Shown here: positions 1 through 64,000 of the stretch, piece by piece | Layout of the letters: each line of letters opens with the position of its first letter | How positions within the stretch are numbered: the first letter of the stretch is position 1 | Source: Marivirga tractuosa DSM 4126 | GTDB lineage: Bacteria > Bacteroidota > Bacteroidia > Cytophagales > Cyclobacteriaceae | NCBI RefSeq assembly: GCF_000183425.1 | Contig: NC_014759.1 | Span: 2,697,001 to 2,761,000 of the forward strand | Length of the DNA stretch: 64,000 nucleotides | Reading direction: 5' to 3' | Notes under the pieces: generated by a model | Databases searched by the model: none | What the model was told of the DNA's origin: nothing | Seen by the model: only the letters and a program-made list of their open reading frames with translations | Translations under genes and position numbers: made by a program

Positions 1-1520
1 TTGCCTTTTATGATCAACAGAATGAGGAAATGTTGGTGGCTCGCGACCGATACGGTATCAAACCTTTATACTATTTGGAAGACGAAGACCGCTTTATTTT
101 TGCGAGCGAATTGAAAGCAATCCTAAAATTCGGAATTGAAAAAAGCATCGACACCAATTCTGTTTATACTTATCTGCAATTAAATTATTTGCCTGCTCCC
201 ATGAGCATGGTAAAAGGCGTGAAGAAATTGATGCCAGGTCAATATGCAAATGTTAAAAAGAAATCAGTTGAGTTCAATTCCTTTTATGAATTGAAAACCA
301 CTTTTGAAAAGCCTTTTCAGGGAAGTTATGAAGATGCCCAAGTTCAACTGAAAGCCTTAATGGAAAAGTCAGTTGGGCGAAGATTAGTAGCCGATGTTCC
401 TTTAGGCACATTCTTGAGCGGAGGAGTTGATTCCTCTATCATTTCAGCTATTGCAGCAAAAAAGGTAGAAAGCTTACATACTTTCTCAATTGGTTATAAA
501 GGACATTCGTTTTTCGATGAAACTGAATATGCCAATGCCGTGGCCAAACATATTGGCTCCAAGCATCAAGTATTTTCTTTGAGTTTGGATGATCTATATG
601 GCTATTTACCCAAGTTGCTTAAGAGTTTCTCTGAGCCTTTTGCTGATAGTTCTGCTTTGCCTGTTTATGCTTTAAGCCAACTGACCAAAGAAAATGTAAC
701 GGTTGCTTTATCGGGTGATGGAGCAGATGAGCTTTTTGCTGGATATAATAAACATGAAGCACTTTACCGACTTTGGCATCCCGGAGCTAAAGAAAAAATG
801 GTAAGCACATTAAGTCCAATATGGAATATATTACCCAAGTCCAGAAATAGTCCATTAGGAAATATAAGTAGACAATTAAAGAAATTTGCTGATGCTTCTC
901 AACTCGATATTCAATCACAATATTGGATGCTGGCAAGTTTGCAAAGTGCTCGAAAAACAACAGATTTATTGTCAAATGCAGTTTTAGAAGATGTTGATTT
1001 TGAAGGGTTTGATTTGTGGAAAGATCAATTGTTATCCACTCTTAGTTCTAAATCTATAAATCAATCTTTACAACTTGATCAAGAGCTGGTTCTTCAAGGA
1101 GACATGCTGCAAAAAGTAGATTTGATGAGCATGCAACATGCATTGGAAGTTCGGGTTCCATTTCTGGATCACGAATTAGTGGCTTTTGCCAATAGCTTGC
1201 CAGAAGAATTTAAAGTGAATGGCAAAGGGAAGAAAATGATTCTGCAGGATACTTTCAGAGAAATTTTACCAGAGAAAATTTACAATCGCCCAAAACATGG
1301 TTTTGAAGTTCCGCTACTTGATTGGCTCAGAAAAGACTTAAAATCTGATATTGAAAATAAATGGTTAGATAAAGATCGAATCGAAAAACAAGAAGTTTTT
1401 GATTGGGATGGCATCCAAGCATTAAAGAAAAAGCTATTTTCAAGCAATCCCGAAGATAGCCATGCACACATATGGGCTCTTATTGTTTTTCAGGAATGGT
1501 GGGAACGGTATATGGAATAA
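1..1520 (+). CDS. asnB: Asparagine synthetase (glutamine-hydrolysing), 5' truncated
   Basis: This enzyme makes asparagine or an amidated sugar/peptide from glutamine and ATP in the cytoplasm. The reading frame is open from base 3, so the gene starts before the window and the N-terminal nucleophile Cys is not visible. What remains is the end of the class-II glutamine amidotransferase domain (ARDRYGIKPLYY, FASELKAIL) followed by the ATP-pyrophosphatase domain with its P-loop LSGGVDSS (about base 412-435) and the downstream SGDGADELFAGY motif. The C-terminal HGFEVP and final helix are intact. The next gene is convergent. Homologues also occur in exopolysaccharide clusters, so housekeeping AsnB versus a polysaccharide-associated amidotransferase cannot be decided without the upstream genes. 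Confidence 0.9.
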   Translation, partial: AFYDQQNEEMLVARDRYGIKPLYYLEDEDRFIFASELKAILKFGIEKSIDTNSVYTYLQLNYLPAPMSMVKGVKKLMPGQYANVKKKSVEFNSFYELKTTFEKPFQGSYEDAQVQLKALMEKSVGRRLVADVPLGTFLSGGVDSSIISAIAAKKVESLHTFSIGYKGHSFFDETEYANAVAKHIGSKHQVFSLSLDDLYGYLPKLLKSFSEPFADSSALPVYALSQLTKENVTVALSGDGADELFAGYNKHEALYRLWHPGAKEKMVSTLSPIWNILPKSRNSPLGNISRQLKKFADASQLDIQSQYWMLASLQSARKTTDLLSNAVLEDVDFEGFDLWKDQLLSTLSSKSINQSLQLDQELVLQGDMLQKVDLMSMQHALEVRVPFLDHELVAFANSLPEEFKVNGKGKKMILQDTFREILPEKIYNRPKHGFEVPLLDWLRKDLKSDIENKWLDKDRIEKQEVFDWDGIQALKKKLFSSNPEDSHAHIWALIVFQEWWERYME

Positions 1521-1533
1521 AGAATAAATAAAA

Positions 1534-2409
1534 TCACTGAATCAATTTCTTATTCTCATCCAAGCCATGTTCAAATTGAAGGGTGATATGTCCTATCGAA
1601 AAATTAGTGTGTAGCAATTCTTCAACCCTTTTTTGGATTTCATGCGTTTCGCTAACGTTCAAGTCCTTTCTTAAATCTACATGAGCTTCCAAGTGAATCG
1701 TGTATTCATCCAATTGCCAAATATGAATATGATGGATATTCTTTACTTCTTTTAGTTGCTCTACCTCCATCACCAAATGAGGAATATCTATCCCTTCAGG
1801 TACAAACTGCATCAATATTTTAGCAGAATCCCAAAGGAGTCGCCAGGAGGTAGCTATTAAATAAACACCAATTAAAATTGATAAAACGCCATCTACCCAA
1901 GTAACACCATAATATTTCATCGCTAAACCTCCGCCCAATACGGCCACGGAAAACAAAGTGTCAGAAAGTAAATGCAAGAAAGCTGATTTCATATTCATGC
2001 TATTCTTAGCATCTTTTGCTAAAAATACAACGCTTAACCCATTTGCTACTATAGCAATACCCGCTAACCAAATCACTAAGTCATTATTTATTTGTAGGGA
2101 CTGACTAATCTGTAGGCGCTGAATACTTTCAATTATGATGTAAATAGCTACAGCTATAATAACTGCGGAATTAACAAAAGCAGCTAATACTTCTGCTCTT
2201 TTATAGCCAAATGATTTGCTGTAAGTAGCTTCTTTTTTAGCCAAAACTATGGCTACCAAACTTAACGCTAATGCTGCAACATCACTGAAATTATGCATAG
2301 CATCAGAAATCAGCGCCATAGAGTTACCTACAATTCCGCCTACTATTTGCGAAGCTGTAATGATAACATTAAGCAAAATAACCCACTTAAGCCTGCTTTC
2401 TCTTTTCAT
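1534..2409 (-). CDS. CDF-family cation efflux protein (CzcD/ZitB-like)
   Basis: This is an inner-membrane proton antiporter predicted to export Zn2+ or related divalent metals. About 291 residues carry six hydrophobic segments. The metal-site signatures are SDAMHNFSD in TM2 and HLLSD in TM5, and the cytoplasmic C-terminal domain has HHIHIWQLDE and a HITLQFEH motif, as in CzcD-type members. I chose the ATG at 2409; an in-frame TTG three codons upstream is less likely. The His-rich loop seen in some Zn-specific members is absent, so the metal is inferred only at family level. It is convergent with asnB, 13 bp away, and is likely monocistronic. Confidence 0.86.
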   Translation of the reverse strand: MKRESRLKWVILLNVIITASQIVGGIVGNSMALISDAMHNFSDVAALALSLVAIVLAKKEATYSKSFGYKRAEVLAAFVNSAVIIAVAIYIIIESIQRLQISQSLQINNDLVIWLAGIAIVANGLSVVFLAKDAKNSMNMKSAFLHLLSDTLFSVAVLGGGLAMKYYGVTWVDGVLSILIGVYLIATSWRLLWDSAKILMQFVPEGIDIPHLVMEVEQLKEVKNIHHIHIWQLDEYTIHLEAHVDLRKDLNVSETHEIQKRVEELLHTNFSIGHITLQFEHGLDENKKLIQ

Positions 2410-2490
2410 AGAAATCAAAAATAGGAAATCGATAATTGAAGTGCTAAGGTCCTATTAATTTTAAATATAAATAATTGGCATATTCCAAAA

Positions 2491-2521
2491 AAAGCCACCT
2501 ACAGTCTATCTAGGTGGCTTT
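2491..2521 (-). terminator. Rho-independent terminator
   Basis: An 11-bp perfect inverted repeat (2491-2501 with 2511-2521) with a 9-base loop. Read on the minus strand it is followed by seven T residues. It lies 22 bp after the stop of the CocE-type hydrolase gene and separates it from the CDF gene downstream. Confidence 0.85.
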
Positions 2522-2542
2522 AAAGTTTTTCCTGACGATAGA

Positions 2543-4453
2543 TTACTTGTCTAACTCTAATTGCAGAGACTGCGGTGTAGTTTCCAATTCTCCAATCTCA
2601 ATTTTTGAATCTCCTTTTACTGTAATGGTAGCTTTAATAAAATCCTCTTCTTCAGCTTTATAAATATTCTCTACATATTTCTGTGGGTTTCTGTCAATGT
2701 AAGGGAACCAAGTACTATGAATTTGCACCATTACTCTATGCCCCTTTTTGAAGGTATGTAGGATATCCTGTAATGCAATTTCTACTTCATCCTCCTCATT
2801 AGGAACAAAGGGTTTTGGGTCAGCAAAACTGTCTCTAAATCTTCCTCTGAAAACCTCCGCCCTAACCAATTGCTGATAATTCCCCATCACAATATTCTCA
2901 GGATTATGGTCGTAGTTTTCATGATCACCAGGATAAACATCAATGATTTTAACGATGAAATCAGCATCGGTTGATGAAATCGCTACTTTTAATTTTGCTG
3001 CTATTTCGCCAGCCAATGTTAAATTTTCCTCTAAAGGATCTGATTCCCATACCAAAACATCGGGTCTGCGAGCAGCATGACGCTGGTCATCCGTCATATA
3101 TGCACGAGGAGTGAAAGACAGACCTTCGGTAAATGAAGTATAGGGAACTGGTTTAGAAGGGTCTGAAACATAACTGAACTCATCTTCATTGCTTCCTTCA
3201 TCATTAATTAAAAGCTTCCCGTTTTGCGCAAATCCTAAAGTAGTTTTCGGAATTTGTGGTGGCCAAACATCGAATTTTTGCCATTCTTTCAAACCAGTAT
3301 CAAACATATACGCTTCTGGTAAAGCTGGCTTTCCTTTTCCATCTCTTAAGAAATGATTAAAGAAAGGACGTTCTATTTCTTTTTGATAGAAAGTCGAAAT
3401 ACTATCTCCAAAATAGATATGATTAACTGCTTGAAAACCTTTTTCTCTAGCCCAATCTCCATGACTCCAAGGCCCAAAAACGATTGTATTATAGGCTTCA
3501 GGACTTGTTTTTTCTATTGTTTTGTAAATATTGAGCGGGCCATATAAATCTTCGGCATCGTACCATCCGCCTACAGTCATAACTGCGTGATCGATATCAT
3601 CTAAGTGAGGAATAATACTTCTCTTCTGCCAGAACTCATCATAGTTAGGATGCTCTACTGTTTGCTCCCAAAATTCATTATCAAAGTGTAATTTTTTGGT
3701 AATGTTTTTTAATGGCCCCATGTCAAGGTGGTAATCATAGCCATCTATAGCATTTGCTGTTCTCATCCTAGCAAAAGCGTCATTGTACCATGATTCTTTT
3801 GTTGGTCCCTCTGTTTGGTAACCAAATACCGGATATGCCGCTGTATAAGACTGCAAATAAGCGCCATTGTGATGAAAATCATCAAAGAAAAAATCTCCAA
3901 TTGGTGCTTGTGGTGAGCTTGCTTTCAAAGCAGGGTGTGCATCTGGCAATGCTGCAGCAGTATAAAAACCTGGATAGCTAATGCCCCACTGACCTACTTT
4001 TCCATTCGTTTTCCCCTTTAAATGTTTTAGCAGCCACTCGATAGTGTCATAAGTATCAGAACTCTCATCCGCTTCTTTTTTATGTTTATTTCCAGGAATA
4101 TTAGGCGTCATATTGGTGAACTTACCTTCCGACATCCATCTACCTCTCACATCCTGATAAACAAAAATGAATTTATCTTCCATCAAGTATTTTGAAGGAC
4201 CCAGCGAACGCTTATAGGCATCGGCTCCATATGGAGCAATACTGTAACAAGTTCTTTGCATCATGATAGGATGCTTGCCCTTTTCTTTTGGTGTGTAGAT
4301 GGCTGTATATAATCTTGTGCCATCTCGCATAGGAATATAGACTTCCTCTTTGTCGTAATTTTCTTTAACATAATTACTTTGCTCTTCCTGAGCCCAAGCA
4401 GCTGGGCTTAAAAAGAGGCAAATACCAATTAATAATAGAATATTTCTCTTCAT
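2543..4453 (-). CDS. Secreted CocE/NonD-family alpha/beta hydrolase (X-Pro dipeptidyl-peptidase-like)
   Basis: A serine hydrolase of the S15/CocE type that cleaves acyl esters or N-terminal X-Pro dipeptides; the substrate cannot be read from sequence. The start chosen is the ATG at 4453, because it gives a clean signal peptide (MKRNILLLIGICLFLSPAAWA); the frame is open 38 codons further upstream with a non-signal-like sequence. The catalytic domain has YTPKEKGKHPIMMQRT near the front, the nucleophile elbow GISYPG (the Ser in WGISYPGF), a probable acidic residue in GGWYDAEDLYG and the His in FGPWSHGDWA. The C-terminal third is the jelly-roll 'PepX_C' domain. Length (about 636 aa) is normal. 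A terminator follows. It probably acts in the periplasm or outside the cell. Confidence 0.85.
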   Translation of the reverse strand: MKRNILLLIGICLFLSPAAWAQEEQSNYVKENYDKEEVYIPMRDGTRLYTAIYTPKEKGKHPIMMQRTCYSIAPYGADAYKRSLGPSKYLMEDKFIFVYQDVRGRWMSEGKFTNMTPNIPGNKHKKEADESSDTYDTIEWLLKHLKGKTNGKVGQWGISYPGFYTAAALPDAHPALKASSPQAPIGDFFFDDFHHNGAYLQSYTAAYPVFGYQTEGPTKESWYNDAFARMRTANAIDGYDYHLDMGPLKNITKKLHFDNEFWEQTVEHPNYDEFWQKRSIIPHLDDIDHAVMTVGGWYDAEDLYGPLNIYKTIEKTSPEAYNTIVFGPWSHGDWAREKGFQAVNHIYFGDSISTFYQKEIERPFFNHFLRDGKGKPALPEAYMFDTGLKEWQKFDVWPPQIPKTTLGFAQNGKLLINDEGSNEDEFSYVSDPSKPVPYTSFTEGLSFTPRAYMTDDQRHAARRPDVLVWESDPLEENLTLAGEIAAKLKVAISSTDADFIVKIIDVYPGDHENYDHNPENIVMGNYQQLVRAEVFRGRFRDSFADPKPFVPNEEDEVEIALQDILHTFKKGHRVMVQIHSTWFPYIDRNPQKYVENIYKAEEEDFIKATITVKGDSKIEIGELETTPQSLQLELDK

Positions 4454-4623
4454 TTTAATAAAGTTTAATTTGAAAGGATAAGTTAGTAAATAAGTTTTTG
4501 AGATAGATGAGTTGAAAAAAAAATTTGATAGGTGGTCATCTTCATATTTACCTTTCATCAATTTCATTAAACTGTTTCCGTCTTCAACCGTTTTCCATTA
4601 AGTTATAGCAGATAAAACAATAG

Positions 4624-5322
4624 ATGAATCAAATATTAGCAGTTCAAAACTTGAGCAAAACCTACCAATCCGGGGAGAAATCTTTAACTGTACTTTCCGA
4701 TATTAATTTTGAAATTAACCCGGGAAGCAGTTGTGCCATTATCGGTCCCTCTGGAAGTGGTAAAACCACCTTGCTTGGACTATGTGCAGGCCTGGATGAA
4801 GCAGGAACAGGTTCCGTTACGCTTGATGGAAAACAATTGGAAAAGCTTTCTGAGGATGAAAGAGCAGCCGTTCGAAATGCTTCAGTCGGTTTTATTTTTC
4901 AAAGCTTTAATTTATTGCCCACACTTACAGCCTTAGAAAATGTGATGGTGCCGTTGGAGTTACTAGGCAAGAAACATGTTAAGCCTATTGCAATTGATTT
5001 ATTACAGAAAGTAGGATTAGGTGACAGAATGGATCATTATGCTTCACAACTGTCTGGTGGTGAGCAACAAAGGGTTTCCATTGCCAGAGCATTTGCCAAC
5101 CAACCCAAAATTTTATTTGCTGATGAGCCAACTGGAAACTTAGATCAGGAAACAGGTGAAACCATTGAAGCCCTCATCTTTAACTTAAATAAGGAATTGG
5201 GTACCACATTAGTTTTGGTTACTCATGATCATGATCTGGCGAAAAGAACGGATCGAATCCTACAACTAAAAGGAGGAAAACTGATAAAAGATTCTGCCAA
5301 CTTAACATCCCAAGAAGCTTAA
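4624..5322 (+). CDS. ABC transporter ATPase (LolD/YbbA type)
   Basis: The cytoplasmic ATPase of an FtsX-type ABC exporter. Walker A GPSGSGKTT is at residues 41-49, the Q-loop at Gln93, the signature LSGGEQQR at 143-150, Walker B ILFADEP at 163-169 and the H-loop in LVTHDHD. At 232 residues it is a single-domain protein typical of LolD, MacB-N and YbbA. It starts 56 bp beyond the upstream reading frame of the divergent hydrolase gene and is followed 10 bp later by its permease, so the two almost certainly form an operon. The pairing with one very long permease favours a YbbA-YbbP type exporter over LolCDE. Confidence 0.93.
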   Translation: MNQILAVQNLSKTYQSGEKSLTVLSDINFEINPGSSCAIIGPSGSGKTTLLGLCAGLDEAGTGSVTLDGKQLEKLSEDERAAVRNASVGFIFQSFNLLPTLTALENVMVPLELLGKKHVKPIAIDLLQKVGLGDRMDHYASQLSGGEQQRVSIARAFANQPKILFADEPTGNLDQETGETIEALIFNLNKELGTTLVLVTHDHDLAKRTDRILQLKGGKLIKDSANLTSQEA

Positions 5323-5332
5323 AACCATTCTC

Positions 5333-7858
5333 ATGCAAAATTTAAACTGGTTATTGAAAATGGCTTGGCGCGATAGTCGTAGAAACCGTTCGCGTTTGTT
5401 TCTGTTTATGAGCAGTATAGTGCTGGGCATAGCAGCACTGGTTGCCATTAATTCATTTGGAGATAATCTCACTGAACAAATCAATTCAGAAGCCAAAGAA
5501 CTTTTAGGCGCTGATGTGGAACTGGAAAGCAGAAGTCCTTTCCCGGATTCACTTTACCAATTCTTGCAAAATGAAAACTTAGCCCTCTCAGAGGAAAGGG
5601 CTTTTGCCAGTATGGTGTATTTTCCTAAAAATGGTGGGACCAGATTGATAAATGTTAGAGCAGTAGAAGCCAATTATCCTTTTTATGGCACTATTGAAAC
5701 TACGCCCTTTGAATCTGCAGAAAACTACAATACGCAAGAAAAAGCTTTAGTTGACCAATCATTAATGCTGCAGTTTAATGTAAATCCTAAAGACTCTGTC
5801 CGAATAGGAACTAAAATGTTTTCCATAGCAGGTGAAATCAATAAAACGCCTGGACAATCAGCCATTACCACTACGGTGGCTCCTCCTGTTTTTATTCCAT
5901 TTTCTAAACTGGAAGAAACGGGCTTGATGCAAAAAGGAAGTCGCATTAATTACAAACTCTACATCAAGTTTCCGGATGGCATTGACGATCAAAAATATTT
6001 CAATGAGGTTTTAAAACCTCGTTTGGAAAAAGAGGAAATCCGATTTGATGATGTGGAGGAGCGAAAAGAAGAATTGGGAGATGCCTATTCTGACCTAACT
6101 GGATTTCTTAATTTAACAGCATTTATTGCCTTGCTTTTGGGCTGTATTGGTGTGGCCAGCTCTGTACAGGTTTATGTAAAAGAGAAAGTAAAATCAGTGG
6201 CCATATTGCGCTGTTTGGGTGCTTCTTCTTTACAAGGAATGTGGATTTTCTTAATCCAAATTGCTGTAATTGGATTAATTGGTTCCGTAATTGGTGCTTT
6301 GATAGGAAGCAGTATTCAATATTTCTTGCCACAATTATTTGCGGATTTCTTACCATTCGAAATTGAATTGACTTTTAGTTTTAGTTCTTTCCTTCAAGGC
6401 ATAGTGATTGGTCTTTTGGCTTCAATCTTATTTGCTTTGGTTCCGCTTTTACAAATCCGAAAAGTCTCTCCTTTAAATGTATTGAGAAGTTTAGGCTGGG
6501 GCAAAACCTCAAAAGCCAGTCGTTTTGTTTATGTATTAGTTATCTTCTTTGTATTTGGTTTTTCCTTCTTACAGCTAAATTCTCTTGAAGAAGCAGGGGT
6601 ATTCACTGCTTCATTGTTAGTGGCCGCACTAATCTTAATGGGCGTAAGTAGATTAATCATTTGGGCAGTAAGAAAATATTTCCCTGAAAAGGCGGCATTT
6701 ACTACAAGACAAGGCTTGGCTAATTTGTATAGACCCAATAATCAGACTTTAATTCTGGTCGTGACGATTGGTTTGGGCACGGCCTTGATCACTACTTTAA
6801 TGCTCAGTCAAGATTTACTACTAGACAAAGTAAAATTGAGCAGTAGTGAAAAACAACCGAACATGGTCCTGTTCGACATCCAAAGTGACCAAGTGGATCA
6901 GGTAATCGATATCACTAATAATGACAGCTTGCCTGTGATTCAGGAAGTGCCGATCGTTACCATGAAGCTCCATAGCTTAAAAGGTGAATCGGTAGATGCC
7001 ATTAGAGAGGATACCACTGCTGGAGTGAGAAATTGGGTGTTGAGAAGGGAATACAGAGTGACTTATCGTGATAGGTTAATTGATTCAGAAACAATCTTAG
7101 AAGGAGAGTGGAACGGGAAAGTTGAATATCCAGGTGATTCTATTTTCATTTCTCTAGATCAAGGTTTAGCTGAAGACATGAAAGTTGGTCTTGGTGACCC
7201 CCTTACTTTTAATGTGCAAGGAGCACTGATTCAATGCTATGTTGGTAGCATTAGAGAAATCGACTGGCAAAGGGTACAAACCAATTTCTTGGTTGTTTTC
7301 CCAGAAGGCGTTTTAGAAGAAGCTCCTAAATTTCATGTGTTGTTAACTCGCTACGAGAAAGTAGAGAAATCTGCCCAATATCAGCAAAAAGTAGTGAGTA
7401 AATTCCCCAATATCTCCATCATCGATTTAGACTTAATTTTGAAAACAGTGGATGAAGTATTAGGTAAAATCTCTTTCGTGATCCAATTTATGGCTTTCTT
7501 TAGCATTATCACAGGCGTGATTGTATTGATTGGGGCGGTAAATATCAGCAAATTCCAAAGAATGCAGGAAGCCGTTTTATTAAGAACCATTGGTGCAAGC
7601 AGAAAGCAAATAGTTCGGATCAATTTTATGGAATATTTCTTTTTAGGAAGCATTTCCAGTTTGACTGGAATCATTATCGCTATTTTATCTGCATGGGGGT
7701 TAGCTTACTTTAGCTTTGAAACAGTGTTTATTCCAAATCTTTGGGCTGTGGTGATTACTTATATTGCTATTACTGGCCTAACGGTTTTCATTGGATTGAC
7801 CAATAGTAGATCGGTAGTAAATAAACCTCCATTGGAGATATTGAGGAAAGAGGTTTGA
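5333..7858 (+). CDS. ABC transporter permease, FtsX family (YbbP-like)
   Basis: An inner-membrane permease of 841 residues, about twice the length of LolC. It has an N-terminal TM segment after MAWRDSRRNRSR, a periplasmic MacB-like domain, a first FtsX block (three TM helices around residues 255-400, with SVAILRCLGASS), two central TM helices, a second periplasmic domain, and a second FtsX block near the C-terminus (AVLLRTIGASRKQ). This two-block, roughly ten-helix layout is that of YbbP-type exporters. The family is linked to export of lipophilic or envelope-damaging molecules, but the substrate here is unknown. It is coupled to the ATPase gene 10 bp upstream. Confidence 0.9.
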   Translation: MQNLNWLLKMAWRDSRRNRSRLFLFMSSIVLGIAALVAINSFGDNLTEQINSEAKELLGADVELESRSPFPDSLYQFLQNENLALSEERAFASMVYFPKNGGTRLINVRAVEANYPFYGTIETTPFESAENYNTQEKALVDQSLMLQFNVNPKDSVRIGTKMFSIAGEINKTPGQSAITTTVAPPVFIPFSKLEETGLMQKGSRINYKLYIKFPDGIDDQKYFNEVLKPRLEKEEIRFDDVEERKEELGDAYSDLTGFLNLTAFIALLLGCIGVASSVQVYVKEKVKSVAILRCLGASSLQGMWIFLIQIAVIGLIGSVIGALIGSSIQYFLPQLFADFLPFEIELTFSFSSFLQGIVIGLLASILFALVPLLQIRKVSPLNVLRSLGWGKTSKASRFVYVLVIFFVFGFSFLQLNSLEEAGVFTASLLVAALILMGVSRLIIWAVRKYFPEKAAFTTRQGLANLYRPNNQTLILVVTIGLGTALITTLMLSQDLLLDKVKLSSSEKQPNMVLFDIQSDQVDQVIDITNNDSLPVIQEVPIVTMKLHSLKGESVDAIREDTTAGVRNWVLRREYRVTYRDRLIDSETILEGEWNGKVEYPGDSIFISLDQGLAEDMKVGLGDPLTFNVQGALIQCYVGSIREIDWQRVQTNFLVVFPEGVLEEAPKFHVLLTRYEKVEKSAQYQQKVVSKFPNISIIDLDLILKTVDEVLGKISFVIQFMAFFSIITGVIVLIGAVNISKFQRMQEAVLLRTIGASRKQIVRINFMEYFFLGSISSLTGIIIAILSAWGLAYFSFETVFIPNLWAVVITYIAITGLTVFIGLTNSRSVVNKPPLEILRKEV

Positions 7859-7879
7859 TAAGTATAAAAATGAAAAGTG

Positions 7880-7922
7880 AATCCAGCTTGAAATAAACTC
7901 CTTCGCTGGATTTATTTTTTTT
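7880..7922 (+). terminator. Rho-independent terminator after the ABC exporter
   Basis: An 8-bp inverted repeat (7880-7887 with 7905-7912) followed by a T-rich run. It overlaps the stop codon of the convergent methyltransferase gene. Confidence 0.65.
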
Positions 7923-8691
7923 CCAAAGTATAAAATAAGTCTAGACTTTCTTCAGCATTTTCATTTACGAAATAGTCTGCAACAGAAATTGATTTAACCA
8001 ATGAATTGTCAGCTTGGTCAAGCTTGTTTCGGTTAAGTCTGTTTAAAAATTCGTAAGGAATTCTGAGAAGAGGGGCTGGTAATCTGTATTGCAGATTTAA
8101 AATATCAAAGCGAGTTATTTTCTTAACCGACTCACGATTTTTATCATGATAATCCATCACCTTATCGTTTCCAGCAATTCCATTGGCTTCTACTTCTGAG
8201 AAAATAGATTTACATAATGCCTCAAGTTCAGGAGCAAAATATTCCCTTACATGCCAAGGATTTCGCGTTAAAGTCATTTTCTTATTTGGAGTAGAAATTA
8301 TGGCTTTCCCACCTGGTTTTAACACTCTATGAATTTCTTTTAAGAAGGATTTATCATCCTTTATATGCTCAATTACTTGAAAAGAAACCACGGTATCAAA
8401 AGAATTATCAGCTATATCCGATAAAGGCGGAATATGCATAGAAATAAATTTTGCTTGAGGATATTCCTTTTGCAGTTCATCCGTCAAGCTTTTATACTTA
8501 TCTATTCCAGTATAATGTTCTGCTGCGTTCACTAATATCTCCAATCCTCTTCCTGTACCGCATCCTATTTCTAATAATTCCCCTTCGATTTGTGGCTGAG
8601 CATAAACGTATGCTGCCAATAATCTTTGATGGATAGGGTTATCTGATGCAATAGAATCAGAAGTGATTTCTGTGGTTGAGACTTTGGACAT
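7912..8691 (-). CDS. Class I SAM-dependent methyltransferase
   Basis: A Rossmann-fold methyltransferase (type 11/UbiE-like). SAM-binding motif I is LEIGCGTGRG at residues 40-49, followed by the acidic loop YTGIDKY, motif post-II DTVVSFQVIEHI, and the HRVLKPGGKAIISTPN segment. The C-terminal 100 residues are variable and probably bind the acceptor, which I cannot name. The ATG at 8691 is only 10 bp after the stop of the upstream 2OG-oxygenase gene on the same strand, so the two are probably co-transcribed and may act on the same glycan or small-molecule substrate (inference). Confidence 0.85.
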   Translation of the reverse strand: MSKVSTTEITSDSIASDNPIHQRLLAAYVYAQPQIEGELLEIGCGTGRGLEILVNAAEHYTGIDKYKSLTDELQKEYPQAKFISMHIPPLSDIADNSFDTVVSFQVIEHIKDDKSFLKEIHRVLKPGGKAIISTPNKKMTLTRNPWHVREYFAPELEALCKSIFSEVEANGIAGNDKVMDYHDKNRESVKKITRFDILNLQYRLPAPLLRIPYEFLNRLNRNKLDQADNSLVKSISVADYFVNENAEESLDLFYTLEKK

Positions 8692-8701
8692 AATATATAG
8701 C

Positions 8702-9457
8702 TTAACTGACTTTTAAAGCCTTTTTTATACTGTCAAAAAATGAGGGTTGTGGTTTTTCTTCCTGGTGCTCAGGGAAAATGGTATCATGAAATTTAATATC
8801 CTCCTGTTCCTTTTTGGTATAAAAAGTAGCAGAAAACATTTTTCTTTCTTCTTTATCCGGGCACTCTAAAGGTTTAGTATATCCATAATAAGAAGTATCC
8901 TTCACTTCAAAAATAACCGCTCTGTTAAATCTACAAGAAACTGCTTTTTTACATTTTGAAACGCAATCGTTCCACATTTCCAAAGCACCATTCCATTCAG
9001 GCTTCCATCTTGGAGTAAGGTAAAGCTGTAAATTTAATCTACGCTGTACATCCTTTTCAGGGTGAATATTGAAATCAACATGAACATCCTCAAAAGAGCC
9101 TTTTTTGCCTTTTTGAATACCAACTCCAAAGCCATCATTGGTAATGAAAGCATTTTTAACACCTGTCACTTTCTCAATAAACTCTAGAAAATGTGGTTTT
9201 GCTATCTCCTCTTTCAGTAAGTTAAACAACCGAGGATATTCATCGAACTTATCACCCTCCAGCTTATTCTCATGCCTGTCCTTTTTCGGCTTATTGAAAA
9301 GCTCATCTTCAGGAAAGAAATTATGGAGTTTCTCTGCAGTTTCTGTTGACAAAAAGTCATCCAGAATGACGTGGTGAAAAGGTTTGGAAGATTCGAACTC
9401 TTCCTTGTACTGATCGATTTGTTCTTGACTAAAATGCTTATTTTGAATAAGTTCCAT
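8702..9457 (-). CDS. 2OG-Fe(II) oxygenase-like protein with altered distal iron ligand
   Basis: A double-stranded beta-helix protein resembling prolyl-4-hydroxylase-type bacterial oxygenases. The proximal HxD pair is present (VHVDFN), then RRLNLQLYLTPRWKPEWNGALEMW, which matches the core strands, and AVIFEVKDTSYYGYTKPL near the C-terminus. In family members this last segment usually reads SYHGH, where the first His is the second histidine iron ligand; here it is SYYGY. The start is taken at the ATG at 9457; a TTG nine codons upstream also opens the frame. It lies 10 bp before the SAM-methyltransferase gene. It could be a divergent active hydroxylase or a non-catalytic homologue. Confidence 0.75.
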   Translation of the reverse strand: MELIQNKHFSQEQIDQYKEEFESSKPFHHVILDDFLSTETAEKLHNFFPEDELFNKPKKDRHENKLEGDKFDEYPRLFNLLKEEIAKPHFLEFIEKVTGVKNAFITNDGFGVGIQKGKKGSFEDVHVDFNIHPEKDVQRRLNLQLYLTPRWKPEWNGALEMWNDCVSKCKKAVSCRFNRAVIFEVKDTSYYGYTKPLECPDKEERKMFSATFYTKKEQEDIKFHDTIFPEHQEEKPQPSFFDSIKKALKVS

Positions 9458-9653
9458 AAAGGAATTTAAAATTTCGTGGCGCAAATATACACTTCAAATG
9501 TAGTTTGCTCACATAAAATTTAAAATATTTAAATTTAATTTTCTATTACTTTCACAATATTTCGATAAACACCACAAAATGGCAGCGTAATCAAATGTAT
9601 AAACCCTTTTCTTTTCTAAAAAGTGCCAAAATTATAAGTAATATTATAAAATT

Positions 9654-10229
9654 TCAACGGAATGATGTAGGAAAAAGCATAGGGGTCTGCTCTTTGTACC
9701 TTTTATAATCCTTTCCAAAGTGTGCTATCAAACGCTTTTCCTCAAAATGAATCCCTATAATCAGGTAAATCAGAATACAAATTGCATGTACTAAATGTGT
9801 GTAAGTAGGATTAAAAATGACAAAGCCTACTAAACCTAAGATTAAAGCCGTATAAAGTGGATGCCTCATTCTGGCATAAATTCCTTTGGTTATTAATTTA
9901 GGTGCTTCTTCCTTTTTTATTCCCAAAAATTGAGAAAAACTGATAGTTTTAAAAGCCAGTTTGGCTAACAAAAACCCAAAAGTGGCAATAATCAAACCTA
10001 CTGATTTAGTTGCTTGCCCTTTAGGGAGAAAATATTCTGGTGAGATAGTACTTCCCATGAAAAATATAAACATCACCGCAAGAATTGATATGATATTGTA
10101 AAGTCTACGGTAATTAACAGGCTGCAAATTGACTCTGTCTTTAATCAAACTTGAAGCAAGAACAGAATGAAGAACGCCAAACAGCAACCAAGCTAAAATT
10201 ATTGGTAGATATGCAATTATATAAGACAT
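9654..10229 (-). CDS. ICMT/PEMT-like membrane methyltransferase family protein
   Basis: A five- to six-helix membrane protein of about 190 residues. The C-terminal signature RMRHPLYTALILG, followed by a long hydrophobic segment and FEEKRLIAHFGKDYKRYK, is characteristic of isoprenylcysteine carboxyl methyltransferase and phospholipid methyltransferase folds, where the RHP and EE motifs bind SAM. NnrU-like proteins share part of this layout and are an alternative. I chose the ATG at 10229 (MSYIIAYLPIILAW); the frame extends 22 codons further with hydrophobic sequence. The substrate is unknown. It appears monocistronic, with AT-rich spacers of about 190 bp on both sides. Confidence 0.7.
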   Translation of the reverse strand: MSYIIAYLPIILAWLLFGVLHSVLASSLIKDRVNLQPVNYRRLYNIISILAVMFIFFMGSTISPEYFLPKGQATKSVGLIIATFGFLLAKLAFKTISFSQFLGIKKEEAPKLITKGIYARMRHPLYTALILGLVGFVIFNPTYTHLVHAICILIYLIIGIHFEEKRLIAHFGKDYKRYKEQTPMLFPTSFR

Positions 10230-10419
10230 AACATGATCTCTTTTTATAAAGGTAGAAATAATTTCTAGGGATAATATAATGATACATAATAACATCAGAG
10301 CGTCATCTTGGATATTATATTTTATTATTTCAGACTAGAATAAAATTATCCGGGATTTCAAGCTTGAAATCAAAAGGTAATACAAGAAAAATCAACAAGA
10401 ATTTTATATCTTTAGTTAC

Positions 10420-10983
10420 ATGGAACGCAAGAAAAAATTAAGTCCTGAAGAAATTGAAGTTTTGATCAAAACCCTGAAAAAACGATTTGCAAACAACCTC
10501 CACCGGCACGAAAAACTTGAATGGAATAGTATTCAGGAAAAGTTAGAAGCCAATCCTGAAAAAATGTGGTCTCTGAATGAGATGGAAAAAACAGGAGGTG
10601 AACCAGATGTAGTTGATTATGATGAAAAAGCTAATGAATATACTTTTTGTGATTGCTCTCCTGAAAGCCCAAAAGAAAGAAGAAGTGTGTGCTATGACCG
10701 TGAAGCTTTAGAATCACGGAAAAAATATCCGCCAAAAACAAGTGCTATAGATTTGGCTACCGAAATGGGAATTGAGATTTTAAATGAAGCACAATACGAA
10801 CATCTGCAAAGCCTTGAAAACTTCGATCAGAAAACTTCAAGCTGGCTAAAAACACCACATGAAGTCCGAAGTCTCGGTGGAGCAATTTTCGGTGATTTCC
10901 GATTCGGAAGAGTATTCATTTATCATAATGGCGCTGATTCCTATTATGGAGCAAGAGCCTTTCGAGCTTTAATCAGATTATAA
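10420..10983 (+). CDS. DUF4256 family protein
   Basis: A soluble 187-residue protein matching my memory of the DUF4256 family. It has a charged N-terminal helix (SPEEIEVLIKTLKKRF), the block WSLNEMEKTGGEPDVV, then FCDCSPESPKERRSVCYDREALESRKK, and a C-terminal half with RSLGGAIFGDFRFGRVFIYHNGADSYY. The family has no established function; the conserved Cys-x-Cys and later Cys could be redox-active or metal-binding, which is speculation. A TATCTTTA element sits about ten bases before the ATG, so the message may be leaderless or nearly so. It is convergent with the NYN gene, with only two bases between the stops. Confidence 0.75.
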   Translation: MERKKKLSPEEIEVLIKTLKKRFANNLHRHEKLEWNSIQEKLEANPEKMWSLNEMEKTGGEPDVVDYDEKANEYTFCDCSPESPKERRSVCYDREALESRKKYPPKTSAIDLATEMGIEILNEAQYEHLQSLENFDQKTSSWLKTPHEVRSLGGAIFGDFRFGRVFIYHNGADSYYGARAFRALIRL

Positions 10984-10985
10984 AA

Positions 10986-11714
10986 TCACCTCTTCTTTAA
11001 CCTCACATAAACCAATTTCAAATTGTTTTTATTACCGACTCGCTCTTCAATTTCAAAGTTCTTAAGGGATTTGATCAGTGGTGTTAATTTTGCAAAACCA
11101 TAATTCCTAGAGTCAAAGTTTGGTTGTTTCTTTTGAAGCAAATTTCCCACATCACCTAAAAAGGCCCAGCCATCATCATCTGCCACATCAGTAATGGTGC
11201 TTGCAACTAACTTAATATCTTTTTGCGTGACTTTATCTACTGCTGGTTTAGCTTTAGATTTCGTATCCTCTGTTTCTTCAGCTTGATTATTCAGGATTTC
11301 TATATAAATAAACTTATCGCAAGCTACTATAAATGGATTTGGCGTCTTCTTTTCGCCTATCCCATAAACTTTCATGCCCGCTTCTCTAAGGCGAGTGGCT
11401 AAGCGTGTAAAATCACTATCGCTGGAAACCAAACAAAACCCATGTACCTTTTGGGAATATAGAATATCCATGGCATCAATAATCATGGCAGAATCTGTAG
11501 CATTTTTCCCAGTGGTATAGCCATATTGCTGGATAGGCGTGATGGCATTTTCCAGCAATAAGTTTTTCCATTTACTTAAATTAGGCTTTGTCCAATCTCC
11601 ATAAATTCTTTTGATTGTCGGATTCCCATATTTGGCTATTTCTTCCATCATTTCCTTCACATTAGCTGAAGGAATATTATCCCCATCGATTAATACTGCT
11701 AAATTGATATCCAT
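10986..11714 (-). CDS. NYN-domain ribonuclease-like protein with OST-HTH/LOTUS domain
   Basis: The N-terminal 150 residues form a PIN-like NYN domain of the LabA/DUF88 group. The acidic residues expected for metal-dependent nuclease activity are in LIDGDNIP, GKNATDSAMIIDAMD and LVSSDSDFTRLATRLREAG. A low-complexity charged linker follows, then a C-terminal winged-helix OST-HTH/LOTUS domain (about 168-242, GWAFLGDVGNLLQKKQPNFDSRNYG), which in relatives binds RNA. The combination predicts an RNA-processing or RNA-surveillance enzyme; the target is unknown. Length and order are normal for the family. It has its own ATG at 11714 and no obvious operon partner. Confidence 0.88.
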   Translation of the reverse strand: MDINLAVLIDGDNIPSANVKEMMEEIAKYGNPTIKRIYGDWTKPNLSKWKNLLLENAITPIQQYGYTTGKNATDSAMIIDAMDILYSQKVHGFCLVSSDSDFTRLATRLREAGMKVYGIGEKKTPNPFIVACDKFIYIEILNNQAEETEDTKSKAKPAVDKVTQKDIKLVASTITDVADDDGWAFLGDVGNLLQKKQPNFDSRNYGFAKLTPLIKSLKNFEIEERVGNKNNLKLVYVRLKKR

Positions 11715-11782
11715 ATTCTATTTAAGAGATGTTTTATTTGTATACTCTTAAAAACTGCAAGAGTTGATGAAAATACATTTAT

Positions 11783-12463
11783 CTATTCCACTAAATCGTA
11801 ATACACTTCAAAATCTCCAAATTCTTCTTTGGTCATATTTTGGAGAAAAGTAGTAGATATCCAAGCATCCCCGAATACAGATTCATATTCAATAAAAAAC
11901 ATATTATTGTTCATGCTAAAATAATTATAGAAAAATTCTTTAACAGGACCTAATCCTAAGCTACCACCTCTTGCCGAAAAAAGCTCCATTTTTTCTCCAG
12001 GACTCAATACAATTCCTTCCACAATTGAGGCAGAATTCCACGAATATACTGTGTCAGTATTTTTATTATCGTAAAACATTTTGAGGTTAAAATGCAGAAA
12101 AGTAGAATCTCTCTCCTTAATATATAACCCTTTTATAAATGCAGGACCAAGACCCTTATTTTTAATATTTATGGAGAAAACATCATCTCCCGACTCGTCA
12201 ATAAATTGAAGATAAGGAAGTACTGAGGCTTTTTGCTGCTTAACTGTAAGTTCATACTGCTTATCCAAAATATGACTTTGATATAATAAAACTACCAAAG
12301 TAAAGAGTGCGATTGCCATGGCAGACAAACTTACTATTTTATCGGCATTCCAGAATTTCTTTTTAGCGGGTTGAGGTTTATATCTTTTCTTATAATAAGG
12401 CTTTCTGGAAGGTTTTTTTTCAGTTTGGCCTGAATGGTTTTGCTTATTTTGCTTTTCGTCCAT
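11783..12463 (-). CDS. Single-TM hypothetical protein with basic N-terminus
   Basis: I do not recognise a named family. The 226-residue protein starts with a Lys/Arg/Gln-rich cytoplasmic tail (KKPSRKPYYKKRYKPQPAKKK), has one TM helix at about residues 47-66 (IVSLSAMAIALFTLVVLLYQ), then a short coiled stretch and a mixed beta-rich domain with DVFSINIKNKGLGPAFIKG and LSPGEKMELFSARGG. The second half resembles the immunoglobulin-like 'KGxGPA' extracytoplasmic domains of many Bacteroidota membrane proteins. It lies 69 bp upstream of the NYN gene on the same strand, so co-transcription is possible. Confidence 0.6.
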   Translation of the reverse strand: MDEKQNKQNHSGQTEKKPSRKPYYKKRYKPQPAKKKFWNADKIVSLSAMAIALFTLVVLLYQSHILDKQYELTVKQQKASVLPYLQFIDESGDDVFSINIKNKGLGPAFIKGLYIKERDSTFLHFNLKMFYDNKNTDTVYSWNSASIVEGIVLSPGEKMELFSARGGSLGLGPVKEFFYNYFSMNNNMFFIEYESVFGDAWISTTFLQNMTKEEFGDFEVYYDLVE

Positions 12464-12579
12464 CTGTTTTAAGCTTGGTTTGTTTTTTTAAATCGAAGTT
12501 TAAGAATACATCTGATTTATTAAGAATGCAAGAAAACATATCTTTATAGTAATGTTTTCTACTGGAATGCTAATCTCAA

Positions 12580-13764
12580 TTAAGTTTGGTTTATTGATTT
12601 TTTTCCATAGAACAAAGCCCACAACCCTAAAGCAGGCCCAATTACCAGAATGATATATAGAAAGACAGGACTTATTTCTAATCTAAGAATATTCAATAAT
12701 TGGATACTTACAATCGTGATGGAAAAGCCAATGGAATTCACTATAGTCAAAGCAGTTCCTTTTTGTTCAGAAGTGGCGTTTTGCGCGACTAAAGTTGAAA
12801 AGAGAGGAGAATCCGCTATAACTGCCATACCCCAAAAAATCAGAAATATTATAAATACTATTGCTGGAGCATAAAGTATTACTAAGGGTGAAAGCAAACA
12901 GCATATGCCTGAAAGCAAAAGAAATGTGCCTGCAGTTTTCTTCGCTCCATATTTTTCTGAAATATAACCGCCAATTATGCACGACAAACTCCCGATGCCT
13001 ATTATGTTAAAAGACAGAAGCGGAATATTAAATTCCATATTGAGATGCAATTCTTGATAAACTAATAAGATAACTGGCACAAAAGCCCAAAAGGCATACA
13101 ATTCCCACATGTGACCGAAATAACCAAAAGCAGAAGCCCGAAAATCCTTTTTCTTAAAAACTTGGAAAAAGGCTGAAAAATCAGGCTTTTGACTTCTTTT
13201 TTGGAAAGGGCCATCGGGTACAAATGTTAGTAGCAATATTCCGCCCAGGATAGCCAGCGTAGATGTAATGTAAATAACTAATTGCCAATCAACATTTTGA
13301 GTCAACTGTTTGAGAAGATGCGGAAAGGCTGTTCCTAAAACCAAAGCCCCGACCAAAAACCCTAAAGATTTACCTAATCCTTTTTCATAATAATCAGAGG
13401 CGATTTTCATCCCAACAGGATATATCCCCGCCAAGAAAAACCCAGTGGCAAAGCGGAAACCGATTAAGCTCCCTAAAGTATTTTCTTCCCAAACTGCGCC
13501 TAAATTAAAAAGGGCTCCTATCAATGCACAAAAGAAAAAAACTTTAGAGGGAGAAAATCTATCAGCTATGGAAAGCACTGCAAAAACTAATGTCCCTATG
13601 ATAAAGCCAAACTGAACAGCCGAAGTCAGACTCCCTAAGGCAGTTGGCTCCAAATTAAAATCCAAGAGCAAATTAGGCATCACCGCATTGCCTGCAAACC
13701 AAAGTGACGTACAGCAAAATTGAGAGAAAACGATGATGGGAAGAATACGGGAAGGTGGGTTCAT
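12580..13764 (-). CDS. Major facilitator superfamily transporter
   Basis: A polytopic inner-membrane protein of 394 residues with about twelve hydrophobic segments. The N-terminal half has the pattern FAVLSIADRFSPSKVFFF, a weak version of the MFS loop 2-3 motif, and FRFATGFFLAGIYPVGMKIASDYY, which matches the motif-C region of CynX/NIMT-type carriers. A central cytoplasmic loop (KKRSQKPDFSAFFQVFKKKDF) separates the two six-helix bundles. No substrate can be assigned from sequence. The gene stands alone, with palindrome-bearing intergenic DNA upstream. Confidence 0.85.
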   Translation of the reverse strand: MNPPSRILPIIVFSQFCCTSLWFAGNAVMPNLLLDFNLEPTALGSLTSAVQFGFIIGTLVFAVLSIADRFSPSKVFFFCALIGALFNLGAVWEENTLGSLIGFRFATGFFLAGIYPVGMKIASDYYEKGLGKSLGFLVGALVLGTAFPHLLKQLTQNVDWQLVIYITSTLAILGGILLLTFVPDGPFQKRSQKPDFSAFFQVFKKKDFRASAFGYFGHMWELYAFWAFVPVILLVYQELHLNMEFNIPLLSFNIIGIGSLSCIIGGYISEKYGAKKTAGTFLLLSGICCLLSPLVILYAPAIVFIIFLIFWGMAVIADSPLFSTLVAQNATSEQKGTALTIVNSIGFSITIVSIQLLNILRLEISPVFLYIILVIGPALGLWALFYGKKSINQT

Positions 13765-13879
13765 GAAGTTCTAATTTCAATTTGAGCCTTAAAGATATTA
13801 TTTGCTTACAGTTATTTCTAATTATCTACATTTTTTGAAACCTAGATTAACCTATTTGCGACTATCCGACACCCCTATA

Positions 13880-13895
13880 ATCCCCTCAAGGGGAT
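13880..13895. repeat. Small GC-rich palindrome (CCCC/GGGG type)
   Basis: A 7-bp perfect inverted repeat with a two-base loop in the spacer between the MFS and SDR genes. It resembles the C- and G-run sequences at 17845-17885 and 28208-28231. Otherwise the spacer 13765-14037 shows nothing I can name. Confidence 0.5.
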
Positions 13896-14037
13896 AGTTC
13901 TCACAGATTTACATCAGAGAAAATGAATAATTTGGCTCATTTTTCTTCGAAGATTTTATGTGAAATAAATTAGAAAAAGTAATATTGGTCAGGTCTACTA
14001 AATATGAATTGAGATCGCTCTTATTGCATGATGATAA

Positions 14038-14856
14038 TCAAAACCCTTCCACCATCTTCTCGCTTTCTTCCCAAAGTCTATCTCTTGCAGCTTGACTGTT
14101 GGCTAAGGAAGAAGCTTTATTCACTTTCTTATCTTTAAAATATGCCCCGTTTTTATCGGTCGGCAAATCATTAGTTGCTAAATAAATAGAAGTTGAGGCG
14201 CCTTCTCGAGAAGTTTTCATAAACGGTTTTCCTAATTTCCACATCAATTTAAAAAGGCCTGGTAATTGGTCTCCAAAACCAGAATCGATCACTCCCGGAT
14301 GAAGCGCATATGAAGTCAATCCTTTATCTGCTAATGATTTGGTGAAGAGGATATTGTATAATTTAGCATTTCCGTAACCCAAGATAGTAGAGTATTTTTT
14401 CTTTAAATTCAGATCAGACCAGTCTGGTTTTCCAGCTCTATGGGCTTCAGAACTCACGTTAATTACCGTGGTATTACTTTTTTCTAATAGAGGCATCAAA
14501 ATTTTGGTGAGTAAAAAATGCCCCAGATGGTTGACTGTCAAATGCAGTTCAAAGCCGTCTTTGCTCTCAAATCGCTCATTGAATGTCCCTCCCGCATTAT
14601 TAATTAACACATCCAATTGATCCATTTTCTCCAACAGTTCCTCTGCTGCTTGTCTTACCGATTTCAAATCTGCCAAGTCACATTTGATAATTTTGACATT
14701 TTCTTTTTTATCCCACTTAGCAATGAGCTGTTGGGCTTTTTCAGTGTTGCGGACAAAGAAAATTAAATGGTGCCCTTTTTTCAATAATTCTTCAGAAGTA
14801 GCCAATCCAATTCCTGATGTGGCTCCTGTAATGGCGATGGTTTTTTTATCATTCAT
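14038..14856 (-). CDS. Short-chain dehydrogenase/reductase (retinol-dehydrogenase-like)
   Basis: A cytoplasmic NAD(P)-dependent oxidoreductase with a classical SDR layout: cofactor motif TGATSGIG at residues 10-17, NNAGG in the central sheet, catalytic Ser in INVSSEAHR and Tyr-Lys in YGNAK. The residues RN after the second strand (FFVRN) suggest NADP preference. The overall pattern (HPGVIDSGFG, YLATNDLPTDKNGAYF) is that of the WWOX/retinol-dehydrogenase-like branch, whose bacterial substrates are mostly unknown. The ATG is at 14856. It lies 53 bp downstream of the small lipoprotein gene on the same strand. Confidence 0.9.
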   Translation of the reverse strand: MNDKKTIAITGATSGIGLATSEELLKKGHHLIFFVRNTEKAQQLIAKWDKKENVKIIKCDLADLKSVRQAAEELLEKMDQLDVLINNAGGTFNERFESKDGFELHLTVNHLGHFLLTKILMPLLEKSNTTVINVSSEAHRAGKPDWSDLNLKKKYSTILGYGNAKLYNILFTKSLADKGLTSYALHPGVIDSGFGDQLPGLFKLMWKLGKPFMKTSREGASTSIYLATNDLPTDKNGAYFKDKKVNKASSLANSQAARDRLWEESEKMVEGF

Positions 14857-14909
14857 ATCCTTACCAAACTTATTCTGTGGGAAATGGTTAAGGATTATTA
14901 ATTTTTTTA

Positions 14910-15362
14910 CTATTCTACTTTTTGAAAGTAGTTATCGGCTCCATCGGAAGGAGACCCGTTAAAAAGCATATAATCCTCTGAAAAATATATGGTTCCAAAT
15001 GTATTTGAGATAGGGGCTTCTGTCTCTAAATAAAGGCTGCGTTCATAGCGCTCATCAAATTCCCAATATTGAGTTTGGTCAAGACTATTATTTGTAAAAA
15101 CTTTTACACTATCCCCTTTGAATTCCAATAGAAAATATCCCTCTTCAATGGACGCCCAACCAGTATTTGGTGACATAGGACAGCAATAGGTATGAGTTAA
15201 TTGCCATTTGCCTTGAAGATGCTCTTTTGCCGACACTTTTGTCCAATTCGCAGCTTGATGATTTTCATAAAACTCTTGATTATCGAATGGAGGTCTAGCT
15301 TCATCTTCATTACACGAAAGAATGAAGAAGGCAATGATCATTAAGTATATGAAGCGTTTCAT
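14910..15362 (-). CDS. Small lipoprotein, lipocalin-like
   Basis: About 150 residues starting from the ATG at 15362, which gives a lipoprotein signal peptide MKRFIYLMIIAFFILSC with the lipobox Cys at residue 17; upstream in-frame sequence is not signal-like. The mature part reads HLQGKWQLTHTYCCPMSPNTGW and later LLEFKGDSVKVF and YWEFDERYERSLYLE, a pattern common in lipocalin-like lipoproteins of Bacteroidota (WQL near the front, alternating beta strands). A ligand cannot be inferred. It is probably anchored to the periplasmic face of a membrane. Confidence 0.7.
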   Translation of the reverse strand: MKRFIYLMIIAFFILSCNEDEARPPFDNQEFYENHQAANWTKVSAKEHLQGKWQLTHTYCCPMSPNTGWASIEEGYFLLEFKGDSVKVFTNNSLDQTQYWEFDERYERSLYLETEAPISNTFGTIYFSEDYMLFNGSPSDGADNYFQKVE

Positions 15363-15476
15363 ATCCAAGAGACCCAATTTCGTAGTCAAAAGTTGTATTT
15401 GCTCACAAAAAAATAGGCTTACTATGCAGATAATCAAACAACTACAAGTTCAAACTAGTTAGTCAAAATAAAAACT

Positions 15477-16025
15477 ATGAAAGCTTTAACGATCTTAACT
15501 CTGCTATTTTTCTCCCTAAGAATAAACGCACAAGAGCTACTTTCCATGGAAGATGCGGAAAGTAGAGAATCTTTATCTATGAATGAGGTAACAGCCAATA
15601 GCTCTGATGGAACCTATCGTTATTATGCAAAGGGAGCAAGAGAACCGTTTACAGGAATTCTATTCTCTAAATTCCCAAATGGTCAGTATGACTCTTATCA
15701 ACAGTTTGTGGATGGCGTTGGTCAAGGCCAATGGGTAAACTTTTATGAAAACGGTAATTACAAGGAAATTGGAAATTATGAACAAAATAAAGTGACTGGT
15801 CCAATTAAAAAGTTTCATGAGAACGGTGAATTGGCTGAAGAGGGGATCTACAAAGATTGGAGAATTAGGATCGGAAAATGGAAATTTTATAATCCTGAAG
15901 GTAAGCTTATCGACAGTGTAGATTATGGTGAGAAAGGAAGTATAGTAGAGGTCCAAGAGTATTACGATAAAGGGGATATTTCCTTTAGTTGGTATAGAAG
16001 TATATTGGATGAAAATGGATTTTAA
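15477..16025 (+). CDS. Secreted YwqK/MORN-like repeat protein
   Basis: A 182-residue exported protein with signal peptide MKALTILTLLFFSLRINA. The mature chain carries repeats of the type 'F-ENG--KE-G-Y-Nxxx-G-xxxF': GQWVNFYENGNYKEIGNY, GPIKKFHENGELAEEGIY and GKWKFYNPEGKLIDSVDY. These are the MORN-variant repeats annotated as the 'YwqK family antitoxin' module, although in Bacteroidota they are usually part of secreted proteins with no demonstrated antitoxin role. It precedes fhs by 74 bp on the same strand but looks functionally unrelated. Confidence 0.75.
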   Translation: MKALTILTLLFFSLRINAQELLSMEDAESRESLSMNEVTANSSDGTYRYYAKGAREPFTGILFSKFPNGQYDSYQQFVDGVGQGQWVNFYENGNYKEIGNYEQNKVTGPIKKFHENGELAEEGIYKDWRIRIGKWKFYNPEGKLIDSVDYGEKGSIVEVQEYYDKGDISFSWYRSILDENGF

Positions 16026-16099
16026 TCATTAACAAAAATGACATCCATCAGGCTTTTAGGTCTAATTGTGTAGTATATTTATAATCTAAAATTAAGTTT

Positions 16100-17767
16100 A
16101 TGACAGATTTAGAAATAGCCAACAAAAGCAAATTAAAGCCTATACAAGAAATTGCCCATAAATTAGGAATTGTAGCTGACGATCTTGAAATGTATGGTAA
16201 GTACAAAGCCAAACTCCCACTCAATATAATTGATGAAAGTAAGATTGACCAAAGCAATTTGATTCTAGTTTCAGCTATTTCCCCCACACCTGGAGGTGAA
16301 GGCAAAACAACCATGTCAATCGGTCTTTCAGAAGGCTTAAATCAGTTGGGAAAGAAGACCACAGTGGTTTTACGAGAGCCATCACTCGGTCCTGTTTTTG
16401 GAATGAAAGGAGGCGCAACTGGTGGAGGCAATGCGCAGGTTCTTCCAATGGAAGATATCAACTTGCACTTTACGGGGGACTTTTCCGCAATCGAAAAAGC
16501 AAATAATTTACTATCGGCCATCATTGACAACAACCTTCAAAGCAAAACCAATTCATTGGGAATTGATCCACGGACAATTGCATGGAAACGTGTTATGGAT
16601 CTGAATGATCGAGCATTACGAAATATAGTCGTAGGATTAGGTGGGACAACTAATGGAATTCCACGAGAAACGGGTTTCGATATTACGGCAGCTTCAGAAA
16701 TCATGGCGATTCTTTGTCTTTCTTCTGATTTAATAGATTTAAAAAAACGACTAGGACTTATTTTTGTAGGCTATACTTTTGATAAAAAACCTATTTATGC
16801 ACGTGATTTAAAAGCAGAAGGTGCTATGACGGCTTTGCTTAAAGATGCCATCAAACCCAATCTCGTTCAAACCATAGAAGGAAATCCAGCCATTATTCAT
16901 GGAGGTCCTTTTGCCAATATTGCACAAGGAACCAATACGGTGATTGCCACCAAAATGGGCATGTCCTTATCAGAATATACTGTAACTGAAGCAGGTTTTG
17001 GGTTTGATTTGGGCGGTGAAAAATTCTTAGATATAAAATGTCAAAGTGCTAACTTAAAACCAAAGGTGGTGGTGCTGACTACCACAATTCGTGCACTGAA
17101 ATATCATGGTGGAGCAGAATTGTCAGCCCTTAAAGAGCCGAATGTAGCACAATTAAAAAATGGATTTCCAAATCTAGAAAAGCATATTGAAAATGTGCAG
17201 AAATTTGGAATCACGCCAATCATTGCGATTAATAAATTCAATACAGATTCAGAAGAAGAAATTGAAGCTGTTTTAGAGTTTGCTCGATTAAAAAATATTC
17301 AAGCTGCTGTTGCAGATGTTTGGGCAAATGGAGGAAAAGGAGCCTTAGATTTGGCCCAATTAGTAATTGATTCAGTTAATGCAGAGCTTTCAGACTTCAA
17401 ACCATTATACGATTGGAACAGCCCGGTTTTGGATAAAATAAGCAAAATAGCTCAAGAAATATATGGAGCTACAAGAGTTGAATATGCAGCCAAAGCAATG
17501 ACAGATTTACGAAGAATTGAAAACTTAGGATTGAGCAATCTTCCGATTTGCATGGCTAAAACCGAAAAATCGCTATCCGATAATCAAAAGCTATTAGGAA
17601 GACCAAAAGATTTTGTCATCACAGTAAGAGAAATAGAAATTGCAGCCGGTGCAGGTTTTATTATCCCGATAACTGGCACCATTATGCGAATGCCGGGCTT
17701 ACCAGCGCATCCAGCATCAGAACAAATTGATGTGAATGAAGAAGGAAAGATTACAGGGCTTTTTTAA
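16100..17767 (+). CDS. fhs: Formate--tetrahydrofolate ligase
   Basis: This enzyme catalyses ATP-dependent formation of 10-formyl-THF from formate and THF, feeding purine and fMet synthesis. The 555 residues match the family's usual length. The P-loop TPGGEGKTT is at about residues 63-71, followed by REPSLGPVFGMKGGATGGG, DINLHFTGD, the VGLGGTTNGIPRETGFDI block, and the C-terminal GAGFIIPITGTIMRMPGLP motif that contacts folate. The start ATG at 16100 gives a normal N-terminus. The following spacer contains a GC-rich repeat shared with the end of the convergent methylase gene. Confidence 0.97.
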   Translation: MTDLEIANKSKLKPIQEIAHKLGIVADDLEMYGKYKAKLPLNIIDESKIDQSNLILVSAISPTPGGEGKTTMSIGLSEGLNQLGKKTTVVLREPSLGPVFGMKGGATGGGNAQVLPMEDINLHFTGDFSAIEKANNLLSAIIDNNLQSKTNSLGIDPRTIAWKRVMDLNDRALRNIVVGLGGTTNGIPRETGFDITAASEIMAILCLSSDLIDLKKRLGLIFVGYTFDKKPIYARDLKAEGAMTALLKDAIKPNLVQTIEGNPAIIHGGPFANIAQGTNTVIATKMGMSLSEYTVTEAGFGFDLGGEKFLDIKCQSANLKPKVVVLTTTIRALKYHGGAELSALKEPNVAQLKNGFPNLEKHIENVQKFGITPIIAINKFNTDSEEEIEAVLEFARLKNIQAAVADVWANGGKGALDLAQLVIDSVNAELSDFKPLYDWNSPVLDKISKIAQEIYGATRVEYAAKAMTDLRRIENLGLSNLPICMAKTEKSLSDNQKLLGRPKDFVITVREIEIAAGAGFIIPITGTIMRMPGLPAHPASEQIDVNEEGKITGLF

Positions 17768-17844
17768 ATATTGAAAATAATTTAAGCTATTTAGTTCTAG
17801 CTTGTTACTTTCATTGGTTTTCTGATGTAGTTGATCTGTGTATT

Positions 17845-17885
17845 ATCCCCGATTGGGGGATTACAGGGGGCTTTTGGGGGCTAGG
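17845..17885. repeat. GC-rich palindromic repeat intruding into a gene end
   Basis: This contains a C4/G5 hairpin followed by G-runs (GGGGGCTTTTGGGGGCTAGGG). The same kind of sequence lies beside the stop of the tamL gene at 28208-28231. The repeat spells out the last residues of the SpoU methylase (SLAPKSPL). Confidence 0.55.
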
Positions 17886-18406
17886 GAGCCTAAAACTGAA
17901 TGCCAAAGCACCACGCCTATACTCACCGAAATATTCAAAGAATGCTTAGTGCCAAACTGAGGGATTTCTAAACAATGATCACTTTGATCCACTACTTCTT
18001 GTTCAACTCCGTAGACTTCATTGCCAAATATAAAAGCATATTTTTCATCAGCCTTGGGCGCAAATTTTTCCAGACTTAAACTATTTTCTGCTTGCTCTAC
18101 ACTCATGATTTTATATCCATCTTGTTTTAGCTTAGCAACGGCATCTAAAGTGTTTTCAAAATGCTCCCATTCAACAGTTTCCGTTGCCCCCAAAGCCGTT
18201 TTGTTGATTTCCCTATGAGGAGGCTGAGCAGTAATACCGCACAAATAAATCTTTTCAATTAAAAACGCATCGCCTGTTCTGAATGCAGAACCCACATTAT
18301 TCATGCTTCTGACGTTATCGAGCACCAAAACGATTGGGTTTTTCTTGACCTTCTTGAATTCATCAACTTCCAATCGATTTAATTCTTCATTGGCTAATTT
18401 CCTCAT
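17861..18406 (-). CDS. SpoU/TrmH-family RNA 2'-O-methyltransferase
   Basis: A SPOUT-fold, knot-type RNA methyltransferase using SAM. Motif 1 is VLDNVRSMNNVGSAFRTGDAF (about 29-49), motif 2 FIFGNEVYGVEQEVV and motif 3 CLEIPQFGTKHSLNISVSIGVVLWH. At 181 residues it lacks the N-terminal L30e-like substrate domain of TrmB/RlmB, so it is a minimal single-domain member; tRNA or rRNA specificity is open. The last eight residues (SLAPKSPL) come from a GC-rich intergenic repeat and probably replaced the native tail. It is divergent from mutS, with 47 bp between the start codons. Confidence 0.9.
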   Translation of the reverse strand: MRKLANEELNRLEVDEFKKVKKNPIVLVLDNVRSMNNVGSAFRTGDAFLIEKIYLCGITAQPPHREINKTALGATETVEWEHFENTLDAVAKLKQDGYKIMSVEQAENSLSLEKFAPKADEKYAFIFGNEVYGVEQEVVDQSDHCLEIPQFGTKHSLNISVSIGVVLWHSVLGSLAPKSPL

Positions 18407-18453
18407 ATTTTATCATCTTTGAAGTGCAAAACTAAGAACATTTCCCTAAAAGC

Positions 18454-21057
18454 ATGGCGAAGACTCAAGAAGCAAAGGAAACTCCTTTAATGAAGCAGTA
18501 TAATCAGATAAAGTCCAAATATCCTGGAGCTTTATTATTATTCCGTGTCGGTGATTTCTATGAGACTTTTGGGGAAGATGCCGTTAAGGCCAGCAAAGTC
18601 CTGAATATTATTTTGACCAAAAGGGCAAATGGTTCCGCTTCTCATATTGAGTTGGCAGGCTTTCCCCATCATGCCATGGATAATTACTTGCCAAAATTGG
18701 TAAGAGCAGGACATAGAGTCGCCATTTGCGACCAGCTGGAAGACCCAAAATCCGTAAAAGGAATTGTCAAAAGAGGGGTTACAGAATTAGTAACGCCAGG
18801 TGTTAGTTTTGATGATAATGTGTTGGAAACAGGTAGAAACAATTATTTGGCTTCTATTCATTTTTCTAAAAACACATTAGGAGTTGCTTTCCTAGATATT
18901 TCCACTGGTGAGTTCATGACTGCTTCTGGAAATGCCTCTTATATCGATAAATTACTGCAGGGATTTCAACCTTCGGAAATTATCTATTCCAAATCAGCTA
19001 GAGAGCATTTCTCGCATAAGTTTTCAGATGACTATAATGTACATCATTTAGAAGACTGGATTTATGCTTTCGATTTTGCCTACGAAAAACTAACCAAGCA
19101 ATTTAAAACCAACTCTTTAAAAGGCTTTGGTATTGAAAATTTGGAGGAAGGAATCATTGCTGCGGGTGCCATTCTACATTATTTGGAAGAAACCGAGCAT
19201 AAAAAAATTGAGCATATTGCCTCCATCTCCAGAATTGAAGAGGAAAAATATGTTTGGATGGATAAATTCACCATCCGAAACTTAGAATTAGTTTACCCCC
19301 AACAAGAAGGAGGAATTCCGCTCATTCAGATTCTTGATAAAACCCTAACGCCTATGGGTTCGCGCCAAATCAAAAAGTGGATGGTGTTACCTGTGAAGGA
19401 CAAAGCGGTCATTGAAGAGCGTCTGCAAATTGTTGAAGCTTTTCACAGTAATCAAGATTTAACGGAACAGTTGAGCGCTTCCTTAAAATCTATGGGAGAT
19501 GTGGAAAGGTTGATTTCCAAAGTAGCGGTAGGCAGAGTGAACCCGAGAGAGCTGAATCAGTTGAAAAAAGCTTTGGGCTTAATGGTTCCTTTGAAAAAAG
19601 CATTGGAAGAATCCGAGGAGCAGGCCTTGAAAAAACTTTCCAATCAGATCAATCTTTGTGAGTATTTATATGAATTGATTGATAGTCAGTTGATGGAGGA
19701 TGCTCCTTTGCACACCAATCAAGGAAACTTGATAAGGGAAGGAGTAGATCCTGAGTTGGATGACTTGAAAAAAATAGCTTTTTCAGGGAAAGATTATTTG
19801 CTTCAATTGCAAAAACGAGAAATGGAGAAAACGGGCATTACTTCATTGAAAGTGGCCTACAATAAAGTCTTTGGTTACTATTTGGAGGTGACCAATTCTC
19901 ATAAAGATAAAGTGCCGCAAGAATGGATTCGAAAACAAACTTTGGTGAATGCAGAAAGATATATCACCGAAGAGCTAAAAGAATATGAAGAAAAGATATT
20001 AGGGGCAGAAGATAAGATGGTGGTGATTGAGCAGAGAATTTTTCAATCGCTCTTGCAAAATGCGATGGATTTTGTGAGCCCTATTCAGCAGAATGCCAAA
20101 ATCATAGCACAAGTAGATTGCTTACTGAGCTTTGCAGAAATTGCTCGTGCTAATGATTATGTAAAACCTCAAATTTCTGAAACCACTGCTTTAGATATTA
20201 AATTAGGTCGACATCCAGTAATTGAACAACAACTGCCACACGGAGAAGAATACATTCCCAATGATGTATTTTTAGATAATGAAAGCCAACAAATCATGAT
20301 CATTACGGGTCCAAACATGGCAGGTAAATCGGCATTGCTGAGGCAAACGGCATTGATTGTGTTGATGGCACAAATGGGCTGTTATGTGCCAGCTAAATCT
20401 GCTGAAATTGGTCTGGTAGATAAAGTATTTACCAGAGTGGGCGCATCTGATAATCTCTCTAAAGGAGAATCAACCTTTATGGTGGAGATGACGGAAACCG
20501 CTAGTATTTTGAATAATCTTTCTGACAGAAGCTTGGTGTTAATGGATGAAATCGGTCGTGGAACCAGTACTTACGATGGCGTTTCCATAGCCTGGAGTAT
20601 AGTGGAGTTTTTGCATAACCATCCGAAGTCAAAAGCAAAAACACTTTTTGCCACCCATTACCATGAATTGAATCAGCTAGCACACGATTTTCCGAGAATC
20701 AAGAATTATAATGTTTCAGTGAAAGAAATAGATGGTGAAATCATCTTTCTTCGAAAGTTGAAAAAAGGAGGAAGTGAGCATAGTTTCGGTATACATGTGG
20801 CACATTTAGCCGGGATGCCAAATCCTGTGGTGCTGAGAGCCAATGAAATTATGCACCATTTGGAAAAAGATAAAATCAGGGACAAGGCCAACCGAAAAAT
20901 GCATGAAGTTCCTAAAAATAATTATCAACTCAATATGTTCGAGGCGGATCCAGTTTTATCAGAAATTAAAGATTTATTAGATAAGCTAGATATTAATTCC
21001 ATGTCACCAGTGGAAGCCTTATTGAAATTAAATGAGTTAAAAAGTAAGTTGAATTAA
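18454..21057 (+). CDS. mutS: DNA mismatch repair protein MutS
   Basis: MutS recognises mismatches and small loops and recruits MutL. The mismatch-reading Phe-x-Glu motif is at residues 35-37 (DFYETF) in domain I. Connector, lever and clamp domains follow (VFGYYLEVTNSHKDKVP in the clamp region). The ATPase has Walker A GPNMAGKS from about residue 619, Walker B with DEIGRGTSTYDG near 698, and the ATHYHEL motif. The 867-residue length is standard for MutS1. A short C-terminal extension resembling the tetramerisation tail is present (SPVEALLKLNELKSKL). Confidence 0.98.
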   Translation: MAKTQEAKETPLMKQYNQIKSKYPGALLLFRVGDFYETFGEDAVKASKVLNIILTKRANGSASHIELAGFPHHAMDNYLPKLVRAGHRVAICDQLEDPKSVKGIVKRGVTELVTPGVSFDDNVLETGRNNYLASIHFSKNTLGVAFLDISTGEFMTASGNASYIDKLLQGFQPSEIIYSKSAREHFSHKFSDDYNVHHLEDWIYAFDFAYEKLTKQFKTNSLKGFGIENLEEGIIAAGAILHYLEETEHKKIEHIASISRIEEEKYVWMDKFTIRNLELVYPQQEGGIPLIQILDKTLTPMGSRQIKKWMVLPVKDKAVIEERLQIVEAFHSNQDLTEQLSASLKSMGDVERLISKVAVGRVNPRELNQLKKALGLMVPLKKALEESEEQALKKLSNQINLCEYLYELIDSQLMEDAPLHTNQGNLIREGVDPELDDLKKIAFSGKDYLLQLQKREMEKTGITSLKVAYNKVFGYYLEVTNSHKDKVPQEWIRKQTLVNAERYITEELKEYEEKILGAEDKMVVIEQRIFQSLLQNAMDFVSPIQQNAKIIAQVDCLLSFAEIARANDYVKPQISETTALDIKLGRHPVIEQQLPHGEEYIPNDVFLDNESQQIMIITGPNMAGKSALLRQTALIVLMAQMGCYVPAKSAEIGLVDKVFTRVGASDNLSKGESTFMVEMTETASILNNLSDRSLVLMDEIGRGTSTYDGVSIAWSIVEFLHNHPKSKAKTLFATHYHELNQLAHDFPRIKNYNVSVKEIDGEIIFLRKLKKGGSEHSFGIHVAHLAGMPNPVVLRANEIMHHLEKDKIRDKANRKMHEVPKNNYQLNMFEADPVLSEIKDLLDKLDINSMSPVEALLKLNELKSKLN

Positions 21058-21219
21058 GCTAAAAATTGGAATACAGCTTGTTGATATAATTAAATCATTC
21101 CAAGTCTGAATATGATGTTTCTTCTTTCCCTCAAAAAAAGGTAAAATTATTTTAATTTTTTAATAAATCAATCCAGCCAAAGGAACGATTGAAAAGTGCA
21201 GTAGGAGCATCACAACATC

Positions 21220-21242
21220 AATGTATTTACATTAAATACATT
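21220..21242. repeat. Short inverted repeat upstream of PAS gene
   Basis: A 9-bp perfect inverted repeat with a five-base spacer, about 90 bp before the PAS/HisKA gene start. It could be an operator for that operon or just AT-rich palindromy. Nothing else is recognisable in the 271-bp spacer 21058-21328. Confidence 0.35.
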
Positions 21243-21328
21243 GGCAGGGTTTAGCTAAACAATATTCCACTACAATTTGAAGCAGGAATTTCTAAACAAT
21301 TGAGTATCGGGCCTGTTTAATATTCCTT

Positions 21329-22348
21329 ATGGAAAAAGTTATAAACATTCAACAGGCACAAAAGGCAAAAAAAGATCCGATCGACTACTTGTCTGATAAT
21401 GTTGTGCTTTTATCTCTTAATGAAAACTTTGATGTGCTTTCTGCCAATGAAACATTTCTTAAAGTAACAGGAATTAAAAGAGACGATTTAGATCAATTAA
21501 ATTTCTTCCAACATCTATGTGATGAGCTGCCAGACTATATTCAAGATGAATTAAGTTATCTATTAAGACAACAAAAGTCATGGAATGGCAACTTTGCCTT
21601 TCCCAACACTGAAGGAAATGCTTCTTGGTTTCATACTAATATTATTCCTTCCAGAGATGAGAATGGTAGCTATATTGGATTTAATCTGCTTGCAACGGTT
21701 GGTAAATCGCAGCAAAGCATGATAACAGAAAAAGAAACTACCGAAAGCTGGATGAAGGCAATATTTAATGATGCTGATGAAGGTAATATTTTAATTGGCC
21801 TAGATGGAGATGTGATTGAATTCAATGCAACAGCTTATGAATTTTTGTCTTGGTACACACATAAAGAACTAAGACTTAATGAAAGCATGTCTCATTATTT
21901 TGGGGGAAGTTTTTCCAATACGTTTAAAGCGCTTTTTCAAAAAACTAAGAATGGACAGAAACAAAAATTTTGTAGAACCTTTAAAAATCTTAGCGGATAC
22001 GAAAAAGTAGTTGATATGGAGCTGAAACCTGTATCAGATTCCACTGGAACGATAATGGGGGTGATCTTAAATTCGACAGATATTACAGAGGAAGTAAATC
22101 TAGAAAGAAGGATCAGAGTTTCAGAGAAAAAATTGGATGATATTGCATTCATTAATGCCCATGAAGTAAGGGCTCCGCTAGCATCGATTTTAGGTTTGTT
22201 GAATTTACTTGATTTTGAATCAGTGGATGAAAGTGGAAAATTAATCTTAAACCATCTAAAAAAGTCCGCAAACGATTTAGAGAAAATTATCCATAAGGTT
22301 TCAGAAAGCACATATTTGACTAACTCTGATTCTAATAAATCAGCATAA
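21329..22348 (+). CDS. PAS-PAS protein ending in a histidine-kinase dimerisation domain, no ATPase domain
   Basis: A cytoplasmic 339-residue sensor-like protein. Two PAS folds (about 23-130 and 137-252) each end with PAC-like strands (SWFHTNIIPSRDENGSYIGF and VVDMELKPVSDSTGTIMGVILNSTDI). A coiled linker leads into a HisKA-like two-helix region with the H-box FINAHEVRAPLASILGLLNLL (His278). The protein stops right after the second helix, so the HATPase_c domain with N, G1 and G2 boxes is missing. The stop is followed 18 bp later by the next gene of an operon (a MORN-like protein and two OMP-like proteins). It may be trans-phosphorylated, act as a dimerising adaptor, or be a decayed kinase. Confidence 0.8.
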   Translation: MEKVINIQQAQKAKKDPIDYLSDNVVLLSLNENFDVLSANETFLKVTGIKRDDLDQLNFFQHLCDELPDYIQDELSYLLRQQKSWNGNFAFPNTEGNASWFHTNIIPSRDENGSYIGFNLLATVGKSQQSMITEKETTESWMKAIFNDADEGNILIGLDGDVIEFNATAYEFLSWYTHKELRLNESMSHYFGGSFSNTFKALFQKTKNGQKQKFCRTFKNLSGYEKVVDMELKPVSDSTGTIMGVILNSTDITEEVNLERRIRVSEKKLDDIAFINAHEVRAPLASILGLLNLLDFESVDESGKLILNHLKKSANDLEKIIHKVSESTYLTNSDSNKSA

Positions 22349-22366
22349 ATTTAACGATATTCCATT

Positions 22367-24151
22367 ATGAATAAAATACTTTTACTCCCCTTCATAGTCC
22401 TATTTTCAATTCAACTTAATGCCCAAAACTTAGACAAACTAAGAATCATGTGCGTTGACGAAGTAACTGCGTCACATTACAATGGTGAATTATCGCAGGA
22501 TCAACTAAAAAATCAAATTGCAGCTCTTGGTTTCAGATACATTGAAAATGGTCAAATTAAATATCACCAAGACTTAATTGTTTATGATTGCAATACCGGA
22601 CATGTAAAGTTTACAGCTGTTTTCGATGAAAATAAATTAGTAAAGGAATTTATCTTATATGAGGCAAAAGACGTTCCCGCCAAAACAATCTTTTTTACTA
22701 AAAGCAACACTTCGGATCATGTAGACTTGACCTTCAACTATCAAGGACAAGAAATTCCTGCATATCCAATTGGCAAAACAAAGGTTTTCAAAGACGGTCA
22801 TTTGGTACAATCAATTCTCTTTAATGAGAATGGGGAACCTCCAGTGGTAAGCAATTATGATCAAAACAAATTGAAAACTTCAGAAGGTCCAGGATCAGTT
22901 TCGGGGGATATTCAAAAAGAGTGGGAAATCATCAAAAGCGGCGAATGGAAATATTTTGAAGGAAGTAACCTAACCTCAATATCAGTTTATGATCAGAATG
23001 GAAATAAAAAAGCAGAAAATCTCTACAGCAATGGAGCATTGATTAAAGAAAATAAATTTATCGCCAATAAGGCTTCTGAAACTACTGTCTTTTTTACCGA
23101 TGGTACGATCAAAGAAACAGGTACTCGGCAGAATGATAGAAAAATAGGAACATGGAAATATTTTAATTCAAAAGGACAACTGAAGTCTACCGTGACCTAT
23201 CGCAATGGAGTAGAGCATTTGAAATCGGTTTATGAAAGTCAAGGCAATCTTGTAAAACACTTAGAATTAAAAACAGATCAGGAAGAGTTGCCTAAATCAA
23301 TGCAAGCATTAGATATGATTTACAAAACCACTACTTTTTACCCCGATTCGACAGTACAATCTTTGGGCTATACTCATAAAAACAATCAAATTGGTGTGTT
23401 CGAATACTATAATTCAAATGGTGAACTAAGTGAAATCAAAGAATATAATTTAGAGGGCGATGAAATCAATAGCTTAGAGGCTGACACCTACGTAACAATG
23501 AAGGAAAAAGAACGCGCAATTTTCCGTGAACTTCTGCTTGCTAAAACGACTCACCCACTTAACCTTTCAATTGAAAGTAAAATCCAACCACTAGCAGACT
23601 CTTTGCAATTAGATTTTGACAGTTTAATGATGAATTATAATTATACGAAAGAATACCAACAACAATATTCAAAATTATCAGAGCAAACTGCCTACTTTGG
23701 GAACTTATCAAACAAGATTGTTTGGTATGATTCTTTGTTAGCTTCCACTGTGGACTTTGCAAATGAAGTGTGGTCATATTCCCATGATTTACATGAAACA
23801 GAACTATTCCTACATAAGGAATTGGCTAATTTAAAGTTAAACCAAAAGATAGATTGGCTTAGAGAAAACTATACCAGATCGAAAAAGACGCTGTTTGGCA
23901 AAAAGTTGATTGTAGTAAATAAACAAGACGAGATTTACAATGTAATCATAAATGAGATACATCCAATTATTAAGGAAGAAATCACCTATTCCAACAATAA
24001 ATATCAAGCAGTAGCCTTATCAGAAGAATTTGTATATTTGGTAAATAAAGCTGCTTCCATAATTGCCCAGCCCGATAAACAATTTCAGGAATCATTGAAG
24101 CAAACAAAATCTATACAAGATAAAAAACAATTGTTTCTATCGATAAAATGA
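22367..24151 (+). CDS. Large secreted YwqK/MORN-like repeat protein with coiled-coil tail
   Basis: A 594-residue exported protein (signal peptide MNKILLLPFIVLFSIQLNA). The N-terminal two thirds carry repeats of the MORN-variant type (GEWKYFEGSNLTSISVYDQNGN, GTWKYFNSKGQLKSTVTYRNG, GVFEYYNSNGELSEIKEYN). The C-terminal 200 residues are helical and rich in Glu, Gln and Lys, probably coiled coil. It overlaps the next gene by ATGA and follows the PAS protein by 18 bp, so it sits in a four-gene operon. I cannot assign a biochemical activity; the pairing with two outer-membrane-type proteins suggests an envelope role. Confidence 0.7.
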   Translation: MNKILLLPFIVLFSIQLNAQNLDKLRIMCVDEVTASHYNGELSQDQLKNQIAALGFRYIENGQIKYHQDLIVYDCNTGHVKFTAVFDENKLVKEFILYEAKDVPAKTIFFTKSNTSDHVDLTFNYQGQEIPAYPIGKTKVFKDGHLVQSILFNENGEPPVVSNYDQNKLKTSEGPGSVSGDIQKEWEIIKSGEWKYFEGSNLTSISVYDQNGNKKAENLYSNGALIKENKFIANKASETTVFFTDGTIKETGTRQNDRKIGTWKYFNSKGQLKSTVTYRNGVEHLKSVYESQGNLVKHLELKTDQEELPKSMQALDMIYKTTTFYPDSTVQSLGYTHKNNQIGVFEYYNSNGELSEIKEYNLEGDEINSLEADTYVTMKEKERAIFRELLLAKTTHPLNLSIESKIQPLADSLQLDFDSLMMNYNYTKEYQQQYSKLSEQTAYFGNLSNKIVWYDSLLASTVDFANEVWSYSHDLHETELFLHKELANLKLNQKIDWLRENYTRSKKTLFGKKLIVVNKQDEIYNVIINEIHPIIKEEITYSNNKYQAVALSEEFVYLVNKAASIIAQPDKQFQESLKQTKSIQDKKQLFLSIK

Positions 24152-24924
24152 AAAAAGTATATCTTCTCTTCTTGCTGTTTCTGCCCTTTCTGAGTCAAGG
24201 TCAATATAGCGAAAGCATTGCAACAGCAAGACCGGGTGCTGCCAATGGTGCTGGAACTGTTGGAAAAGGAATTCTGCAATTTCAGACAGGCATTCAATTT
24301 GATAATTTGTCTGACACATCCGGTTGGTATGTTAACAACATATCGGAACATCTAGTGGTTCGTTTTGGAATCCGTGAGCGTTTTGAAATTAGCGCAGTTA
24401 TGAATCACATCAATTCCACAGAATACCTTAGTGCAAGTGAAGAATCACTAGTTCGACAGGGTTTAAACACCAGTCTACTTAGAGCAAGAACAAAAATCAA
24501 TGATAACATGGCACTTCAAGTCGGCATTGAAACTCGATTGAGAGGAAAAGACTATCAAATCAAGTACATAGCGCCAAGGTTTCGTTTAATGTATAATACT
24601 AACTTAGGGAAGAACTCGAGTCTAACAACCAATTTGGGTGGCGTTTGGAACGGTAATGATAGTAAGCCTAGAGGTTTCTATGTGTTTAGTTATTCCTTGT
24701 CCTTGACTAATAAGTTATCACTGATTGCAGAGAGCTACGGGGATTTTATCAAATCTGGAATCAACAATTATTTTGATATTGGTTTGGGTTATAATATTAA
24801 CAAGGACATGTTAATTGATCTAAATGGTGGATGGGGTGAAAACTATCCGTATAAAAGCTATTTTATCACAGCAGGGATTTCCTATAGAATGATCACTAAG
24901 TTTAGACCAGAGGACATGAAATAG
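24148..24924 (+). CDS. Outer-membrane beta-barrel protein (MetA-type 'transporter' fold)
   Basis: 258 residues with signal peptide MKKVYLLFLLFLPFLSQG followed by alternating beta strands ending in aromatic residues, typical of an outer-membrane barrel. The opening SIATARPGAANGAGTVGKGILQFQTGIQF resembles proteins annotated as 'transporter, phenol MetA-pathway-like' in Bacteroidota. The C-terminal strand YFITAGISYRM is barrel-like. It overlaps the upstream MORN-like gene by four bases (ATGA) and is followed 11 bp later by a shorter paralogue. The substrate is unknown. Confidence 0.7.
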   Translation: MKKVYLLFLLFLPFLSQGQYSESIATARPGAANGAGTVGKGILQFQTGIQFDNLSDTSGWYVNNISEHLVVRFGIRERFEISAVMNHINSTEYLSASEESLVRQGLNTSLLRARTKINDNMALQVGIETRLRGKDYQIKYIAPRFRLMYNTNLGKNSSLTTNLGGVWNGNDSKPRGFYVFSYSLSLTNKLSLIAESYGDFIKSGINNYFDIGLGYNINKDMLIDLNGGWGENYPYKSYFITAGISYRMITKFRPEDMK

Positions 24925-24935
24925 TATTGGTGCAC

Positions 24936-25682
24936 ATGAAATCCTTCTTCTTACCTTATTTACTTCTTTTCTTTTCAGTTAGCATTTCTGCACAAGATCT
25001 TCCGTCACTGGTATTCTCTGGTGGAAAGAATTTTGTAGGAAAAAACGTTATCCAAGTTGAATACGGGCTCAATTTTGAGCGACAGATCAAAAGTATAAGT
25101 AAAATTGACCAACAAGCATCACAATATGGTTTAGTAAAATATGGCGCACTTAAAACATTAGACCTCTCCATCAGCTATAACTATATGCGAGAACAAACTT
25201 TCGTTTCTGATCAAATGCGGAGATCAAACGGCTTGTCCAATATCACCGCTGGCTTCAAAAAAAAAATAGCGCCTAACTACTCATTAAAAACAGATCTTGG
25301 CTTTTCAAAAAACGAATTGGGAAAACTACTAGGCAGCTTTCAAATCTTAGGAATCTCTGAACATAGTATTGATAGTTTTCTGGCATGGGAAAACAACATT
25401 GGACTTAATTGGCAAAACGGAAAGCCACAAGCCAATCTGGTTTATTTATCAGGGCTAACTTTTACTATCCCATATCCTTTGGATTTAATTTTTGAGTTCT
25501 ATGGACAATATGGGGAATTAGCGTGGAACAACTACACAAATATTGGTGTCGGTTATTACTTTAATGCGGACTTGATGCTGGAGGCATATGCGGGCTATGG
25601 CAATACACTTAATCAACAAAGCAGTTATTTTTCTATTAACTTTTATTGGCGACTGGTCCCCTCAAGCTACAATAAAAAATAA
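24936..25682 (+). CDS. Outer-membrane beta-barrel protein, paralogue of the preceding gene
   Basis: About 248 residues starting from the ATG at 24936; TTG and GTG codons just upstream are unlikely starts because the signal peptide MKSFFLPYLLLFFSVSISA begins at the ATG. Strand spacing and sequence near the end (NNYTNIGVGYYFNADLMLEAYAGYG) match the upstream gene (NNYFDIGLGYNINKDMLIDLNGGWG), so the two arose by tandem duplication and have diverged widely. It is the last gene of the PAS/MORN/OMP operon. Confidence 0.68.
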   Translation: MKSFFLPYLLLFFSVSISAQDLPSLVFSGGKNFVGKNVIQVEYGLNFERQIKSISKIDQQASQYGLVKYGALKTLDLSISYNYMREQTFVSDQMRRSNGLSNITAGFKKKIAPNYSLKTDLGFSKNELGKLLGSFQILGISEHSIDSFLAWENNIGLNWQNGKPQANLVYLSGLTFTIPYPLDLIFEFYGQYGELAWNNYTNIGVGYYFNADLMLEAYAGYGNTLNQQSSYFSINFYWRLVPSSYNKK

Positions 25683-25763
25683 ATCAGAGAACCTTTAGTC
25701 AATCAGAACTATTTTTGAAATCAATTCGTTTTGAATTTTCAGGATTTAAAAAAGGAATAGTCC

Positions 25764-25771
25764 TATCTTTG
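25764..25771 (+). promoter_or_regulatory. Bacteroidota -7 promoter element (TANNTTTG)
   Basis: TATCTTTG, matching the Bacteroidota -7 consensus, lies 31 bp before the desaturase ATG. I do not see a convincing -33 TTTG at the usual spacing, so the assignment is tentative. Confidence 0.4.
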
Positions 25772-25802
25772 TACTTACTTATTTAATTACATAATATTCA
25801 AA

Positions 25803-26735
25803 ATGGCAGTTGCAGTAAAAGAAAACCTAAAGATTCGAAAAAAAGGGACCTGGAAAAAAGAAATTAGTTTTGCTATCGTACATTTATTGCCCTTAGGCGC
25901 AATTTGGACTGGTGCTACTTGGTTCGATTGGACAGTCTGTGCTTTCCTCTATGTTTGGAGAATGTTTTGGGTTACGGGTGGTTACCACCGATATTTCGCC
26001 CACAGAAGCTACAATACTTCTCGTTGGTTCCAGTTTTTGATAGCTTTTTTTGCGCAAACATCAGCACAAAAAGGTGCTTTATGGTGGGCTTCTCATCATC
26101 GTCACCATCACAGAAACAGTGACACCTTAAAAGATCCACATAGCATGTTGCATTTTGGATTTTGGTATTCTCACGTTGGCTGGATTATTGGTTCTGATTT
26201 TAAAAAAACTGATTTTAAAGTAATCTCTGATTATAGTAAGTATCCAGAATTAAGATGGTTGAATAAAAATTATTTAGTTCCACCCGTTATTCTGGCATTA
26301 ACCGTTATGGCACTAGGAGGTTTGGTAAATGGTGGTACTATTCTAGCCATGTTTACAACTGCAGGATTCTCAACGCTATTCATTGGCTTCTTTTTAAGTA
26401 CAATCATTTTGTATCATGCCACTTTTTCCATTAACAGTATCATGCACAAATTTGGTAACCAGCGATATGAAACTGGAGATGAATCCAGAAATAGTGTCTG
26501 GTTAGCTTTATTAACTTTAGGCGAAGGTTGGCACAATAATCACCACTATTATGAAACATCAGCCAGACAGGGGTTCTTTTGGTGGGAAGTAGATCTAACG
26601 TATTACGGATTAAAGTTTATGTCAATGCTAGGCTTGATTTGGGATCTTAAGCCAGTGCCGAAACACATTAAAAAGTCACGGAATAAACAGGAAGCAAAAG
26701 AGCTGAAAGAGCAATTTAAAAAACAAGTAGCATAA
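25803..26735 (+). CDS. Acyl-CoA/acyl-lipid delta-9 fatty acid desaturase
   Basis: An integral-membrane di-iron desaturase that introduces a cis double bond into saturated acyl chains, adjusting membrane fluidity. The three histidine boxes are intact: HRYFAH at residues 62-67, HHRHHH at 98-103 and HNNHH at 244-248, between four hydrophobic segments. The 310-residue length and the GGYHRYFAHRSY pattern match the stearoyl-CoA-desaturase-like bacterial family. It is expressed alone from a nearby TANNTTTG-type element and ends 75 bp before tRNA-Gly. Confidence 0.94.
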   Translation: MAVAVKENLKIRKKGTWKKEISFAIVHLLPLGAIWTGATWFDWTVCAFLYVWRMFWVTGGYHRYFAHRSYNTSRWFQFLIAFFAQTSAQKGALWWASHHRHHHRNSDTLKDPHSMLHFGFWYSHVGWIIGSDFKKTDFKVISDYSKYPELRWLNKNYLVPPVILALTVMALGGLVNGGTILAMFTTAGFSTLFIGFFLSTIILYHATFSINSIMHKFGNQRYETGDESRNSVWLALLTLGEGWHNNHHYYETSARQGFFWWEVDLTYYGLKFMSMLGLIWDLKPVPKHIKKSRNKQEAKELKEQFKKQVA

Positions 26736-26810
26736 TTTTTAAAAAATTTTATGGTTTGCTATTGTATTTTAAAATCAGCCTATTAAATTTGCAATCCCAT
26801 TGAGGGAAAA

Positions 26811-26883
26811 GCGAGAGTAGCTCAGCTGGTAGAGCGCAACCTTGCCAAGGTTGAGGTCGCGAGTTCGAACCTCGTCTCCCGCT
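26811..26883 (+). tRNA. tRNA-Gly (anticodon GCC)
   Basis: A 73-nt cloverleaf. The D arm is GCTCAGCTGGTAGAGC, the anticodon arm CCTTGCCAAGG with GCC, and the T arm carries GTTCGAAC. The CCA end is not encoded. The acceptor stem GCGAGAG/CTCCCGC has an A4-C69 mismatch where most tRNA-Gly genes have G4-C69. Confidence 0.95.
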
Positions 26884-26892
26884 CAGAAACAG

Positions 26893-26923
26893 ATAAGTGA
26901 GCAATAGGCTCACTTATTTTTTT
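26893..26923 (+). terminator. Rho-independent terminator after tRNA-Gly
   Basis: A 10-bp perfect inverted repeat (26893-26902 with 26908-26917) with a 5-base loop, overlapping a run of seven Ts. It separates the two tRNA genes into individual transcripts. Confidence 0.85.
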
Positions 26924-26942
26924 GACACCTACAATCATTCTA

Positions 26943-27026
26943 GCCGGGATGGTGAAATTGGTAGACACGCAAGACTTAAAATCTTGTGAACATTAGTTCG
27001 TGCGGGTTCAAGTCCCGCTCCTGGCA
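26943..27026 (+). tRNA. tRNA-Leu (anticodon TAA)
   Basis: An 84-nt class II tRNA with a long variable arm. The acceptor GCCGGGA pairs with TCCTGGC (one G-T pair). The anticodon loop CTTAAAA gives TAA, the T arm is GGGTTCAAGTCCC and the discriminator is A. CCA is not encoded. Confidence 0.96.
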
Positions 27027-27027
27027 C

Positions 27028-27062
27028 AAAAGCTTCTCAGAGATGAGAGGCTTTTTGTTTTT
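27028..27062 (+). terminator. Rho-independent terminator after tRNA-Leu
   Basis: An imperfect hairpin (AAAGCTTCTC with GAGAGGCTTT) followed directly by T-runs, just after the tRNA-Leu 3' end and before the convergent oxidoreductase gene. Confidence 0.75.
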
Positions 27063-27077
27063 TAGGACATTCCCTCA

Positions 27078-28052
27078 TTATATTTCTAAAACAATCTTCC
27101 CAATATGCTCACTGCTTTCCATAAGCTCATGAGCCTTGGAAGCTTCTGCTAAAGGGAAGGTTCTATAAATAACAGGCTTGATTTCGCCTATTTCAATTTT
27201 AGGCCAAATATTCTTTTTGAGTTTTTCTGCAATGGCTCCCTTAAACTCAGGAGAGCGAGCTCTTAAAGTGGAACCTGTAATGGTAAGTCTTTTTACCATC
27301 ACTTTTTTCATATTGATGGTGGACTCTGCATTTTTCATGGCATTGATTATCACTAGTCTGCCTTCAGGATTTAAGATATTAATGTTTTTTGCTGTATAAT
27401 CCCCGCCCACCATATCCAAAATCACATCTACCTCCTCTTTTTTTTCTTTTAGATATTTTTCGAAATCCTGCACCTTATAATTGATGGCAAGATCAGCGCC
27501 TAGGTTTATTGCAACATCACATTTTTCTTGAGTTCCTGCGGTGGTAAAAACTTTTCCGCCCATGCTTTTCACCATTTGAATGGCCGTTACGCCTATACCT
27601 GATGTTCCTCCATGCACTAAAAAGCTTTCTCCTTTTTGAAAATTTCCTCTATCAAACACATTAGACCAAACCGTGAAAAAAGTTTCTGGAAGGGAAGCTC
27701 CTTCTACAAAACTGAGTCCTTGCGGAATAGGCAGGCATTGCACTGCTGGAGCCGTAACTTGTGAAGCATAGCCTCCGCCCGCTACCAAGGCACAAACTTT
27801 TTCGCCAACATTCCATTGCATTACATCCTTTCCAACTTCCTTTATAATTCCTGCCACTTCCAAGCCAGGAATATCATCTGGTGCACCTGCCGGAGCCGGA
27901 TATCCACCCATTCTTTGGAAAACATCAGGTCTATTAATTCCAGCTGCTTTCACTTCTATCAGAACTTCACTGGGTTGGGGCTTTGGGCTCTCCCTTTCTT
28001 TTAATTGAAGAACCTCGGGGCCTCCTGGGTTTTTGATTATGATTGCTTGCAT
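27078..28052 (-). CDS. NAD(P)H-dependent quinone oxidoreductase (PIG3/QOR-like)
   Basis: A zinc-free medium-chain dehydrogenase of 324 residues that reduces quinones or related electrophiles. The N-terminal GroES-like domain (EVLIEVKAAGINRPDVFQRMGGYP) lacks the catalytic zinc cysteines of alcohol dehydrogenases; DIPGLEVAGII and the Rossmann motif HGGTSGIGVTAIQMVKSMG bind NADPH. The C-terminus HELMESSEHIGKIVL is typical of PIG3. It stands alone, converging on the tRNA genes. Confidence 0.92.
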   Translation of the reverse strand: MQAIIIKNPGGPEVLQLKERESPKPQPSEVLIEVKAAGINRPDVFQRMGGYPAPAGAPDDIPGLEVAGIIKEVGKDVMQWNVGEKVCALVAGGGYASQVTAPAVQCLPIPQGLSFVEGASLPETFFTVWSNVFDRGNFQKGESFLVHGGTSGIGVTAIQMVKSMGGKVFTTAGTQEKCDVAINLGADLAINYKVQDFEKYLKEKKEEVDVILDMVGGDYTAKNINILNPEGRLVIINAMKNAESTINMKKVMVKRLTITGSTLRARSPEFKGAIAEKLKKNIWPKIEIGEIKPVIYRTFPLAEASKAHELMESSEHIGKIVLEI

Positions 28053-28207
28053 ATTTTTTTAGTTTTAAGTCGTAAGTGTTAGGTTTTAAATAAATCTACT
28101 GAGTATAGAGGACAAAGTTGGCTCTCAAAATATTTCAATCTTATTTCTATGGTGCTTCTATATAGCTTCCTGTACTGACCTAATCGTAACCCAACCTGTC
28201 AACCAAT

Positions 28208-28231
28208 TCCCCCTTTGGGGGTTAGGGGGCT
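28208..28231. repeat. GC-rich palindromic repeat at a gene end
   Basis: A C-run/G-run hairpin (CCCCCTTTGGGGG) followed by TTAGGGGG, abutting the stop codon of tamL. It is related to the element at 17845-17885. This repeat class is common near gene ends in Bacteroidota and could act as an mRNA 3'-end hairpin. Confidence 0.5.
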
Positions 28232-30541
28232 TTAAAAAGGATACCCTATCCCAAAATTCCAATTGATATTCTCTTGTCTCCAGGATTTGTTGCCCATTTC
28301 GAAACTATCCTGCCACTGGAAACCATTATCCGTAGGCTTACGAAGTGGTGTGGCTACATCCAAACGAATCACAAAAAATTCAATGTCCAACCTTAAACCA
28401 ATCCCTGAGCCTATAGCCATTTCATTAATCCAGTTGGAGGTAAATTGTCCATTTCTTCCATCTTCATTTCTGAGCCACACATTTCCTGCATCTGTAAAAA
28501 CAGCTCCTTTCAAGAAGGAGATCAAAGGAAAACGGTACTCCAAATTGGCCTCTATTTTAATATCTCCTGCCTGATCAAAAAAACTTGTTCCGTCTGTTGC
28601 GTCTTGCGTTTGATAATTTCCTGGCCCTAAACTTCTGATTCTAAAAGCTCGAACTGAATTAGGCCCCCCCGAAAAATACTGTTTAGAATAAGGTAAGCTG
28701 ACCGAATTCCCATATGGCAAGCCGATTCCAGCAAAAATACGACTTACTAATTTGCTTTCTTGGCCAATGCTTTGATAGTTTCGGAGATCAAAGTCAAAAC
28801 GGGAAAACTGAGCATAACTCTGTCCCCAGAACTTTTTGTTGTCGCCTGTGACACCTCCAATATTTTGTGCTAAAGCCAATGCATTTCCAGCAAAATCGGC
28901 ACTAAATGCAAAATAGAACCTATTCCTTTTTATATTCCTAACCAGCTGACTCCATTGGAAACTGTAAGATAAACCGGGAATGAATTGCTGTTCAAAACTT
29001 CGGGCTAAAAATGGATTCCCGCTTAGTAAATTTTCAAATGCTTCACTTTCATTTCCAATATTGATATAGTTGATGGAAACAGGATTTAAATTATGGGTCA
29101 CAAAAATATTGGGATTCCATTCGAAACCATAAACAGCTAAAAAGGAATTGAGATTGAACCACTGAGAACGGTTTAGCAAATCATAAGATAACTTGAATTT
29201 TGTTTTAGGAATAGAGTAACGGAATTTTTCTTCAATCGGAAATGGTGTTACCATTCTCGGAATTATTAACTCTGCCGCTACTCCCGTTTCAATACTATTC
29301 AAACCAGTTGAAAGATTGCCACTATTAAGTTGTGCTTCATAACCAAGCTTACTTGACAACCGAAGAGCTTCTCCACCTTTGAATAAGTTTCTGTTAAGAT
29401 ACTCAAAATTCAAATTAGGCCCTACAAAGTTATTGGATTTACTGACAGCTTGTAATTCTGAACGAAAGGAGCGTTTATTTAAAGGAGACAAGTAAATATT
29501 AGCTGTTAGTTGTCCATTCCCATTTTCGAAAGTACTATCTTCTAGATATCGAATGTTGACAAATCGATAAGTTTTTAAGGAATTTAGTCTCTTGTTTGTA
29601 TATCTTTCGCTTTCAGGATTGTAAAAATTGCCCTCCTTGATAAATAGGTAGGGATAAAGCCTGTCAGGTCTAAAAAAGACCTCTGATTGTATAAACTCCA
29701 CCTCATAAAGAACCGTAGTATCAGCATTATTGGCTCCTTGAGAAGTGTCTAGAGAATACTTAGGGAATACATTGATTTCCTTAATTTTGAAAGGAACTAG
29801 TGCAAGTTCAGAGGCATTGTCTTTTATACGAAGTTCCATGATAGCTTCATTTTCTTTCTCTGTGCTTATTGTATCGGCTTCAAATATCAAATTGTCAGAT
29901 GAAAAATAGTAGTACCCCTGCTTTTTAAGGAAATCAGCTATTTCGGTTCTAGTTTCTTTTAACTTTTGAAGAGAAAAAGCTTCATTTTTTTTAATCGGCT
30001 TTTCTTCTTCCAAATAACTTATTATAAGGCTGTCTACCTTTTGTTCGGCAACTTTTTTATAATGAATGGAATCAATATGTAATCTTCTTCCCGGTCTTAT
30101 TTCAAATTCGATATATCCTGTCCTCTTCTTTTCAACAACTTCATGATTAATTTTACTATTGAAATAACCTAAATTCTCCATTCGGTTTTTCATTAGTTTC
30201 TTCACACTATTGCTATTGACTTGATCTAGGAATACTGGTTTTTCTCCAATTCTTTTATTCACCCATTTAGCGTAGAAACTTGCCCTATCATTTTCGACTC
30301 TTTGATGTGCCCATAAGCCTATTCGCACGCCAGCTATCTTTTCATTAGGCTGTGGTCTATTAACCTCTTCTAAATCGCGCTTTAATTCGTTTTTATACTT
30401 AGAACTTTCTGTTTCTTTTAACTTGATTTTTCCCCCTTCATACAATTTCTGTCCATCTTGCAAGTTTTTAGTGGTTTTGCAAGAGTAGAAGGAACCTCCC
30501 AAAAGGCTAATCAATGCGATATGTATAAAAGCCTTTCTCAA
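28232..30541 (-). CDS. tamL: TamL: BamA/TamA-type outer-membrane lipoprotein
   Basis: An Omp85-superfamily protein that partners TamB in moving lipids or proteins between the membranes. It has a lipoprotein signal (LISLLGGSFYSC), POTRA-like repeats in the first half (GRRLHIDSIHYKKVAEQKVD, YLEEEKPIKKNEAFSLQKL), and a 16-strand-type barrel in the C-terminal 400 residues with YFSGGPNSVRAFRIRSLGPG, the conserved lid-loop region. No ATG is available. TTG at 30541 overlaps the tamB stop as TTGA and gives the best signal peptide; TTG at 30568 adds nine basic residues and a 31-bp overlap. The Cys lipobox distinguishes the Bacteroidota TamL form from TamA. Confidence 0.88.
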   Translation of the reverse strand: MRKAFIHIALISLLGGSFYSCKTTKNLQDGQKLYEGGKIKLKETESSKYKNELKRDLEEVNRPQPNEKIAGVRIGLWAHQRVENDRASFYAKWVNKRIGEKPVFLDQVNSNSVKKLMKNRMENLGYFNSKINHEVVEKKRTGYIEFEIRPGRRLHIDSIHYKKVAEQKVDSLIISYLEEEKPIKKNEAFSLQKLKETRTEIADFLKKQGYYYFSSDNLIFEADTISTEKENEAIMELRIKDNASELALVPFKIKEINVFPKYSLDTSQGANNADTTVLYEVEFIQSEVFFRPDRLYPYLFIKEGNFYNPESERYTNKRLNSLKTYRFVNIRYLEDSTFENGNGQLTANIYLSPLNKRSFRSELQAVSKSNNFVGPNLNFEYLNRNLFKGGEALRLSSKLGYEAQLNSGNLSTGLNSIETGVAAELIIPRMVTPFPIEEKFRYSIPKTKFKLSYDLLNRSQWFNLNSFLAVYGFEWNPNIFVTHNLNPVSINYINIGNESEAFENLLSGNPFLARSFEQQFIPGLSYSFQWSQLVRNIKRNRFYFAFSADFAGNALALAQNIGGVTGDNKKFWGQSYAQFSRFDFDLRNYQSIGQESKLVSRIFAGIGLPYGNSVSLPYSKQYFSGGPNSVRAFRIRSLGPGNYQTQDATDGTSFFDQAGDIKIEANLEYRFPLISFLKGAVFTDAGNVWLRNEDGRNGQFTSNWINEMAIGSGIGLRLDIEFFVIRLDVATPLRKPTDNGFQWQDSFEMGNKSWRQENINWNFGIGYPF

Positions 30542-33500
30542 TCTTCTTCCTCTTTTGGTTTTTGCCAAAGCTCATCAAACTTCTCAAATTCTTTACTAAA
30601 TTGAATGGATATACCCGTTACGACTACTTGTCCATCTATCAATCCTTCATATTCATTTTTCCTGTAGCCACGTAGTTTATAGCGTCCATCTTCGGTCAAT
30701 AAATATTCCACCATAATATTTCCTATTATGTCAGTGGCTTGTTGCTGACTTCTTTGCTGTCCTTCCAGGTCAACCTGACTACCTACTTCCACTCGAAAGC
30801 GGTCATTAAATAAGTTTTTACTTAAGCTCATCTCTAGTTGCGTTCGATCTTGTGCCGTTCCACTTTGGTAATCTTCATAGGAATTTAAATCTAGGTTGAG
30901 GTTTACGCCTTTCACATATTGGTTGCTTAATTTATTGAGCTGATTACTTAAAATCTGACTGGCGCTATTTCTTGCTATAGCTTCTGAATTTGGTCCACCG
31001 TTGCTACTTCCACTTGGGAAAAACTGATTTAATACTAATAAGGAGAATACTTGTTTATTCAATCGAGTTTCATTGGATTTGATGGTTTGAACTTGTTGAT
31101 AAATATTGCCACCCAATGCTCCACGACTTTGTTCTGGCATGTCTAAGCCAAATGATATTTCAGGTTTACTCAAATCGCCACCAACAAAAAGTTGAACCAA
31201 AAACGGGAGTTTTTGTCTGTATTGTGTTTTTACTGAAGCAGATGCAGAAGATATTTGGTCTTCCATTAAAGTATTCACAGGTGCTTCTGTTTTATACAAA
31301 GCCGTAATATTCAAAGTGGCTTCATAAGGATCGCCCGACCAGCTTATTCTTGAACCCGATTGAATTTCGAATTTACGTTTGACTAAATCATATAAACTTA
31401 ATTGATAATAACCCTCATTGACCTCCACATTACCATTTAAACTGATAGCTCCGTTTTTCCTTAAAATAAAATTCAAGTCCGTATCTCCGGAAACCGTTAA
31501 ATAATCACCTCTTCTTTCATCTACAATCACTTTAAATTTCGCATTCTTATCAGTATTAATAATAGCGTTTAATTCCATACCGCCAATATCAGCCGTTCTT
31601 TTCAATTCAGATTCAGAGGACGAAATGGTGTCCGAGGGTACATAAGGTTTTTTGAATGTAACTATCCCTTCCTGCTCTACCACATCTATTTGACTTTCCG
31701 GGATGATATAGACTAAGTCTGTTTTTTCATTTAAACCAACATTAGCCTGAACTCTAGGTTGATTTAGATTTCCTTTTAAATCAATGGTTGCATTGAAAAA
31801 TGCTTTGCCGAAAAATAAATCACTATTGTCCTTATTAGTGTTCAGTAATTGAAAATTGTCAGCTGTTAAACTTAGATCAAACCTGGGATTCAGTAAATCT
31901 TCAGTGCTAACTTGACCATTCAATTGCATTTTACTGTTTTGCTCATCCAGCATGGTAAAATTGTTCAGTTGGATTTTTTCATTCTTCAAATTGATTACTT
32001 CATTCGGCAACTGATATGTCATATTCAAGTATGGAAAAAACAAAGAGGCATCTTGGAAATTGAGATTTCCGTCATATTGAAAGTCTTCTGTATTTCCACT
32101 GAAATTAAAATGGCCTATTAAGTTCCCACTTGCTTCCCGAATTAGGCCTTCGGAAAAGTTTGTCAAAAACGGAAGGGAAACGCTGTCCATATCCAGTTCA
32201 AAATCAAACTCTGGAATTTCAGGGTTATTGTCAAACCAACCCTTGCTTCTTAGACTAACTTCTCCCTTCGAACTCAATGCAAATTGATAGCGATTATCTG
32301 ACTCTTGTTGGGCATTTAATGAGATATTACCCACTTCCTCATCCAAAATATTGAGGCTGTCTATATCCAGAGAAGCAGAAAAAGCCAGTAGATTTTTCAA
32401 ATCCTCCAGCACAACTCCTCCTTTTAAAATACCTTTAACAGGGCTTTCCTCAGCATTTATAATGGCAAAGAAGTTCTCTATTCTAAAATTCTCGAAATTG
32501 AATTGAAGTGCTGTTGCTTCCTCTTTGCGTTCTGTTCTTACTTCAAATAATTGCTTATTACGTTCAAAAACCATGCTTTGAATCACAATATTGGCAGTAT
32601 CAAAGTAAAGCCTATTTTCAGGATCCATATTCCAATTTTCAGCATTCAGAATTAAATTTTCAGGCTTTAATGACCAAAAGAGTGAATCTTCTTTTCGTTC
32701 TGCAACAGCATCCACATGGAATAAGCTATCTGCCATAGCATCTTCCATAAACAAATTAAACAAAGCTTTTTTAGGTGTGATATCTGCTCTTAAAATGGTA
32801 GGATAGATGTTTAAATCCCCTGAGGTAATTCGCTGAAAATTTGTGTTAATGTGAAATTCTTCCTCTGTATTATTTATACTCAAATTCAAACTATCCAAAT
32901 CAATATCCTGATAATGGAAAGACGGAATATTTAGCTGAAATTCTACAACTTCATTTGCACTTTTGTAATTACCAGTCGCATATATTGGTTTAAAACTGAT
33001 GTTTAAGGGGAGAAAATCTAGTAAGTTTTGGCTTTCTTCAGCCTTCAGGGAAAAAGTAATTTTCATAGGCCGATCTGTAGTATCCACTTTAAAGATTTTA
33101 GCTTTTTGTAACTTTGCAGCATCTAAATCGGCAAGTGCTAATTCTTCAAATCTGTGGTTCATATTCAGGTCAAAGGCAATATTTTCCCATTTCAATTTAA
33201 CACTTGCACTATCTTCTGCATTAAAAGCAAGTAACCTTAAAGGGGTGAAAGATATCGTTTGGTTGGGGCTCGTTAATTTGGTCTCATTTAAATTTGCATC
33301 TATGGATTGATGAAGGCTGTCTATTTGTAATTTTACTTCGGCATTAGTTGCGACCCAGACGGCACTATCTGAAATATTAAGCGCCAATAAATCTAATTGT
33401 TTGATATTGGCTTTTAAATTGATTTTCTGCTTAATGGAATCAATCTTCCCAGAAGCTGACAAATCAAAATCCGCTATGGAGTCTGAATAATTACTGCTGA

Positions 33501-35478
33501 ATTCCAACTGGCTTTTCACTAAGGAGGCAGACATATTGATTGTATCAAACTCATTCGCCATATAACTACAATTTCGAATACTCACTTCTGCTTTGGTATT
33601 CATTTCAGAAGGCTTTAATCCTTTTCCATTTATGGCAATGTCAATATTAGCGGTGTTGAAATTAAGACTGTCTTGCAACCATCTAGCTAATTCCAAATCC
33701 GTTAATTTTATATCAGCTTGATAGCTTTCGGGCTGCTTGGAATTGAAATTTCCTTTGACTTTTACTCGAGTAATATCATCCAGTTTGGCTGATAAATCGC
33801 CAATTATTTTTCCTCTATTATAATTGCCTTTTCCGCTCAAATTTACTTTTTGCGGATAATAATCTGGATAATCTTTAGGCATGAAATATGGAAAATCAGA
33901 AACATTACTTTTTAGCTCTAAGTTTTCAAAAGAAGCCATTAGATTTTCTCCATCTTGCCAATTTTTGAGCTTGGCATTTAAGGTTACCGAGGTTTTATCC
34001 CCATATAATAGACGGAAATTTTGCAAGTCAATATCCTTGTCATTTCCCTTGATTTTTCCGTAAAGCTTGGCAGGATGTTTTGAAAGTGCCAATAAGCTGC
34101 TGTCTTCTTTCAGTTCAGGAGAAAAATAGAAAGCATCTCTTATATTCAGCGTTGTAGGCAATTTTAAATCTAGCTTGAATTGTGATTTATAAAAGCTACC
34201 CGCAAATAAAGAATCAATAGAAACAAAATTAATATTGGCATTTGTATTCAAAATTGAATGGACTGTTTCTACTTTAAAATCATTTACTGACCCGGAGGTT
34301 GCATTGAAATTAATCCCACCACTCAATTCTTTCAATTCAAAACTTTTACTGTCTTTAGCAGAGAAGCTGAAATTTTCAATGTCTAAATCTTCTGCTAAAT
34401 ATTGAGCATTAACTAAATTGAGCTTAATATCTTGAAACTGCATATCCTCAGGATTAAAACCTTCAATTTCGTTAATTTTTCCCTCTGATTTTATGTCCAA
34501 ATCTGCCAAATTAAAATTGAAAGTGTTGAGTTTTATTTTGTAATCAGGAAATTCAAAAGGAGAAGGACTTTCATCATTTTCTTCTTGAGTGGAATCCGAA
34601 GATATTGGTAATCGCATTCTAAAATGGCTGATTTTATTATCGAATTTGTCTAGTTCAATTTCATTTTTGGCTAAATCTACTTTTGCATTTCGAATATCCA
34701 ACAAATTAATAAGCGAAGACATTTGCAGCCTGTCAAAAAGGGTTTCGTATTCTAAATCAATTTCGTTTAAGCTTAGCTTTTGGACATTAATTTTGGGTAA
34801 AGTGCTTTCGGTAGTGTCTTCTTCTGAAGGAGGGAAAGCTAAACCTTGCGAATAATTTGCTTTCACATTTTTCAGGACGAATTCTTCAACATCAAAATGT
34901 AAGCTGTCCAAATTAAATGTATTTAAAGAAAGCTCGAGTTCTCCTAGCTTTAGATAGGTTTTCATTTCCACACTAATATCCTGAAAGTTTAAGTCAATAT
35001 TTTCCAATAGGATATGGCGAACATTGATAGTAGTGGAGGAAGTAGTATCGGTTTCTTTTTCAGTGCTTGTAGAATCAGCATTTGCAAAAGCATCAATCAA
35101 AAATTGAAAATTATAACTACTGTCAACCGAATTATTGTGGACTTTTCCTGTGATTCCCTCTAACTCCAAGTTTTTCACGTCCACATTACCATCTAAAAGT
35201 GGCTTCCAGGCTACATCTGCTAAAATGGAATTGGCATAAATTAAGGTGTCCTGATTGCTATCTTCTGCGTACAGCCCTTCAATTTGAGCAGCGCCTAGAA
35301 AAGTAATGTAGAGGCGGTCTATTTCAAATTTGGTCTGCGTTCTTTCGCTGACAAATTTTGTGGCGTAATTGGTGATTTTCTGCTGAACTACAGGCAATCT
35401 TAAGGAAAGTATCAAGATTACTAAGAGCAATAAAATGCTCCCTAAAATATACAATATGATTTTTCCTGTTTTCTTCAA
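30538..35478 (-). CDS. tamB: TamB-like translocation and assembly module (AsmA-like bridge protein)
   Basis: A 1646-residue periplasm-spanning protein. It has one N-terminal TM helix (IILYILGSILLLLVILILSL), a very long series of short beta strands forming an AsmA-like hydrophobic groove, and a C-terminal TamB (DUF490) domain, with SISWSGDPYEATLNITALYKTEAPVNTLM and the final region PEISFGLDMPEQSRGALGG. In other bacteria TamB bridges the inner membrane to the Omp85 partner for phospholipid transport and autotransporter-type assembly. The only usable start is TTG at 35478. The downstream tamL overlaps its stop codon, so the two are translationally coupled. Confidence 0.9.
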   Translation of the reverse strand: MKKTGKIILYILGSILLLLVILILSLRLPVVQQKITNYATKFVSERTQTKFEIDRLYITFLGAAQIEGLYAEDSNQDTLIYANSILADVAWKPLLDGNVDVKNLELEGITGKVHNNSVDSSYNFQFLIDAFANADSTSTEKETDTTSSTTINVRHILLENIDLNFQDISVEMKTYLKLGELELSLNTFNLDSLHFDVEEFVLKNVKANYSQGLAFPPSEEDTTESTLPKINVQKLSLNEIDLEYETLFDRLQMSSLINLLDIRNAKVDLAKNEIELDKFDNKISHFRMRLPISSDSTQEENDESPSPFEFPDYKIKLNTFNFNLADLDIKSEGKINEIEGFNPEDMQFQDIKLNLVNAQYLAEDLDIENFSFSAKDSKSFELKELSGGINFNATSGSVNDFKVETVHSILNTNANINFVSIDSLFAGSFYKSQFKLDLKLPTTLNIRDAFYFSPELKEDSSLLALSKHPAKLYGKIKGNDKDIDLQNFRLLYGDKTSVTLNAKLKNWQDGENLMASFENLELKSNVSDFPYFMPKDYPDYYPQKVNLSGKGNYNRGKIIGDLSAKLDDITRVKVKGNFNSKQPESYQADIKLTDLELARWLQDSLNFNTANIDIAINGKGLKPSEMNTKAEVSIRNCSYMANEFDTINMSASLVKSQLEFSSNYSDSIADFDLSASGKIDSIKQKINLKANIKQLDLLALNISDSAVWVATNAEVKLQIDSLHQSIDANLNETKLTSPNQTISFTPLRLLAFNAEDSASVKLKWENIAFDLNMNHRFEELALADLDAAKLQKAKIFKVDTTDRPMKITFSLKAEESQNLLDFLPLNISFKPIYATGNYKSANEVVEFQLNIPSFHYQDIDLDSLNLSINNTEEEFHINTNFQRITSGDLNIYPTILRADITPKKALFNLFMEDAMADSLFHVDAVAERKEDSLFWSLKPENLILNAENWNMDPENRLYFDTANIVIQSMVFERNKQLFEVRTERKEEATALQFNFENFRIENFFAIINAEESPVKGILKGGVVLEDLKNLLAFSASLDIDSLNILDEEVGNISLNAQQESDNRYQFALSSKGEVSLRSKGWFDNNPEIPEFDFELDMDSVSLPFLTNFSEGLIREASGNLIGHFNFSGNTEDFQYDGNLNFQDASLFFPYLNMTYQLPNEVINLKNEKIQLNNFTMLDEQNSKMQLNGQVSTEDLLNPRFDLSLTADNFQLLNTNKDNSDLFFGKAFFNATIDLKGNLNQPRVQANVGLNEKTDLVYIIPESQIDVVEQEGIVTFKKPYVPSDTISSSESELKRTADIGGMELNAIINTDKNAKFKVIVDERRGDYLTVSGDTDLNFILRKNGAISLNGNVEVNEGYYQLSLYDLVKRKFEIQSGSRISWSGDPYEATLNITALYKTEAPVNTLMEDQISSASASVKTQYRQKLPFLVQLFVGGDLSKPEISFGLDMPEQSRGALGGNIYQQVQTIKSNETRLNKQVFSLLVLNQFFPSGSSNGGPNSEAIARNSASQILSNQLNKLSNQYVKGVNLNLDLNSYEDYQSGTAQDRTQLEMSLSKNLFNDRFRVEVGSQVDLEGQQRSQQQATDIIGNIMVEYLLTEDGRYKLRGYRKNEYEGLIDGQVVVTGISIQFSKEFEKFDELWQKPKEEED

Positions 35479-35804
35479 ATTAATTTCTGTAACACAATTT
35501 TAGTGAGATATCCAGCTTTATCCTAACGGAAGAGTGAGTGATTGGATTTTATTGGGAGGATATAATTTTAGATATAGGGAAAGGATAGTTATAATCTAAG
35601 ATTAGCCAAGAGATTCTTTGGGTGAAGGTTTCAAAATTAGTTTTTCATTCCATATTAACGATATCCTTTGAATTCGTATGTTCAATACAGTCTTCTATTT
35701 TTTCCGAATCCGACATATTCAATATGTCTAAAATTTCATGGGGTAAGTCTTGAATTGCGGTTTCTTCAGATTTTTCCAATTCTATTCTTTTAATTGTAGT
35801 TTAA
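35479..35804. other. Intergenic stretch with a possible small ORF
   Basis: 326 bp between the toxin gene and tamB. On the minus strand bases 35645-35770 form a 40-codon open stretch starting with TTG (EKSEETAIQDLPHEIL and onward to a TGA), with no ATG and no family I recognise. It could be a decayed gene tail. Nothing else is visible. Confidence 0.3.
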
Positions 35805-36119
35805 TTAACCTTTGCTTTCTAATATTTTCAATAATTTTCTAGGATCCTGTCGATTATCCCAAAATGCATAAATAATTATATGTTTTTCAGTGACTGAATA
35901 ATACAGACTGAAATTCTCTAATGAAGCAACTCTAATATCTTTATAATCAGTTAGTTTATAAATATATGGACTTTCAGCAATCAGTTTGGTTTTTTGAGAC
36001 ACTAAACTTATAAGTTTTTTCGAGTAAGTGTTAGATTTATTTCTGTTTACCCAGTATTCTAAAATCCCTATAAATTGAATATCAGCTGTTTTTGTCCAAA
36101 TTACTTTGCGTTGAGCCAT
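35805..36119 (-). CDS. RelE/ParE-family toxin
   Basis: A 104-residue basic protein of the RelE/ParE superfamily. The pattern W-K-A-x-x-x-F then L-x-E-Y-W near the front (VIWTKTADIQFIGILEYW), KLIAESPYIYKLTDYKDIRVASL in the middle and a C-terminal FWDNRQDPRKLLKIL matches the 'plasmid stabilisation' group, where the R-Q-D/N-P segment is typical. Relatives either cleave ribosome-bound mRNA or poison gyrase; sequence alone does not say which. It overlaps the antitoxin gene by 19 bp, the usual antitoxin-first order. Confidence 0.85.
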   Translation of the reverse strand: MAQRKVIWTKTADIQFIGILEYWVNRNKSNTYSKKLISLVSQKTKLIAESPYIYKLTDYKDIRVASLENFSLYYSVTEKHIIIYAFWDNRQDPRKLLKILESKG

Positions 36120-36337
36120 TCAAGATTTCTTTTCATCATTTCCTCTTGAGAGATTAAATTTCCTTCTTTTACATCCTGATCACTCATTTTCAACATTGCT
36201 TTTTGCTCGTCAGTCAGTACCTCAAATTCAGATTCTTTGACATTAATAAAATTCTGAAGCGCTTCTAAAACTTCTCTATCCTTAATCGAATGAATTTTAT
36301 CAATCAATCCGCTTTTTATCTGTTCTACTGTTGCCAT
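36101..36337 (-). CDS. Antitoxin partner of the RelE/ParE toxin
   Basis: A 78-residue acidic helical protein with KSGLIDKIHSIKDREVLEALQNFI and a C-terminal EGNLISQEEMMKRNLEWL. The latter is the common toxin-binding tail of small Bacteroidota antitoxins ('x-G-x-x-x-S-x-E-E-x-x-x-x-x-x-x-W'). There is no obvious DNA-binding N-terminus such as ribbon-helix-helix, so autoregulation is uncertain. It ends inside the toxin start, giving coupled translation. Confidence 0.8.
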   Translation of the reverse strand: MATVEQIKSGLIDKIHSIKDREVLEALQNFINVKESEFEVLTDEQKAMLKMSDQDVKEGNLISQEEMMKRNLEWLNAK

Positions 36338-36524
36338 TCCCTTGCTAATTTTAGTTATAAAAATGCTAATTATTAATGGATTTTCATAATCAAATCTTTT
36401 TGCCTCCGATTTCCTTAAGCTATTCTAAAACTGTATCGCTTTATCATAAATTCCTTTTCCTAAAAAATTAATCTATCGGACATTTTTAAGACACTTTTAT
36501 TAACTTGACCTAAAAGAAAAAGAA

Positions 36525-37712
36525 ATGGATTTAGGGGTAAATATAATTGGGGCTTATCACTCTTCATTTGGCAAATTAGAAGGCGAGACTTTATACACGC
36601 TTTATGAAAAAGCAGTAAAAGGAGCTTTGCAAGATGCAGAAATTGAAGCAGCAGCTATTGATGGAGTATTTGTAGGCAATTACAGTGGAGGAGCTTTCAA
36701 TAGGCAGGAAAATATCGCTTCCTATGGTGTAAATGCTATACCTGAATTGCGCCACAAGCCGATGTATAGAACCGAAACAGCTTGTTCATCTGGTTCTTCT
36801 GCTATTCACATGGCGATTATGGCAATAAAATCAGGCATGATGAAACGCGTTTTAGTGGTTGGATTAGAAAAAATGACGGATTTGGATATTGCTGGAGTCA
36901 CAGAAGCTTTAGCCCTAGCTACTTACTGGCCTGAAGAAGGTAGTAAATCGGTAACAGCTCCCTGCATGTTTGCGGATTTAGCTAAAGGCTGGATGAAAAA
37001 ATACAATTATACCGAAGAACAATTAAGACCTTGGTTAGCTCAAATTTCTTCTAAAGCTTATACTACTGCTGCGGAAAATCCATTAGCCCAATTGCAAAAA
37101 CCAAAATCAGCAGAAGATATACTTTCATTGCCCGATGAAAAGAATCCGATGATATATCAGCCACTTCGACTGCATGATTGTTCATTAGTTTCAGATGGTT
37201 CTGCGGCTTTAGTACTGGAAGATGCCACTTTAAGTAGTGGCAAATCTGTTGCCATCAAAAGTTTCTATAGCGCAGCTGATTATTTGGATAGTTTTGGCAA
37301 AAGTAAATCAGACTACTTTCTGGAAGGTGCAGCTTTTGCGGTGGATAAAGCCTTAAAAGGAGCCGCTCTTAAAATTGAAGATATAAGTCTGGCTGAAGTA
37401 CATGATTGCTTTACCATAACCGAGCTTTTATTGTACAGTGCCATAGGAATTGCTCCTGCAGGCCGTGAATTTGAAGCTCTGGAAAGTGGAAAAGTATTTC
37501 CTGATGGCACATTACCAGTAAATTTATCAGGCGGATTAAAAGCCAAAGGTCATCCCATTGGAGCAACAGGAGTTGGAATGCATGCCTATATTTACAAGCA
37601 GTTGATGCAAGAAGCTTGGGGACATCAAGTAAAAGATGCCCAAAGAGGCCTAGTGGTAAATATTGGAGGTTCTGGTACTAGTAATGCGGTTTCGGTTTTG
37701 GAATCCTTTTAG
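36525..37712 (+). CDS. SCP-x-type thiolase
   Basis: A cytoplasmic thiolase-fold enzyme of 395 residues, likely acting on acyl-CoA substrates in fatty-acid or sterol-like degradation. The nucleophile is Cys87 (TETACSSGSSA), the HDCF motif is at 293-296 and GHPIGATG starts at about 342. The C-terminal 'CxG' of biosynthetic thiolases is replaced by NIGGSGTSNAV, as in SCP-x and archaeal-type thiolases. The length is complete. Two decayed copies of thiolase tails lie downstream at 39221-39367 and 45846-46055, from related but not identical paralogues. Confidence 0.9.
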   Translation: MDLGVNIIGAYHSSFGKLEGETLYTLYEKAVKGALQDAEIEAAAIDGVFVGNYSGGAFNRQENIASYGVNAIPELRHKPMYRTETACSSGSSAIHMAIMAIKSGMMKRVLVVGLEKMTDLDIAGVTEALALATYWPEEGSKSVTAPCMFADLAKGWMKKYNYTEEQLRPWLAQISSKAYTTAAENPLAQLQKPKSAEDILSLPDEKNPMIYQPLRLHDCSLVSDGSAALVLEDATLSSGKSVAIKSFYSAADYLDSFGKSKSDYFLEGAAFAVDKALKGAALKIEDISLAEVHDCFTITELLLYSAIGIAPAGREFEALESGKVFPDGTLPVNLSGGLKAKGHPIGATGVGMHAYIYKQLMQEAWGHQVKDAQRGLVVNIGGSGTSNAVSVLESF

Positions 37713-37796
37713 TTTCATCCAAGAGATAAAACGCATGTCCATCAATTTAATCTCCACCTTTATAAATCTTTCTTAAGTTTGTTTAATTTCGTCCCC

Positions 37797-39152
37797 ATGA
37801 AAAAGATCATTTGTACATCTTTTGCCCTGATTATCGGTTTTTCACTAATGGCTAAATCTGGTAAATTAGTGCTTACTGGAGCAGTCCAAAACCAATCTGC
37901 GACCACTATCGCTATCACAGACCTTAACAATCAAAAAATTGCCTCAGCAGAACTAGATGAAAACGGAGATTTCAGCATGTCCTTCAAGTTAGAATATGAC
38001 GGTTACTACTCTTTTGACTATGGTCGCAATGCAACATATATTTATCTGTATCCTAAAGATGAACTGCACATTAGCTTCGATGCCAATAACTTTGAAAGCA
38101 CACTCACTTTTGAAGGAAAGGGTGCGACTCGAAATAATTACTTGGCTAATAAATCAAACGTACAAGCCGAACTCACTAAAGACTTGGAAGCTTTTTATAA
38201 GGTGTCTGAGACGGATTATCTTGAAAACCTAGCAAATGTTAAAACTAGACATGAGGCATTGCTGGCTACCTATGATGTGCAAGAATTCTTTAGAAATGCA
38301 GAAAAAAGAGCTTTAGAGTATAACCGCTTGCTAAATATTCAGAATTATAAGACCAGCTATAAATTCTACCTTGGGGAAGATATTTCACCATCAGATGAAT
38401 TTTATGCGCCCATTAGTTCTGTGGATTTAGGAGATGAGGAGGAATATAAGAAACAGCCATATTACCGTTATTTGGTAAACTCAGTTTGGAGCGATCGCAT
38501 CGCAGCTGCCTCTGATGTAGATGGTATGTTGGGTGTTTTGAGCCAAGTGTCTTCCCAAGCTGTACTTATTAGTTTGGTAAACGGATTTTATTCAAAGATC
38601 TCTTCAAGTGAAGATCGCGCTAAAGATTACCTCAATCTTATCAAACGTGTAACTACGCACCAGCCTTTTATTGATGCGGCAGAAAAAAGATACCAAGAAG
38701 TAATTAGTGAGAAAGGCTTAACTCAAGGTGATATTTCTCCGGAATTCAATTATGAAACAGTGGATGGCAACACTGTTAGTTTGAGCGACCTAAAAGGAAA
38801 ATACGTATACATCGATGTTTGGGCTACCTGGTGCGGACCTTGCATCAAACAAATACCCTATCTGAAGGAACTGGAAGAACTATATCAGGATAAGAATGTA
38901 GTTTTTGTGAGTATCTCCGTTGATAAAGAGACCGCCAAAAATAAATGGAAAAAGATGATAGCAGAAAAAGAACTTGGAGGACTGCAACTCTTTGCTGATA
39001 AGTCCTTCGATAGTGAATTTATGGAAGCCTATGCAGTCAATTCTATTCCACGTTTCATCTTGATAGATCCTGATGGGAAGATTGTTAATCCTGAAGCACC
39101 AAGGCCGTCCTTCCAGAAAACCAGAAAGCTTTTAGATAGCTTATTAAAGTAG
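37797..39152 (+). CDS. Periplasmic TlpA-like thiol:disulfide oxidoreductase
   Basis: 451 residues from the ATG at 37797, which gives signal peptide MKKIICTSFALIIGFSLMA. The N-terminal part is a DUF4369-like beta domain (LTGAVQNQSATTIAITDLNNQ), the middle is helical, and the C-terminal 140 residues are a thioredoxin fold with the redox motif WCGPC (Cys346, Cys349) and the cis-Pro in NSIPRFILID. This architecture is common in Bacteroidota, often one of many paralogues, and acts in periplasmic disulfide reduction or cytochrome maturation. It lies between the intact thiolase and a thiolase-tail relic. Confidence 0.9.
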   Translation: MKKIICTSFALIIGFSLMAKSGKLVLTGAVQNQSATTIAITDLNNQKIASAELDENGDFSMSFKLEYDGYYSFDYGRNATYIYLYPKDELHISFDANNFESTLTFEGKGATRNNYLANKSNVQAELTKDLEAFYKVSETDYLENLANVKTRHEALLATYDVQEFFRNAEKRALEYNRLLNIQNYKTSYKFYLGEDISPSDEFYAPISSVDLGDEEEYKKQPYYRYLVNSVWSDRIAAASDVDGMLGVLSQVSSQAVLISLVNGFYSKISSSEDRAKDYLNLIKRVTTHQPFIDAAEKRYQEVISEKGLTQGDISPEFNYETVDGNTVSLSDLKGKYVYIDVWATWCGPCIKQIPYLKELEELYQDKNVVFVSISVDKETAKNKWKKMIAEKELGGLQLFADKSFDSEFMEAYAVNSIPRFILIDPDGKIVNPEAPRPSFQKTRKLLDSLLK

Positions 39153-39220
39153 TTTTAGGTTTTAAAATTCCCGTATTTATACTGTTTCATGGCTAAATGG
39201 ATTTCTACCATCCTCTACTT

Positions 39221-39367
39221 CCCATTAAAATTTAATATCCCACTGAAAAACAGCAGTAGGAATGCATGACAACATCAACAAACAACTGGTGCAACAAGCC
39301 TGGGCAAAACAAATGAAAAATGTCCAAACAGGCTTAGCGGTGAATATTGGAGGCTCGATGGGTGCTA
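39221..39367 (+). pseudogene. Relic of a thiolase C-terminus
   Basis: About 49 codons align to the last 50 residues of the intact thiolase at 36525. The most readable part runs GMHDNINKQLVQQAWAKQ (intact gene: GMHAYIYKQLMQEAWGHQ) and then TGLAVNIGGS (intact: RGLVVNIGGS). Upstream, the GHPIGATG region is recognisable only as scattered matches with a broken frame. It is cut off exactly where the convergent PLP-enzyme gene ends (39365-39367). No start or catalytic Cys remains, so it cannot be functional. Confidence 0.75.
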
Positions 39368-41209
39368 CATTTGCCCCACAAAATCCGAAAAAACCTTCTT
39401 ATGGTGCTCCAAATCCAAATCAGGAGAAACGGATACTCTGGCGATATAATCCTTGTCAGATTCCTTTGTAGTTCCTTGTGTGGAAGTTGCAGGAATTGTC
39501 CAGTAACAGCCTTTTAGCTGACCATAACTCACACAGTATTTACTTTCCTCAGGAATTTCCGTGATCATCATATTGATCAGTTTAAGATTTAGAGCTCTCT
39601 TATAGTTTTCTCTTTCTTCCTCTGTTTCGCCTTTGGTAGGAAGGTCTAAAGAAAAGACTGAAGGCGTAAAATCTTGCTCTGCTAATTCTTCTGAAACGAA
39701 ATTGATCTTAGCTGTTGGTAAAACTTCTTTGATGTGATTTACAAATTCCCTTGTATTTTTATAAGCATCCACAATTCTTTGGTTCATGGAAGGCAATTGC
39801 TCAGCTAATATTTCAGTTTGCAGATCGGTAGCTTCATTATCGCAAAGGATTAAATGCTTTTCTATATTTCTCATCAAATCAGATCCTTTTTGATTTGATG
39901 AAACATAACCTGCCGTGCATTTTCCACCACTTGGAAACTTAGATCCGCTTACATAAGAAATCACACGGATGTCCGAAAGAATCCCATCTTCGCTTAAAAA
40001 TTGAATGTTCGGACAAAAGGTTTGATCTAAAATAAATACCGGATCAATTGCCTTTTCACCATATGGAGTTTTTCGCTCTTTACTAAGTGCGGCTCTTAAT
40101 TGCTCCATATCTGGAACTTCCACTCTTGGGTTTGTTGGAATTTCCGCAATGATATAAGGAACTGCATTTTCTTGTGCTACACGATCTAAAACTTTATCCG
40201 TGCTTTGCACCATATCATTATCGCCATCTACTGGAAGATCCAAGATTTCGACATTTGGAATGCATGCCGCTACTCTTCTAGCTTGGTCATTTGTTCCACC
40301 ATAGCAATTAGGGGGAACTATAATTTTGATTTCTTTGCCAGGGTGATTTTGCAATGCCTCCTCAACTAAGCCCATCATGATGGCATATTGTACGGAAAGA
40401 CCACAATTTCCTAATAAAGCTTTTGTATCTGCAGCTGTTATTTTTTTAATGGAATCTAAAACGGAAGCTTTATCTGATTCGAATTTAGCTTTGTCGTGCT
40501 TCGGTGGATTTTGACCTTGCAATAATTGCAAAGCAGTATAACAATTTTGAGGTGTCATACTTATCGTTTCTCTTCTTCGCACATGCTGAATTGCAGAAAT
40601 GTAAGCTTCATTTTGTTCTCCATTCACCAATATAATACTTCCTAATTGGCTATGGATACTGAGATAAAAATCAATATTTTCGTTGAGGGTTACTTTTCCT
40701 ATTTCATCATTTTGTGAAATAAAAATAGTGCTGCCGTCAAATGCAGAAATATCTTCTATATTTTCAACTTGCTTTAATTCAAAATTGTAGTTATAAACAG
40801 ATTTTACCGTTTCCAAATCAAAATAAGAAGGTAATTCACCTTTATAAGCAATTATTGTTTTCTTTTCATCAAATAGATTTTTTCTTAGTACCGCTAAAAT
40901 CGGAACTGTCCTTGATGAAAAACTGATGACCTGATCAGCTTTTAAGTTGTTAAGTTTAGCAATTCCCCATTCCAATACGGAAGATAAAGGATGCCCTAAT
41001 CGAATATAATCATAAGCAGTCGGCAGGGCACTTAGTTTGGAAGTCTCAGCATCCTCCTGAGAATATAGTCTTTCAAAACGCTCCAAAAATTCTGTTTTGG
41101 CTAAGTCTTCCTTATAAATATCCAATCTATGGGTGGTGAGTTTCAACCAATCAGATGGAACATTTTTCACTACATTATCTATATAATTCAGGGCTCTGCT
41201 ATCGTTCAT
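39365..41209 (-). CDS. PLP-dependent enzyme of the Cys/Met-metabolism group, extended form
   Basis: A 614-residue fold-type I PLP enzyme with a cystathionine-synthase-like C-terminal part. The N-terminal 200 residues are an extra domain (YDYIRLGHPLSSVLEWGIAKL). The PLP core has IIVPPNCYGGTNDQARR and FILDQTFCPNIQF; the Schiff-base Lys is probably in SGSKFPSGGK (Lys424 or Lys429). The family is seen in Bacteroidota as an uncharacterised 'PLP-dependent transferase', so I give no reaction. Length is about 200 residues above a normal cystathionine gamma-synthase. Its 3' end touches the thiolase relic. Confidence 0.75.
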   Translation of the reverse strand: MNDSRALNYIDNVVKNVPSDWLKLTTHRLDIYKEDLAKTEFLERFERLYSQEDAETSKLSALPTAYDYIRLGHPLSSVLEWGIAKLNNLKADQVISFSSRTVPILAVLRKNLFDEKKTIIAYKGELPSYFDLETVKSVYNYNFELKQVENIEDISAFDGSTIFISQNDEIGKVTLNENIDFYLSIHSQLGSIILVNGEQNEAYISAIQHVRRRETISMTPQNCYTALQLLQGQNPPKHDKAKFESDKASVLDSIKKITAADTKALLGNCGLSVQYAIMMGLVEEALQNHPGKEIKIIVPPNCYGGTNDQARRVAACIPNVEILDLPVDGDNDMVQSTDKVLDRVAQENAVPYIIAEIPTNPRVEVPDMEQLRAALSKERKTPYGEKAIDPVFILDQTFCPNIQFLSEDGILSDIRVISYVSGSKFPSGGKCTAGYVSSNQKGSDLMRNIEKHLILCDNEATDLQTEILAEQLPSMNQRIVDAYKNTREFVNHIKEVLPTAKINFVSEELAEQDFTPSVFSLDLPTKGETEEERENYKRALNLKLINMMITEIPEESKYCVSYGQLKGCYWTIPATSTQGTTKESDKDYIARVSVSPDLDLEHHKKVFSDFVGQM

Positions 41210-41300
41210 TATCTTCTTTTGCTATTAGATGTTTCCGTATAATACTCGTGTTATAAATAGATGTTGTCCTAATTTGTTTTTAGGTGCACAAAAGTAAAAC

Positions 41301-41338
41301 AATTTGTAGAGACGCGATGCATCGCGTCTCTACAAATT
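41301..41338. repeat. Perfect 38-bp palindrome
   Basis: Two 19-bp arms, perfectly complementary with no loop (arm AATTTGTAGAGACGCGATG). It lies 93 bp downstream of the vWA gene stop and 92 bp upstream of the PLP gene. It resembles a dispersed palindromic element known from many Bacteroidota and cyanobacterial genomes, and could also act as a hairpin terminator for the vWA transcript. Confidence 0.85.
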
Positions 41339-41430
41339 CCCCCAATCATTAAATGTATCCCCCCGCCAATTCCGCGGATTATATTTAATATATTCTGAAA
41401 TACGAATTTTAAACTTTTCACAATTAAGAA

Positions 41431-43287
41431 CTAATTCTCAACCATCATACTGCTCGATTCTACCAGCTTGATGAATTCAATTCTATAACCATTTTCATCT
41501 TTTCCTTTTGCACTTCTGGCCAAATCTGTCACTAGCTTATAATCCCCTTTTTCAATATAATCCGAATCCTTTAAAAGCATCCCATAAGTAGCCACAGCAG
41601 CCGACCAACGAAAGTTATCTGAAGTTTTATCAAGGGCCCTAACACTATTGTCTACCGTTTTCACAATTAACTTACTGACCTCTCCATCAGGCGCTTTATA
41701 TCTGAATTTTACGGTGAGTAACTCGTCACCATAATTGCTCTGTTCTGTTTTTCCTTTATTCTGCTGATACTTCAAATCATCGATAGGTTTAAAATAACTA
41801 TCCACCCCTTTAGGGATAATTTCATATAAAGCCGTAACCGTATGACCAGAACCTAGCTCCCCAGCGTCTTTTTTATCATTGTTAAAATCCTCATTATTGA
41901 GCTTTCTATTTTCGTAGCCAATTAGTCGATAGGCTGTAACGTTGGCGGGGTTAAACTCTACCTGTATTTTCACATCTTTGGCAATGGTAAAGAGAGTACC
42001 TCCAAACTCATTCACTAATACCTTTTTCGCTTCTAAAATATTGTCGATATATGCATAATTGCCATTACCTTTGTCAGCCAATATTTCCATTTTTGAATCC
42101 TTGTAGTTACCCATTCCAAAGCCTAAAACTGTAAGAAAGACGCCTTCTTTTCTTTTCTTCTCAATCAAATCTTCCATGGCTTCATTTGAACTTGCTCCCA
42201 CATTAAAGTCACCATCAGTAGCTAAAATGATGCGATTGTTGCCTTCTTTTATGAAATTTTCTTTCGCAATTTTATAAGCTAATTCTATGCCTGCTCCACC
42301 GGCAGTAGAACCACCTGCCTGTAAATTCTGTAAAGCTTCAATAATTTTGTCTTTTTCGTTGCCAGAAGTGGGAGGAAGCACACATCCTGCTGCACCAGCA
42401 TACACCACAATAGATACCTTATCCTCTTCTCGTAGCTGGTCAACCAACATTTTCAGGCCTGATTTCAGCAAGGGCAGTTTATTTTGAGCAAACATAGAAC
42501 CTGACACATCTAATAGAAAAACCAGATTGGAAGCTGGCAGATTTTCTGTGGGGATCACCTTACCCTGCAAGCCTATGTGCACAAGTTGATGCTTTTTGTT
42601 CCAAGGTGCTTGCGAAACTTCCGTATTGATAGAAAATGGGTCTTGACCGCTTGGTTGTTTGTAGTCATAATTGAAGTAGTTAATCATTTCCTCTATTCTC
42701 ACTGCATCTTTAGGTGGATTTTGACCACTGTTGATAAATCTTCTCATATTAGAGTAAGAAGCAGCATCTACATCTATTGAAAAAGTGGACAGCGGATTTT
42801 GGGTAGCTTCCTGAAAAGTATTTTCGTCAAGACCTTGGTATTCTTCAGTATTAGAATTATGGTAGGGTGCTTCAGCATCTACTGGGAAATAACTTTGATC
42901 GGCTTGATAGCTTGCCACTTTTCTTTTTGAGAATATATTCCGCGAAGGAGTACCCGTGACTACCACTTCCGATAATTGGGCAACATCAGCTTTCAATTGC
43001 ACATCAATAACACTTCGCCCTTTTATCAGCACTTCCTTTTTCTCCATTCCAATGTAGCTAAAAACTAATATGCCTTTTAGAGAAGGCACCTTGATGGAGT
43101 ATTCTCCATATAAATCAGTAGTCACCCCTGTTGAAGACCCTTTCAGTAATACATTGACTCCCGGTAAATCTTCGCCACTATTGAAATCTGTGACTTTCCC
43201 GCTGATAGTGATTGATTGTGCAGCTAACATAGCTGAACTGATCAAAATAAGACAGCTTATTCTTATTACATCCCTTAACTTTTCCAT
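41431..43287 (-). CDS. Secreted vWA-domain protein (YfbK-like) with SusC-type N-terminal module
   Basis: An exported 618-residue protein. The ATG at 43287 gives signal peptide MEKLRDVIRISCLILISSAMLAA; the open frame reaches 38 codons further without a signal. Next is a carboxypeptidase-regulatory beta domain (about 24-100, SGKVTDFNSGEDLPGVNV) ending in DVAQLSEVVVTG, the SusC-type tail. A YfbK linker (QDPFSINTEVSQAPWN) leads to a vWA domain with MIDAS DVSGS from Asp260 and ATDGDFNVG, then a DUF3520-like C-terminal domain (YKAPDGEVSKLIVK). It is divergent from a sigma factor/TonB-like operon sharing the same regulatory module. Confidence 0.85.
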   Translation of the reverse strand: MEKLRDVIRISCLILISSAMLAAQSITISGKVTDFNSGEDLPGVNVLLKGSSTGVTTDLYGEYSIKVPSLKGILVFSYIGMEKKEVLIKGRSVIDVQLKADVAQLSEVVVTGTPSRNIFSKRKVASYQADQSYFPVDAEAPYHNSNTEEYQGLDENTFQEATQNPLSTFSIDVDAASYSNMRRFINSGQNPPKDAVRIEEMINYFNYDYKQPSGQDPFSINTEVSQAPWNKKHQLVHIGLQGKVIPTENLPASNLVFLLDVSGSMFAQNKLPLLKSGLKMLVDQLREEDKVSIVVYAGAAGCVLPPTSGNEKDKIIEALQNLQAGGSTAGGAGIELAYKIAKENFIKEGNNRIILATDGDFNVGASSNEAMEDLIEKKRKEGVFLTVLGFGMGNYKDSKMEILADKGNGNYAYIDNILEAKKVLVNEFGGTLFTIAKDVKIQVEFNPANVTAYRLIGYENRKLNNEDFNNDKKDAGELGSGHTVTALYEIIPKGVDSYFKPIDDLKYQQNKGKTEQSNYGDELLTVKFRYKAPDGEVSKLIVKTVDNSVRALDKTSDNFRWSAAVATYGMLLKDSDYIEKGDYKLVTDLARSAKGKDENGYRIEFIKLVESSSMMVEN

Positions 43288-43549
43288 GATCGATAATTTT
43301 ATGTGAAACATTTTTGTATACAGGATGCAGGCTCTACATAAATTCCATAAAAATATTTTCAGTTTTTTATTTATTGAAAAGAAGCTAGAAGTAATAATCA
43401 ATCAAATAATCATATAAAACTCTATAAATCAAGCGTATGTGAATAAATTTAACTTTGCGATTTACTACTGAATTAAACTTAGAATTTCAGTTTTCTGTAT
43501 TTTATTGACATATAAAAAATTAACTTAGCAAATTCCACAGCAGGATTGA

Positions 43550-44125
43550 GTGACAGATAAAAACGACATACAAGAAGAAAAACTATTGCTTGAACAATTC
43601 CGAGAAACTCAGGATCTTGATCTGTTGGGCAAGTTATACCAACCTTATATGCATCTGGTTTATGGAGTTTGTCTAAAATATTTGAAAGACAAAGCTTCAG
43701 CCCAGGATGCTGTGATGGCTATTTTTGAAGAGTTAGTGATAAAACTTCCCAAGCACGAGGTGGAAAACTTTAAAAGTTGGCTTTACGTGCTAAGCAAAAA
43801 CCATTGCTTAATGGAATTGAGAAAGCAAAATCGTCAAAAAACGGATAGTTTTGATTTTTCAGACCTTGAGCTTATGGAAAATGGTCAATTGAAGCATCAT
43901 GAAGAAGACTATGCTGTTCAGGACGACAATCTGGAAAAATTAACTGCATGTATTGCGCAATTAAAGAAAGAACAAAGGCAATGCGTGGAGTTGTTCTACT
44001 TGGACAAAAAGAGTTATCAAGAAATTACGGATAGTACTTCTTACGAATTAAAGAAAGTGAAAAGCTACATACAAAATGCGAAACGAAATTTAAAACAGTG
44101 CATGGAACAAGGTGAAGAAAGATAA
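43550..44125 (+). CDS. ECF-like RNA polymerase sigma factor
   Basis: A 191-residue sigma-70 family protein with region 2 (LLGKLYQPYMHLVYGVCLKYLKD, FKSWLYVLSKNHCLMELRK) and region 4 (ACIAQLKKEQRQCVELFYLDKKSYQEI). The start is a GTG at 43550; no ATG precedes region 2 in a suitable place. The intergenic DNA to the divergent vWA gene (262 bp) probably holds promoters for both. The stop overlaps the next gene by 14 bp, so the membrane protein encoded there is translationally coupled and is a candidate anti-sigma factor. Confidence 0.9.
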   Translation: MTDKNDIQEEKLLLEQFRETQDLDLLGKLYQPYMHLVYGVCLKYLKDKASAQDAVMAIFEELVIKLPKHEVENFKSWLYVLSKNHCLMELRKQNRQKTDSFDFSDLELMENGQLKHHEEDYAVQDDNLEKLTACIAQLKKEQRQCVELFYLDKKSYQEITDSTSYELKKVKSYIQNAKRNLKQCMEQGEER

Positions 44126-45482
44126 AAACCATAGTGACCCTATTCGAGACCTGAGCATAGAAAAAATGCAAGCGTATCTTGATGGCACTTTAAGTCCTGA
44201 AGAGCAGCATCAAGTTGAAAAATATTTGCTGAATCATCCTTTCGAGGCAGAGGCTATGGAAGGTTATTTAGAAAATCCAGATGCGCTGCATGATTTGCCA
44301 AGTCTTAAGGCCAATTTAAGGGCTAGAACTACACCTAAGCAAGAACAAAAAATAATTCCTTTGTGGAGAAAAGCATTGCCATATGCTGCCGTCTTCTTAT
44401 TGCTTATTATTTCTAGCGTACTCATTATCAATTTTTTTCAGCAAGATGAATCATTTACTCCCTTGGCTATTAAATCGGAAGAGGCCGTAAAATTTGAAAA
44501 AAATGAAAGCCCTGCAAACCCGCCCAGCCCTTTACAAGCTGAGAAAATAGAAAAGGAAGCAGAGAATCTACCAAAGGCAACAGTTGAAAGTAATGAATCT
44601 GAAAGTAAACAAGAAATAGAAGTGCCTATCAAAATAGTCGAAGATGCTGAACGCATTGCTCAAAATGAACCGATCAGTATTGAAGAGGATTTAATTGTTT
44701 CAGAGAATGCTGTTCCTTATGAAGATAGCTTTCAAGAGTTAAATAAGGACTCAATTGTGGAAAAAGTAGCAGAAATTGAGGCTGAACAAAGCAAACCTTC
44801 AGCAGCAAGAAGTAAAAAGGCCAATGAATTGGCATCTTCTATCGCTCCAACTAATGATGAAACGGATCAAGCAGATATTAGAAAAGTTGCTGTCTCCCCA
44901 AGGATTTCAGGAGAAGTGCTAGATGCTGAAACGGGAGAGGCTATTCCAGGAGCTAATGTAATAGTCAAGGGTACTTCCATAGCCACTAGCACTGATTTAG
45001 ATGGCATTTTTGAGATTGAAGCAGAGCTAAATGATGTTCTCATCGTGAATTTTATAGGCATGGAACAGCAAGAATTTGTTGTAAGTGAAGAGAAGGATAA
45101 TAAGATATTCTTAAACGCAGATGTTGCTCAATTAAGCGAAGTCGTTGTTACAAGTGTCGGCCAAGGGAAAGAAGAAGACAATACCTATAGTGCAGCAAGA
45201 CCCAGCATCGGTTTTTCTGATTACCGTGATTATCTCAAAGATAATTTAAGATATCCTACAAAAGCCATGCAGGAGGGCACAGAAGGAAGAGTCAGATTAA
45301 AATTAAGTATCAATACCTCTGGTACTATTACGGAGATAGAGGTACTAAAAGGACTGGGAAATGGCTGTGATGAAGAGGCAATACGCTTAATCAAAGAAGG
45401 ACCAAGATGGGAACCTGCTAAAAAGGGAGATACCTCCGTGGCTTCAAGCAAGAAAATTACGGTTCGGTTTAAAATTGAATAA
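44112..45482 (+). CDS. Anti-sigma-like membrane protein fused to SusC-type module and TonB C-terminal domain
   Basis: A 456-residue inner-membrane protein starting at GTG 44112 inside the sigma-factor gene. The cytoplasmic N-terminus (MQAYLDGTLSPEEQHQVEKYLLNHP) is the helical pattern of anti-sigma factors but lacks the zinc Cys/His set. One TM helix spans residues 88-109. The periplasmic part is an acidic linker, then a carboxypeptidase-regulatory domain (266-345; SGEVLDAETGEAIPGANVIV), DVAQLSEVVVTS, and a TonB C-terminal fold (about 375-456; EGRVRLKLSINTSGTITEIEVL). The order predicts a signalling or energy-transducing link between the periplasm and the sigma factor. Confidence 0.85.
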   Translation: MKKDKNHSDPIRDLSIEKMQAYLDGTLSPEEQHQVEKYLLNHPFEAEAMEGYLENPDALHDLPSLKANLRARTTPKQEQKIIPLWRKALPYAAVFLLLIISSVLIINFFQQDESFTPLAIKSEEAVKFEKNESPANPPSPLQAEKIEKEAENLPKATVESNESESKQEIEVPIKIVEDAERIAQNEPISIEEDLIVSENAVPYEDSFQELNKDSIVEKVAEIEAEQSKPSAARSKKANELASSIAPTNDETDQADIRKVAVSPRISGEVLDAETGEAIPGANVIVKGTSIATSTDLDGIFEIEAELNDVLIVNFIGMEQQEFVVSEEKDNKIFLNADVAQLSEVVVTSVGQGKEEDNTYSAARPSIGFSDYRDYLKDNLRYPTKAMQEGTEGRVRLKLSINTSGTITEIEVLKGLGNGCDEEAIRLIKEGPRWEPAKKGDTSVASSKKITVRFKIE

Positions 45483-45602
45483 AACATCTGCTGTTGTTGT
45501 ATCTGTTCTTTCTTAGTTGTAAAATCAAACTCGCTTAGCAGTGAACCTTACTTTTAAGATTAGTTATCCTTAAAAATACATCTAGCCATCCTATAACCTT
45601 TC

Positions 45603-45610
45603 TATATTTG
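45603..45610 (+). promoter_or_regulatory. Bacteroidota -7 promoter element (TANNTTTG)
   Basis: TATATTTG lies 29 bp before the start of the chimeric pseudogene. A similar element, TACCTTTA at 50103-50110, lies before the intact UvrA-like gene, suggesting that the promoter was duplicated together with the gene head. Confidence 0.4.
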
Positions 45611-45639
45611 TCCGTTCAAAAGAGAAACAAAAAATCTTT

Positions 45640-46055
45640 ATGCGCATCAAAAACGCCCACCAAAACAATCTCAAAAACATTGACTTAACAATACCTGAAA
45701 ACCAACTAATTGTGGTTACTGGATTATCAGGTTCAGGAAAATCTTCTATGGCCATGAGTGTTATTGCGAATGAGGGCTATCGCTATTTCTTGGAAAGTCT
45801 TCCGGCATATAATCAGCAAAATGGCCAGTTAATTCCTACCGCTGAAGGAGTTTTACCTAATAATTTATCTCGTGGGCTAAAAGCTAAAGGACATCCTATT
45901 GGCTCAACTTGCATTTCCAAGCGTCCATATATTTATAGCCAACTACTGCAAGAGAGGCGTGGGGAAATCAGGCTGATAATTTAAACACAGGTATAATTCT
46001 TAATATTGGTGGGTCAGACACCAGGAAAGCTTTTTCAATAATGGAACGAAAATAA
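45640..46055 (+). pseudogene. Chimeric relic: UvrA-like N-terminus fused to a thiolase tail
   Basis: Codons 1-69 correspond to the N-terminus of the UvrA-like gene at 50134, including a complete Walker A (GLSGSGKSS) and [15 protein letters not shown], ending at PTAE. From codon 70 the sequence abruptly becomes thiolase ([19 protein letters not shown]), matching residues ~330-395 of the thiolase at 36525. A single frameshift near 45950 breaks it. Reading on in the shifted frame gives [30 protein letters not shown] and a TAA at 46053-46055, the natural thiolase end. The intact Walker A head could still yield a 114-residue peptide, but no complete domain is made. Confidence 0.88.
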
Positions 46056-46156
46056 TCCTTTCCCCGTCCCGAGATAAACTAAGGAGTTTAAAAATTATAA
46101 TAGTAAACCATCAGAGGATTTTTTAGAAAAATAGTATAAAAACAAAATACATGAGA

Positions 46157-46585
46157 TTACTTCCTAGGGAGTCTGACAGTATTGTTCCAGTAATCTCTAA
46201 TAGCTTCTGCAAGATTATCTAACTCATAAATATCGTCTGGTTTTACGATGTAGGAACTAGACTGCTCTTGATATGCCCTTAGAATATCCTCTTTTCTTGA
46301 TGACGTAGTTAGCATTAGAACGGGAACATGTTTGACTTCTTCTATTGATTTAATTATTTTTAAAGCTTCATGCCCATCCATAACGGGCATATTAATATCC
46401 ATTAATATGAGATCTGGTGTTTCTGCTTCTGAGTAGGGTTCCTCCTTTTTCAGAAAATTAATAGCTATTGCACCATTCTCGACATGGTACAGTTTATCTA
46501 GAAATGTAAGCCCTTCCAATGCCTCTCTGATAAGAAACGCATCTTCCTTGCTATCTTCTACCAAAAGTATATTTAGTTTTCTCAT
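46157..46585 (-). CDS. Single-domain response regulator (CheY/Rcp1-like)
   Basis: A 142-residue receiver domain. The acidic pair is in LLVEDSKEDA (residues 7-16), the phospho-acceptor is Asp63 in LILMDINMP, the Thr/Ser switch is in VLMLTTSS, and the conserved Lys is in IVKPDD. There is no output domain. The YxVKPD ending and spacing match the Rcp1-type regulators found next to phytochrome-like or PAS/GAF kinases. It lies 73 bp downstream of a large hybrid-sensor-type kinase on the same strand and almost certainly receives phosphate from it. Confidence 0.93.
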   Translation of the reverse strand: MRKLNILLVEDSKEDAFLIREALEGLTFLDKLYHVENGAIAINFLKKEEPYSEAETPDLILMDINMPVMDGHEALKIIKSIEEVKHVPVLMLTTSSRKEDILRAYQEQSSSYIVKPDDIYELDNLAEAIRDYWNNTVRLPRK

Positions 46586-46658
46586 TTTATTTTCACTTAA
46601 ATTCCGGTTTCCTTGGTCGGTGAATTAGCACCAATAAACGAGTTTTAACTCTAGCTCT

Positions 46659-49600
46659 TTATCTTTCTATATTATCTTTTGTCTTTGGTATCGTAAATAC
46701 AAACTTAGTTCCTTGGGATTGATTTGCCTCGAACCAGATCTTCCCACCGTAGGCAGAAACAATTTTTTTACAAGTGGCTAAACCTATTCCCGTTCCACTA
46801 TATTCACTATTTGAATGCAACCTCTTGAATACCTCAAATACTCTATCCTGATGTTCCCTTTTAATTCCTATTCCATTGTCTGCAACTGTAAAAACCCAGT
46901 TCTTTTCGTCTTCTTCTCCATAAATATCTACTTGTGCCCTATTTCCCTTGCTCTGGTACTTTATTGCATTATCTATTAAATTAGTAAATAATTGAATAAA
47001 CGAGGTAGTATCGCCAGTTAAAACAGGTAAATTAGATTTGGAGAGTACCAAATTATTCTGATTTATATCATTTCTGTAGTTATCAAAAATTGTGTCTAAA
47101 AGACTATTAAGATTCACCTCTTTTTGCTCAATTACACCAGTTTTGGAAAAATCCAGAATATCAGAAATTAGAGTTTTCATCCTCTTTGCGCTGTGGGAAG
47201 CTATGTTAATATAGCTATTTGCTTTTTCATCTAAATGTGTACTATACTTTTTTTGCAAGATGGACAAATAAGAGGTGATACCCCGTAATGGCTCCTTTAG
47301 ATCGTGTGCAGTTATATATGCGAACTGTTCGAGCTCTTCATTTTTTTGTTCAAGCTCCTTTTGTATCGATTTGATTTGGCTAATATCTGTTGCTGCAAAT
47401 AGATAGCCATCTGTATTTTTATCTTGAATAATTTCACTAACAGACAATAATACGGGTACAATTATACCATCTTTCCCCTTCATAGTCCATTCACCTAGGT
47501 TGTGCTGTTTATTATTAGCTAGTGAATGTAGAAAATCTGCTGTCGAATAATTTTTTGTTGAGCTACCCATAAGCTCTCTTGCTATTTGATTCCACTCTTC
47601 TTCTAAAAAAAGGATGTTCTGAATACTACTCCCAGTGATGGATGCCTTATCATATCCTAATATTCTTTGAACGCCAATGTTTGTATCAAGTATGTTTCCC
47701 TCTTTATCCGTTGACACAAAAGCTACCTCGGTTGTCGCATCCATTAGTGCTTTATTCTCTGCTAATAAAGCCTTTAGGCGAATTTCAGTTTTTTTTAACT
47801 TCGAAATATCAATAATCTGTGATATAAAATAAAGTACATTTCCTCTTTCGTCTTTAACCATCGAAACCGCCAGAATAATATAGACAATATGACCTTCCTT
47901 ATGAAAGTACCTTTTTTCCATTTGGTAATGATTTCTCTTACCTTCCACTAATTCTTGCAATAAGTCCAGATCAGCATGAAGATCATCAGGATGGGTAATG
48001 TCTTGAAATGTAAGTTCTAATAATTCCTCCTTGGAATACCCTACAGTTTGACAAACATTTTTATTTACTTTTAACCATTTACCATTTTGATCTAGCAATG
48101 CCATTCCAATAGCGGCATTTTCAAAATTACCTCTAAACGCCTCTTCACTAATTCGTAGCGCTTCTTCCTTCTGCTTTCTCTCCGAAATATCTTGGTGAGT
48201 GCCGTACATCATCAATGGTTTTCCCTCTTTCGTCCATTCAAAGACTTTTCCCCTGTCAAGAACCCATACCCAATGTCCGTCCTTATGCTTCATCCGGGCT
48301 TCAAAATCATAATATTCTGCCTTTTTCTCAAAGCATTCATTTAGCCGCCTACCAGATTCCTCTAAGTCGTCCGGGTGAGCTAAATTCATCCATGTATCTA
48401 TACTGATAGGTGCCAGTTCATCCAGGGTGTAGCCCACTATCTCAGCCCAACGTTCATTAAATTCTGTTTCACCTGTTTGTACGTTCCATTCCCAGGTCCC
48501 CACATTTGTCCCTTCAATAACGGATTTATATTTCCTTCTTGCATCCACAATTTCCTGTATTGGGCTACCTTCAGGTAAAACATAAATGACTTTCCCAAAT
48601 TCATCAAATATGGGTTTCATACTAAAGAGAATTGTGATGGGGGTTTTGTTAGAAAGCCACACTTCCACTTCATAAGATACAGTTTCTCCACCAACGGCTT
48701 TCTGAAAATTCCTTTTGAGCTCTTTTTGAGTTTGTGGAGATATCTGCCACCAATAGCAATCCCAAAAATATTTGCCGATCACATCTTCATGCTTTAAATC
48801 GGCCAAACCAATTGCAGTATCATTTGCTTCTAATAAAATACCTTCCGTACTCAGAAAACCAATAAAAGTAAAAGTTGAATTAAATATACTTTTAAATTTT
48901 AGCTCGCTATCCTTAATTTTTGTAATGTCCTGAAAGCTACCGATAATCTTATTTTCTACCTTTCTACCTGTACTGCGCACCCATTTTTGCCTGCCTTTGG
49001 CAGTAATTAATTTGCATTCTAGGTCGAAGGGCACGTCATTCTGCATAACATTTTCAAGGGCTTGTGTTATTAAACTTCGATAGTCCGGGTGGTAAAACTC
49101 AATTGCTTTGGCTTTATTATGATCATAATCTAACGGCAATTCATGAATTTCATATACTACCTTACTCCAAACAGTCTGTCCAGAAGCAATATCGAGCTCC
49201 CAAGTCCCTATTTGATTAGCCTCCTCTGTGACAGTTAATAGTTGATTTTTTTTGTTTAGGTCCTGATTCGACTCGACCAATCTCCTTTGAGACCGCCTTA
49301 GCTCTAAGAGATTCAACGTCTGTTTCGCTAACTTCTGTAACAACTGAATTTGCTCCTCATTGAGCTTTTTTGGAGCATCATCAATTACGCACAATGTCCC
49401 AAGCGGAAATCCGTTTTTATTTACTAAAGGAATTCCAGCATAAAAAATTACATTTGGATCGCCTGTAGTTATTGGATTATCGAAAAAACGAGTATCTTGA
49501 CGAGCATCTTCGACAATAAATGCTTGGTCAGGAATGTTAATAGCATGAGCGCAAAATGAGATGTTTTTGGACGTCTCTCTAACTTCTACTCCATGATGAG

Positions 49601-49781
49601 ACAGAAACCATTGCTTATCTCCAGTGACTAAGCTAATCAGCGAAATCTTGCTTTCGCAAATCTTTGCTGCCATCGAAGTGATGAAATCAAATTCATCTTC
49701 TTCATTCAATCCAATGATTTGGTAGGACTCTAACTCCTTTTGCCGATCTCTTTCGTTTATGGGGATTTGAGGTTTTTTCAT
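46659..49781 (-). CDS. GAF/multi-PAS sensor histidine kinase
   Basis: A cytoplasmic 1040-residue kinase with no TM segment. Domains in order: GAF (about 10-165, KISLISLVTGDKQWFLSHHG), five or so PAS/PAC units up to about residue 805 (GTWELDIASGQTVWS, GTWEWNVQTGETEFNERW, AAIGMALLDQNGKWLKVN), HisKA with phospho-His826 (AYITAHDLKEPLRG) and HATPase_c (NLIDNAIKYQSKG, VADNGIGI, GTGIGLATCKKIV). Soluble GAF-first kinases of this build respond to an internal or diffusible cue. It is followed by a single-domain response regulator. The upstream stretch 49782-50133 has no recognised control element. Confidence 0.93.
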   Translation of the reverse strand: MKKPQIPINERDRQKELESYQIIGLNEEDEFDFITSMAAKICESKISLISLVTGDKQWFLSHHGVEVRETSKNISFCAHAINIPDQAFIVEDARQDTRFFDNPITTGDPNVIFYAGIPLVNKNGFPLGTLCVIDDAPKKLNEEQIQLLQKLAKQTLNLLELRRSQRRLVESNQDLNKKNQLLTVTEEANQIGTWELDIASGQTVWSKVVYEIHELPLDYDHNKAKAIEFYHPDYRSLITQALENVMQNDVPFDLECKLITAKGRQKWVRSTGRKVENKIIGSFQDITKIKDSELKFKSIFNSTFTFIGFLSTEGILLEANDTAIGLADLKHEDVIGKYFWDCYWWQISPQTQKELKRNFQKAVGGETVSYEVEVWLSNKTPITILFSMKPIFDEFGKVIYVLPEGSPIQEIVDARRKYKSVIEGTNVGTWEWNVQTGETEFNERWAEIVGYTLDELAPISIDTWMNLAHPDDLEESGRRLNECFEKKAEYYDFEARMKHKDGHWVWVLDRGKVFEWTKEGKPLMMYGTHQDISERKQKEEALRISEEAFRGNFENAAIGMALLDQNGKWLKVNKNVCQTVGYSKEELLELTFQDITHPDDLHADLDLLQELVEGKRNHYQMEKRYFHKEGHIVYIILAVSMVKDERGNVLYFISQIIDISKLKKTEIRLKALLAENKALMDATTEVAFVSTDKEGNILDTNIGVQRILGYDKASITGSSIQNILFLEEEWNQIARELMGSSTKNYSTADFLHSLANNKQHNLGEWTMKGKDGIIVPVLLSVSEIIQDKNTDGYLFAATDISQIKSIQKELEQKNEELEQFAYITAHDLKEPLRGITSYLSILQKKYSTHLDEKANSYINIASHSAKRMKTLISDILDFSKTGVIEQKEVNLNSLLDTIFDNYRNDINQNNLVLSKSNLPVLTGDTTSFIQLFTNLIDNAIKYQSKGNRAQVDIYGEEDEKNWVFTVADNGIGIKREHQDRVFEVFKRLHSNSEYSGTGIGLATCKKIVSAYGGKIWFEANQSQGTKFVFTIPKTKDNIER

Positions 49782-50133
49782 TCAGCTTGCACGGTTCGAA
49801 TTGGCGGTAATGAAACAGCCAAAATTTAGAAAAATACGATTTGTTTAATATGTATCGTACTTTATTAAAAGTACAAATAAAAACGAACTTTCAAAATACA
49901 TTTTATAATGGGAGACGGAAATATTCCATCCTCTATTTCTTCTCATAATAGTATATTTTTCAGCCTTAGATATCTTCATTAATTTATTAGAGACCAAATT
50001 TTTTTAGCCCTCTCTTTTAAAAAGCACATCCAACTGGGCCAAAATCATCATCGATTTAAAATACAAGATTAAGGTTGAATCATCATGCTGTAATATTCTT
50101 ATTACCTTTAAATTTTTAAAAGAAAAGCAGAAT
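49782..50133. other. Intergenic stretch, possible divergent promoters
   Basis: 352 bp between the divergent kinase and UvrA-like genes. The only element I can point to is TACCTTTA at 50103-50110, a weak match to the Bacteroidota -7 box, 23 bp before the UvrA-like ATG. I see no repeat, RNA or small gene. Confidence 0.35.
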
Positions 50134-53100
50134 ATGAAGATTATAAACGCCCACCAAAACAATCTTAAAAATATCTCCTTAACAATACCTGAAAACCAAC
50201 TAATTGTGGTGACAGGCTTGTCGGGCTCCGGCAAATCATCTCTCGCAATGGGCGTTATAGCCAATGAAGGCTATCGCTATTTCTTGGAAAGTCTTCCGGC
50301 ATACAACCAACAAAATGGGCAACTTATTCCCACTGCGGAAATGGATGAAATACAAGATTTACCACCTGTGATTAAGGTGGAACAATCCAAACGCTTCCAA
50401 TCCATCAATACCACTTTTGGTACGCTCTCAGAGCTGACGGCTATTTTTAGAATTCTATTTGCGCGCTATTCAGCTGAGGAAAAGATGAGCAAATCGCTAT
50501 TTTCCTTTAATCACCCATTGGGAGCATGCGAAGTTTGTCGAGGTATTGGCGAAGCAGAATATATTGACCTTAATAAACTAATAGGAGACGAAAATAAAAC
50601 GCTGAGAGAAGGGGCAATTACCACCACCCTCCCTGGTGGCTATATTGTTTATTCTCAGATTACCGTAGAGGAACTCAATAAGGTGTGCAAAGCGCATGGC
50701 TTTAATGTAGATATTCCATGGAAGGATCTTACGGAAGAGCAACAAGATGTCGTTTTAAATGGTAGTAATCGGCTCAAAGTGTTTTATGGAAAACATGGCT
50801 TGGAGTCTCGATTGAGATGGCAAGGCATTAAGGCAAAACCCAGAGAAGAGGGCTATTATAAGGGGATGCTGCCGATCATGCAGGATATTCTCAGAAGAGA
50901 TAGAAACCCCAACATTTTGAAATTTGCGAGCTCAAAAGTGTGTCCGAGTTGTAAAGGCGCAAGGATCAAAGCAGAGCATTTGAAATTCAAATGGCAAGGG
51001 CTAAATTTTCACGGGTGGATGGAGCTCTCGTTAAGCGAAATGTATAAAAAATTAAATTCGCTTCAACTTTCAGCCGGTGAAAAAGTACTTGCAGATAAGA
51101 TCACCATTCAGTTATATGACCTCATTCGGCTAGGCATGGAAGATTATCAGTTGAGCACAGCAAGCACCGAAATTTCTTCCGGTGATGCGCAACGGATCAA
51201 ACTGATCAACCAAGTGAATAGTAATCTTCAGGGCATTTTATATGTTTTTGATGAGCCTTCAATTGGCTTATCGGCAGACTATCAGCAATATTTACTACAC
51301 GTTCTAGATCGGCTAATTCGAAGAGGAAATACAGTGATGGTAGTGGAGCATGACCTAGAATTTATCAAGTCGGCAGATTGGATAGTGGAGCTGGGCCCAG
51401 AAGCTGGAGTTCATGGTGGGAAAGTTATTTTCAATGGCTCTATCAAGGATTTTTTAAAGGCCCAGAAAACAAACAGTCCAACTTTGAAGGCCTTGAATCA
51501 GGGAAATTCAATTGATGTTGAGCCTCCGAAAAACTTCTCGGAAACCGAGTTTACTCCAGAAGCACAGGAATTGACAGTCATAAGCCGAAAAACTCCTGGA
51601 CTGCTTCAAAGCATTTCGAGCTTTTGCGAAAAGCAGGACTTAAACTTACTCACCGTAACAGATCAGCCAATAGGAAAAACTCCCAGAAGTAATCCTGCAA
51701 CTTATACTGGGCTAGCTGATAAAATACGAGACTTGCTAGCCAAAACCTCTGAAGCAAAAGAATTAAAGCTAGCGAAGGGAGCTTTCTCTTTTAACAACAA
51801 AACCGGAAGATGCGAAGCTTGCGAAGGTGCAGGTGTTATTACGCTTTCTATGAGCGCGCTGGGAAATATCAATCAGATTTGTCCGACATGTAACGGCAAA
51901 CGATTTAAGCCTGAAGTGCTTCGAGTGCATTGGAATGAAAAAAATATTGCAGACCTCTACAATCTTAGCATAGAAGAAGCTTATGATTTCTTCTCTGGGG
52001 AAAAGAAAATTACTGAAACCCTGTCTTTGATGCTACAGTTAGGCTTAGGCTATATCAAATTGGGACAACCTTCCAATACCTTATCGGGTGGAGAGGCACA
52101 ACGGATAAAACTCACCAAGCATTTTGCCAAGAAATCAAAAAAGACGCTTTTGTTACTTGAAGAACCGAGCATCGGATTGCACCAACAGAATGTAAGACAA
52201 TTGCTCCTTGCACTGCATGAACTGAAGGAACAAACGGCTGGCATCATATGCTTTGAGAATCATGCACTTTTCCAAAAAGGATGCGATACTTTAGTGGATA
52301 ACGCACTGGAAATGCAAGCTGTCGAAATTCAAGAAGAACTGAATCAGCAAAGAGAAAAAATAATTATTCAGGGAGCTAGAACTCATTCCCTGAAAGACTT
52401 GAACTTGGAACTACCCAAGCATAAATTATCTGTAGTTACTGGTATTTCAGGTTCAGGCAAATCTTCTTTAGTAATAGACACTTTGCATGGCTACGGACTG
52501 CAAGAAATGACTAAGCAGTTTTCTAGTTATCAACAGTCAAGAGTCGGTGTAAATTTTCAATTTGAAGTCAACCATATCGAAGGACTTACGCCTACAATTT
52601 GCATTACTCGAAAGGAAAAAAACTATTCGATTAGAACGGACATAGCCAAGCAAACGGGCATTGATAAAATCTTACGTTTTGCCTTTTCACGAAAGGCGCA
52701 GTATGTAGGCGAAGAATTATCCGCCAGTCACTTTTCGAATAATCACGAACTGGGGAAATGCGTAGTTTGTCAAGGCATAGGTGAAGAATTATTGCCTGAT
52801 TTGAACAAATTGGTATTGGATGAAAACAAAAGCATAGCCGATGGCCTCTTTGCCCACAATAAAGCCATTGGATACTATGGGGATCCTGCTGGTCAGCACA
52901 TGGCGATTTTAAAGAAAATTGGAATAGAACATGGCTTTAGCCTGGCTACGCCTTTCAAGGAATTAAGTGAAGTACAAAAGGATATTCTATTTCATGGGAC
53001 AGGAGAAAAAGTATGGAAGGCTACCTGGGAATACAAAACGAAAACACGTACAGGCACCCAAGACTTGAACATGAAATGGGAAGGTCTTTTTCAATATTTG

Positions 53101-54624
53101 CAAGAGGAATATTACAAAACCAGAAAGAATAAAAACATTAGCCAGCTGACTTCATTGTTTTCGTATAGCAAATGTAGCCATTGCGAAGGCAGTGGATTAA
53201 AGCAAGAAAGACTGGCTTTTACTATAGATAATAAATCCATCCATGAAATTAAATCGATGGACTTTAAAACCCTGGGCAAATGGTTAACTGCACATGATAC
53301 AGATAACACTGTTGACGGAAAATTACTCGCTAAAATTGAACCGCATTTAATCAACACCATTGAACGGGCAAAGCAATTACATATTGACCATCTGCAACTC
53401 AACAGAAAATCTCCTACTCTATCCGGTGGGGAAAACCAAAGGGTAGAGTTGATCAAACAGCTCAATAGTCCACTAAAAGGGGTCACCTATTTATTGGATG
53501 AGCCTTCTGCAGGCTTATCGAATGATAACATTCCTAATCTAGTTAAAATTCTGAAAGAGCTGATCGAAAAAGGAAATACGATCATTATCATTGAGCATAA
53601 CAAAGCCATTATCCATGCGGCAGATCATCTGGTGCAGATTGGTCCAAAGGCAGGAAAACAGGGTGGCTATATTACCTATCAGGGAACCACTAAAGAGCTT
53701 CTGCAACAAGATGATTGCCACCCATTCTTGAAGGAGCCAAGCAAAGCGCTGCAGCTCAATGATGGAAAGAAACATATCCATATTCGTAAGCTAGCAAAAC
53801 ATACTTTGGTGCGAGATGAGCTTAAACTACCTATTGGCAGCATCACTGCTCTTACAGGAAAATCAGGAATTGGAAAAACCACTTTGGTTAAAGACATCCT
53901 GATCCCAAGCATTCAAAAGGGAGGTCCCGTGAATTGTGAGCAGATTGAAATTCCTAAAATATATGACAGTGCAGAGTATTTTGAGCCTAAAAAACTAAAT
54001 AGCCATTCGGACACATTATTAGTTGACTATTTAGATTTACTGAAAGACATTACGAAAATATCTGCATCTGAAACAGGTGCAAAGGCTTCCGACTTCTCCT
54101 ACAAAAACAAGAGCAGTCAGTGCCCCGCTTGTAAAGGAAAAGGCTATGTAGAAACTAGCTTGGATGTTGCTGCTAATGCCATTGAAAAATGTGAAGACTG
54201 CGATGGAAAGCGCTATCAAAAACACATTTTGAAATACAAAATCAAAGGAAATAATATTGCTGAAATATTAGCGCTTAATATTACGGAATTGAAAGCTTGG
54301 TTTACGGATTTCAAAGTGTCGAATTCTAGGCTTAACTTCCTCAACAGCTTAGAAGAAATAGGTCTGTCACATTTGAGTTTAGAGCAAACTGTACAATCGC
54401 TTTCATCGGGTGAAAAGCAACGCCTTCTGCTGTTAAATTGGCTACAGGATACTCCAAAAAATCAGCTCTTCATTTTGGATGAACCGAGTACTGGCTTGCA
54501 TTATGCAGATATAGACCTGCTTTACAGGATCTTAGAAAAGCTTAGCATAGATAATGATGTTTTAGTGATTGACCATAATTTGTATTTGTTGGAGAAGATT
54601 GGAGTTGGAACAGTTTTGAGTTGA
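50134..54624 (+). CDS. Giant UvrA2-like ABC ATPase with four ABC modules (tandem-fused UvrA)
   Basis: A 1496-residue soluble ABC ATPase of the UvrA class, about 1.6 times UvrA length. Four modules, each with a CxxC...CxxC zinc pair and ABC motifs: module 1 (Walker [10 protein letters not shown] 28-36; Cys132/135 and 270/273; SSGDAQR ~348; FDEPSIG ~372); module 2 (no Walker A; GKTPRSNPATYTG from 514; Cys560/563 and 583/586; LSGGEAQR 650); module 3 (Walker A GISGSGKSS 770-778; Cys876/879 and 1014/1017; LSGGENQR 1096; LLDEPSAG 1120); module 4 (GKSGIGKTT 1242-1250; Cys1330/1333 and 1353/1356; SSGEKQR ~1424). The UvrB-binding domain of true UvrA appears absent, as in UvrA2. DNA binding is likely; a repair, drug-resistance or other role is open. 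Confidence 0.9.
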   Translation: MKIINAHQNNLKNISLTIPENQLIVVTGLSGSGKSSLAMGVIANEGYRYFLESLPAYNQQNGQLIPTAEMDEIQDLPPVIKVEQSKRFQSINTTFGTLSELTAIFRILFARYSAEEKMSKSLFSFNHPLGACEVCRGIGEAEYIDLNKLIGDENKTLREGAITTTLPGGYIVYSQITVEELNKVCKAHGFNVDIPWKDLTEEQQDVVLNGSNRLKVFYGKHGLESRLRWQGIKAKPREEGYYKGMLPIMQDILRRDRNPNILKFASSKVCPSCKGARIKAEHLKFKWQGLNFHGWMELSLSEMYKKLNSLQLSAGEKVLADKITIQLYDLIRLGMEDYQLSTASTEISSGDAQRIKLINQVNSNLQGILYVFDEPSIGLSADYQQYLLHVLDRLIRRGNTVMVVEHDLEFIKSADWIVELGPEAGVHGGKVIFNGSIKDFLKAQKTNSPTLKALNQGNSIDVEPPKNFSETEFTPEAQELTVISRKTPGLLQSISSFCEKQDLNLLTVTDQPIGKTPRSNPATYTGLADKIRDLLAKTSEAKELKLAKGAFSFNNKTGRCEACEGAGVITLSMSALGNINQICPTCNGKRFKPEVLRVHWNEKNIADLYNLSIEEAYDFFSGEKKITETLSLMLQLGLGYIKLGQPSNTLSGGEAQRIKLTKHFAKKSKKTLLLLEEPSIGLHQQNVRQLLLALHELKEQTAGIICFENHALFQKGCDTLVDNALEMQAVEIQEELNQQREKIIIQGARTHSLKDLNLELPKHKLSVVTGISGSGKSSLVIDTLHGYGLQEMTKQFSSYQQSRVGVNFQFEVNHIEGLTPTICITRKEKNYSIRTDIAKQTGIDKILRFAFSRKAQYVGEELSASHFSNNHELGKCVVCQGIGEELLPDLNKLVLDENKSIADGLFAHNKAIGYYGDPAGQHMAILKKIGIEHGFSLATPFKELSEVQKDILFHGTGEKVWKATWEYKTKTRTGTQDLNMKWEGLFQYLQEEYYKTRKNKNISQLTSLFSYSKCSHCEGSGLKQERLAFTIDNKSIHEIKSMDFKTLGKWLTAHDTDNTVDGKLLAKIEPHLINTIERAKQLHIDHLQLNRKSPTLSGGENQRVELIKQLNSPLKGVTYLLDEPSAGLSNDNIPNLVKILKELIEKGNTIIIIEHNKAIIHAADHLVQIGPKAGKQGGYITYQGTTKELLQQDDCHPFLKEPSKALQLNDGKKHIHIRKLAKHTLVRDELKLPIGSITALTGKSGIGKTTLVKDILIPSIQKGGPVNCEQIEIPKIYDSAEYFEPKKLNSHSDTLLVDYLDLLKDITKISASETGAKASDFSYKNKSSQCPACKGKGYVETSLDVAANAIEKCEDCDGKRYQKHILKYKIKGNNIAEILALNITELKAWFTDFKVSNSRLNFLNSLEEIGLSHLSLEQTVQSLSSGEKQRLLLLNWLQDTPKNQLFILDEPSTGLHYADIDLLYRILEKLSIDNDVLVIDHNLYLLEKIGVGTVLS

Positions 54625-54710
54625 TGAAGTGGTCATTGCTCTCTTTCAAAACTTACAATTTTGGTAGAGATAAACATGATCCAATTAAGCGCCAAAGTTT
54701 GCCTGTTAAT

Positions 54711-54786
54711 AGCCCCTATAGGGACCTACTTATGGTAACTGAAAACTGTCAGCTAATCCCAAGCTCCGTAGGTGCGACCTTATTGC
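54711..54786. repeat. REP-like repeat unit A, copy 1
   Basis: A 76-bp unit with two small palindromes (a CCCCTATAGGG-type one and AGCTCCGTAGGTGCGACCTT), separated by a TATGGTAA core. It lies between the UvrA-like gene and the Y1 transposase and is related to the copies at 55474-55546 and 55743-55815. Confidence 0.75.
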
Positions 54787-54796
54787 CTCCAATCTC

Positions 54797-55255
54797 TCAA
54801 TAAAACTCAAACAGATATCTCTCCTCATATTCAACATTAAACTTTTCAAGAAATCCCAGATACTCTTCCTTAAAACTCATGGTTCTATGGTGCTCCTCTT
54901 GGTTCATTATGTAATTAATTACATTTGACCGTTGTGATTTTGAGTAAGAAAAAGCACCATAACCTTCTTGCCATCTAAATTCACGATTATTAAAATAATT
55001 ATCATTTAACCACTTTGAAGAAGTGGATTTAAGCATCATCATATGGTCTGCAATGGACATCTTCGGGGATAGTTCAAAAAATACATGAATTTGGTCTTTC
55101 CATCCGTTGATTGCTAATGGAAAAGCATTATCATTTTTTAATATGCCATGCATGTATCTGAACAATTCTGTTCGTATTTCTTTGGTCAAAAAATATTTTC
55201 GTCCTTTCACTGCGAATATGCATTGGATGTTGATTTGTGAATAGGTATTGGCCAT
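54797..55255 (-). CDS. Y1 (IS200/REP-associated) tyrosine transposase, altered HUH motif
   Basis: A 152-residue single-domain Y1 transposase/RAYT-like protein. The family landmarks are MANTYSQINIQCIFAVKGR at the N-terminus, SSKWLNDNYF, FRWQEGYGAFSYSKSQ carrying a candidate catalytic Tyr, and INYIMNQEEHHRTMSFKEEY at the C-terminus. The metal-binding HUH motif is normally DHVH; here it is DQIH (Gln55, His57). It stands alone and is surrounded by at least seven REP-like palindromic units, the expected substrates of a RAYT. With the first His lost it may be catalytically dead or reduced. Confidence 0.85.
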   Translation of the reverse strand: MANTYSQINIQCIFAVKGRKYFLTKEIRTELFRYMHGILKNDNAFPLAINGWKDQIHVFFELSPKMSIADHMMMLKSTSSKWLNDNYFNNREFRWQEGYGAFSYSKSQRSNVINYIMNQEEHHRTMSFKEEYLGFLEKFNVEYEERYLFEFY

Positions 55256-55330
55256 GGTTGAAATTGTTTGGACTCAAAAACTAAACATTACATTTTAATT
55301 TTTAAAACTTCTGGCTAATTCTTCTCATAT

Positions 55331-55932
55331 AAGGTCGTTCCGCTGAAACTTAGTTTTTATGCTAATTGTAGATTCTCACCTCCATGATCTTTCCTCATTT
55401 TATGCTTACAGACAGATTGGTTAAACTAAACGAAAATCTAGAAGCATCATATGCTAATGTGTACATTACCTTTGCCCCATCGGGGACTGAATTATGGTAA
55501 TCAGTTGCTACAAGCTATAACGTAGCTCCGTAGGAGCGGCCTTATGATACGCAGCAGCCCATCCATTACCTTTAGATCGTGCATCTTCCTCATAAGGTCG
55601 TTCTGCTGGAACTTAGATTATGAGCCAATTATAAAAGCAAGCAAGAAATCTCACTGCAAAGATGCTTCATCCTGTTTTACTGGCTACTAGATTAGCTAAA
55701 GCAACATTTGGTAGCATTATTTGTAAACCTGTGCCCAATCCTAGCCCCATCGGGGCGGACATATGGTAATCAATAGCTATATACTATAACCTAGCTCCGT
55801 AGGAGCGGCCTTATTATTAGGTAGCAGCTGAGTCTGTAAATTGATCGTGCAGTTCACAGAAGGTCGTTCCTACGGAACTTGGGTTCTCTTCACCTGATTC
55901 TGTTACCGTAAGGTCGTTCCGCTGGAACTCAG
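55331..55932. repeat. Cluster of REP-like repeats (units A and B)
   Basis: Unit A copies are at about 55474-55546 and 55743-55815 (gccccatcgggg ... agctccgtaggagcggcctta). Unit B copies are at about 55331-55352, 55594-55615, 55860-55880 and 55910-55932 (core aaggtcgttccgctggaact). All contain small palindromes around ggaac/gttcc or ctccgtaggag. They occupy most of the gene-free stretch 55256-55965 next to the Y1 transposase. The spacers differ in length and sequence, so this is not a CRISPR array. Confidence 0.8.
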
Positions 55933-55965
55933 CTTTTGTACTATTGCTAAAAAATAAAAAAAGTC

Positions 55966-56190
55966 TCACCCCATCATCCTCTCATCCGCCTTAAAAGCAC
56001 CGCGCATGTGCAAAATCCATTACGATTCATCAAGTGGTGAAACGCCTTTGTAGGGACGGATTTTTTCTTCTGTTAGTGTGGTTTTTTCATAGCCCTCCAA
56101 GCTGAGTTTTAATCTTCCTTTGCCTGAAGTGGTGGCATTGAATTGGATGGCATAATCCATGGCTTCTGCTACGGCAACTCGACCTTTCAC
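55966..56190 (-). pseudogene. Relic of the C-terminus of a Tet(M)-type GTPase gene
   Basis: 225 bp corresponding to the last ~75 codons of the gene at 58663, roughly 90% identical by eye, including the end (ERMMG then stop, TGA instead of TAA). It carries a CAA-to-TAA nonsense change (intact protein: DESQWIL) and an Asp-to-Glu change. Identical stretches alternate with a diverged ~33-bp block. It breaks off at 56190 and the rest of the gene is absent. The remaining DNA to 56399 shows nothing recognisable. Confidence 0.9.
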
Positions 56191-56399
56191 TTAGTTCAAG
56201 TCTGTTTGTACTAATACTGGCTTACTTATTTTTGAATTTAAAACAGCACAGCCAGATGCTTGTACTTATTCTAATTTTATTGAATATAAATAAAGCGCTT
56301 AAATAATAGGGTAAAAGTTTGAGGTTTGATTTTTAATACATTAGTTTTAAATTTTACGTTAACCGTTACTATTTTTTAAAGATTAAGTTTCTCATTTAA

Positions 56400-57020
56400 A
56401 TGAAAAACCCATTCCTTACGCTATTAATTTTTGCGTTATTAATTTCTAGCCAGAATCTGCTCGCTCAAACGAATATGATTTCTTTTAAGACTTATTTTGA
56501 GTCTCCACTGGATGAACAGAAAGACTATTTTAATACCGCCACGGCTCCTACGCTAGGCTATTATTCTTTAGATTCCTACAAAAGAAAAACTTCGAAGTGG
56601 GGTGTTGAGCTAGGTTTTAGCAAGGCAGGCCCTGCTACAGACACTGTGCTGATAGACTCTGATAACAATACAGAAAAAAGAGTTTACAAGCAATTCCAAT
56701 CTATCAATCTCCAATTATCAAAAGGTGCTGACTTTGCTTTGACTTCAAGGTTCTATTTAACCTATGGATTACAGTTCACCTTCAGATATGTTACTTATGA
56801 TTACAACATAATTAAAAATAATTATGTCAATGAAGAGAGCATTTTGCAGTTCAGGGCAGGAGGAATGCCGAAAGCAGGTCTAAAGTTTAGAGTATTTAAG
56901 GAAATGTACATAGGACTAGAAGCCTTCTATTTACTTTCTATTAACAGCGCAGGAGAGTTTGGAGAAAACACATTAAATAGTTATGCGGGTATATCACCCT
57001 TACTATCAGTCAAATTTTAA
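56400..57020 (+). CDS. Small outer-membrane beta-barrel protein, family unknown
   Basis: A 206-residue exported protein (signal peptide MKNPFLTLLIFALLISSQNLLA). The mature part is alternating beta strands with aromatic ends (INLQLSKGADFALTSRFYLTYGLQFTFRYV) and a terminal SLLSVKF, consistent with a small OmpA/OmpW-like barrel, though I recognise no specific family. It is followed 20 bp later by another secreted protein on the same strand, so they form a pair. Both lie between a duplicated Tet(M)-type tail and the intact gene. Confidence 0.65.
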   Translation: MKNPFLTLLIFALLISSQNLLAQTNMISFKTYFESPLDEQKDYFNTATAPTLGYYSLDSYKRKTSKWGVELGFSKAGPATDTVLIDSDNNTEKRVYKQFQSINLQLSKGADFALTSRFYLTYGLQFTFRYVTYDYNIIKNNYVNEESILQFRAGGMPKAGLKFRVFKEMYIGLEAFYLLSINSAGEFGENTLNSYAGISPLLSVKF

Positions 57021-57040
57021 AATCAAATAAACAACCCCCA

Positions 57041-58447
57041 ATGCAAATGAGATATCAAAAATCCACATTACTAATACTGTTTAGCTTATTCCTTCTTTTC
57101 AAGCTGTCAGCTCAGGATGTAGAAAGAGTAAAATTAAATACAGAAGGACGACTTCTTAAAACCCTGCCTGTTGAAAATGGTGTTGCTTTCGTTACCATTA
57201 AGGGAATGAATATTAAAATCATCCGTTATGGAAATAGCTTAGATAAGGAATGGAGTAATGATTTAGATGTGGCCTATAGAGATATTCGTATCCCCCTTAT
57301 CGAGACGGTAGCATCTCCATCAGGAAAATTTCTTTATACAACTCAGGTTCATTCTAATGGCTATCATGGCAAAACACACTATATTAGTAAGTTAGACACA
57401 GAAGGAAAGCAAACGAAATTTGAAATAGAAGGTAGGGACGAACTGGGAAAAGAACTTCAAACCATATTCTGCAATGATGACTATTTTTACTATTTAGCTA
57501 CAGATAATGGTCACCAGAAACATGACAGAAAGAAAAAAGATGAAAAACTTATCCTTAATTCATTTGGTGCTGATGATTTTTCCTACTCTAGAAAAATATT
57601 AGATTTACCTCCTGTAGAAGGCGAAGAGGAAATTTTCTGGGAGTTTATCGGTCATACAAACTCAGAATTTTACGTAGCTTCTAAGAAAGTTGATTATAAG
57701 AATAATTTTTCCGAGGTAAGTATCATCACATTTGATAACACAGGTAATCGTAAAGGCAGTATTACGCTAAATGTAAATCTTGACGAGGCCTTTATTAGAC
57801 CCGCGCGGTTAGATAAAACTACTGCTCAAATTTACTCTGATCAAGCTAATTTAGATTACACTGTTAATCCTCAGAACAGAAATATATATCCAACGGAAGG
57901 TGGTTACACGGGAGTTGACTTTAAGGGTAATCACTTTTACCTATATGGTTTACTTGGTCCAGACAGATTTAGAAACATAGGAGCAAGGTTTGAAGGTGCT
58001 TACGTGATAAAGTATGATCTGAATGGGAACAAAATCTGGAAAAAAGAGCTGACTGATAATACCGAGATGATCAATAATAAGCATTTCAATAAGCACGGCA
58101 CCCCTGGTATGAGAGGCCTTTCATTTAATGTATTACCTGATGGTACAATCAATTATAGCATTAGTGTTGCACAAAGATTGTCGGCTGCTATGTTCAAATT
58201 TGTAATCAGTCCTGATGGGGCTAATGCAAAAGTGGAAAATATAGACAATATGAGAAAAAGCTCTAAATCTAAGCTTGCCTTATATTACGATGATTCCAAA
58301 AATCACGGAAAGCAGTTTATTAAAACCACTGATATAGGGAATGATGAAGAGGCCTTATTTGGGAACTTTCTCTACGATAATTTAGAGGTTCTCTATCAAA
58401 TTGGCGGTAAAGGTCTATTAATTAAAGACATTTACCTTCTTAAATAA
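57041..58447 (+). CDS. Secreted beta-rich protein of unknown family
   Basis: 468 residues with signal peptide MRYQKSTLLILFSLFLLFKLSA (a second Met at codon 3 is an equally good start). The mature protein is nearly all beta with repeated 'I-KYD-NGNKIW-KEL' type strands (KFEIEGRDELGKEL, YVIKYDLNGNKIWKKEL), reminiscent of beta-propeller blades in gliding- or secretion-associated Bacteroidota proteins, but no Por-type C-terminal domain is evident. It is the second gene of a two-gene unit closed by a terminator. No function can be assigned. Confidence 0.6.
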   Translation: MQMRYQKSTLLILFSLFLLFKLSAQDVERVKLNTEGRLLKTLPVENGVAFVTIKGMNIKIIRYGNSLDKEWSNDLDVAYRDIRIPLIETVASPSGKFLYTTQVHSNGYHGKTHYISKLDTEGKQTKFEIEGRDELGKELQTIFCNDDYFYYLATDNGHQKHDRKKKDEKLILNSFGADDFSYSRKILDLPPVEGEEEIFWEFIGHTNSEFYVASKKVDYKNNFSEVSIITFDNTGNRKGSITLNVNLDEAFIRPARLDKTTAQIYSDQANLDYTVNPQNRNIYPTEGGYTGVDFKGNHFYLYGLLGPDRFRNIGARFEGAYVIKYDLNGNKIWKKELTDNTEMINNKHFNKHGTPGMRGLSFNVLPDGTINYSISVAQRLSAAMFKFVISPDGANAKVENIDNMRKSSKSKLALYYDDSKNHGKQFIKTTDIGNDEEALFGNFLYDNLEVLYQIGGKGLLIKDIYLLK

Positions 58448-58453
58448 TTCTAT

Positions 58454-58488
58454 AGCCCCTACTGATGTTTTAAGTAGGGGCTTCTTTT
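58454..58488 (+). terminator. Rho-independent terminator
   Basis: A 10-bp perfect stem (58454-58463 with 58473-58482), loop 58464-58472, then TTCTTTT, right after the stop of the secreted beta-rich protein. Confidence 0.88.
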
Positions 58489-58662
58489 GATCAATTAATT
58501 CTAAATATTATCTAGCGAATTACAAAATTAGCTTAAGGTAGACGCCTCTACTATCCTATTGCCTTCCATTCTGGCACATGGTTCAAGGATCGGCTTTGTT
58601 CAATTAGGTAGTTCCTTATATCGGTCAGTCGGTTCCAACCGTCAGACTGAGGGTGGATTGTT

Positions 58663-60654
58663 TTAACCCATCATCCTCTCATCCGCCTTAAAAGCACCGC
58701 GCATGTGCAAAATCCATTGCGATTCATCAAGTGGTGAAACGCCTTTGTAGGGACGGATTTTTTCTTCTGTTAGTGTGGTTTTTTCATAGCCATCCAAGCT
58801 GAGTTTTAGGCGACCTTTTCCAGAGGTGGTAGCACTGAATTGGATGGCATAATCCATGGCTTCGGCTACGGCAACTCGACCTTTCAAAATGAAAAATTCT
58901 CCATCGAAAAGAGGACTTTCCAAAGTAGCTCGCATCTGGCTTAAATCGCTAGAAACCGAACCAAGATAATCCTGATGGGCTTTGATTTCAAAGGCATACA
59001 TGGGTTCCAAAAGATCAGTACCTGCATTTTCCAATCCTCGCATTATACCCATTGGGGTTGCTAATAAAAAGTCACCCGGATTCGAGTGCACATTATGCTC
59101 TTCGCCTTTGATCAAAGTAATCTTGATATCGGTTACTTCATAGCCATGCAGTCCTTGTTTCAAGGTCCACGGAATGGCGCGTTTCACTTCATTAATATAT
59201 TTTTGACTGATATCGCTAGTGCGAACTTTGTTTTCAAAGTTTACACCACTTCCCGCTTCTCCTGGTTCAATCATGAAAGTCATAATCGCCCAGCAAGGTT
59301 TCGGCATCCAGTAGCGGACAAAGCCTTCGGCTGATTGAGCAGGTGTTTCTTTGTAAATCACTTTAGGTGGAAGGAATTCTGCTTCAATTTCCCACCTTTG
59401 GCTCAGGCTGTCTTTTAAGACTTCGGTTTGAATAGGCCCCAGAATTTTGATGTGAAACTCTCTGTCTTCCTTAAACCATTTAAAATCTAAAATGGGATCT
59501 TCCAGATTAAGAATCTCTAATGCTTCTCCTAACTTTTGATAATCTTTATCTTCTACGGCTTTTACCTCCACCGCCAATACGGCATTACTGATTTTTGAAT
59601 AGGAATCCGCTAGTTTTTCATTGCCCAAAATATCTCCTGCCAAGATTATGTCAGAGGTAGTGATCAAACCGATTTCTCCCTGATTGAGCTCTGCGACTTG
59701 TTCCAATCCTCCCGCTTCGGCTTTAAATATTTGGTTGATTTTAATTTCTTTGCCCATCTCCTGGGAAGGAATGCTGTCTTTGGTTTTTAGCAAACCGCCA
59801 TAAGATTTGATATAAGCGAGTCTTCCGAGTTTATCGTGGAATTCAACCTTAAAAACCTTGGCAGCAGGATTACAAAAATAATTTTGAGGAGTAGAAATCA
59901 GCTTTTCTAACTGATCTAATAACTCATAAATCCCAAGCCCTAGTTTAGCACTTCCAAAAAGAACAGGATGAAGACTGCCGTTTTGAATATGCGGCAAGGC
60001 TTGCGCCAAAATAGTGGACATTTCGCCAATATTTCCTTCCAGGTATTTTTCCAGAAAAGCTTCATCACATTCGGCTAGGTTCTCTAGAGAGCTATCAAGA
60101 ATTGCATGATCCGTATGATTCCGGCAAGCTTCAAAAGGCATGACTTGAATTTGCTGGGAATCCGATAAATCAGGAAGGTTTAAAGCAAATAGTTTAGCGC
60201 CTAATTCTTTCTGAAAATCATTAAAAACCTGCTCTGGAAAAACACCATCTCGATCGATTTTATTAAAGAAAATGATGACGGGGAGATTACGCTCTTTCAG
60301 ATTTTCCCATAAATTTAAAGTGTGCGCCTGAACGCCTTCTTTAGCTGAAACCACTAAGATCACCGCATCTAAAATGGAAAGTGACCGATCCACTTCTGCC
60401 GCAAAATCAATATGACCAGGGGTATCGACCAACTGGAATTGCGTTTGTTTCCAGCTGAAATTTACGGAAGCTGCCTTAATGGAAATTCCTCTGCTTTTCT
60501 CCAACGCCAAGCCATCTGTGATGGCAGAACCTTTATCCACACTCCCTTGTGCTTTAGTCGCACCAGCCTGGTGCAGCAAGCACTCCGTCAATGAAGTTTT
60601 GCCCGCATCTACATGGGCTAATATTCCTATGGTTAGTTTTCGTTTTGCGGACAT
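58663..60654 (-). CDS. Tet(M)/Tet(W)-type ribosomal-protection GTPase
   Basis: A 663-residue EF-G-like translational GTPase. The G domain has AHVDAGKTS at 13-21, DTPGHIDF near 77 and NKIDRDG near 131. The wording ILAHVDAGKTSLTECLLHQAGA and SVDKGSAITD is much closer to the Tet(M) group than to housekeeping EF-G, and the length fits. Tet(M)-type proteins dislodge tetracycline from the ribosome; chromosomal homologues of soil and marine Bacteroidota may do so weakly or handle other stalls, so drug resistance is an inference. A tail copy with a nonsense codon lies 2.5 kb downstream (55966-56190). Confidence 0.87.
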   Translation of the reverse strand: MSAKRKLTIGILAHVDAGKTSLTECLLHQAGATKAQGSVDKGSAITDGLALEKSRGISIKAASVNFSWKQTQFQLVDTPGHIDFAAEVDRSLSILDAVILVVSAKEGVQAHTLNLWENLKERNLPVIIFFNKIDRDGVFPEQVFNDFQKELGAKLFALNLPDLSDSQQIQVMPFEACRNHTDHAILDSSLENLAECDEAFLEKYLEGNIGEMSTILAQALPHIQNGSLHPVLFGSAKLGLGIYELLDQLEKLISTPQNYFCNPAAKVFKVEFHDKLGRLAYIKSYGGLLKTKDSIPSQEMGKEIKINQIFKAEAGGLEQVAELNQGEIGLITTSDIILAGDILGNEKLADSYSKISNAVLAVEVKAVEDKDYQKLGEALEILNLEDPILDFKWFKEDREFHIKILGPIQTEVLKDSLSQRWEIEAEFLPPKVIYKETPAQSAEGFVRYWMPKPCWAIMTFMIEPGEAGSGVNFENKVRTSDISQKYINEVKRAIPWTLKQGLHGYEVTDIKITLIKGEEHNVHSNPGDFLLATPMGIMRGLENAGTDLLEPMYAFEIKAHQDYLGSVSSDLSQMRATLESPLFDGEFFILKGRVAVAEAMDYAIQFSATTSGKGRLKLSLDGYEKTTLTEEKIRPYKGVSPLDESQWILHMRGAFKADERMMG

Positions 60655-60855
60655 CCGCTTGCAAACTTATCATTTTGCTTAGAATTTATGATGGGCTTGA
60701 AGAGAATTTTGTATTGAGTCAGGAGACAGTTCTAGCAAATAAGCACTATTGGGGATGTCAGTCAACTAATCTCATATATGTAATAAGCACGAGGTACTAA
60801 GCAGCGCGATTTCCCAACTTCTCATTAAAATCCTTCAATTTAATTGATATTCCCC

Positions 60856-61059
60856 TTAGTTTTTGTTTCGTGGTGTTTTGTTCCTTCTTCCTTGGTCAAT
60901 TAATAGATAAATGGCAATAGAAAGCATCACAATTCCTATGGCAATAATATTGGATAGCATGCCGGCATGAGTATCGACACCAGTATGAGCCCAAACGCTT
61001 GCTGGCCTATTGAGGAAAATAATTAAAATAAATAAGTAGACTGGTTTGCTAAGTTTCAT
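60856..61059 (-). CDS. Small single-TM hypothetical protein
   Basis: 67 residues: an N-terminal hydrophobic segment resembling a signal (MKLSKPVYLFILIIFLNRPASVWA), a short HTGVDTHAG segment, and a TM helix (LSNIIAIGIVMLSIAIYLLI) with a basic tail. No family is recognised. Its start overlaps the end of the HXXEE protein gene by 11 bp, so it is co-translated with it and is probably a membrane partner. Confidence 0.6.
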   Translation of the reverse strand: MKLSKPVYLFILIIFLNRPASVWAHTGVDTHAGMLSNIIAIGIVMLSIAIYLLIDQGRRNKTPRNKN

Positions 61060-61609
61060 TTCTTAATTTTTTAGTCTCTCTGAGGGTGATTATTAATCCA
61101 TACCATGCCGGAATGAGTGGTATGGCTGCGGTAGCTACACCTGCGGTATATTGCCATTCTCCATACAAAATGAAGGGAAATATAAAATGAGTCAGTTCAG
61201 CAATCGTCATGGCCACAAAGAAAAAGGCAAGAAAATAATAGCCAATAGCCCATTCCTTTATAATAAATATGGCACCCGATACCCACATGATAGGCGCAAA
61301 AAATGCCGCAAAAGTTAACAAACCTTCTTGAGTAACTTCTTGTCCGCTTAGCTGAGAAGCAATTTTCTCAAAACCAAAAATGTATTCTTCATACACATGA
61401 ATTATAAAAAAAATGATGGTCAGCAAGTAGGCTACAATCACTTTTGAGGTGTCAAAACGGTATTTATATCCGGTTTTCAAGTATAAAAGAAAACCTCCAG
61501 CACTTGCACCCCCAATTACTATGGGACCAATTTTTCCTGCAAAAAGATAGGTGATCAGACACAAGAAAATAATAAAGATGCCTGGACCAATTATATCTAG
61601 ATGTTTCAT
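61049..61609 (-). CDS. HXXEE-domain membrane protein
   Basis: A 186-residue membrane protein with five to six TM helices. The family signature His-x-x-Glu-Glu is in HVYEEYIFGF, followed by an intramembrane AFFAPIMWVSGAIF segment and a later HFIFPFILYGEWQYTAG. The HXXEE family has no firmly established activity, although the motif looks metal-binding. It sits between the DUF3179 gene (31 bp upstream) and the small TM protein (11-bp overlap), so the three are likely one operon. Confidence 0.8.
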   Translation of the reverse strand: MKHLDIIGPGIFIIFLCLITYLFAGKIGPIVIGGASAGGFLLYLKTGYKYRFDTSKVIVAYLLTIIFFIIHVYEEYIFGFEKIASQLSGQEVTQEGLLTFAAFFAPIMWVSGAIFIIKEWAIGYYFLAFFFVAMTIAELTHFIFPFILYGEWQYTAGVATAAIPLIPAWYGLIITLRETKKLRNET

Positions 61610-61640
61610 AACAACTCTAATTTATGTGTCTATTTTAGTA

Positions 61641-62810
61641 TTAACTTTTCAATCTAATGAGCTTCGATTGTTCATGAAATTTAATCCATGAAAACCAATA
61701 TTCATCTGAAATAGCAATTGGTTCCAAATCTGCTTTCAGCTCTCCAGAAATATATTTTCCTCTGATATTCCACTTTGTATTGCTGTTTGCATCCCTTAAT
61801 TCGTTACCGTCTAATCTTATTGCTAGCTTTTGAGCTTTCAAAGTATTTTTGTACGCATTTACTGTTTTTCCAGCCCCTATTAGGACAAATCCGTATTCCT
61901 TATTCTCCACTACCTTTTCTGATAATACCTCCTTCTTTAAATAAACCAACCGGTCTTTTATCGAGCTATCCGTTATTCCAATTACATGAGTACGTGCAGG
62001 GAATGTTTTATCACGGTTTTTTGAGGCCAGCCCTGGAGTAGCTTCAGAAGCCACTAACTTTTTCCAAATACCCGGAATTGGTAATTCAAAATCCTTAAAA
62101 TCTTTTTCGCTTACTTTAACGACCTGAGGCGATTCAATTGTTTGTTTAACTTCTAGCCACGAAAGAATTTGAAATGGGATCATGGTCAACTCATAAGGAT
62201 GCAGCTTACCTATTAATGATTGAAAGGTAGATTGCTGGAAGAAAGTATTAGTCCTCACATCTGCCACTATCATATTGGCATTTTTAAATGAGCCTACTTT
62301 TAATGGTCCTATTGCCGTAACATCAAAAGGGATGATGCTTCTACACATGGCACAATAGGTTAGTGCTACAATTTTATCTTCAAAATGGTCATTGATGATG
62401 TGGTGGTGAATGACATAATCTAAGGGGTAGCACTTCGTAATGCCCTCATATTCAATCACGGCCATTTCCATTTGGTCATCAAGAGGTAGTTGATTAGGAT
62501 CTTTCGCCATTGCTGGAAAAAACACAGCAGGAAATGCTTTCTCCTGATGCATTTTATAAGTTAAAACCAAGGCAAGTCCTGTGATCAATAAGGGGGCAAT
62601 GACCCATAATGGCATTTCATTACTTTGGTAAAAAATTACGCCTGTCCATACTAATAGCCCTATAAAAATGAACCAATTGAGGGGCTTTCGTAAAAAATAA
62701 TGGTAGTACAACCAACTTAAAGGAAAAGCTTCTACTAAAGCCATGTAAATGGCAGCAGTTCCAATTAATAATGATGCAATAGCCAATCCATAAAAAAATA
62801 CTAATTCCAT
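61641..62810 (-). CDS. DUF3179 membrane-anchored protein
   Basis: 389 residues. The N-terminus has three TM helices (to about residue 90) and the rest is a soluble domain of DUF3179. Its hallmarks are NQLPLDDQMEMAVIEYEGITKCYPLDYV, the double-Cys motif LTYCAMCRS (about residues 150-157), FQQSTFQSLIGKL, and a C-terminal YWFSWIKFHEQ. DUF3179 proteins are uncharacterised; the paired Cys could bind metal or form a disulfide. It is the first gene of a likely operon with the HXXEE and small TM genes. Confidence 0.85.
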   Translation of the reverse strand: MELVFFYGLAIASLLIGTAAIYMALVEAFPLSWLYYHYFLRKPLNWFIFIGLLVWTGVIFYQSNEMPLWVIAPLLITGLALVLTYKMHQEKAFPAVFFPAMAKDPNQLPLDDQMEMAVIEYEGITKCYPLDYVIHHHIINDHFEDKIVALTYCAMCRSIIPFDVTAIGPLKVGSFKNANMIVADVRTNTFFQQSTFQSLIGKLHPYELTMIPFQILSWLEVKQTIESPQVVKVSEKDFKDFELPIPGIWKKLVASEATPGLASKNRDKTFPARTHVIGITDSSIKDRLVYLKKEVLSEKVVENKEYGFVLIGAGKTVNAYKNTLKAQKLAIRLDGNELRDANSNTKWNIRGKYISGELKADLEPIAISDEYWFSWIKFHEQSKLIRLKS

Positions 62811-63040
62811 AAGCTTACTATTTTCGGCTCAAACCCAACTATTGGATTAGCACCGCATCTAAAAGTGGGCGTTTCCTTGAATGAAAATGTCCGATGCTCT
62901 ACTAAATTTATTAAAAAATAGGGACTTCTGGAAGTGCTATCTGAAATCTATTTTCTTGGGAATGTGGTGTAAGTGATGATCTTTCAGCTAGTTACCTGAT
63001 CATGAGATGGGAACAGAGCAATTTTTCAAGTATAAACAGT

Positions 63041-63145
63041 CCAAGCGTACGCTTGAACTAGATGGTTTCACTTTTATACAGCACAGGCGGACGCTTGCGC
63101 TAGGGCGGTCCAGCCAAACTACCATCTGGTTCAGGCATCCGCTTG
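63041..63145. repeat. Inverted-repeat block with three related GC-rich units
   Basis: Units CCAAGCGTACGCTTG, AGGCGGACGCTTGCGCTAGG and CAGGCATCCGCTTGG. The outer two are imperfect inverted copies of each other (about 28 bp each, extending through GAACTAGATGGTTT). It sits in the 547-bp gene-free stretch 62811-63357 between the DUF3179 gene and the TPP riboswitch; the rest of that stretch shows nothing else. Confidence 0.6.
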
Positions 63146-63224
63146 GATCATTACCCTATACCTAAGGGATAAATTTTAAATGCATTGCGTAAGTATCTAA
63201 TTATCCTTAGCTTCGTCTTATATT

Positions 63225-63300
63225 TTAAATGGGGTGCCAACTGAAGGGCTGAGATTATACCCAAATAACCTGATCTAGGTAATGCTAGCGTAGGAATTGT
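63225..63300 (+). ncRNA. TPP riboswitch (THI element)
   Basis: The universally conserved core is recognisable: GGGGTGCC at 63231, GGCTGAGATTATACCC, AACCTGATCTAGGTAATGC and TAGCGTAGGAA, in the right order and spacing. The P4 arm is CTAG/CTAG. It lies 58 bp upstream of the methyltransferase ATG on the same strand, which it very likely controls. Eight bases of it (63272-63279) are exactly complementary to 63334-63341 in the leader. Confidence 0.95.
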
Positions 63301-63357
63301 GAAAACCAATCGAACTTCATCTTCCCCTGCATCCCTAGATCTTAAATTCTTAGATCG

Positions 63358-64000
63358 ATGACTCAAATTTCAAAAAAGGAAAAATTCGATGTCGCCACCG
63401 GTGAATTGCGCAATTGGCAAGGAAGACAGGAGTGGTTTTTTAATAGAGATGATACCGACCACTACGAGGCCTATTACGAAGGACCCTATAAGCGTCAGGA
63501 AGTTTGGCAAAAAAAGACGTTGGAAGGACTTATCAAGAAAGACAGCCGAGTTGAAAGCTTATTGGAATATGGCTGTGGTACTACCCGTTTCACCAGATGG
63601 TGGCATGAAATAGGAATTCAGGCTACAGGCGGTGATATTTCTCCTTTTATGTTGGCCCAGGGTGTTCATCTGTTCGATGGAGATCTTGTTTTAGCTGATT
63701 CCCATCATATGCCATTCAAAAATCATACTTTTGATGCGCTCGCCTTCATCACCACTTTTGAATATTACAAAAGACCTATTGAGGTAATCCGTGAAGCCGC
63801 AAGAGTAGGTAAATATGGAATCATTTTCGGAATGATGAACCGCAATACACCCAAATTAGTGCGAAGAAGAGTGCAGCAGTTATTTGGGCAGAACAATTAT
63901 TACGTAACGGCTAACTTTTATACGCCCGCTTCTTTGAAAGAACTCATTGCTGAGGCGCTCCCTGACCGGGATTATAGCATTCAGTGGAATGCGACTGGCT
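63358..64000 (+). CDS. SAM-dependent methyltransferase under a TPP riboswitch, 3' truncated
   Basis: The frame is open from the ATG at 63358 to the window end (214 codons) without a stop, so the C-terminus is missing. It begins MTQISKKEKFDVATGELRNW. A class I methyltransferase motif I is visible as LLEYGCGTTRFTRWW, followed by TGGDISPFMLAQG, the acidic and post-motif region SHHMPFKNHTFDALAFITTFEY and IREAARVGKYGIIFGMMNR, as in UbiE/type-11 enzymes. The riboswitch places it in the thiamin regulon, so it may act in thiamin synthesis, salvage or uptake, but no methyltransferase step there is well known and I assign none. Confidence 0.8.
   Translation, partial: MTQISKKEKFDVATGELRNWQGRQEWFFNRDDTDHYEAYYEGPYKRQEVWQKKTLEGLIKKDSRVESLLEYGCGTTRFTRWWHEIGIQATGGDISPFMLAQGVHLFDGDLVLADSHHMPFKNHTFDALAFITTFEYYKRPIEVIREAARVGKYGIIFGMMNRNTPKLVRRRVQQLFGQNNYYVTANFYTPASLKELIAEALPDRDYSIQWNATG

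Follow-up and report, generated by a model that had tools for sequence, protein, structure and literature searches.

An open reading frame on the forward strand of the Marivirga tractuosa DSM 4126 chromosome (positions 50134..54624 of the window, by which we mean the entire 64,000-nt stretch of DNA analysed) encodes, in a single frame, a four-module tandem UvrA2-like ATPase of 1496 amino acids. The chain consists of four ABC modules, N1 to N4, forming two UvrA2-type halves (half A, N1-N2; half B, N3-N4); the linker between them lies at 52297..52359, half B starting from about residue 736 according to orthologous sequences and the structural model. Eight CxxC motifs make up four pairs, at residues 132/270, 560/583, 876/1014 and 1330/1353. 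The protein was compared with 164 distinct orthologous rows (176 in all), which come from two or more orders and share 64.6-94% identity with the query, the least alike pair sharing 60%. All 16 cysteines, which belong to zinc modules 2 and 3, are kept in 164/164 rows. Both halves match the Pfam insertion domain PF17755, and neither matches the UvrB-interaction domain PF17760 at a limit of E 1e-6; as a control, the UvrA of the same genome gives 116.5 bits with PF17760. This genome carries two more UvrA frames, 955 and 971 aa long. In AlphaFold models covering residues 1-1195 and 729-1496, the UvrA fold spans both nucleotide-binding domains (NBDs) of each half, and each half aligns to whole UvrA chains; the structural alignments of the 1-1195 model (VIA-align) are against single chains and are silent on the pairing of the halves. 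These data confirm the original prediction of four ABC modules and four CxxC pairs in one chain, arranged as two UvrA2-type halves. Because the motif retentions and losses described below are fixed across the 164 rows, the four-module layout with its motif pattern is, judging from the sequences, neither chance nor an assembly quirk.

In UvrA, the proximal composite site combines ATP-binding I with signature II, and the distal site ATP-binding II with signature I (excerpts of PMC6486640 and PMC10192343). The residue at -5 from the signature distinguishes the two, Gln marking proximal and Arg marking distal sites (excerpt of PMC6486640). Both markers are present in 20/20 UvrA/UvrA2 references. 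By this class I criterion, the orthologues carry Gln at N2 and N4 and Arg at N3 (164/164 each), and Arg at N1 in 0/164.

The proximal site of half A is intact by its residues (all features given here and below are on the forward strand). N1 Walker A (GLSGSGKSS, residues 28-36; 50215..50241) has its Lys and Ser in 164/164 rows, N1 Walker B (FDEPSIGL; 51235..51270) its D and E in 164/164, and the N2 signature (Q-x4-LSGGE; 52066..52101) its Gln and GGE in 164/164. Altogether, the catalytic residues of this site (N1 Walker A, Walker B and H-loop with the N2 signature) are kept in 164/164 rows. With its proximal residues complete, half A should therefore, by its motifs, still be an ATPase. The zinc elements of this half are also maintained: the Zn2 CxxC pairs (132-135 and 270-273) surround the Pfam-defined insertion domain (50527..50952), and a Zn3 module (CxxC at 560 and 583; 51811..51891) has its cysteines kept and a hairpin in the model.

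The distal site of half A, by its residues, is lost on both faces. On the N2 face, the ATP-binding region is reduced to a strand-helix-strand remnant in the secondary structure of the model (51571..51657), its P-loop excised: G....GK[ST] occurs in 0/164 rows and, in the query, is missing from residues 431 to 561. In the pairs that allowed a calculation, the dN/dS of this remnant exceeds that of the whole gene. N2 Walker B (LEEPSIGL) and H-loop (CFENH), together at 52147..52263, are degenerate: over the 164 rows, the Walker B Asp position is E in 157, D in 5, N in 1 and K in 1, and the H-loop position is N in 150/164, with a His one place further in 154/164. On the N1 face, the signature (51157..51192) reads T-x4-ISSGDAQ against the canonical R-x4-LSGGE, lacking the adenine-stacking Arg; its third position is S in 158 rows, A in 4 and T in 2, and the fifth is Asp in 164/164. 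Signature drift alone is no proof of a dead site, since a serine at the third place is also found in N4 and standalone Y-type UvrA2s have LSPGE in 6/6 cases with both P-loops present; the His next to the H-loop position of N2 calls for similar caution. The GKTPRSNPATYTG segment of N2 (residues 514-526; 51673..51711) is kept despite the lost nucleotide site, GKTPRSN being present in 164/164 rows. A role of this PRSN segment in DNA contact is absent from the parts of PMC7616783 and PMC6486640 available to us. The absence of a Walker A from N2, with retention of the segment, is as originally predicted; the changes in N2 Walker B (EEP) and H-loop and the loss of the N1 signature and Arg of the same composite site come in addition.

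Half B keeps the catalytic residues of both its sites in 164/164 rows. The distal site is formed by N4 Walker A (GKSGIGKTT, residues 1242-1250; 53857..53883; Lys in 164/164) and the N3 signature (R-x4-LSGGE; 53404..53439; Arg in 164/164), and the proximal site by N3 Walker A (GISGSGKSS, residues 770-778; 52441..52467; intact in 164/164) and the N4 signature, Q-x4-LSSGE, which is S at the third position in 161 of the 164 rows. N3 Walker B (LLDEPSAGLS; 53485..53520) has D and E in 164/164; the N4 signature and Walker B (LDEPSTGLH) lie together at 54385..54501, with Gln, the fourth G and E of the former and D and E of the latter kept in 164/164. The Zn2 CxxC pairs (876 and 1014) surround the second Pfam insertion domain (52759..53184), and a Zn3 module (CxxC at 1330 and 1353; 54121..54201) again has its cysteines kept and a hairpin in the model. 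In N4, the stretch at the Q-loop/PRSN place (53974..54033) is replaced by EYFEPKKLNSHSDTLLVDYL: a PRS-type string occurs in 0/164 rows, and PRS, SNP and TPxR strings looked for in query residues 1231-1331 were not found. Retention of Walker A in N4 with loss of this segment had also been correctly foreseen, and the losses in both halves are fixed rather than random across orthologues. The Q-loops of half B are altered as well (N3 Gln to Arg in 162/164; N4 Gln absent), so that the predicted activity of this half, too, depends on its motifs. The chain as a whole would thus have two proximal sites and one distal site intact, of four composite ATP sites.

More distant proteins suggest a route by which the fourth site was lost. 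Five full-length relatives (L105-L109) have the four modules in the same order at about 40% identity. All four ATP sites are intact in L109; in the clade of L105-L108, the N2 Asp is changed to V or I and the His to Gln, N1 reads LR[AV]SE, and the P-loop form is kept in 3/4. These relatives appear to display a path from the intact state of L109, through a clade with point changes at the distal site of half A, to the query clade with its P-loop excised. The PRSN form of N4 is already missing in 5/5 of them, L109 included, so this loss probably came earlier and did not complement that of the N2 P-loop; in L105 and L109 this part of N4, with the sequence STPATY, still resembles the canonical segment. 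Of at least 120 matching proteins, 55 among those listed (P0158-P0212) were looked at and 45 partials kept, which like the query have the insertion domain and lack PF17760; the ten left out were query-clade fragments (P0159, P0162-P0164, P0169), proteins with PF17760 (P0198, P0200, P0210, P0211) and one with a late start (P0209). Compared with the query, the wider UvrA2 relatives (L105-L109 and the 45 partials) have the N2 P-loop present or slightly changed and their sites intact or point-altered; where named, they are mostly called excinuclease ABC subunit A or UvrA. Scoring as a departure any one of four elements being off, a rule of our own, the distal site of half A is off consensus in 35/66 complete rows, with at least nine changes on the tree among the matches listed, and the proximal site in 0/66. 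Most rows behind the nine-change count are metagenome partials, and 15/45 partials do not show a second half by our test; counting only the rows that do show one, 27/43 depart at the distal site of half A. The query clade was represented in the tree by 9 chosen rows of 164, and 3/69 rows, being incomplete, were uncounted. Of the non-tandem references, 10/10 are intact.

Each half shares with UvrA2 (Deinococcus 2VF7/2VF8; Ecm16 7SH1) the fold, the insertion domain, the Zn2/Zn3 CxxC motifs and the lack of a UvrB-binding domain, the latter being a feature of class II UvrA/UvrA2 (excerpt of PMC10192343). UvrA2, however, has two NBDs per chain and both ATP sites complete, whereas the query has four NBDs, with one distal site lost. 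With canonical (class I) UvrA, the query shares the fold, the composite layout and the Arg/Gln markers at 3/4 sites, but it differs by lacking PF17760 and by its double length. It scores above the NCBIfam threshold for plain UvrA (TIGR00630, 1065.8 vs 729.8 bits, summed over five stretches in two halves) and below that of the related model NF001503 (1053 vs 1147). The family NF001885/PRK00635, which we take to be chlamydial, is also a double-length excinuclease A (1809 positions); the query, at 659.8 bits, stays below the cut-off of 3054, and the pieces of the gene align to the first half of the model. The tandem group, often annotated excinuclease A, is unlikely to be plain excinuclease A. 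Some ABC exporters have one degenerate site, one composite site being weakened and its partner kept; such proteins have two sites per pair, while here one of four is lost in a DNA-binding family. A match to mad3 of the MADS anti-phage system (PADLOC, which sets no cut-off for it) was set aside as generic to UvrA, since the UvrA of the same genome scores 331 bits, more than either half (137 and 141). Among the papers listed by our literature searches, none describes this tandem UvrA in its title or abstract.

Taken together, these observations suggest that the protein is a single-chain, asymmetric UvrA2-type DNA clamp, a reading to which we give a probability of about 60%. Halves A and B would pair with each other like two UvrA subunits, forming a machine with two proximal sites and one distal ATP site rather than two of each; such an intramolecular A-B pair is plausible. 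In UvrA, the distal site combines tight binding with fast hydrolysis (excerpt of PMC6486640). On this view, the site is required just once per pair and, as subunits cannot swap after fusion, the distal copy in half A would have been free to decay, or been selected to, fixing a one-sided cycle. The PRSN segment of N2 could have been kept for a role other than hydrolysis there, perhaps in positioning the DNA-contacting signature II/Zn3 part. In the absence of a UvrB contact, UvrB loading is unlikely and the protein would act independently of UvrB; a mode of action like that of class II Ecm16 is more likely, with recognition of distorted or ligand-bound DNA and use of ATP to release or clear it. 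Its function is perhaps the clearing of DNA-bound ligands; the step to function is the weakest of the explanation. The broader proposition, that fusing a UvrA dimer makes one distal site dispensable and that evolution removes it repeatedly, in the same half and sparing the proximal sites, strikes us as falling slightly short of even odds.

How the four ATP sites of the UvrA dimer cooperate is not settled, as far as the available parts of PMC6486640 and PMC7835731 indicate. In a homodimer, one mutation strikes both copies; a tandem chain separates them, shows which site nature drops and allows each ATP site to be probed by single-site mutants of one chain. It also shows that conservation of the NBD-II PRSN segment does not require nucleotide binding there. 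If the proposed scheme is true, a UvrA pair requires only one distal site beside two proximal ones for its working cycle, the distal sites of the symmetric dimer may likewise fire singly rather than together, and tandem UvrA2s are a family of natural asymmetric mutants.

Other accounts of the same features must be weighed. The original prediction held that the halves specialised after fusion in a complementary manner, half A retaining the contacts and half B the ATPase. The fixed difference between the halves, N2 being without Walker A and keeping PRSN and N4 showing the reverse in 164/164 rows, agrees with specialisation; the proposed division of labour is not supported, as half A has a full proximal ATPase site by residues and has lost only the distal one. 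Nor do the losses look complementary: the N4 segment is changed even where all sites are intact, so one loss does not have to accompany the other. We consider this version improbable. Alternatively, two different UvrA2 lineages, one PRSN-keeping (half A) and one PRSN-lacking (half B), might have been fused, the halves never having been alike. This is possible, if on the unlikely side. A careful tree groups half A with the standalone Y-type UvrA2s (62/69) and half B with those of X-type (74/88), but with weak supports and long branches; a quick tree joins A and B, holding them together is not rejected (p-AU 0.42), and the near-canonical reading of N4 in L105 and L109 speaks against this account. 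Overall, the trees favour neither duplication nor two-lineage fusion as the origin of the halves.

The pairing could also differ from the one envisaged, each half joining its own counterpart in a second chain to give a larger eight-module assembly. Fusion in one chain with a fixed half-to-half difference is what an obligate A-B pair predicts, and the fusion is kept in the full-length relatives; we regard the larger assembly as rather unlikely. Lastly, the gene might encode a UvrA paralogue that is decaying or redundant and serves no particular role, as the missing ATP site, the two other UvrA frames of the genome and shorter, possibly broken copies elsewhere could suggest. A dN/dS of about 0.05 (0.045-0.059 over the gene in 3/5 pairs with computable dS, synonymous sites being near saturation) shows, however, that the gene is under purifying selection; this, with the invariance of the 16 cysteines and of the catalytic residues of three sites over at least two orders, makes decay highly improbable.

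The gene is whole, as a single frame, at 30 loci, counting those readable in full, which bears out the expectation of one frame in relatives for these loci. Shorter query-clade proteins, many of them labelled partial, also exist among the matches listed (P0145-P0157, P0159, P0162-P0164, P0169), and for P0159 (Lacinutrix neustonica; 509 aa, on a 3.9-Mb contig), perhaps a copy that is split or broken, that expectation is in doubt. Comparison of neighbouring gene families between loci gave no shared neighbour suggestive of a drug, damage or stress function. Plasmid and phage collections yielded no close copies (877 and 51 records match, all below 60% identity, the top rows at 33-34%), and a mobile context was rejected on this basis. 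The tandem gene is patchy and horizontally transferred. A single clade of same-genus copies is rejected by the AU test (p 3e-8); the tandem protein is 78% identical to those of three genomes (G343, G935, G707) whose canonical UvrA is 61-63% identical, and 69% identical to those of two others (G574, G591) whose UvrA is 95-96% identical. Such a distribution fits an accessory protection gene better than core repair.

In UvrA, the excerpts of PMC6486640 and PMC10192343 describe a proximal ATP site made of ATP-binding domain I and signature domain II, and a distal site made of ATP-binding domain II and signature domain I. In the UvrA alignment of the former excerpt, the residue five before the signature is absolutely conserved as Gln at the proximal and Arg at the distal site. 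These positions were scored in 176 orthologous rows (164 distinct, 64.6-94% identity) of the 1496-aa tandem protein (window 50134-54624, + strand), whose modules N1-N2 and N3-N4 form halves A and B. The N2 P-loop is found in 0/164 distinct orthologues. The N2 Walker B Asp position is occupied by E in 157, D in 5, N in 1 and K in 1, and the H-loop position by N in 150; in 154 the next residue along is His. On the N1 side, the distal-marker Arg is also missing throughout (0/164; T 149, S 11, A 3, I 1) and the signature reads ISSGD. Altogether, these changes indicate loss of the half A distal site: judged by residues, both faces of this composite site are gone, and the other three sites retain catalytic residues.

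The loss is selective. At the half A proximal site, the Lys, Asp, Glu and His of N1 and the Gln and GGE of N2 occur in 164/164 orthologues, as do, in half B, Lys, Asp, Glu and His in both N3 and N4 and the site markers N3 Arg and N4 Gln. A fully normal half B is argued against by an N3 Q-loop Gln changed to Arg in 162/164, a replaced N4 Q-loop, and an N4 signature, LSSGE, with Ser third at a site classed as intact. Since standalone Y-type UvrA2s retain both P-loops yet have an NBD-I signature of LSPGE (6/6), such a signature is insufficient by itself to call a site lost.

To place this loss among relatives, proteins of about 404-1287 aa were searched with half A. Ranked under query-clade fragments, the matches listed include relatives sharing 36-45% identity. 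Most of these are metagenome partials, their labels pointing to several phyla; they have the insertion domain and no PF17760, and 45 were used. When 395 genomes of the class were searched with one such relative, four-module full-length genes came out as top matches in five (L105-L109; 1578-1607 aa, 39-41% identity to the query), alongside one partial and one tandem UvrA2 relative with an internal stop (L110, genome G1201). All four ATP sites are present in L109. L105-L108 retain an N2 P-loop (GKA in L108, GK[ST] in the other three), with the N2 Walker B Asp changed to V or I, the H-loop His to Gln and an N1 signature of LRASE or LRVSE; their remaining sites are intact. On a half A tree of 69 rows (66 complete; motif columns excluded), the distal site is off consensus in 35/66 complete rows and the proximal site in 0/66, both sites being intact in 10/10 non-tandem references. 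The distal-site label changes at least nine times, showing repeated departures among relatives; restricting the set to rows with a second half leaves 27/43, counts that come from partial metagenome proteins under our own rule; a single-residue departure does not equal a dead site.

The original prediction held that motif losses were complementary, half A serving contacts and half B the ATPase. N2 indeed combines an absent P-loop with a PRSN segment (GKTPRSN-type) invariant in 164/164, where no nucleotide site exists; dN/dS in the neighbouring N2 remnant is 0.21 vs 0.06 for the whole gene (L042 and L045, the two pairs computable for both, with synonymous sites near saturation). The N4 side of the proposal fared less well. 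Because the PRSN form is already absent from N4 in L105-L109 (5/5; STPATY in its place in L105 and L109), its loss from N4 in the query clade probably predates the N2 loss and is not its counterpart. Nor, by pattern check of NBD-II, does the form appear universal outside the tandem family, being absent in the own genome's second UvrA (L090) and in X-type UvrA2 (4/4).

The protein has a tandem architecture with no UvrB domain, and its gene is under purifying selection. We consider a single-chain asymmetric UvrA2-type DNA clamp the best explanation (probability about 0.6). Halves A and B would pair inside one chain, working with two proximal sites and one distal site; the ATP cycle would be one-sided, and UvrB would not be loaded. 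Family resemblance and distribution suggest a task nearer that of Ecm16, described in the excerpt of PMC10192343 as giving ATP-dependent protection against a DNA-bound drug independently of UvrA, B, C and D, than excision repair. As to origin, the halves form separate clades on very long stems; with A and B held together p-AU is 0.42, so that the trees favour neither duplication nor the joining of two UvrA2 lineages.

Both UvrA2s and double-length UvrA have precedents, the latter in model NF001885. The query falls far below the NF001885 cut-off (660 vs 3054 bits) and exceeds that of plain UvrA, TIGR00630 (1066 vs 730 bits, five stretches summed). This match, like the short copies described below, weighs slightly against the clamp explanation. 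The literature searched, mostly outside subscription journals, contained no description of a tandem UvrA2 that has lost a distal site. Standalone UvrA2s of two types occur in Bacteroidota: one measures about 750 aa and has its PRSN segment altered (L010, L011, L013, L018), and the other measures 834-882 aa, with RTPRSN[LM]ATYT and the LSPGE signature in NBD-I (L012, L014-L016, L021, L025). P0198, P0200, P0210 and P0211, long partials that carry PF17760 together with two or three P-loops, are perhaps class I tandem UvrAs.

Full-length orthologues occur in 2/392 genomes phylum-wide (own included), in 12/397 genomes and 9/237 genera of the family of genome G343, and in 17/295 of the own family: nine of 10 listed same-genus genomes, own included, and eight of Echinicola, an assignment resting on P0136 (= L048). 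Among the matches listed, carriers include Marivirga, Salegentibacter, Christiangramia, Mesonia, Psychroflexus and Brumimicrobium, and shorter query-clade proteins exist too. One of these, the 509-aa P0159 of Lacinutrix neustonica, lies on a contig of 3.9 Mb and may represent a gene that is split or broken. Canonical UvrA of the own genome shares 95-96% identity with that of G574/G591, against 69% for the tandem protein; with G343, G935 and G707 the values are 61-63% and 78%. On a quick tree, the AU test rejects the grouping of same-genus copies in one clade (p-AU 3e-8). No neighbour family is widely common in 24 contexts (22 distinct), and beyond the own genus and Echinicola a single family reaches three loci. 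Together these data show that the gene moves horizontally; it may also be replaced in place. In 6/8 distinct own-genus loci, which bear different alleles, the neighbourhood includes a TetM-type GTPase gene.

In the window, this GTPase gene, ribosomal-protection-like, occupies 58663-60654 (- strand; 522 bits vs a cut-off of 775 for NF012153). A truncated second copy of the tandem gene's 5' end, about 70 codons at 45640-45850, is a trace of duplication or allele replacement; its DNA is 84% identical to the gene at 50134 and 87% to the copy of genome G502, and it runs on into what we take, by eye from a motif, to be a thiolase tail. Between the truncated and full genes, a response regulator and a large PAS histidine kinase (46157-49781, - strand) share 94.5% DNA identity with G502 and are absent from that place in L069. 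Two further UvrA frames, of 955 and 971 aa, lie elsewhere in the genome (G000:C2:2053261, G000:C2:2247776), and two UvrA matches were obtained in each of 17 genomes searched. In the window, an IS200-type transposase gene (54797-55255) is adjoined by several REP-like repeats (families D2, D3) within 54721-55943.
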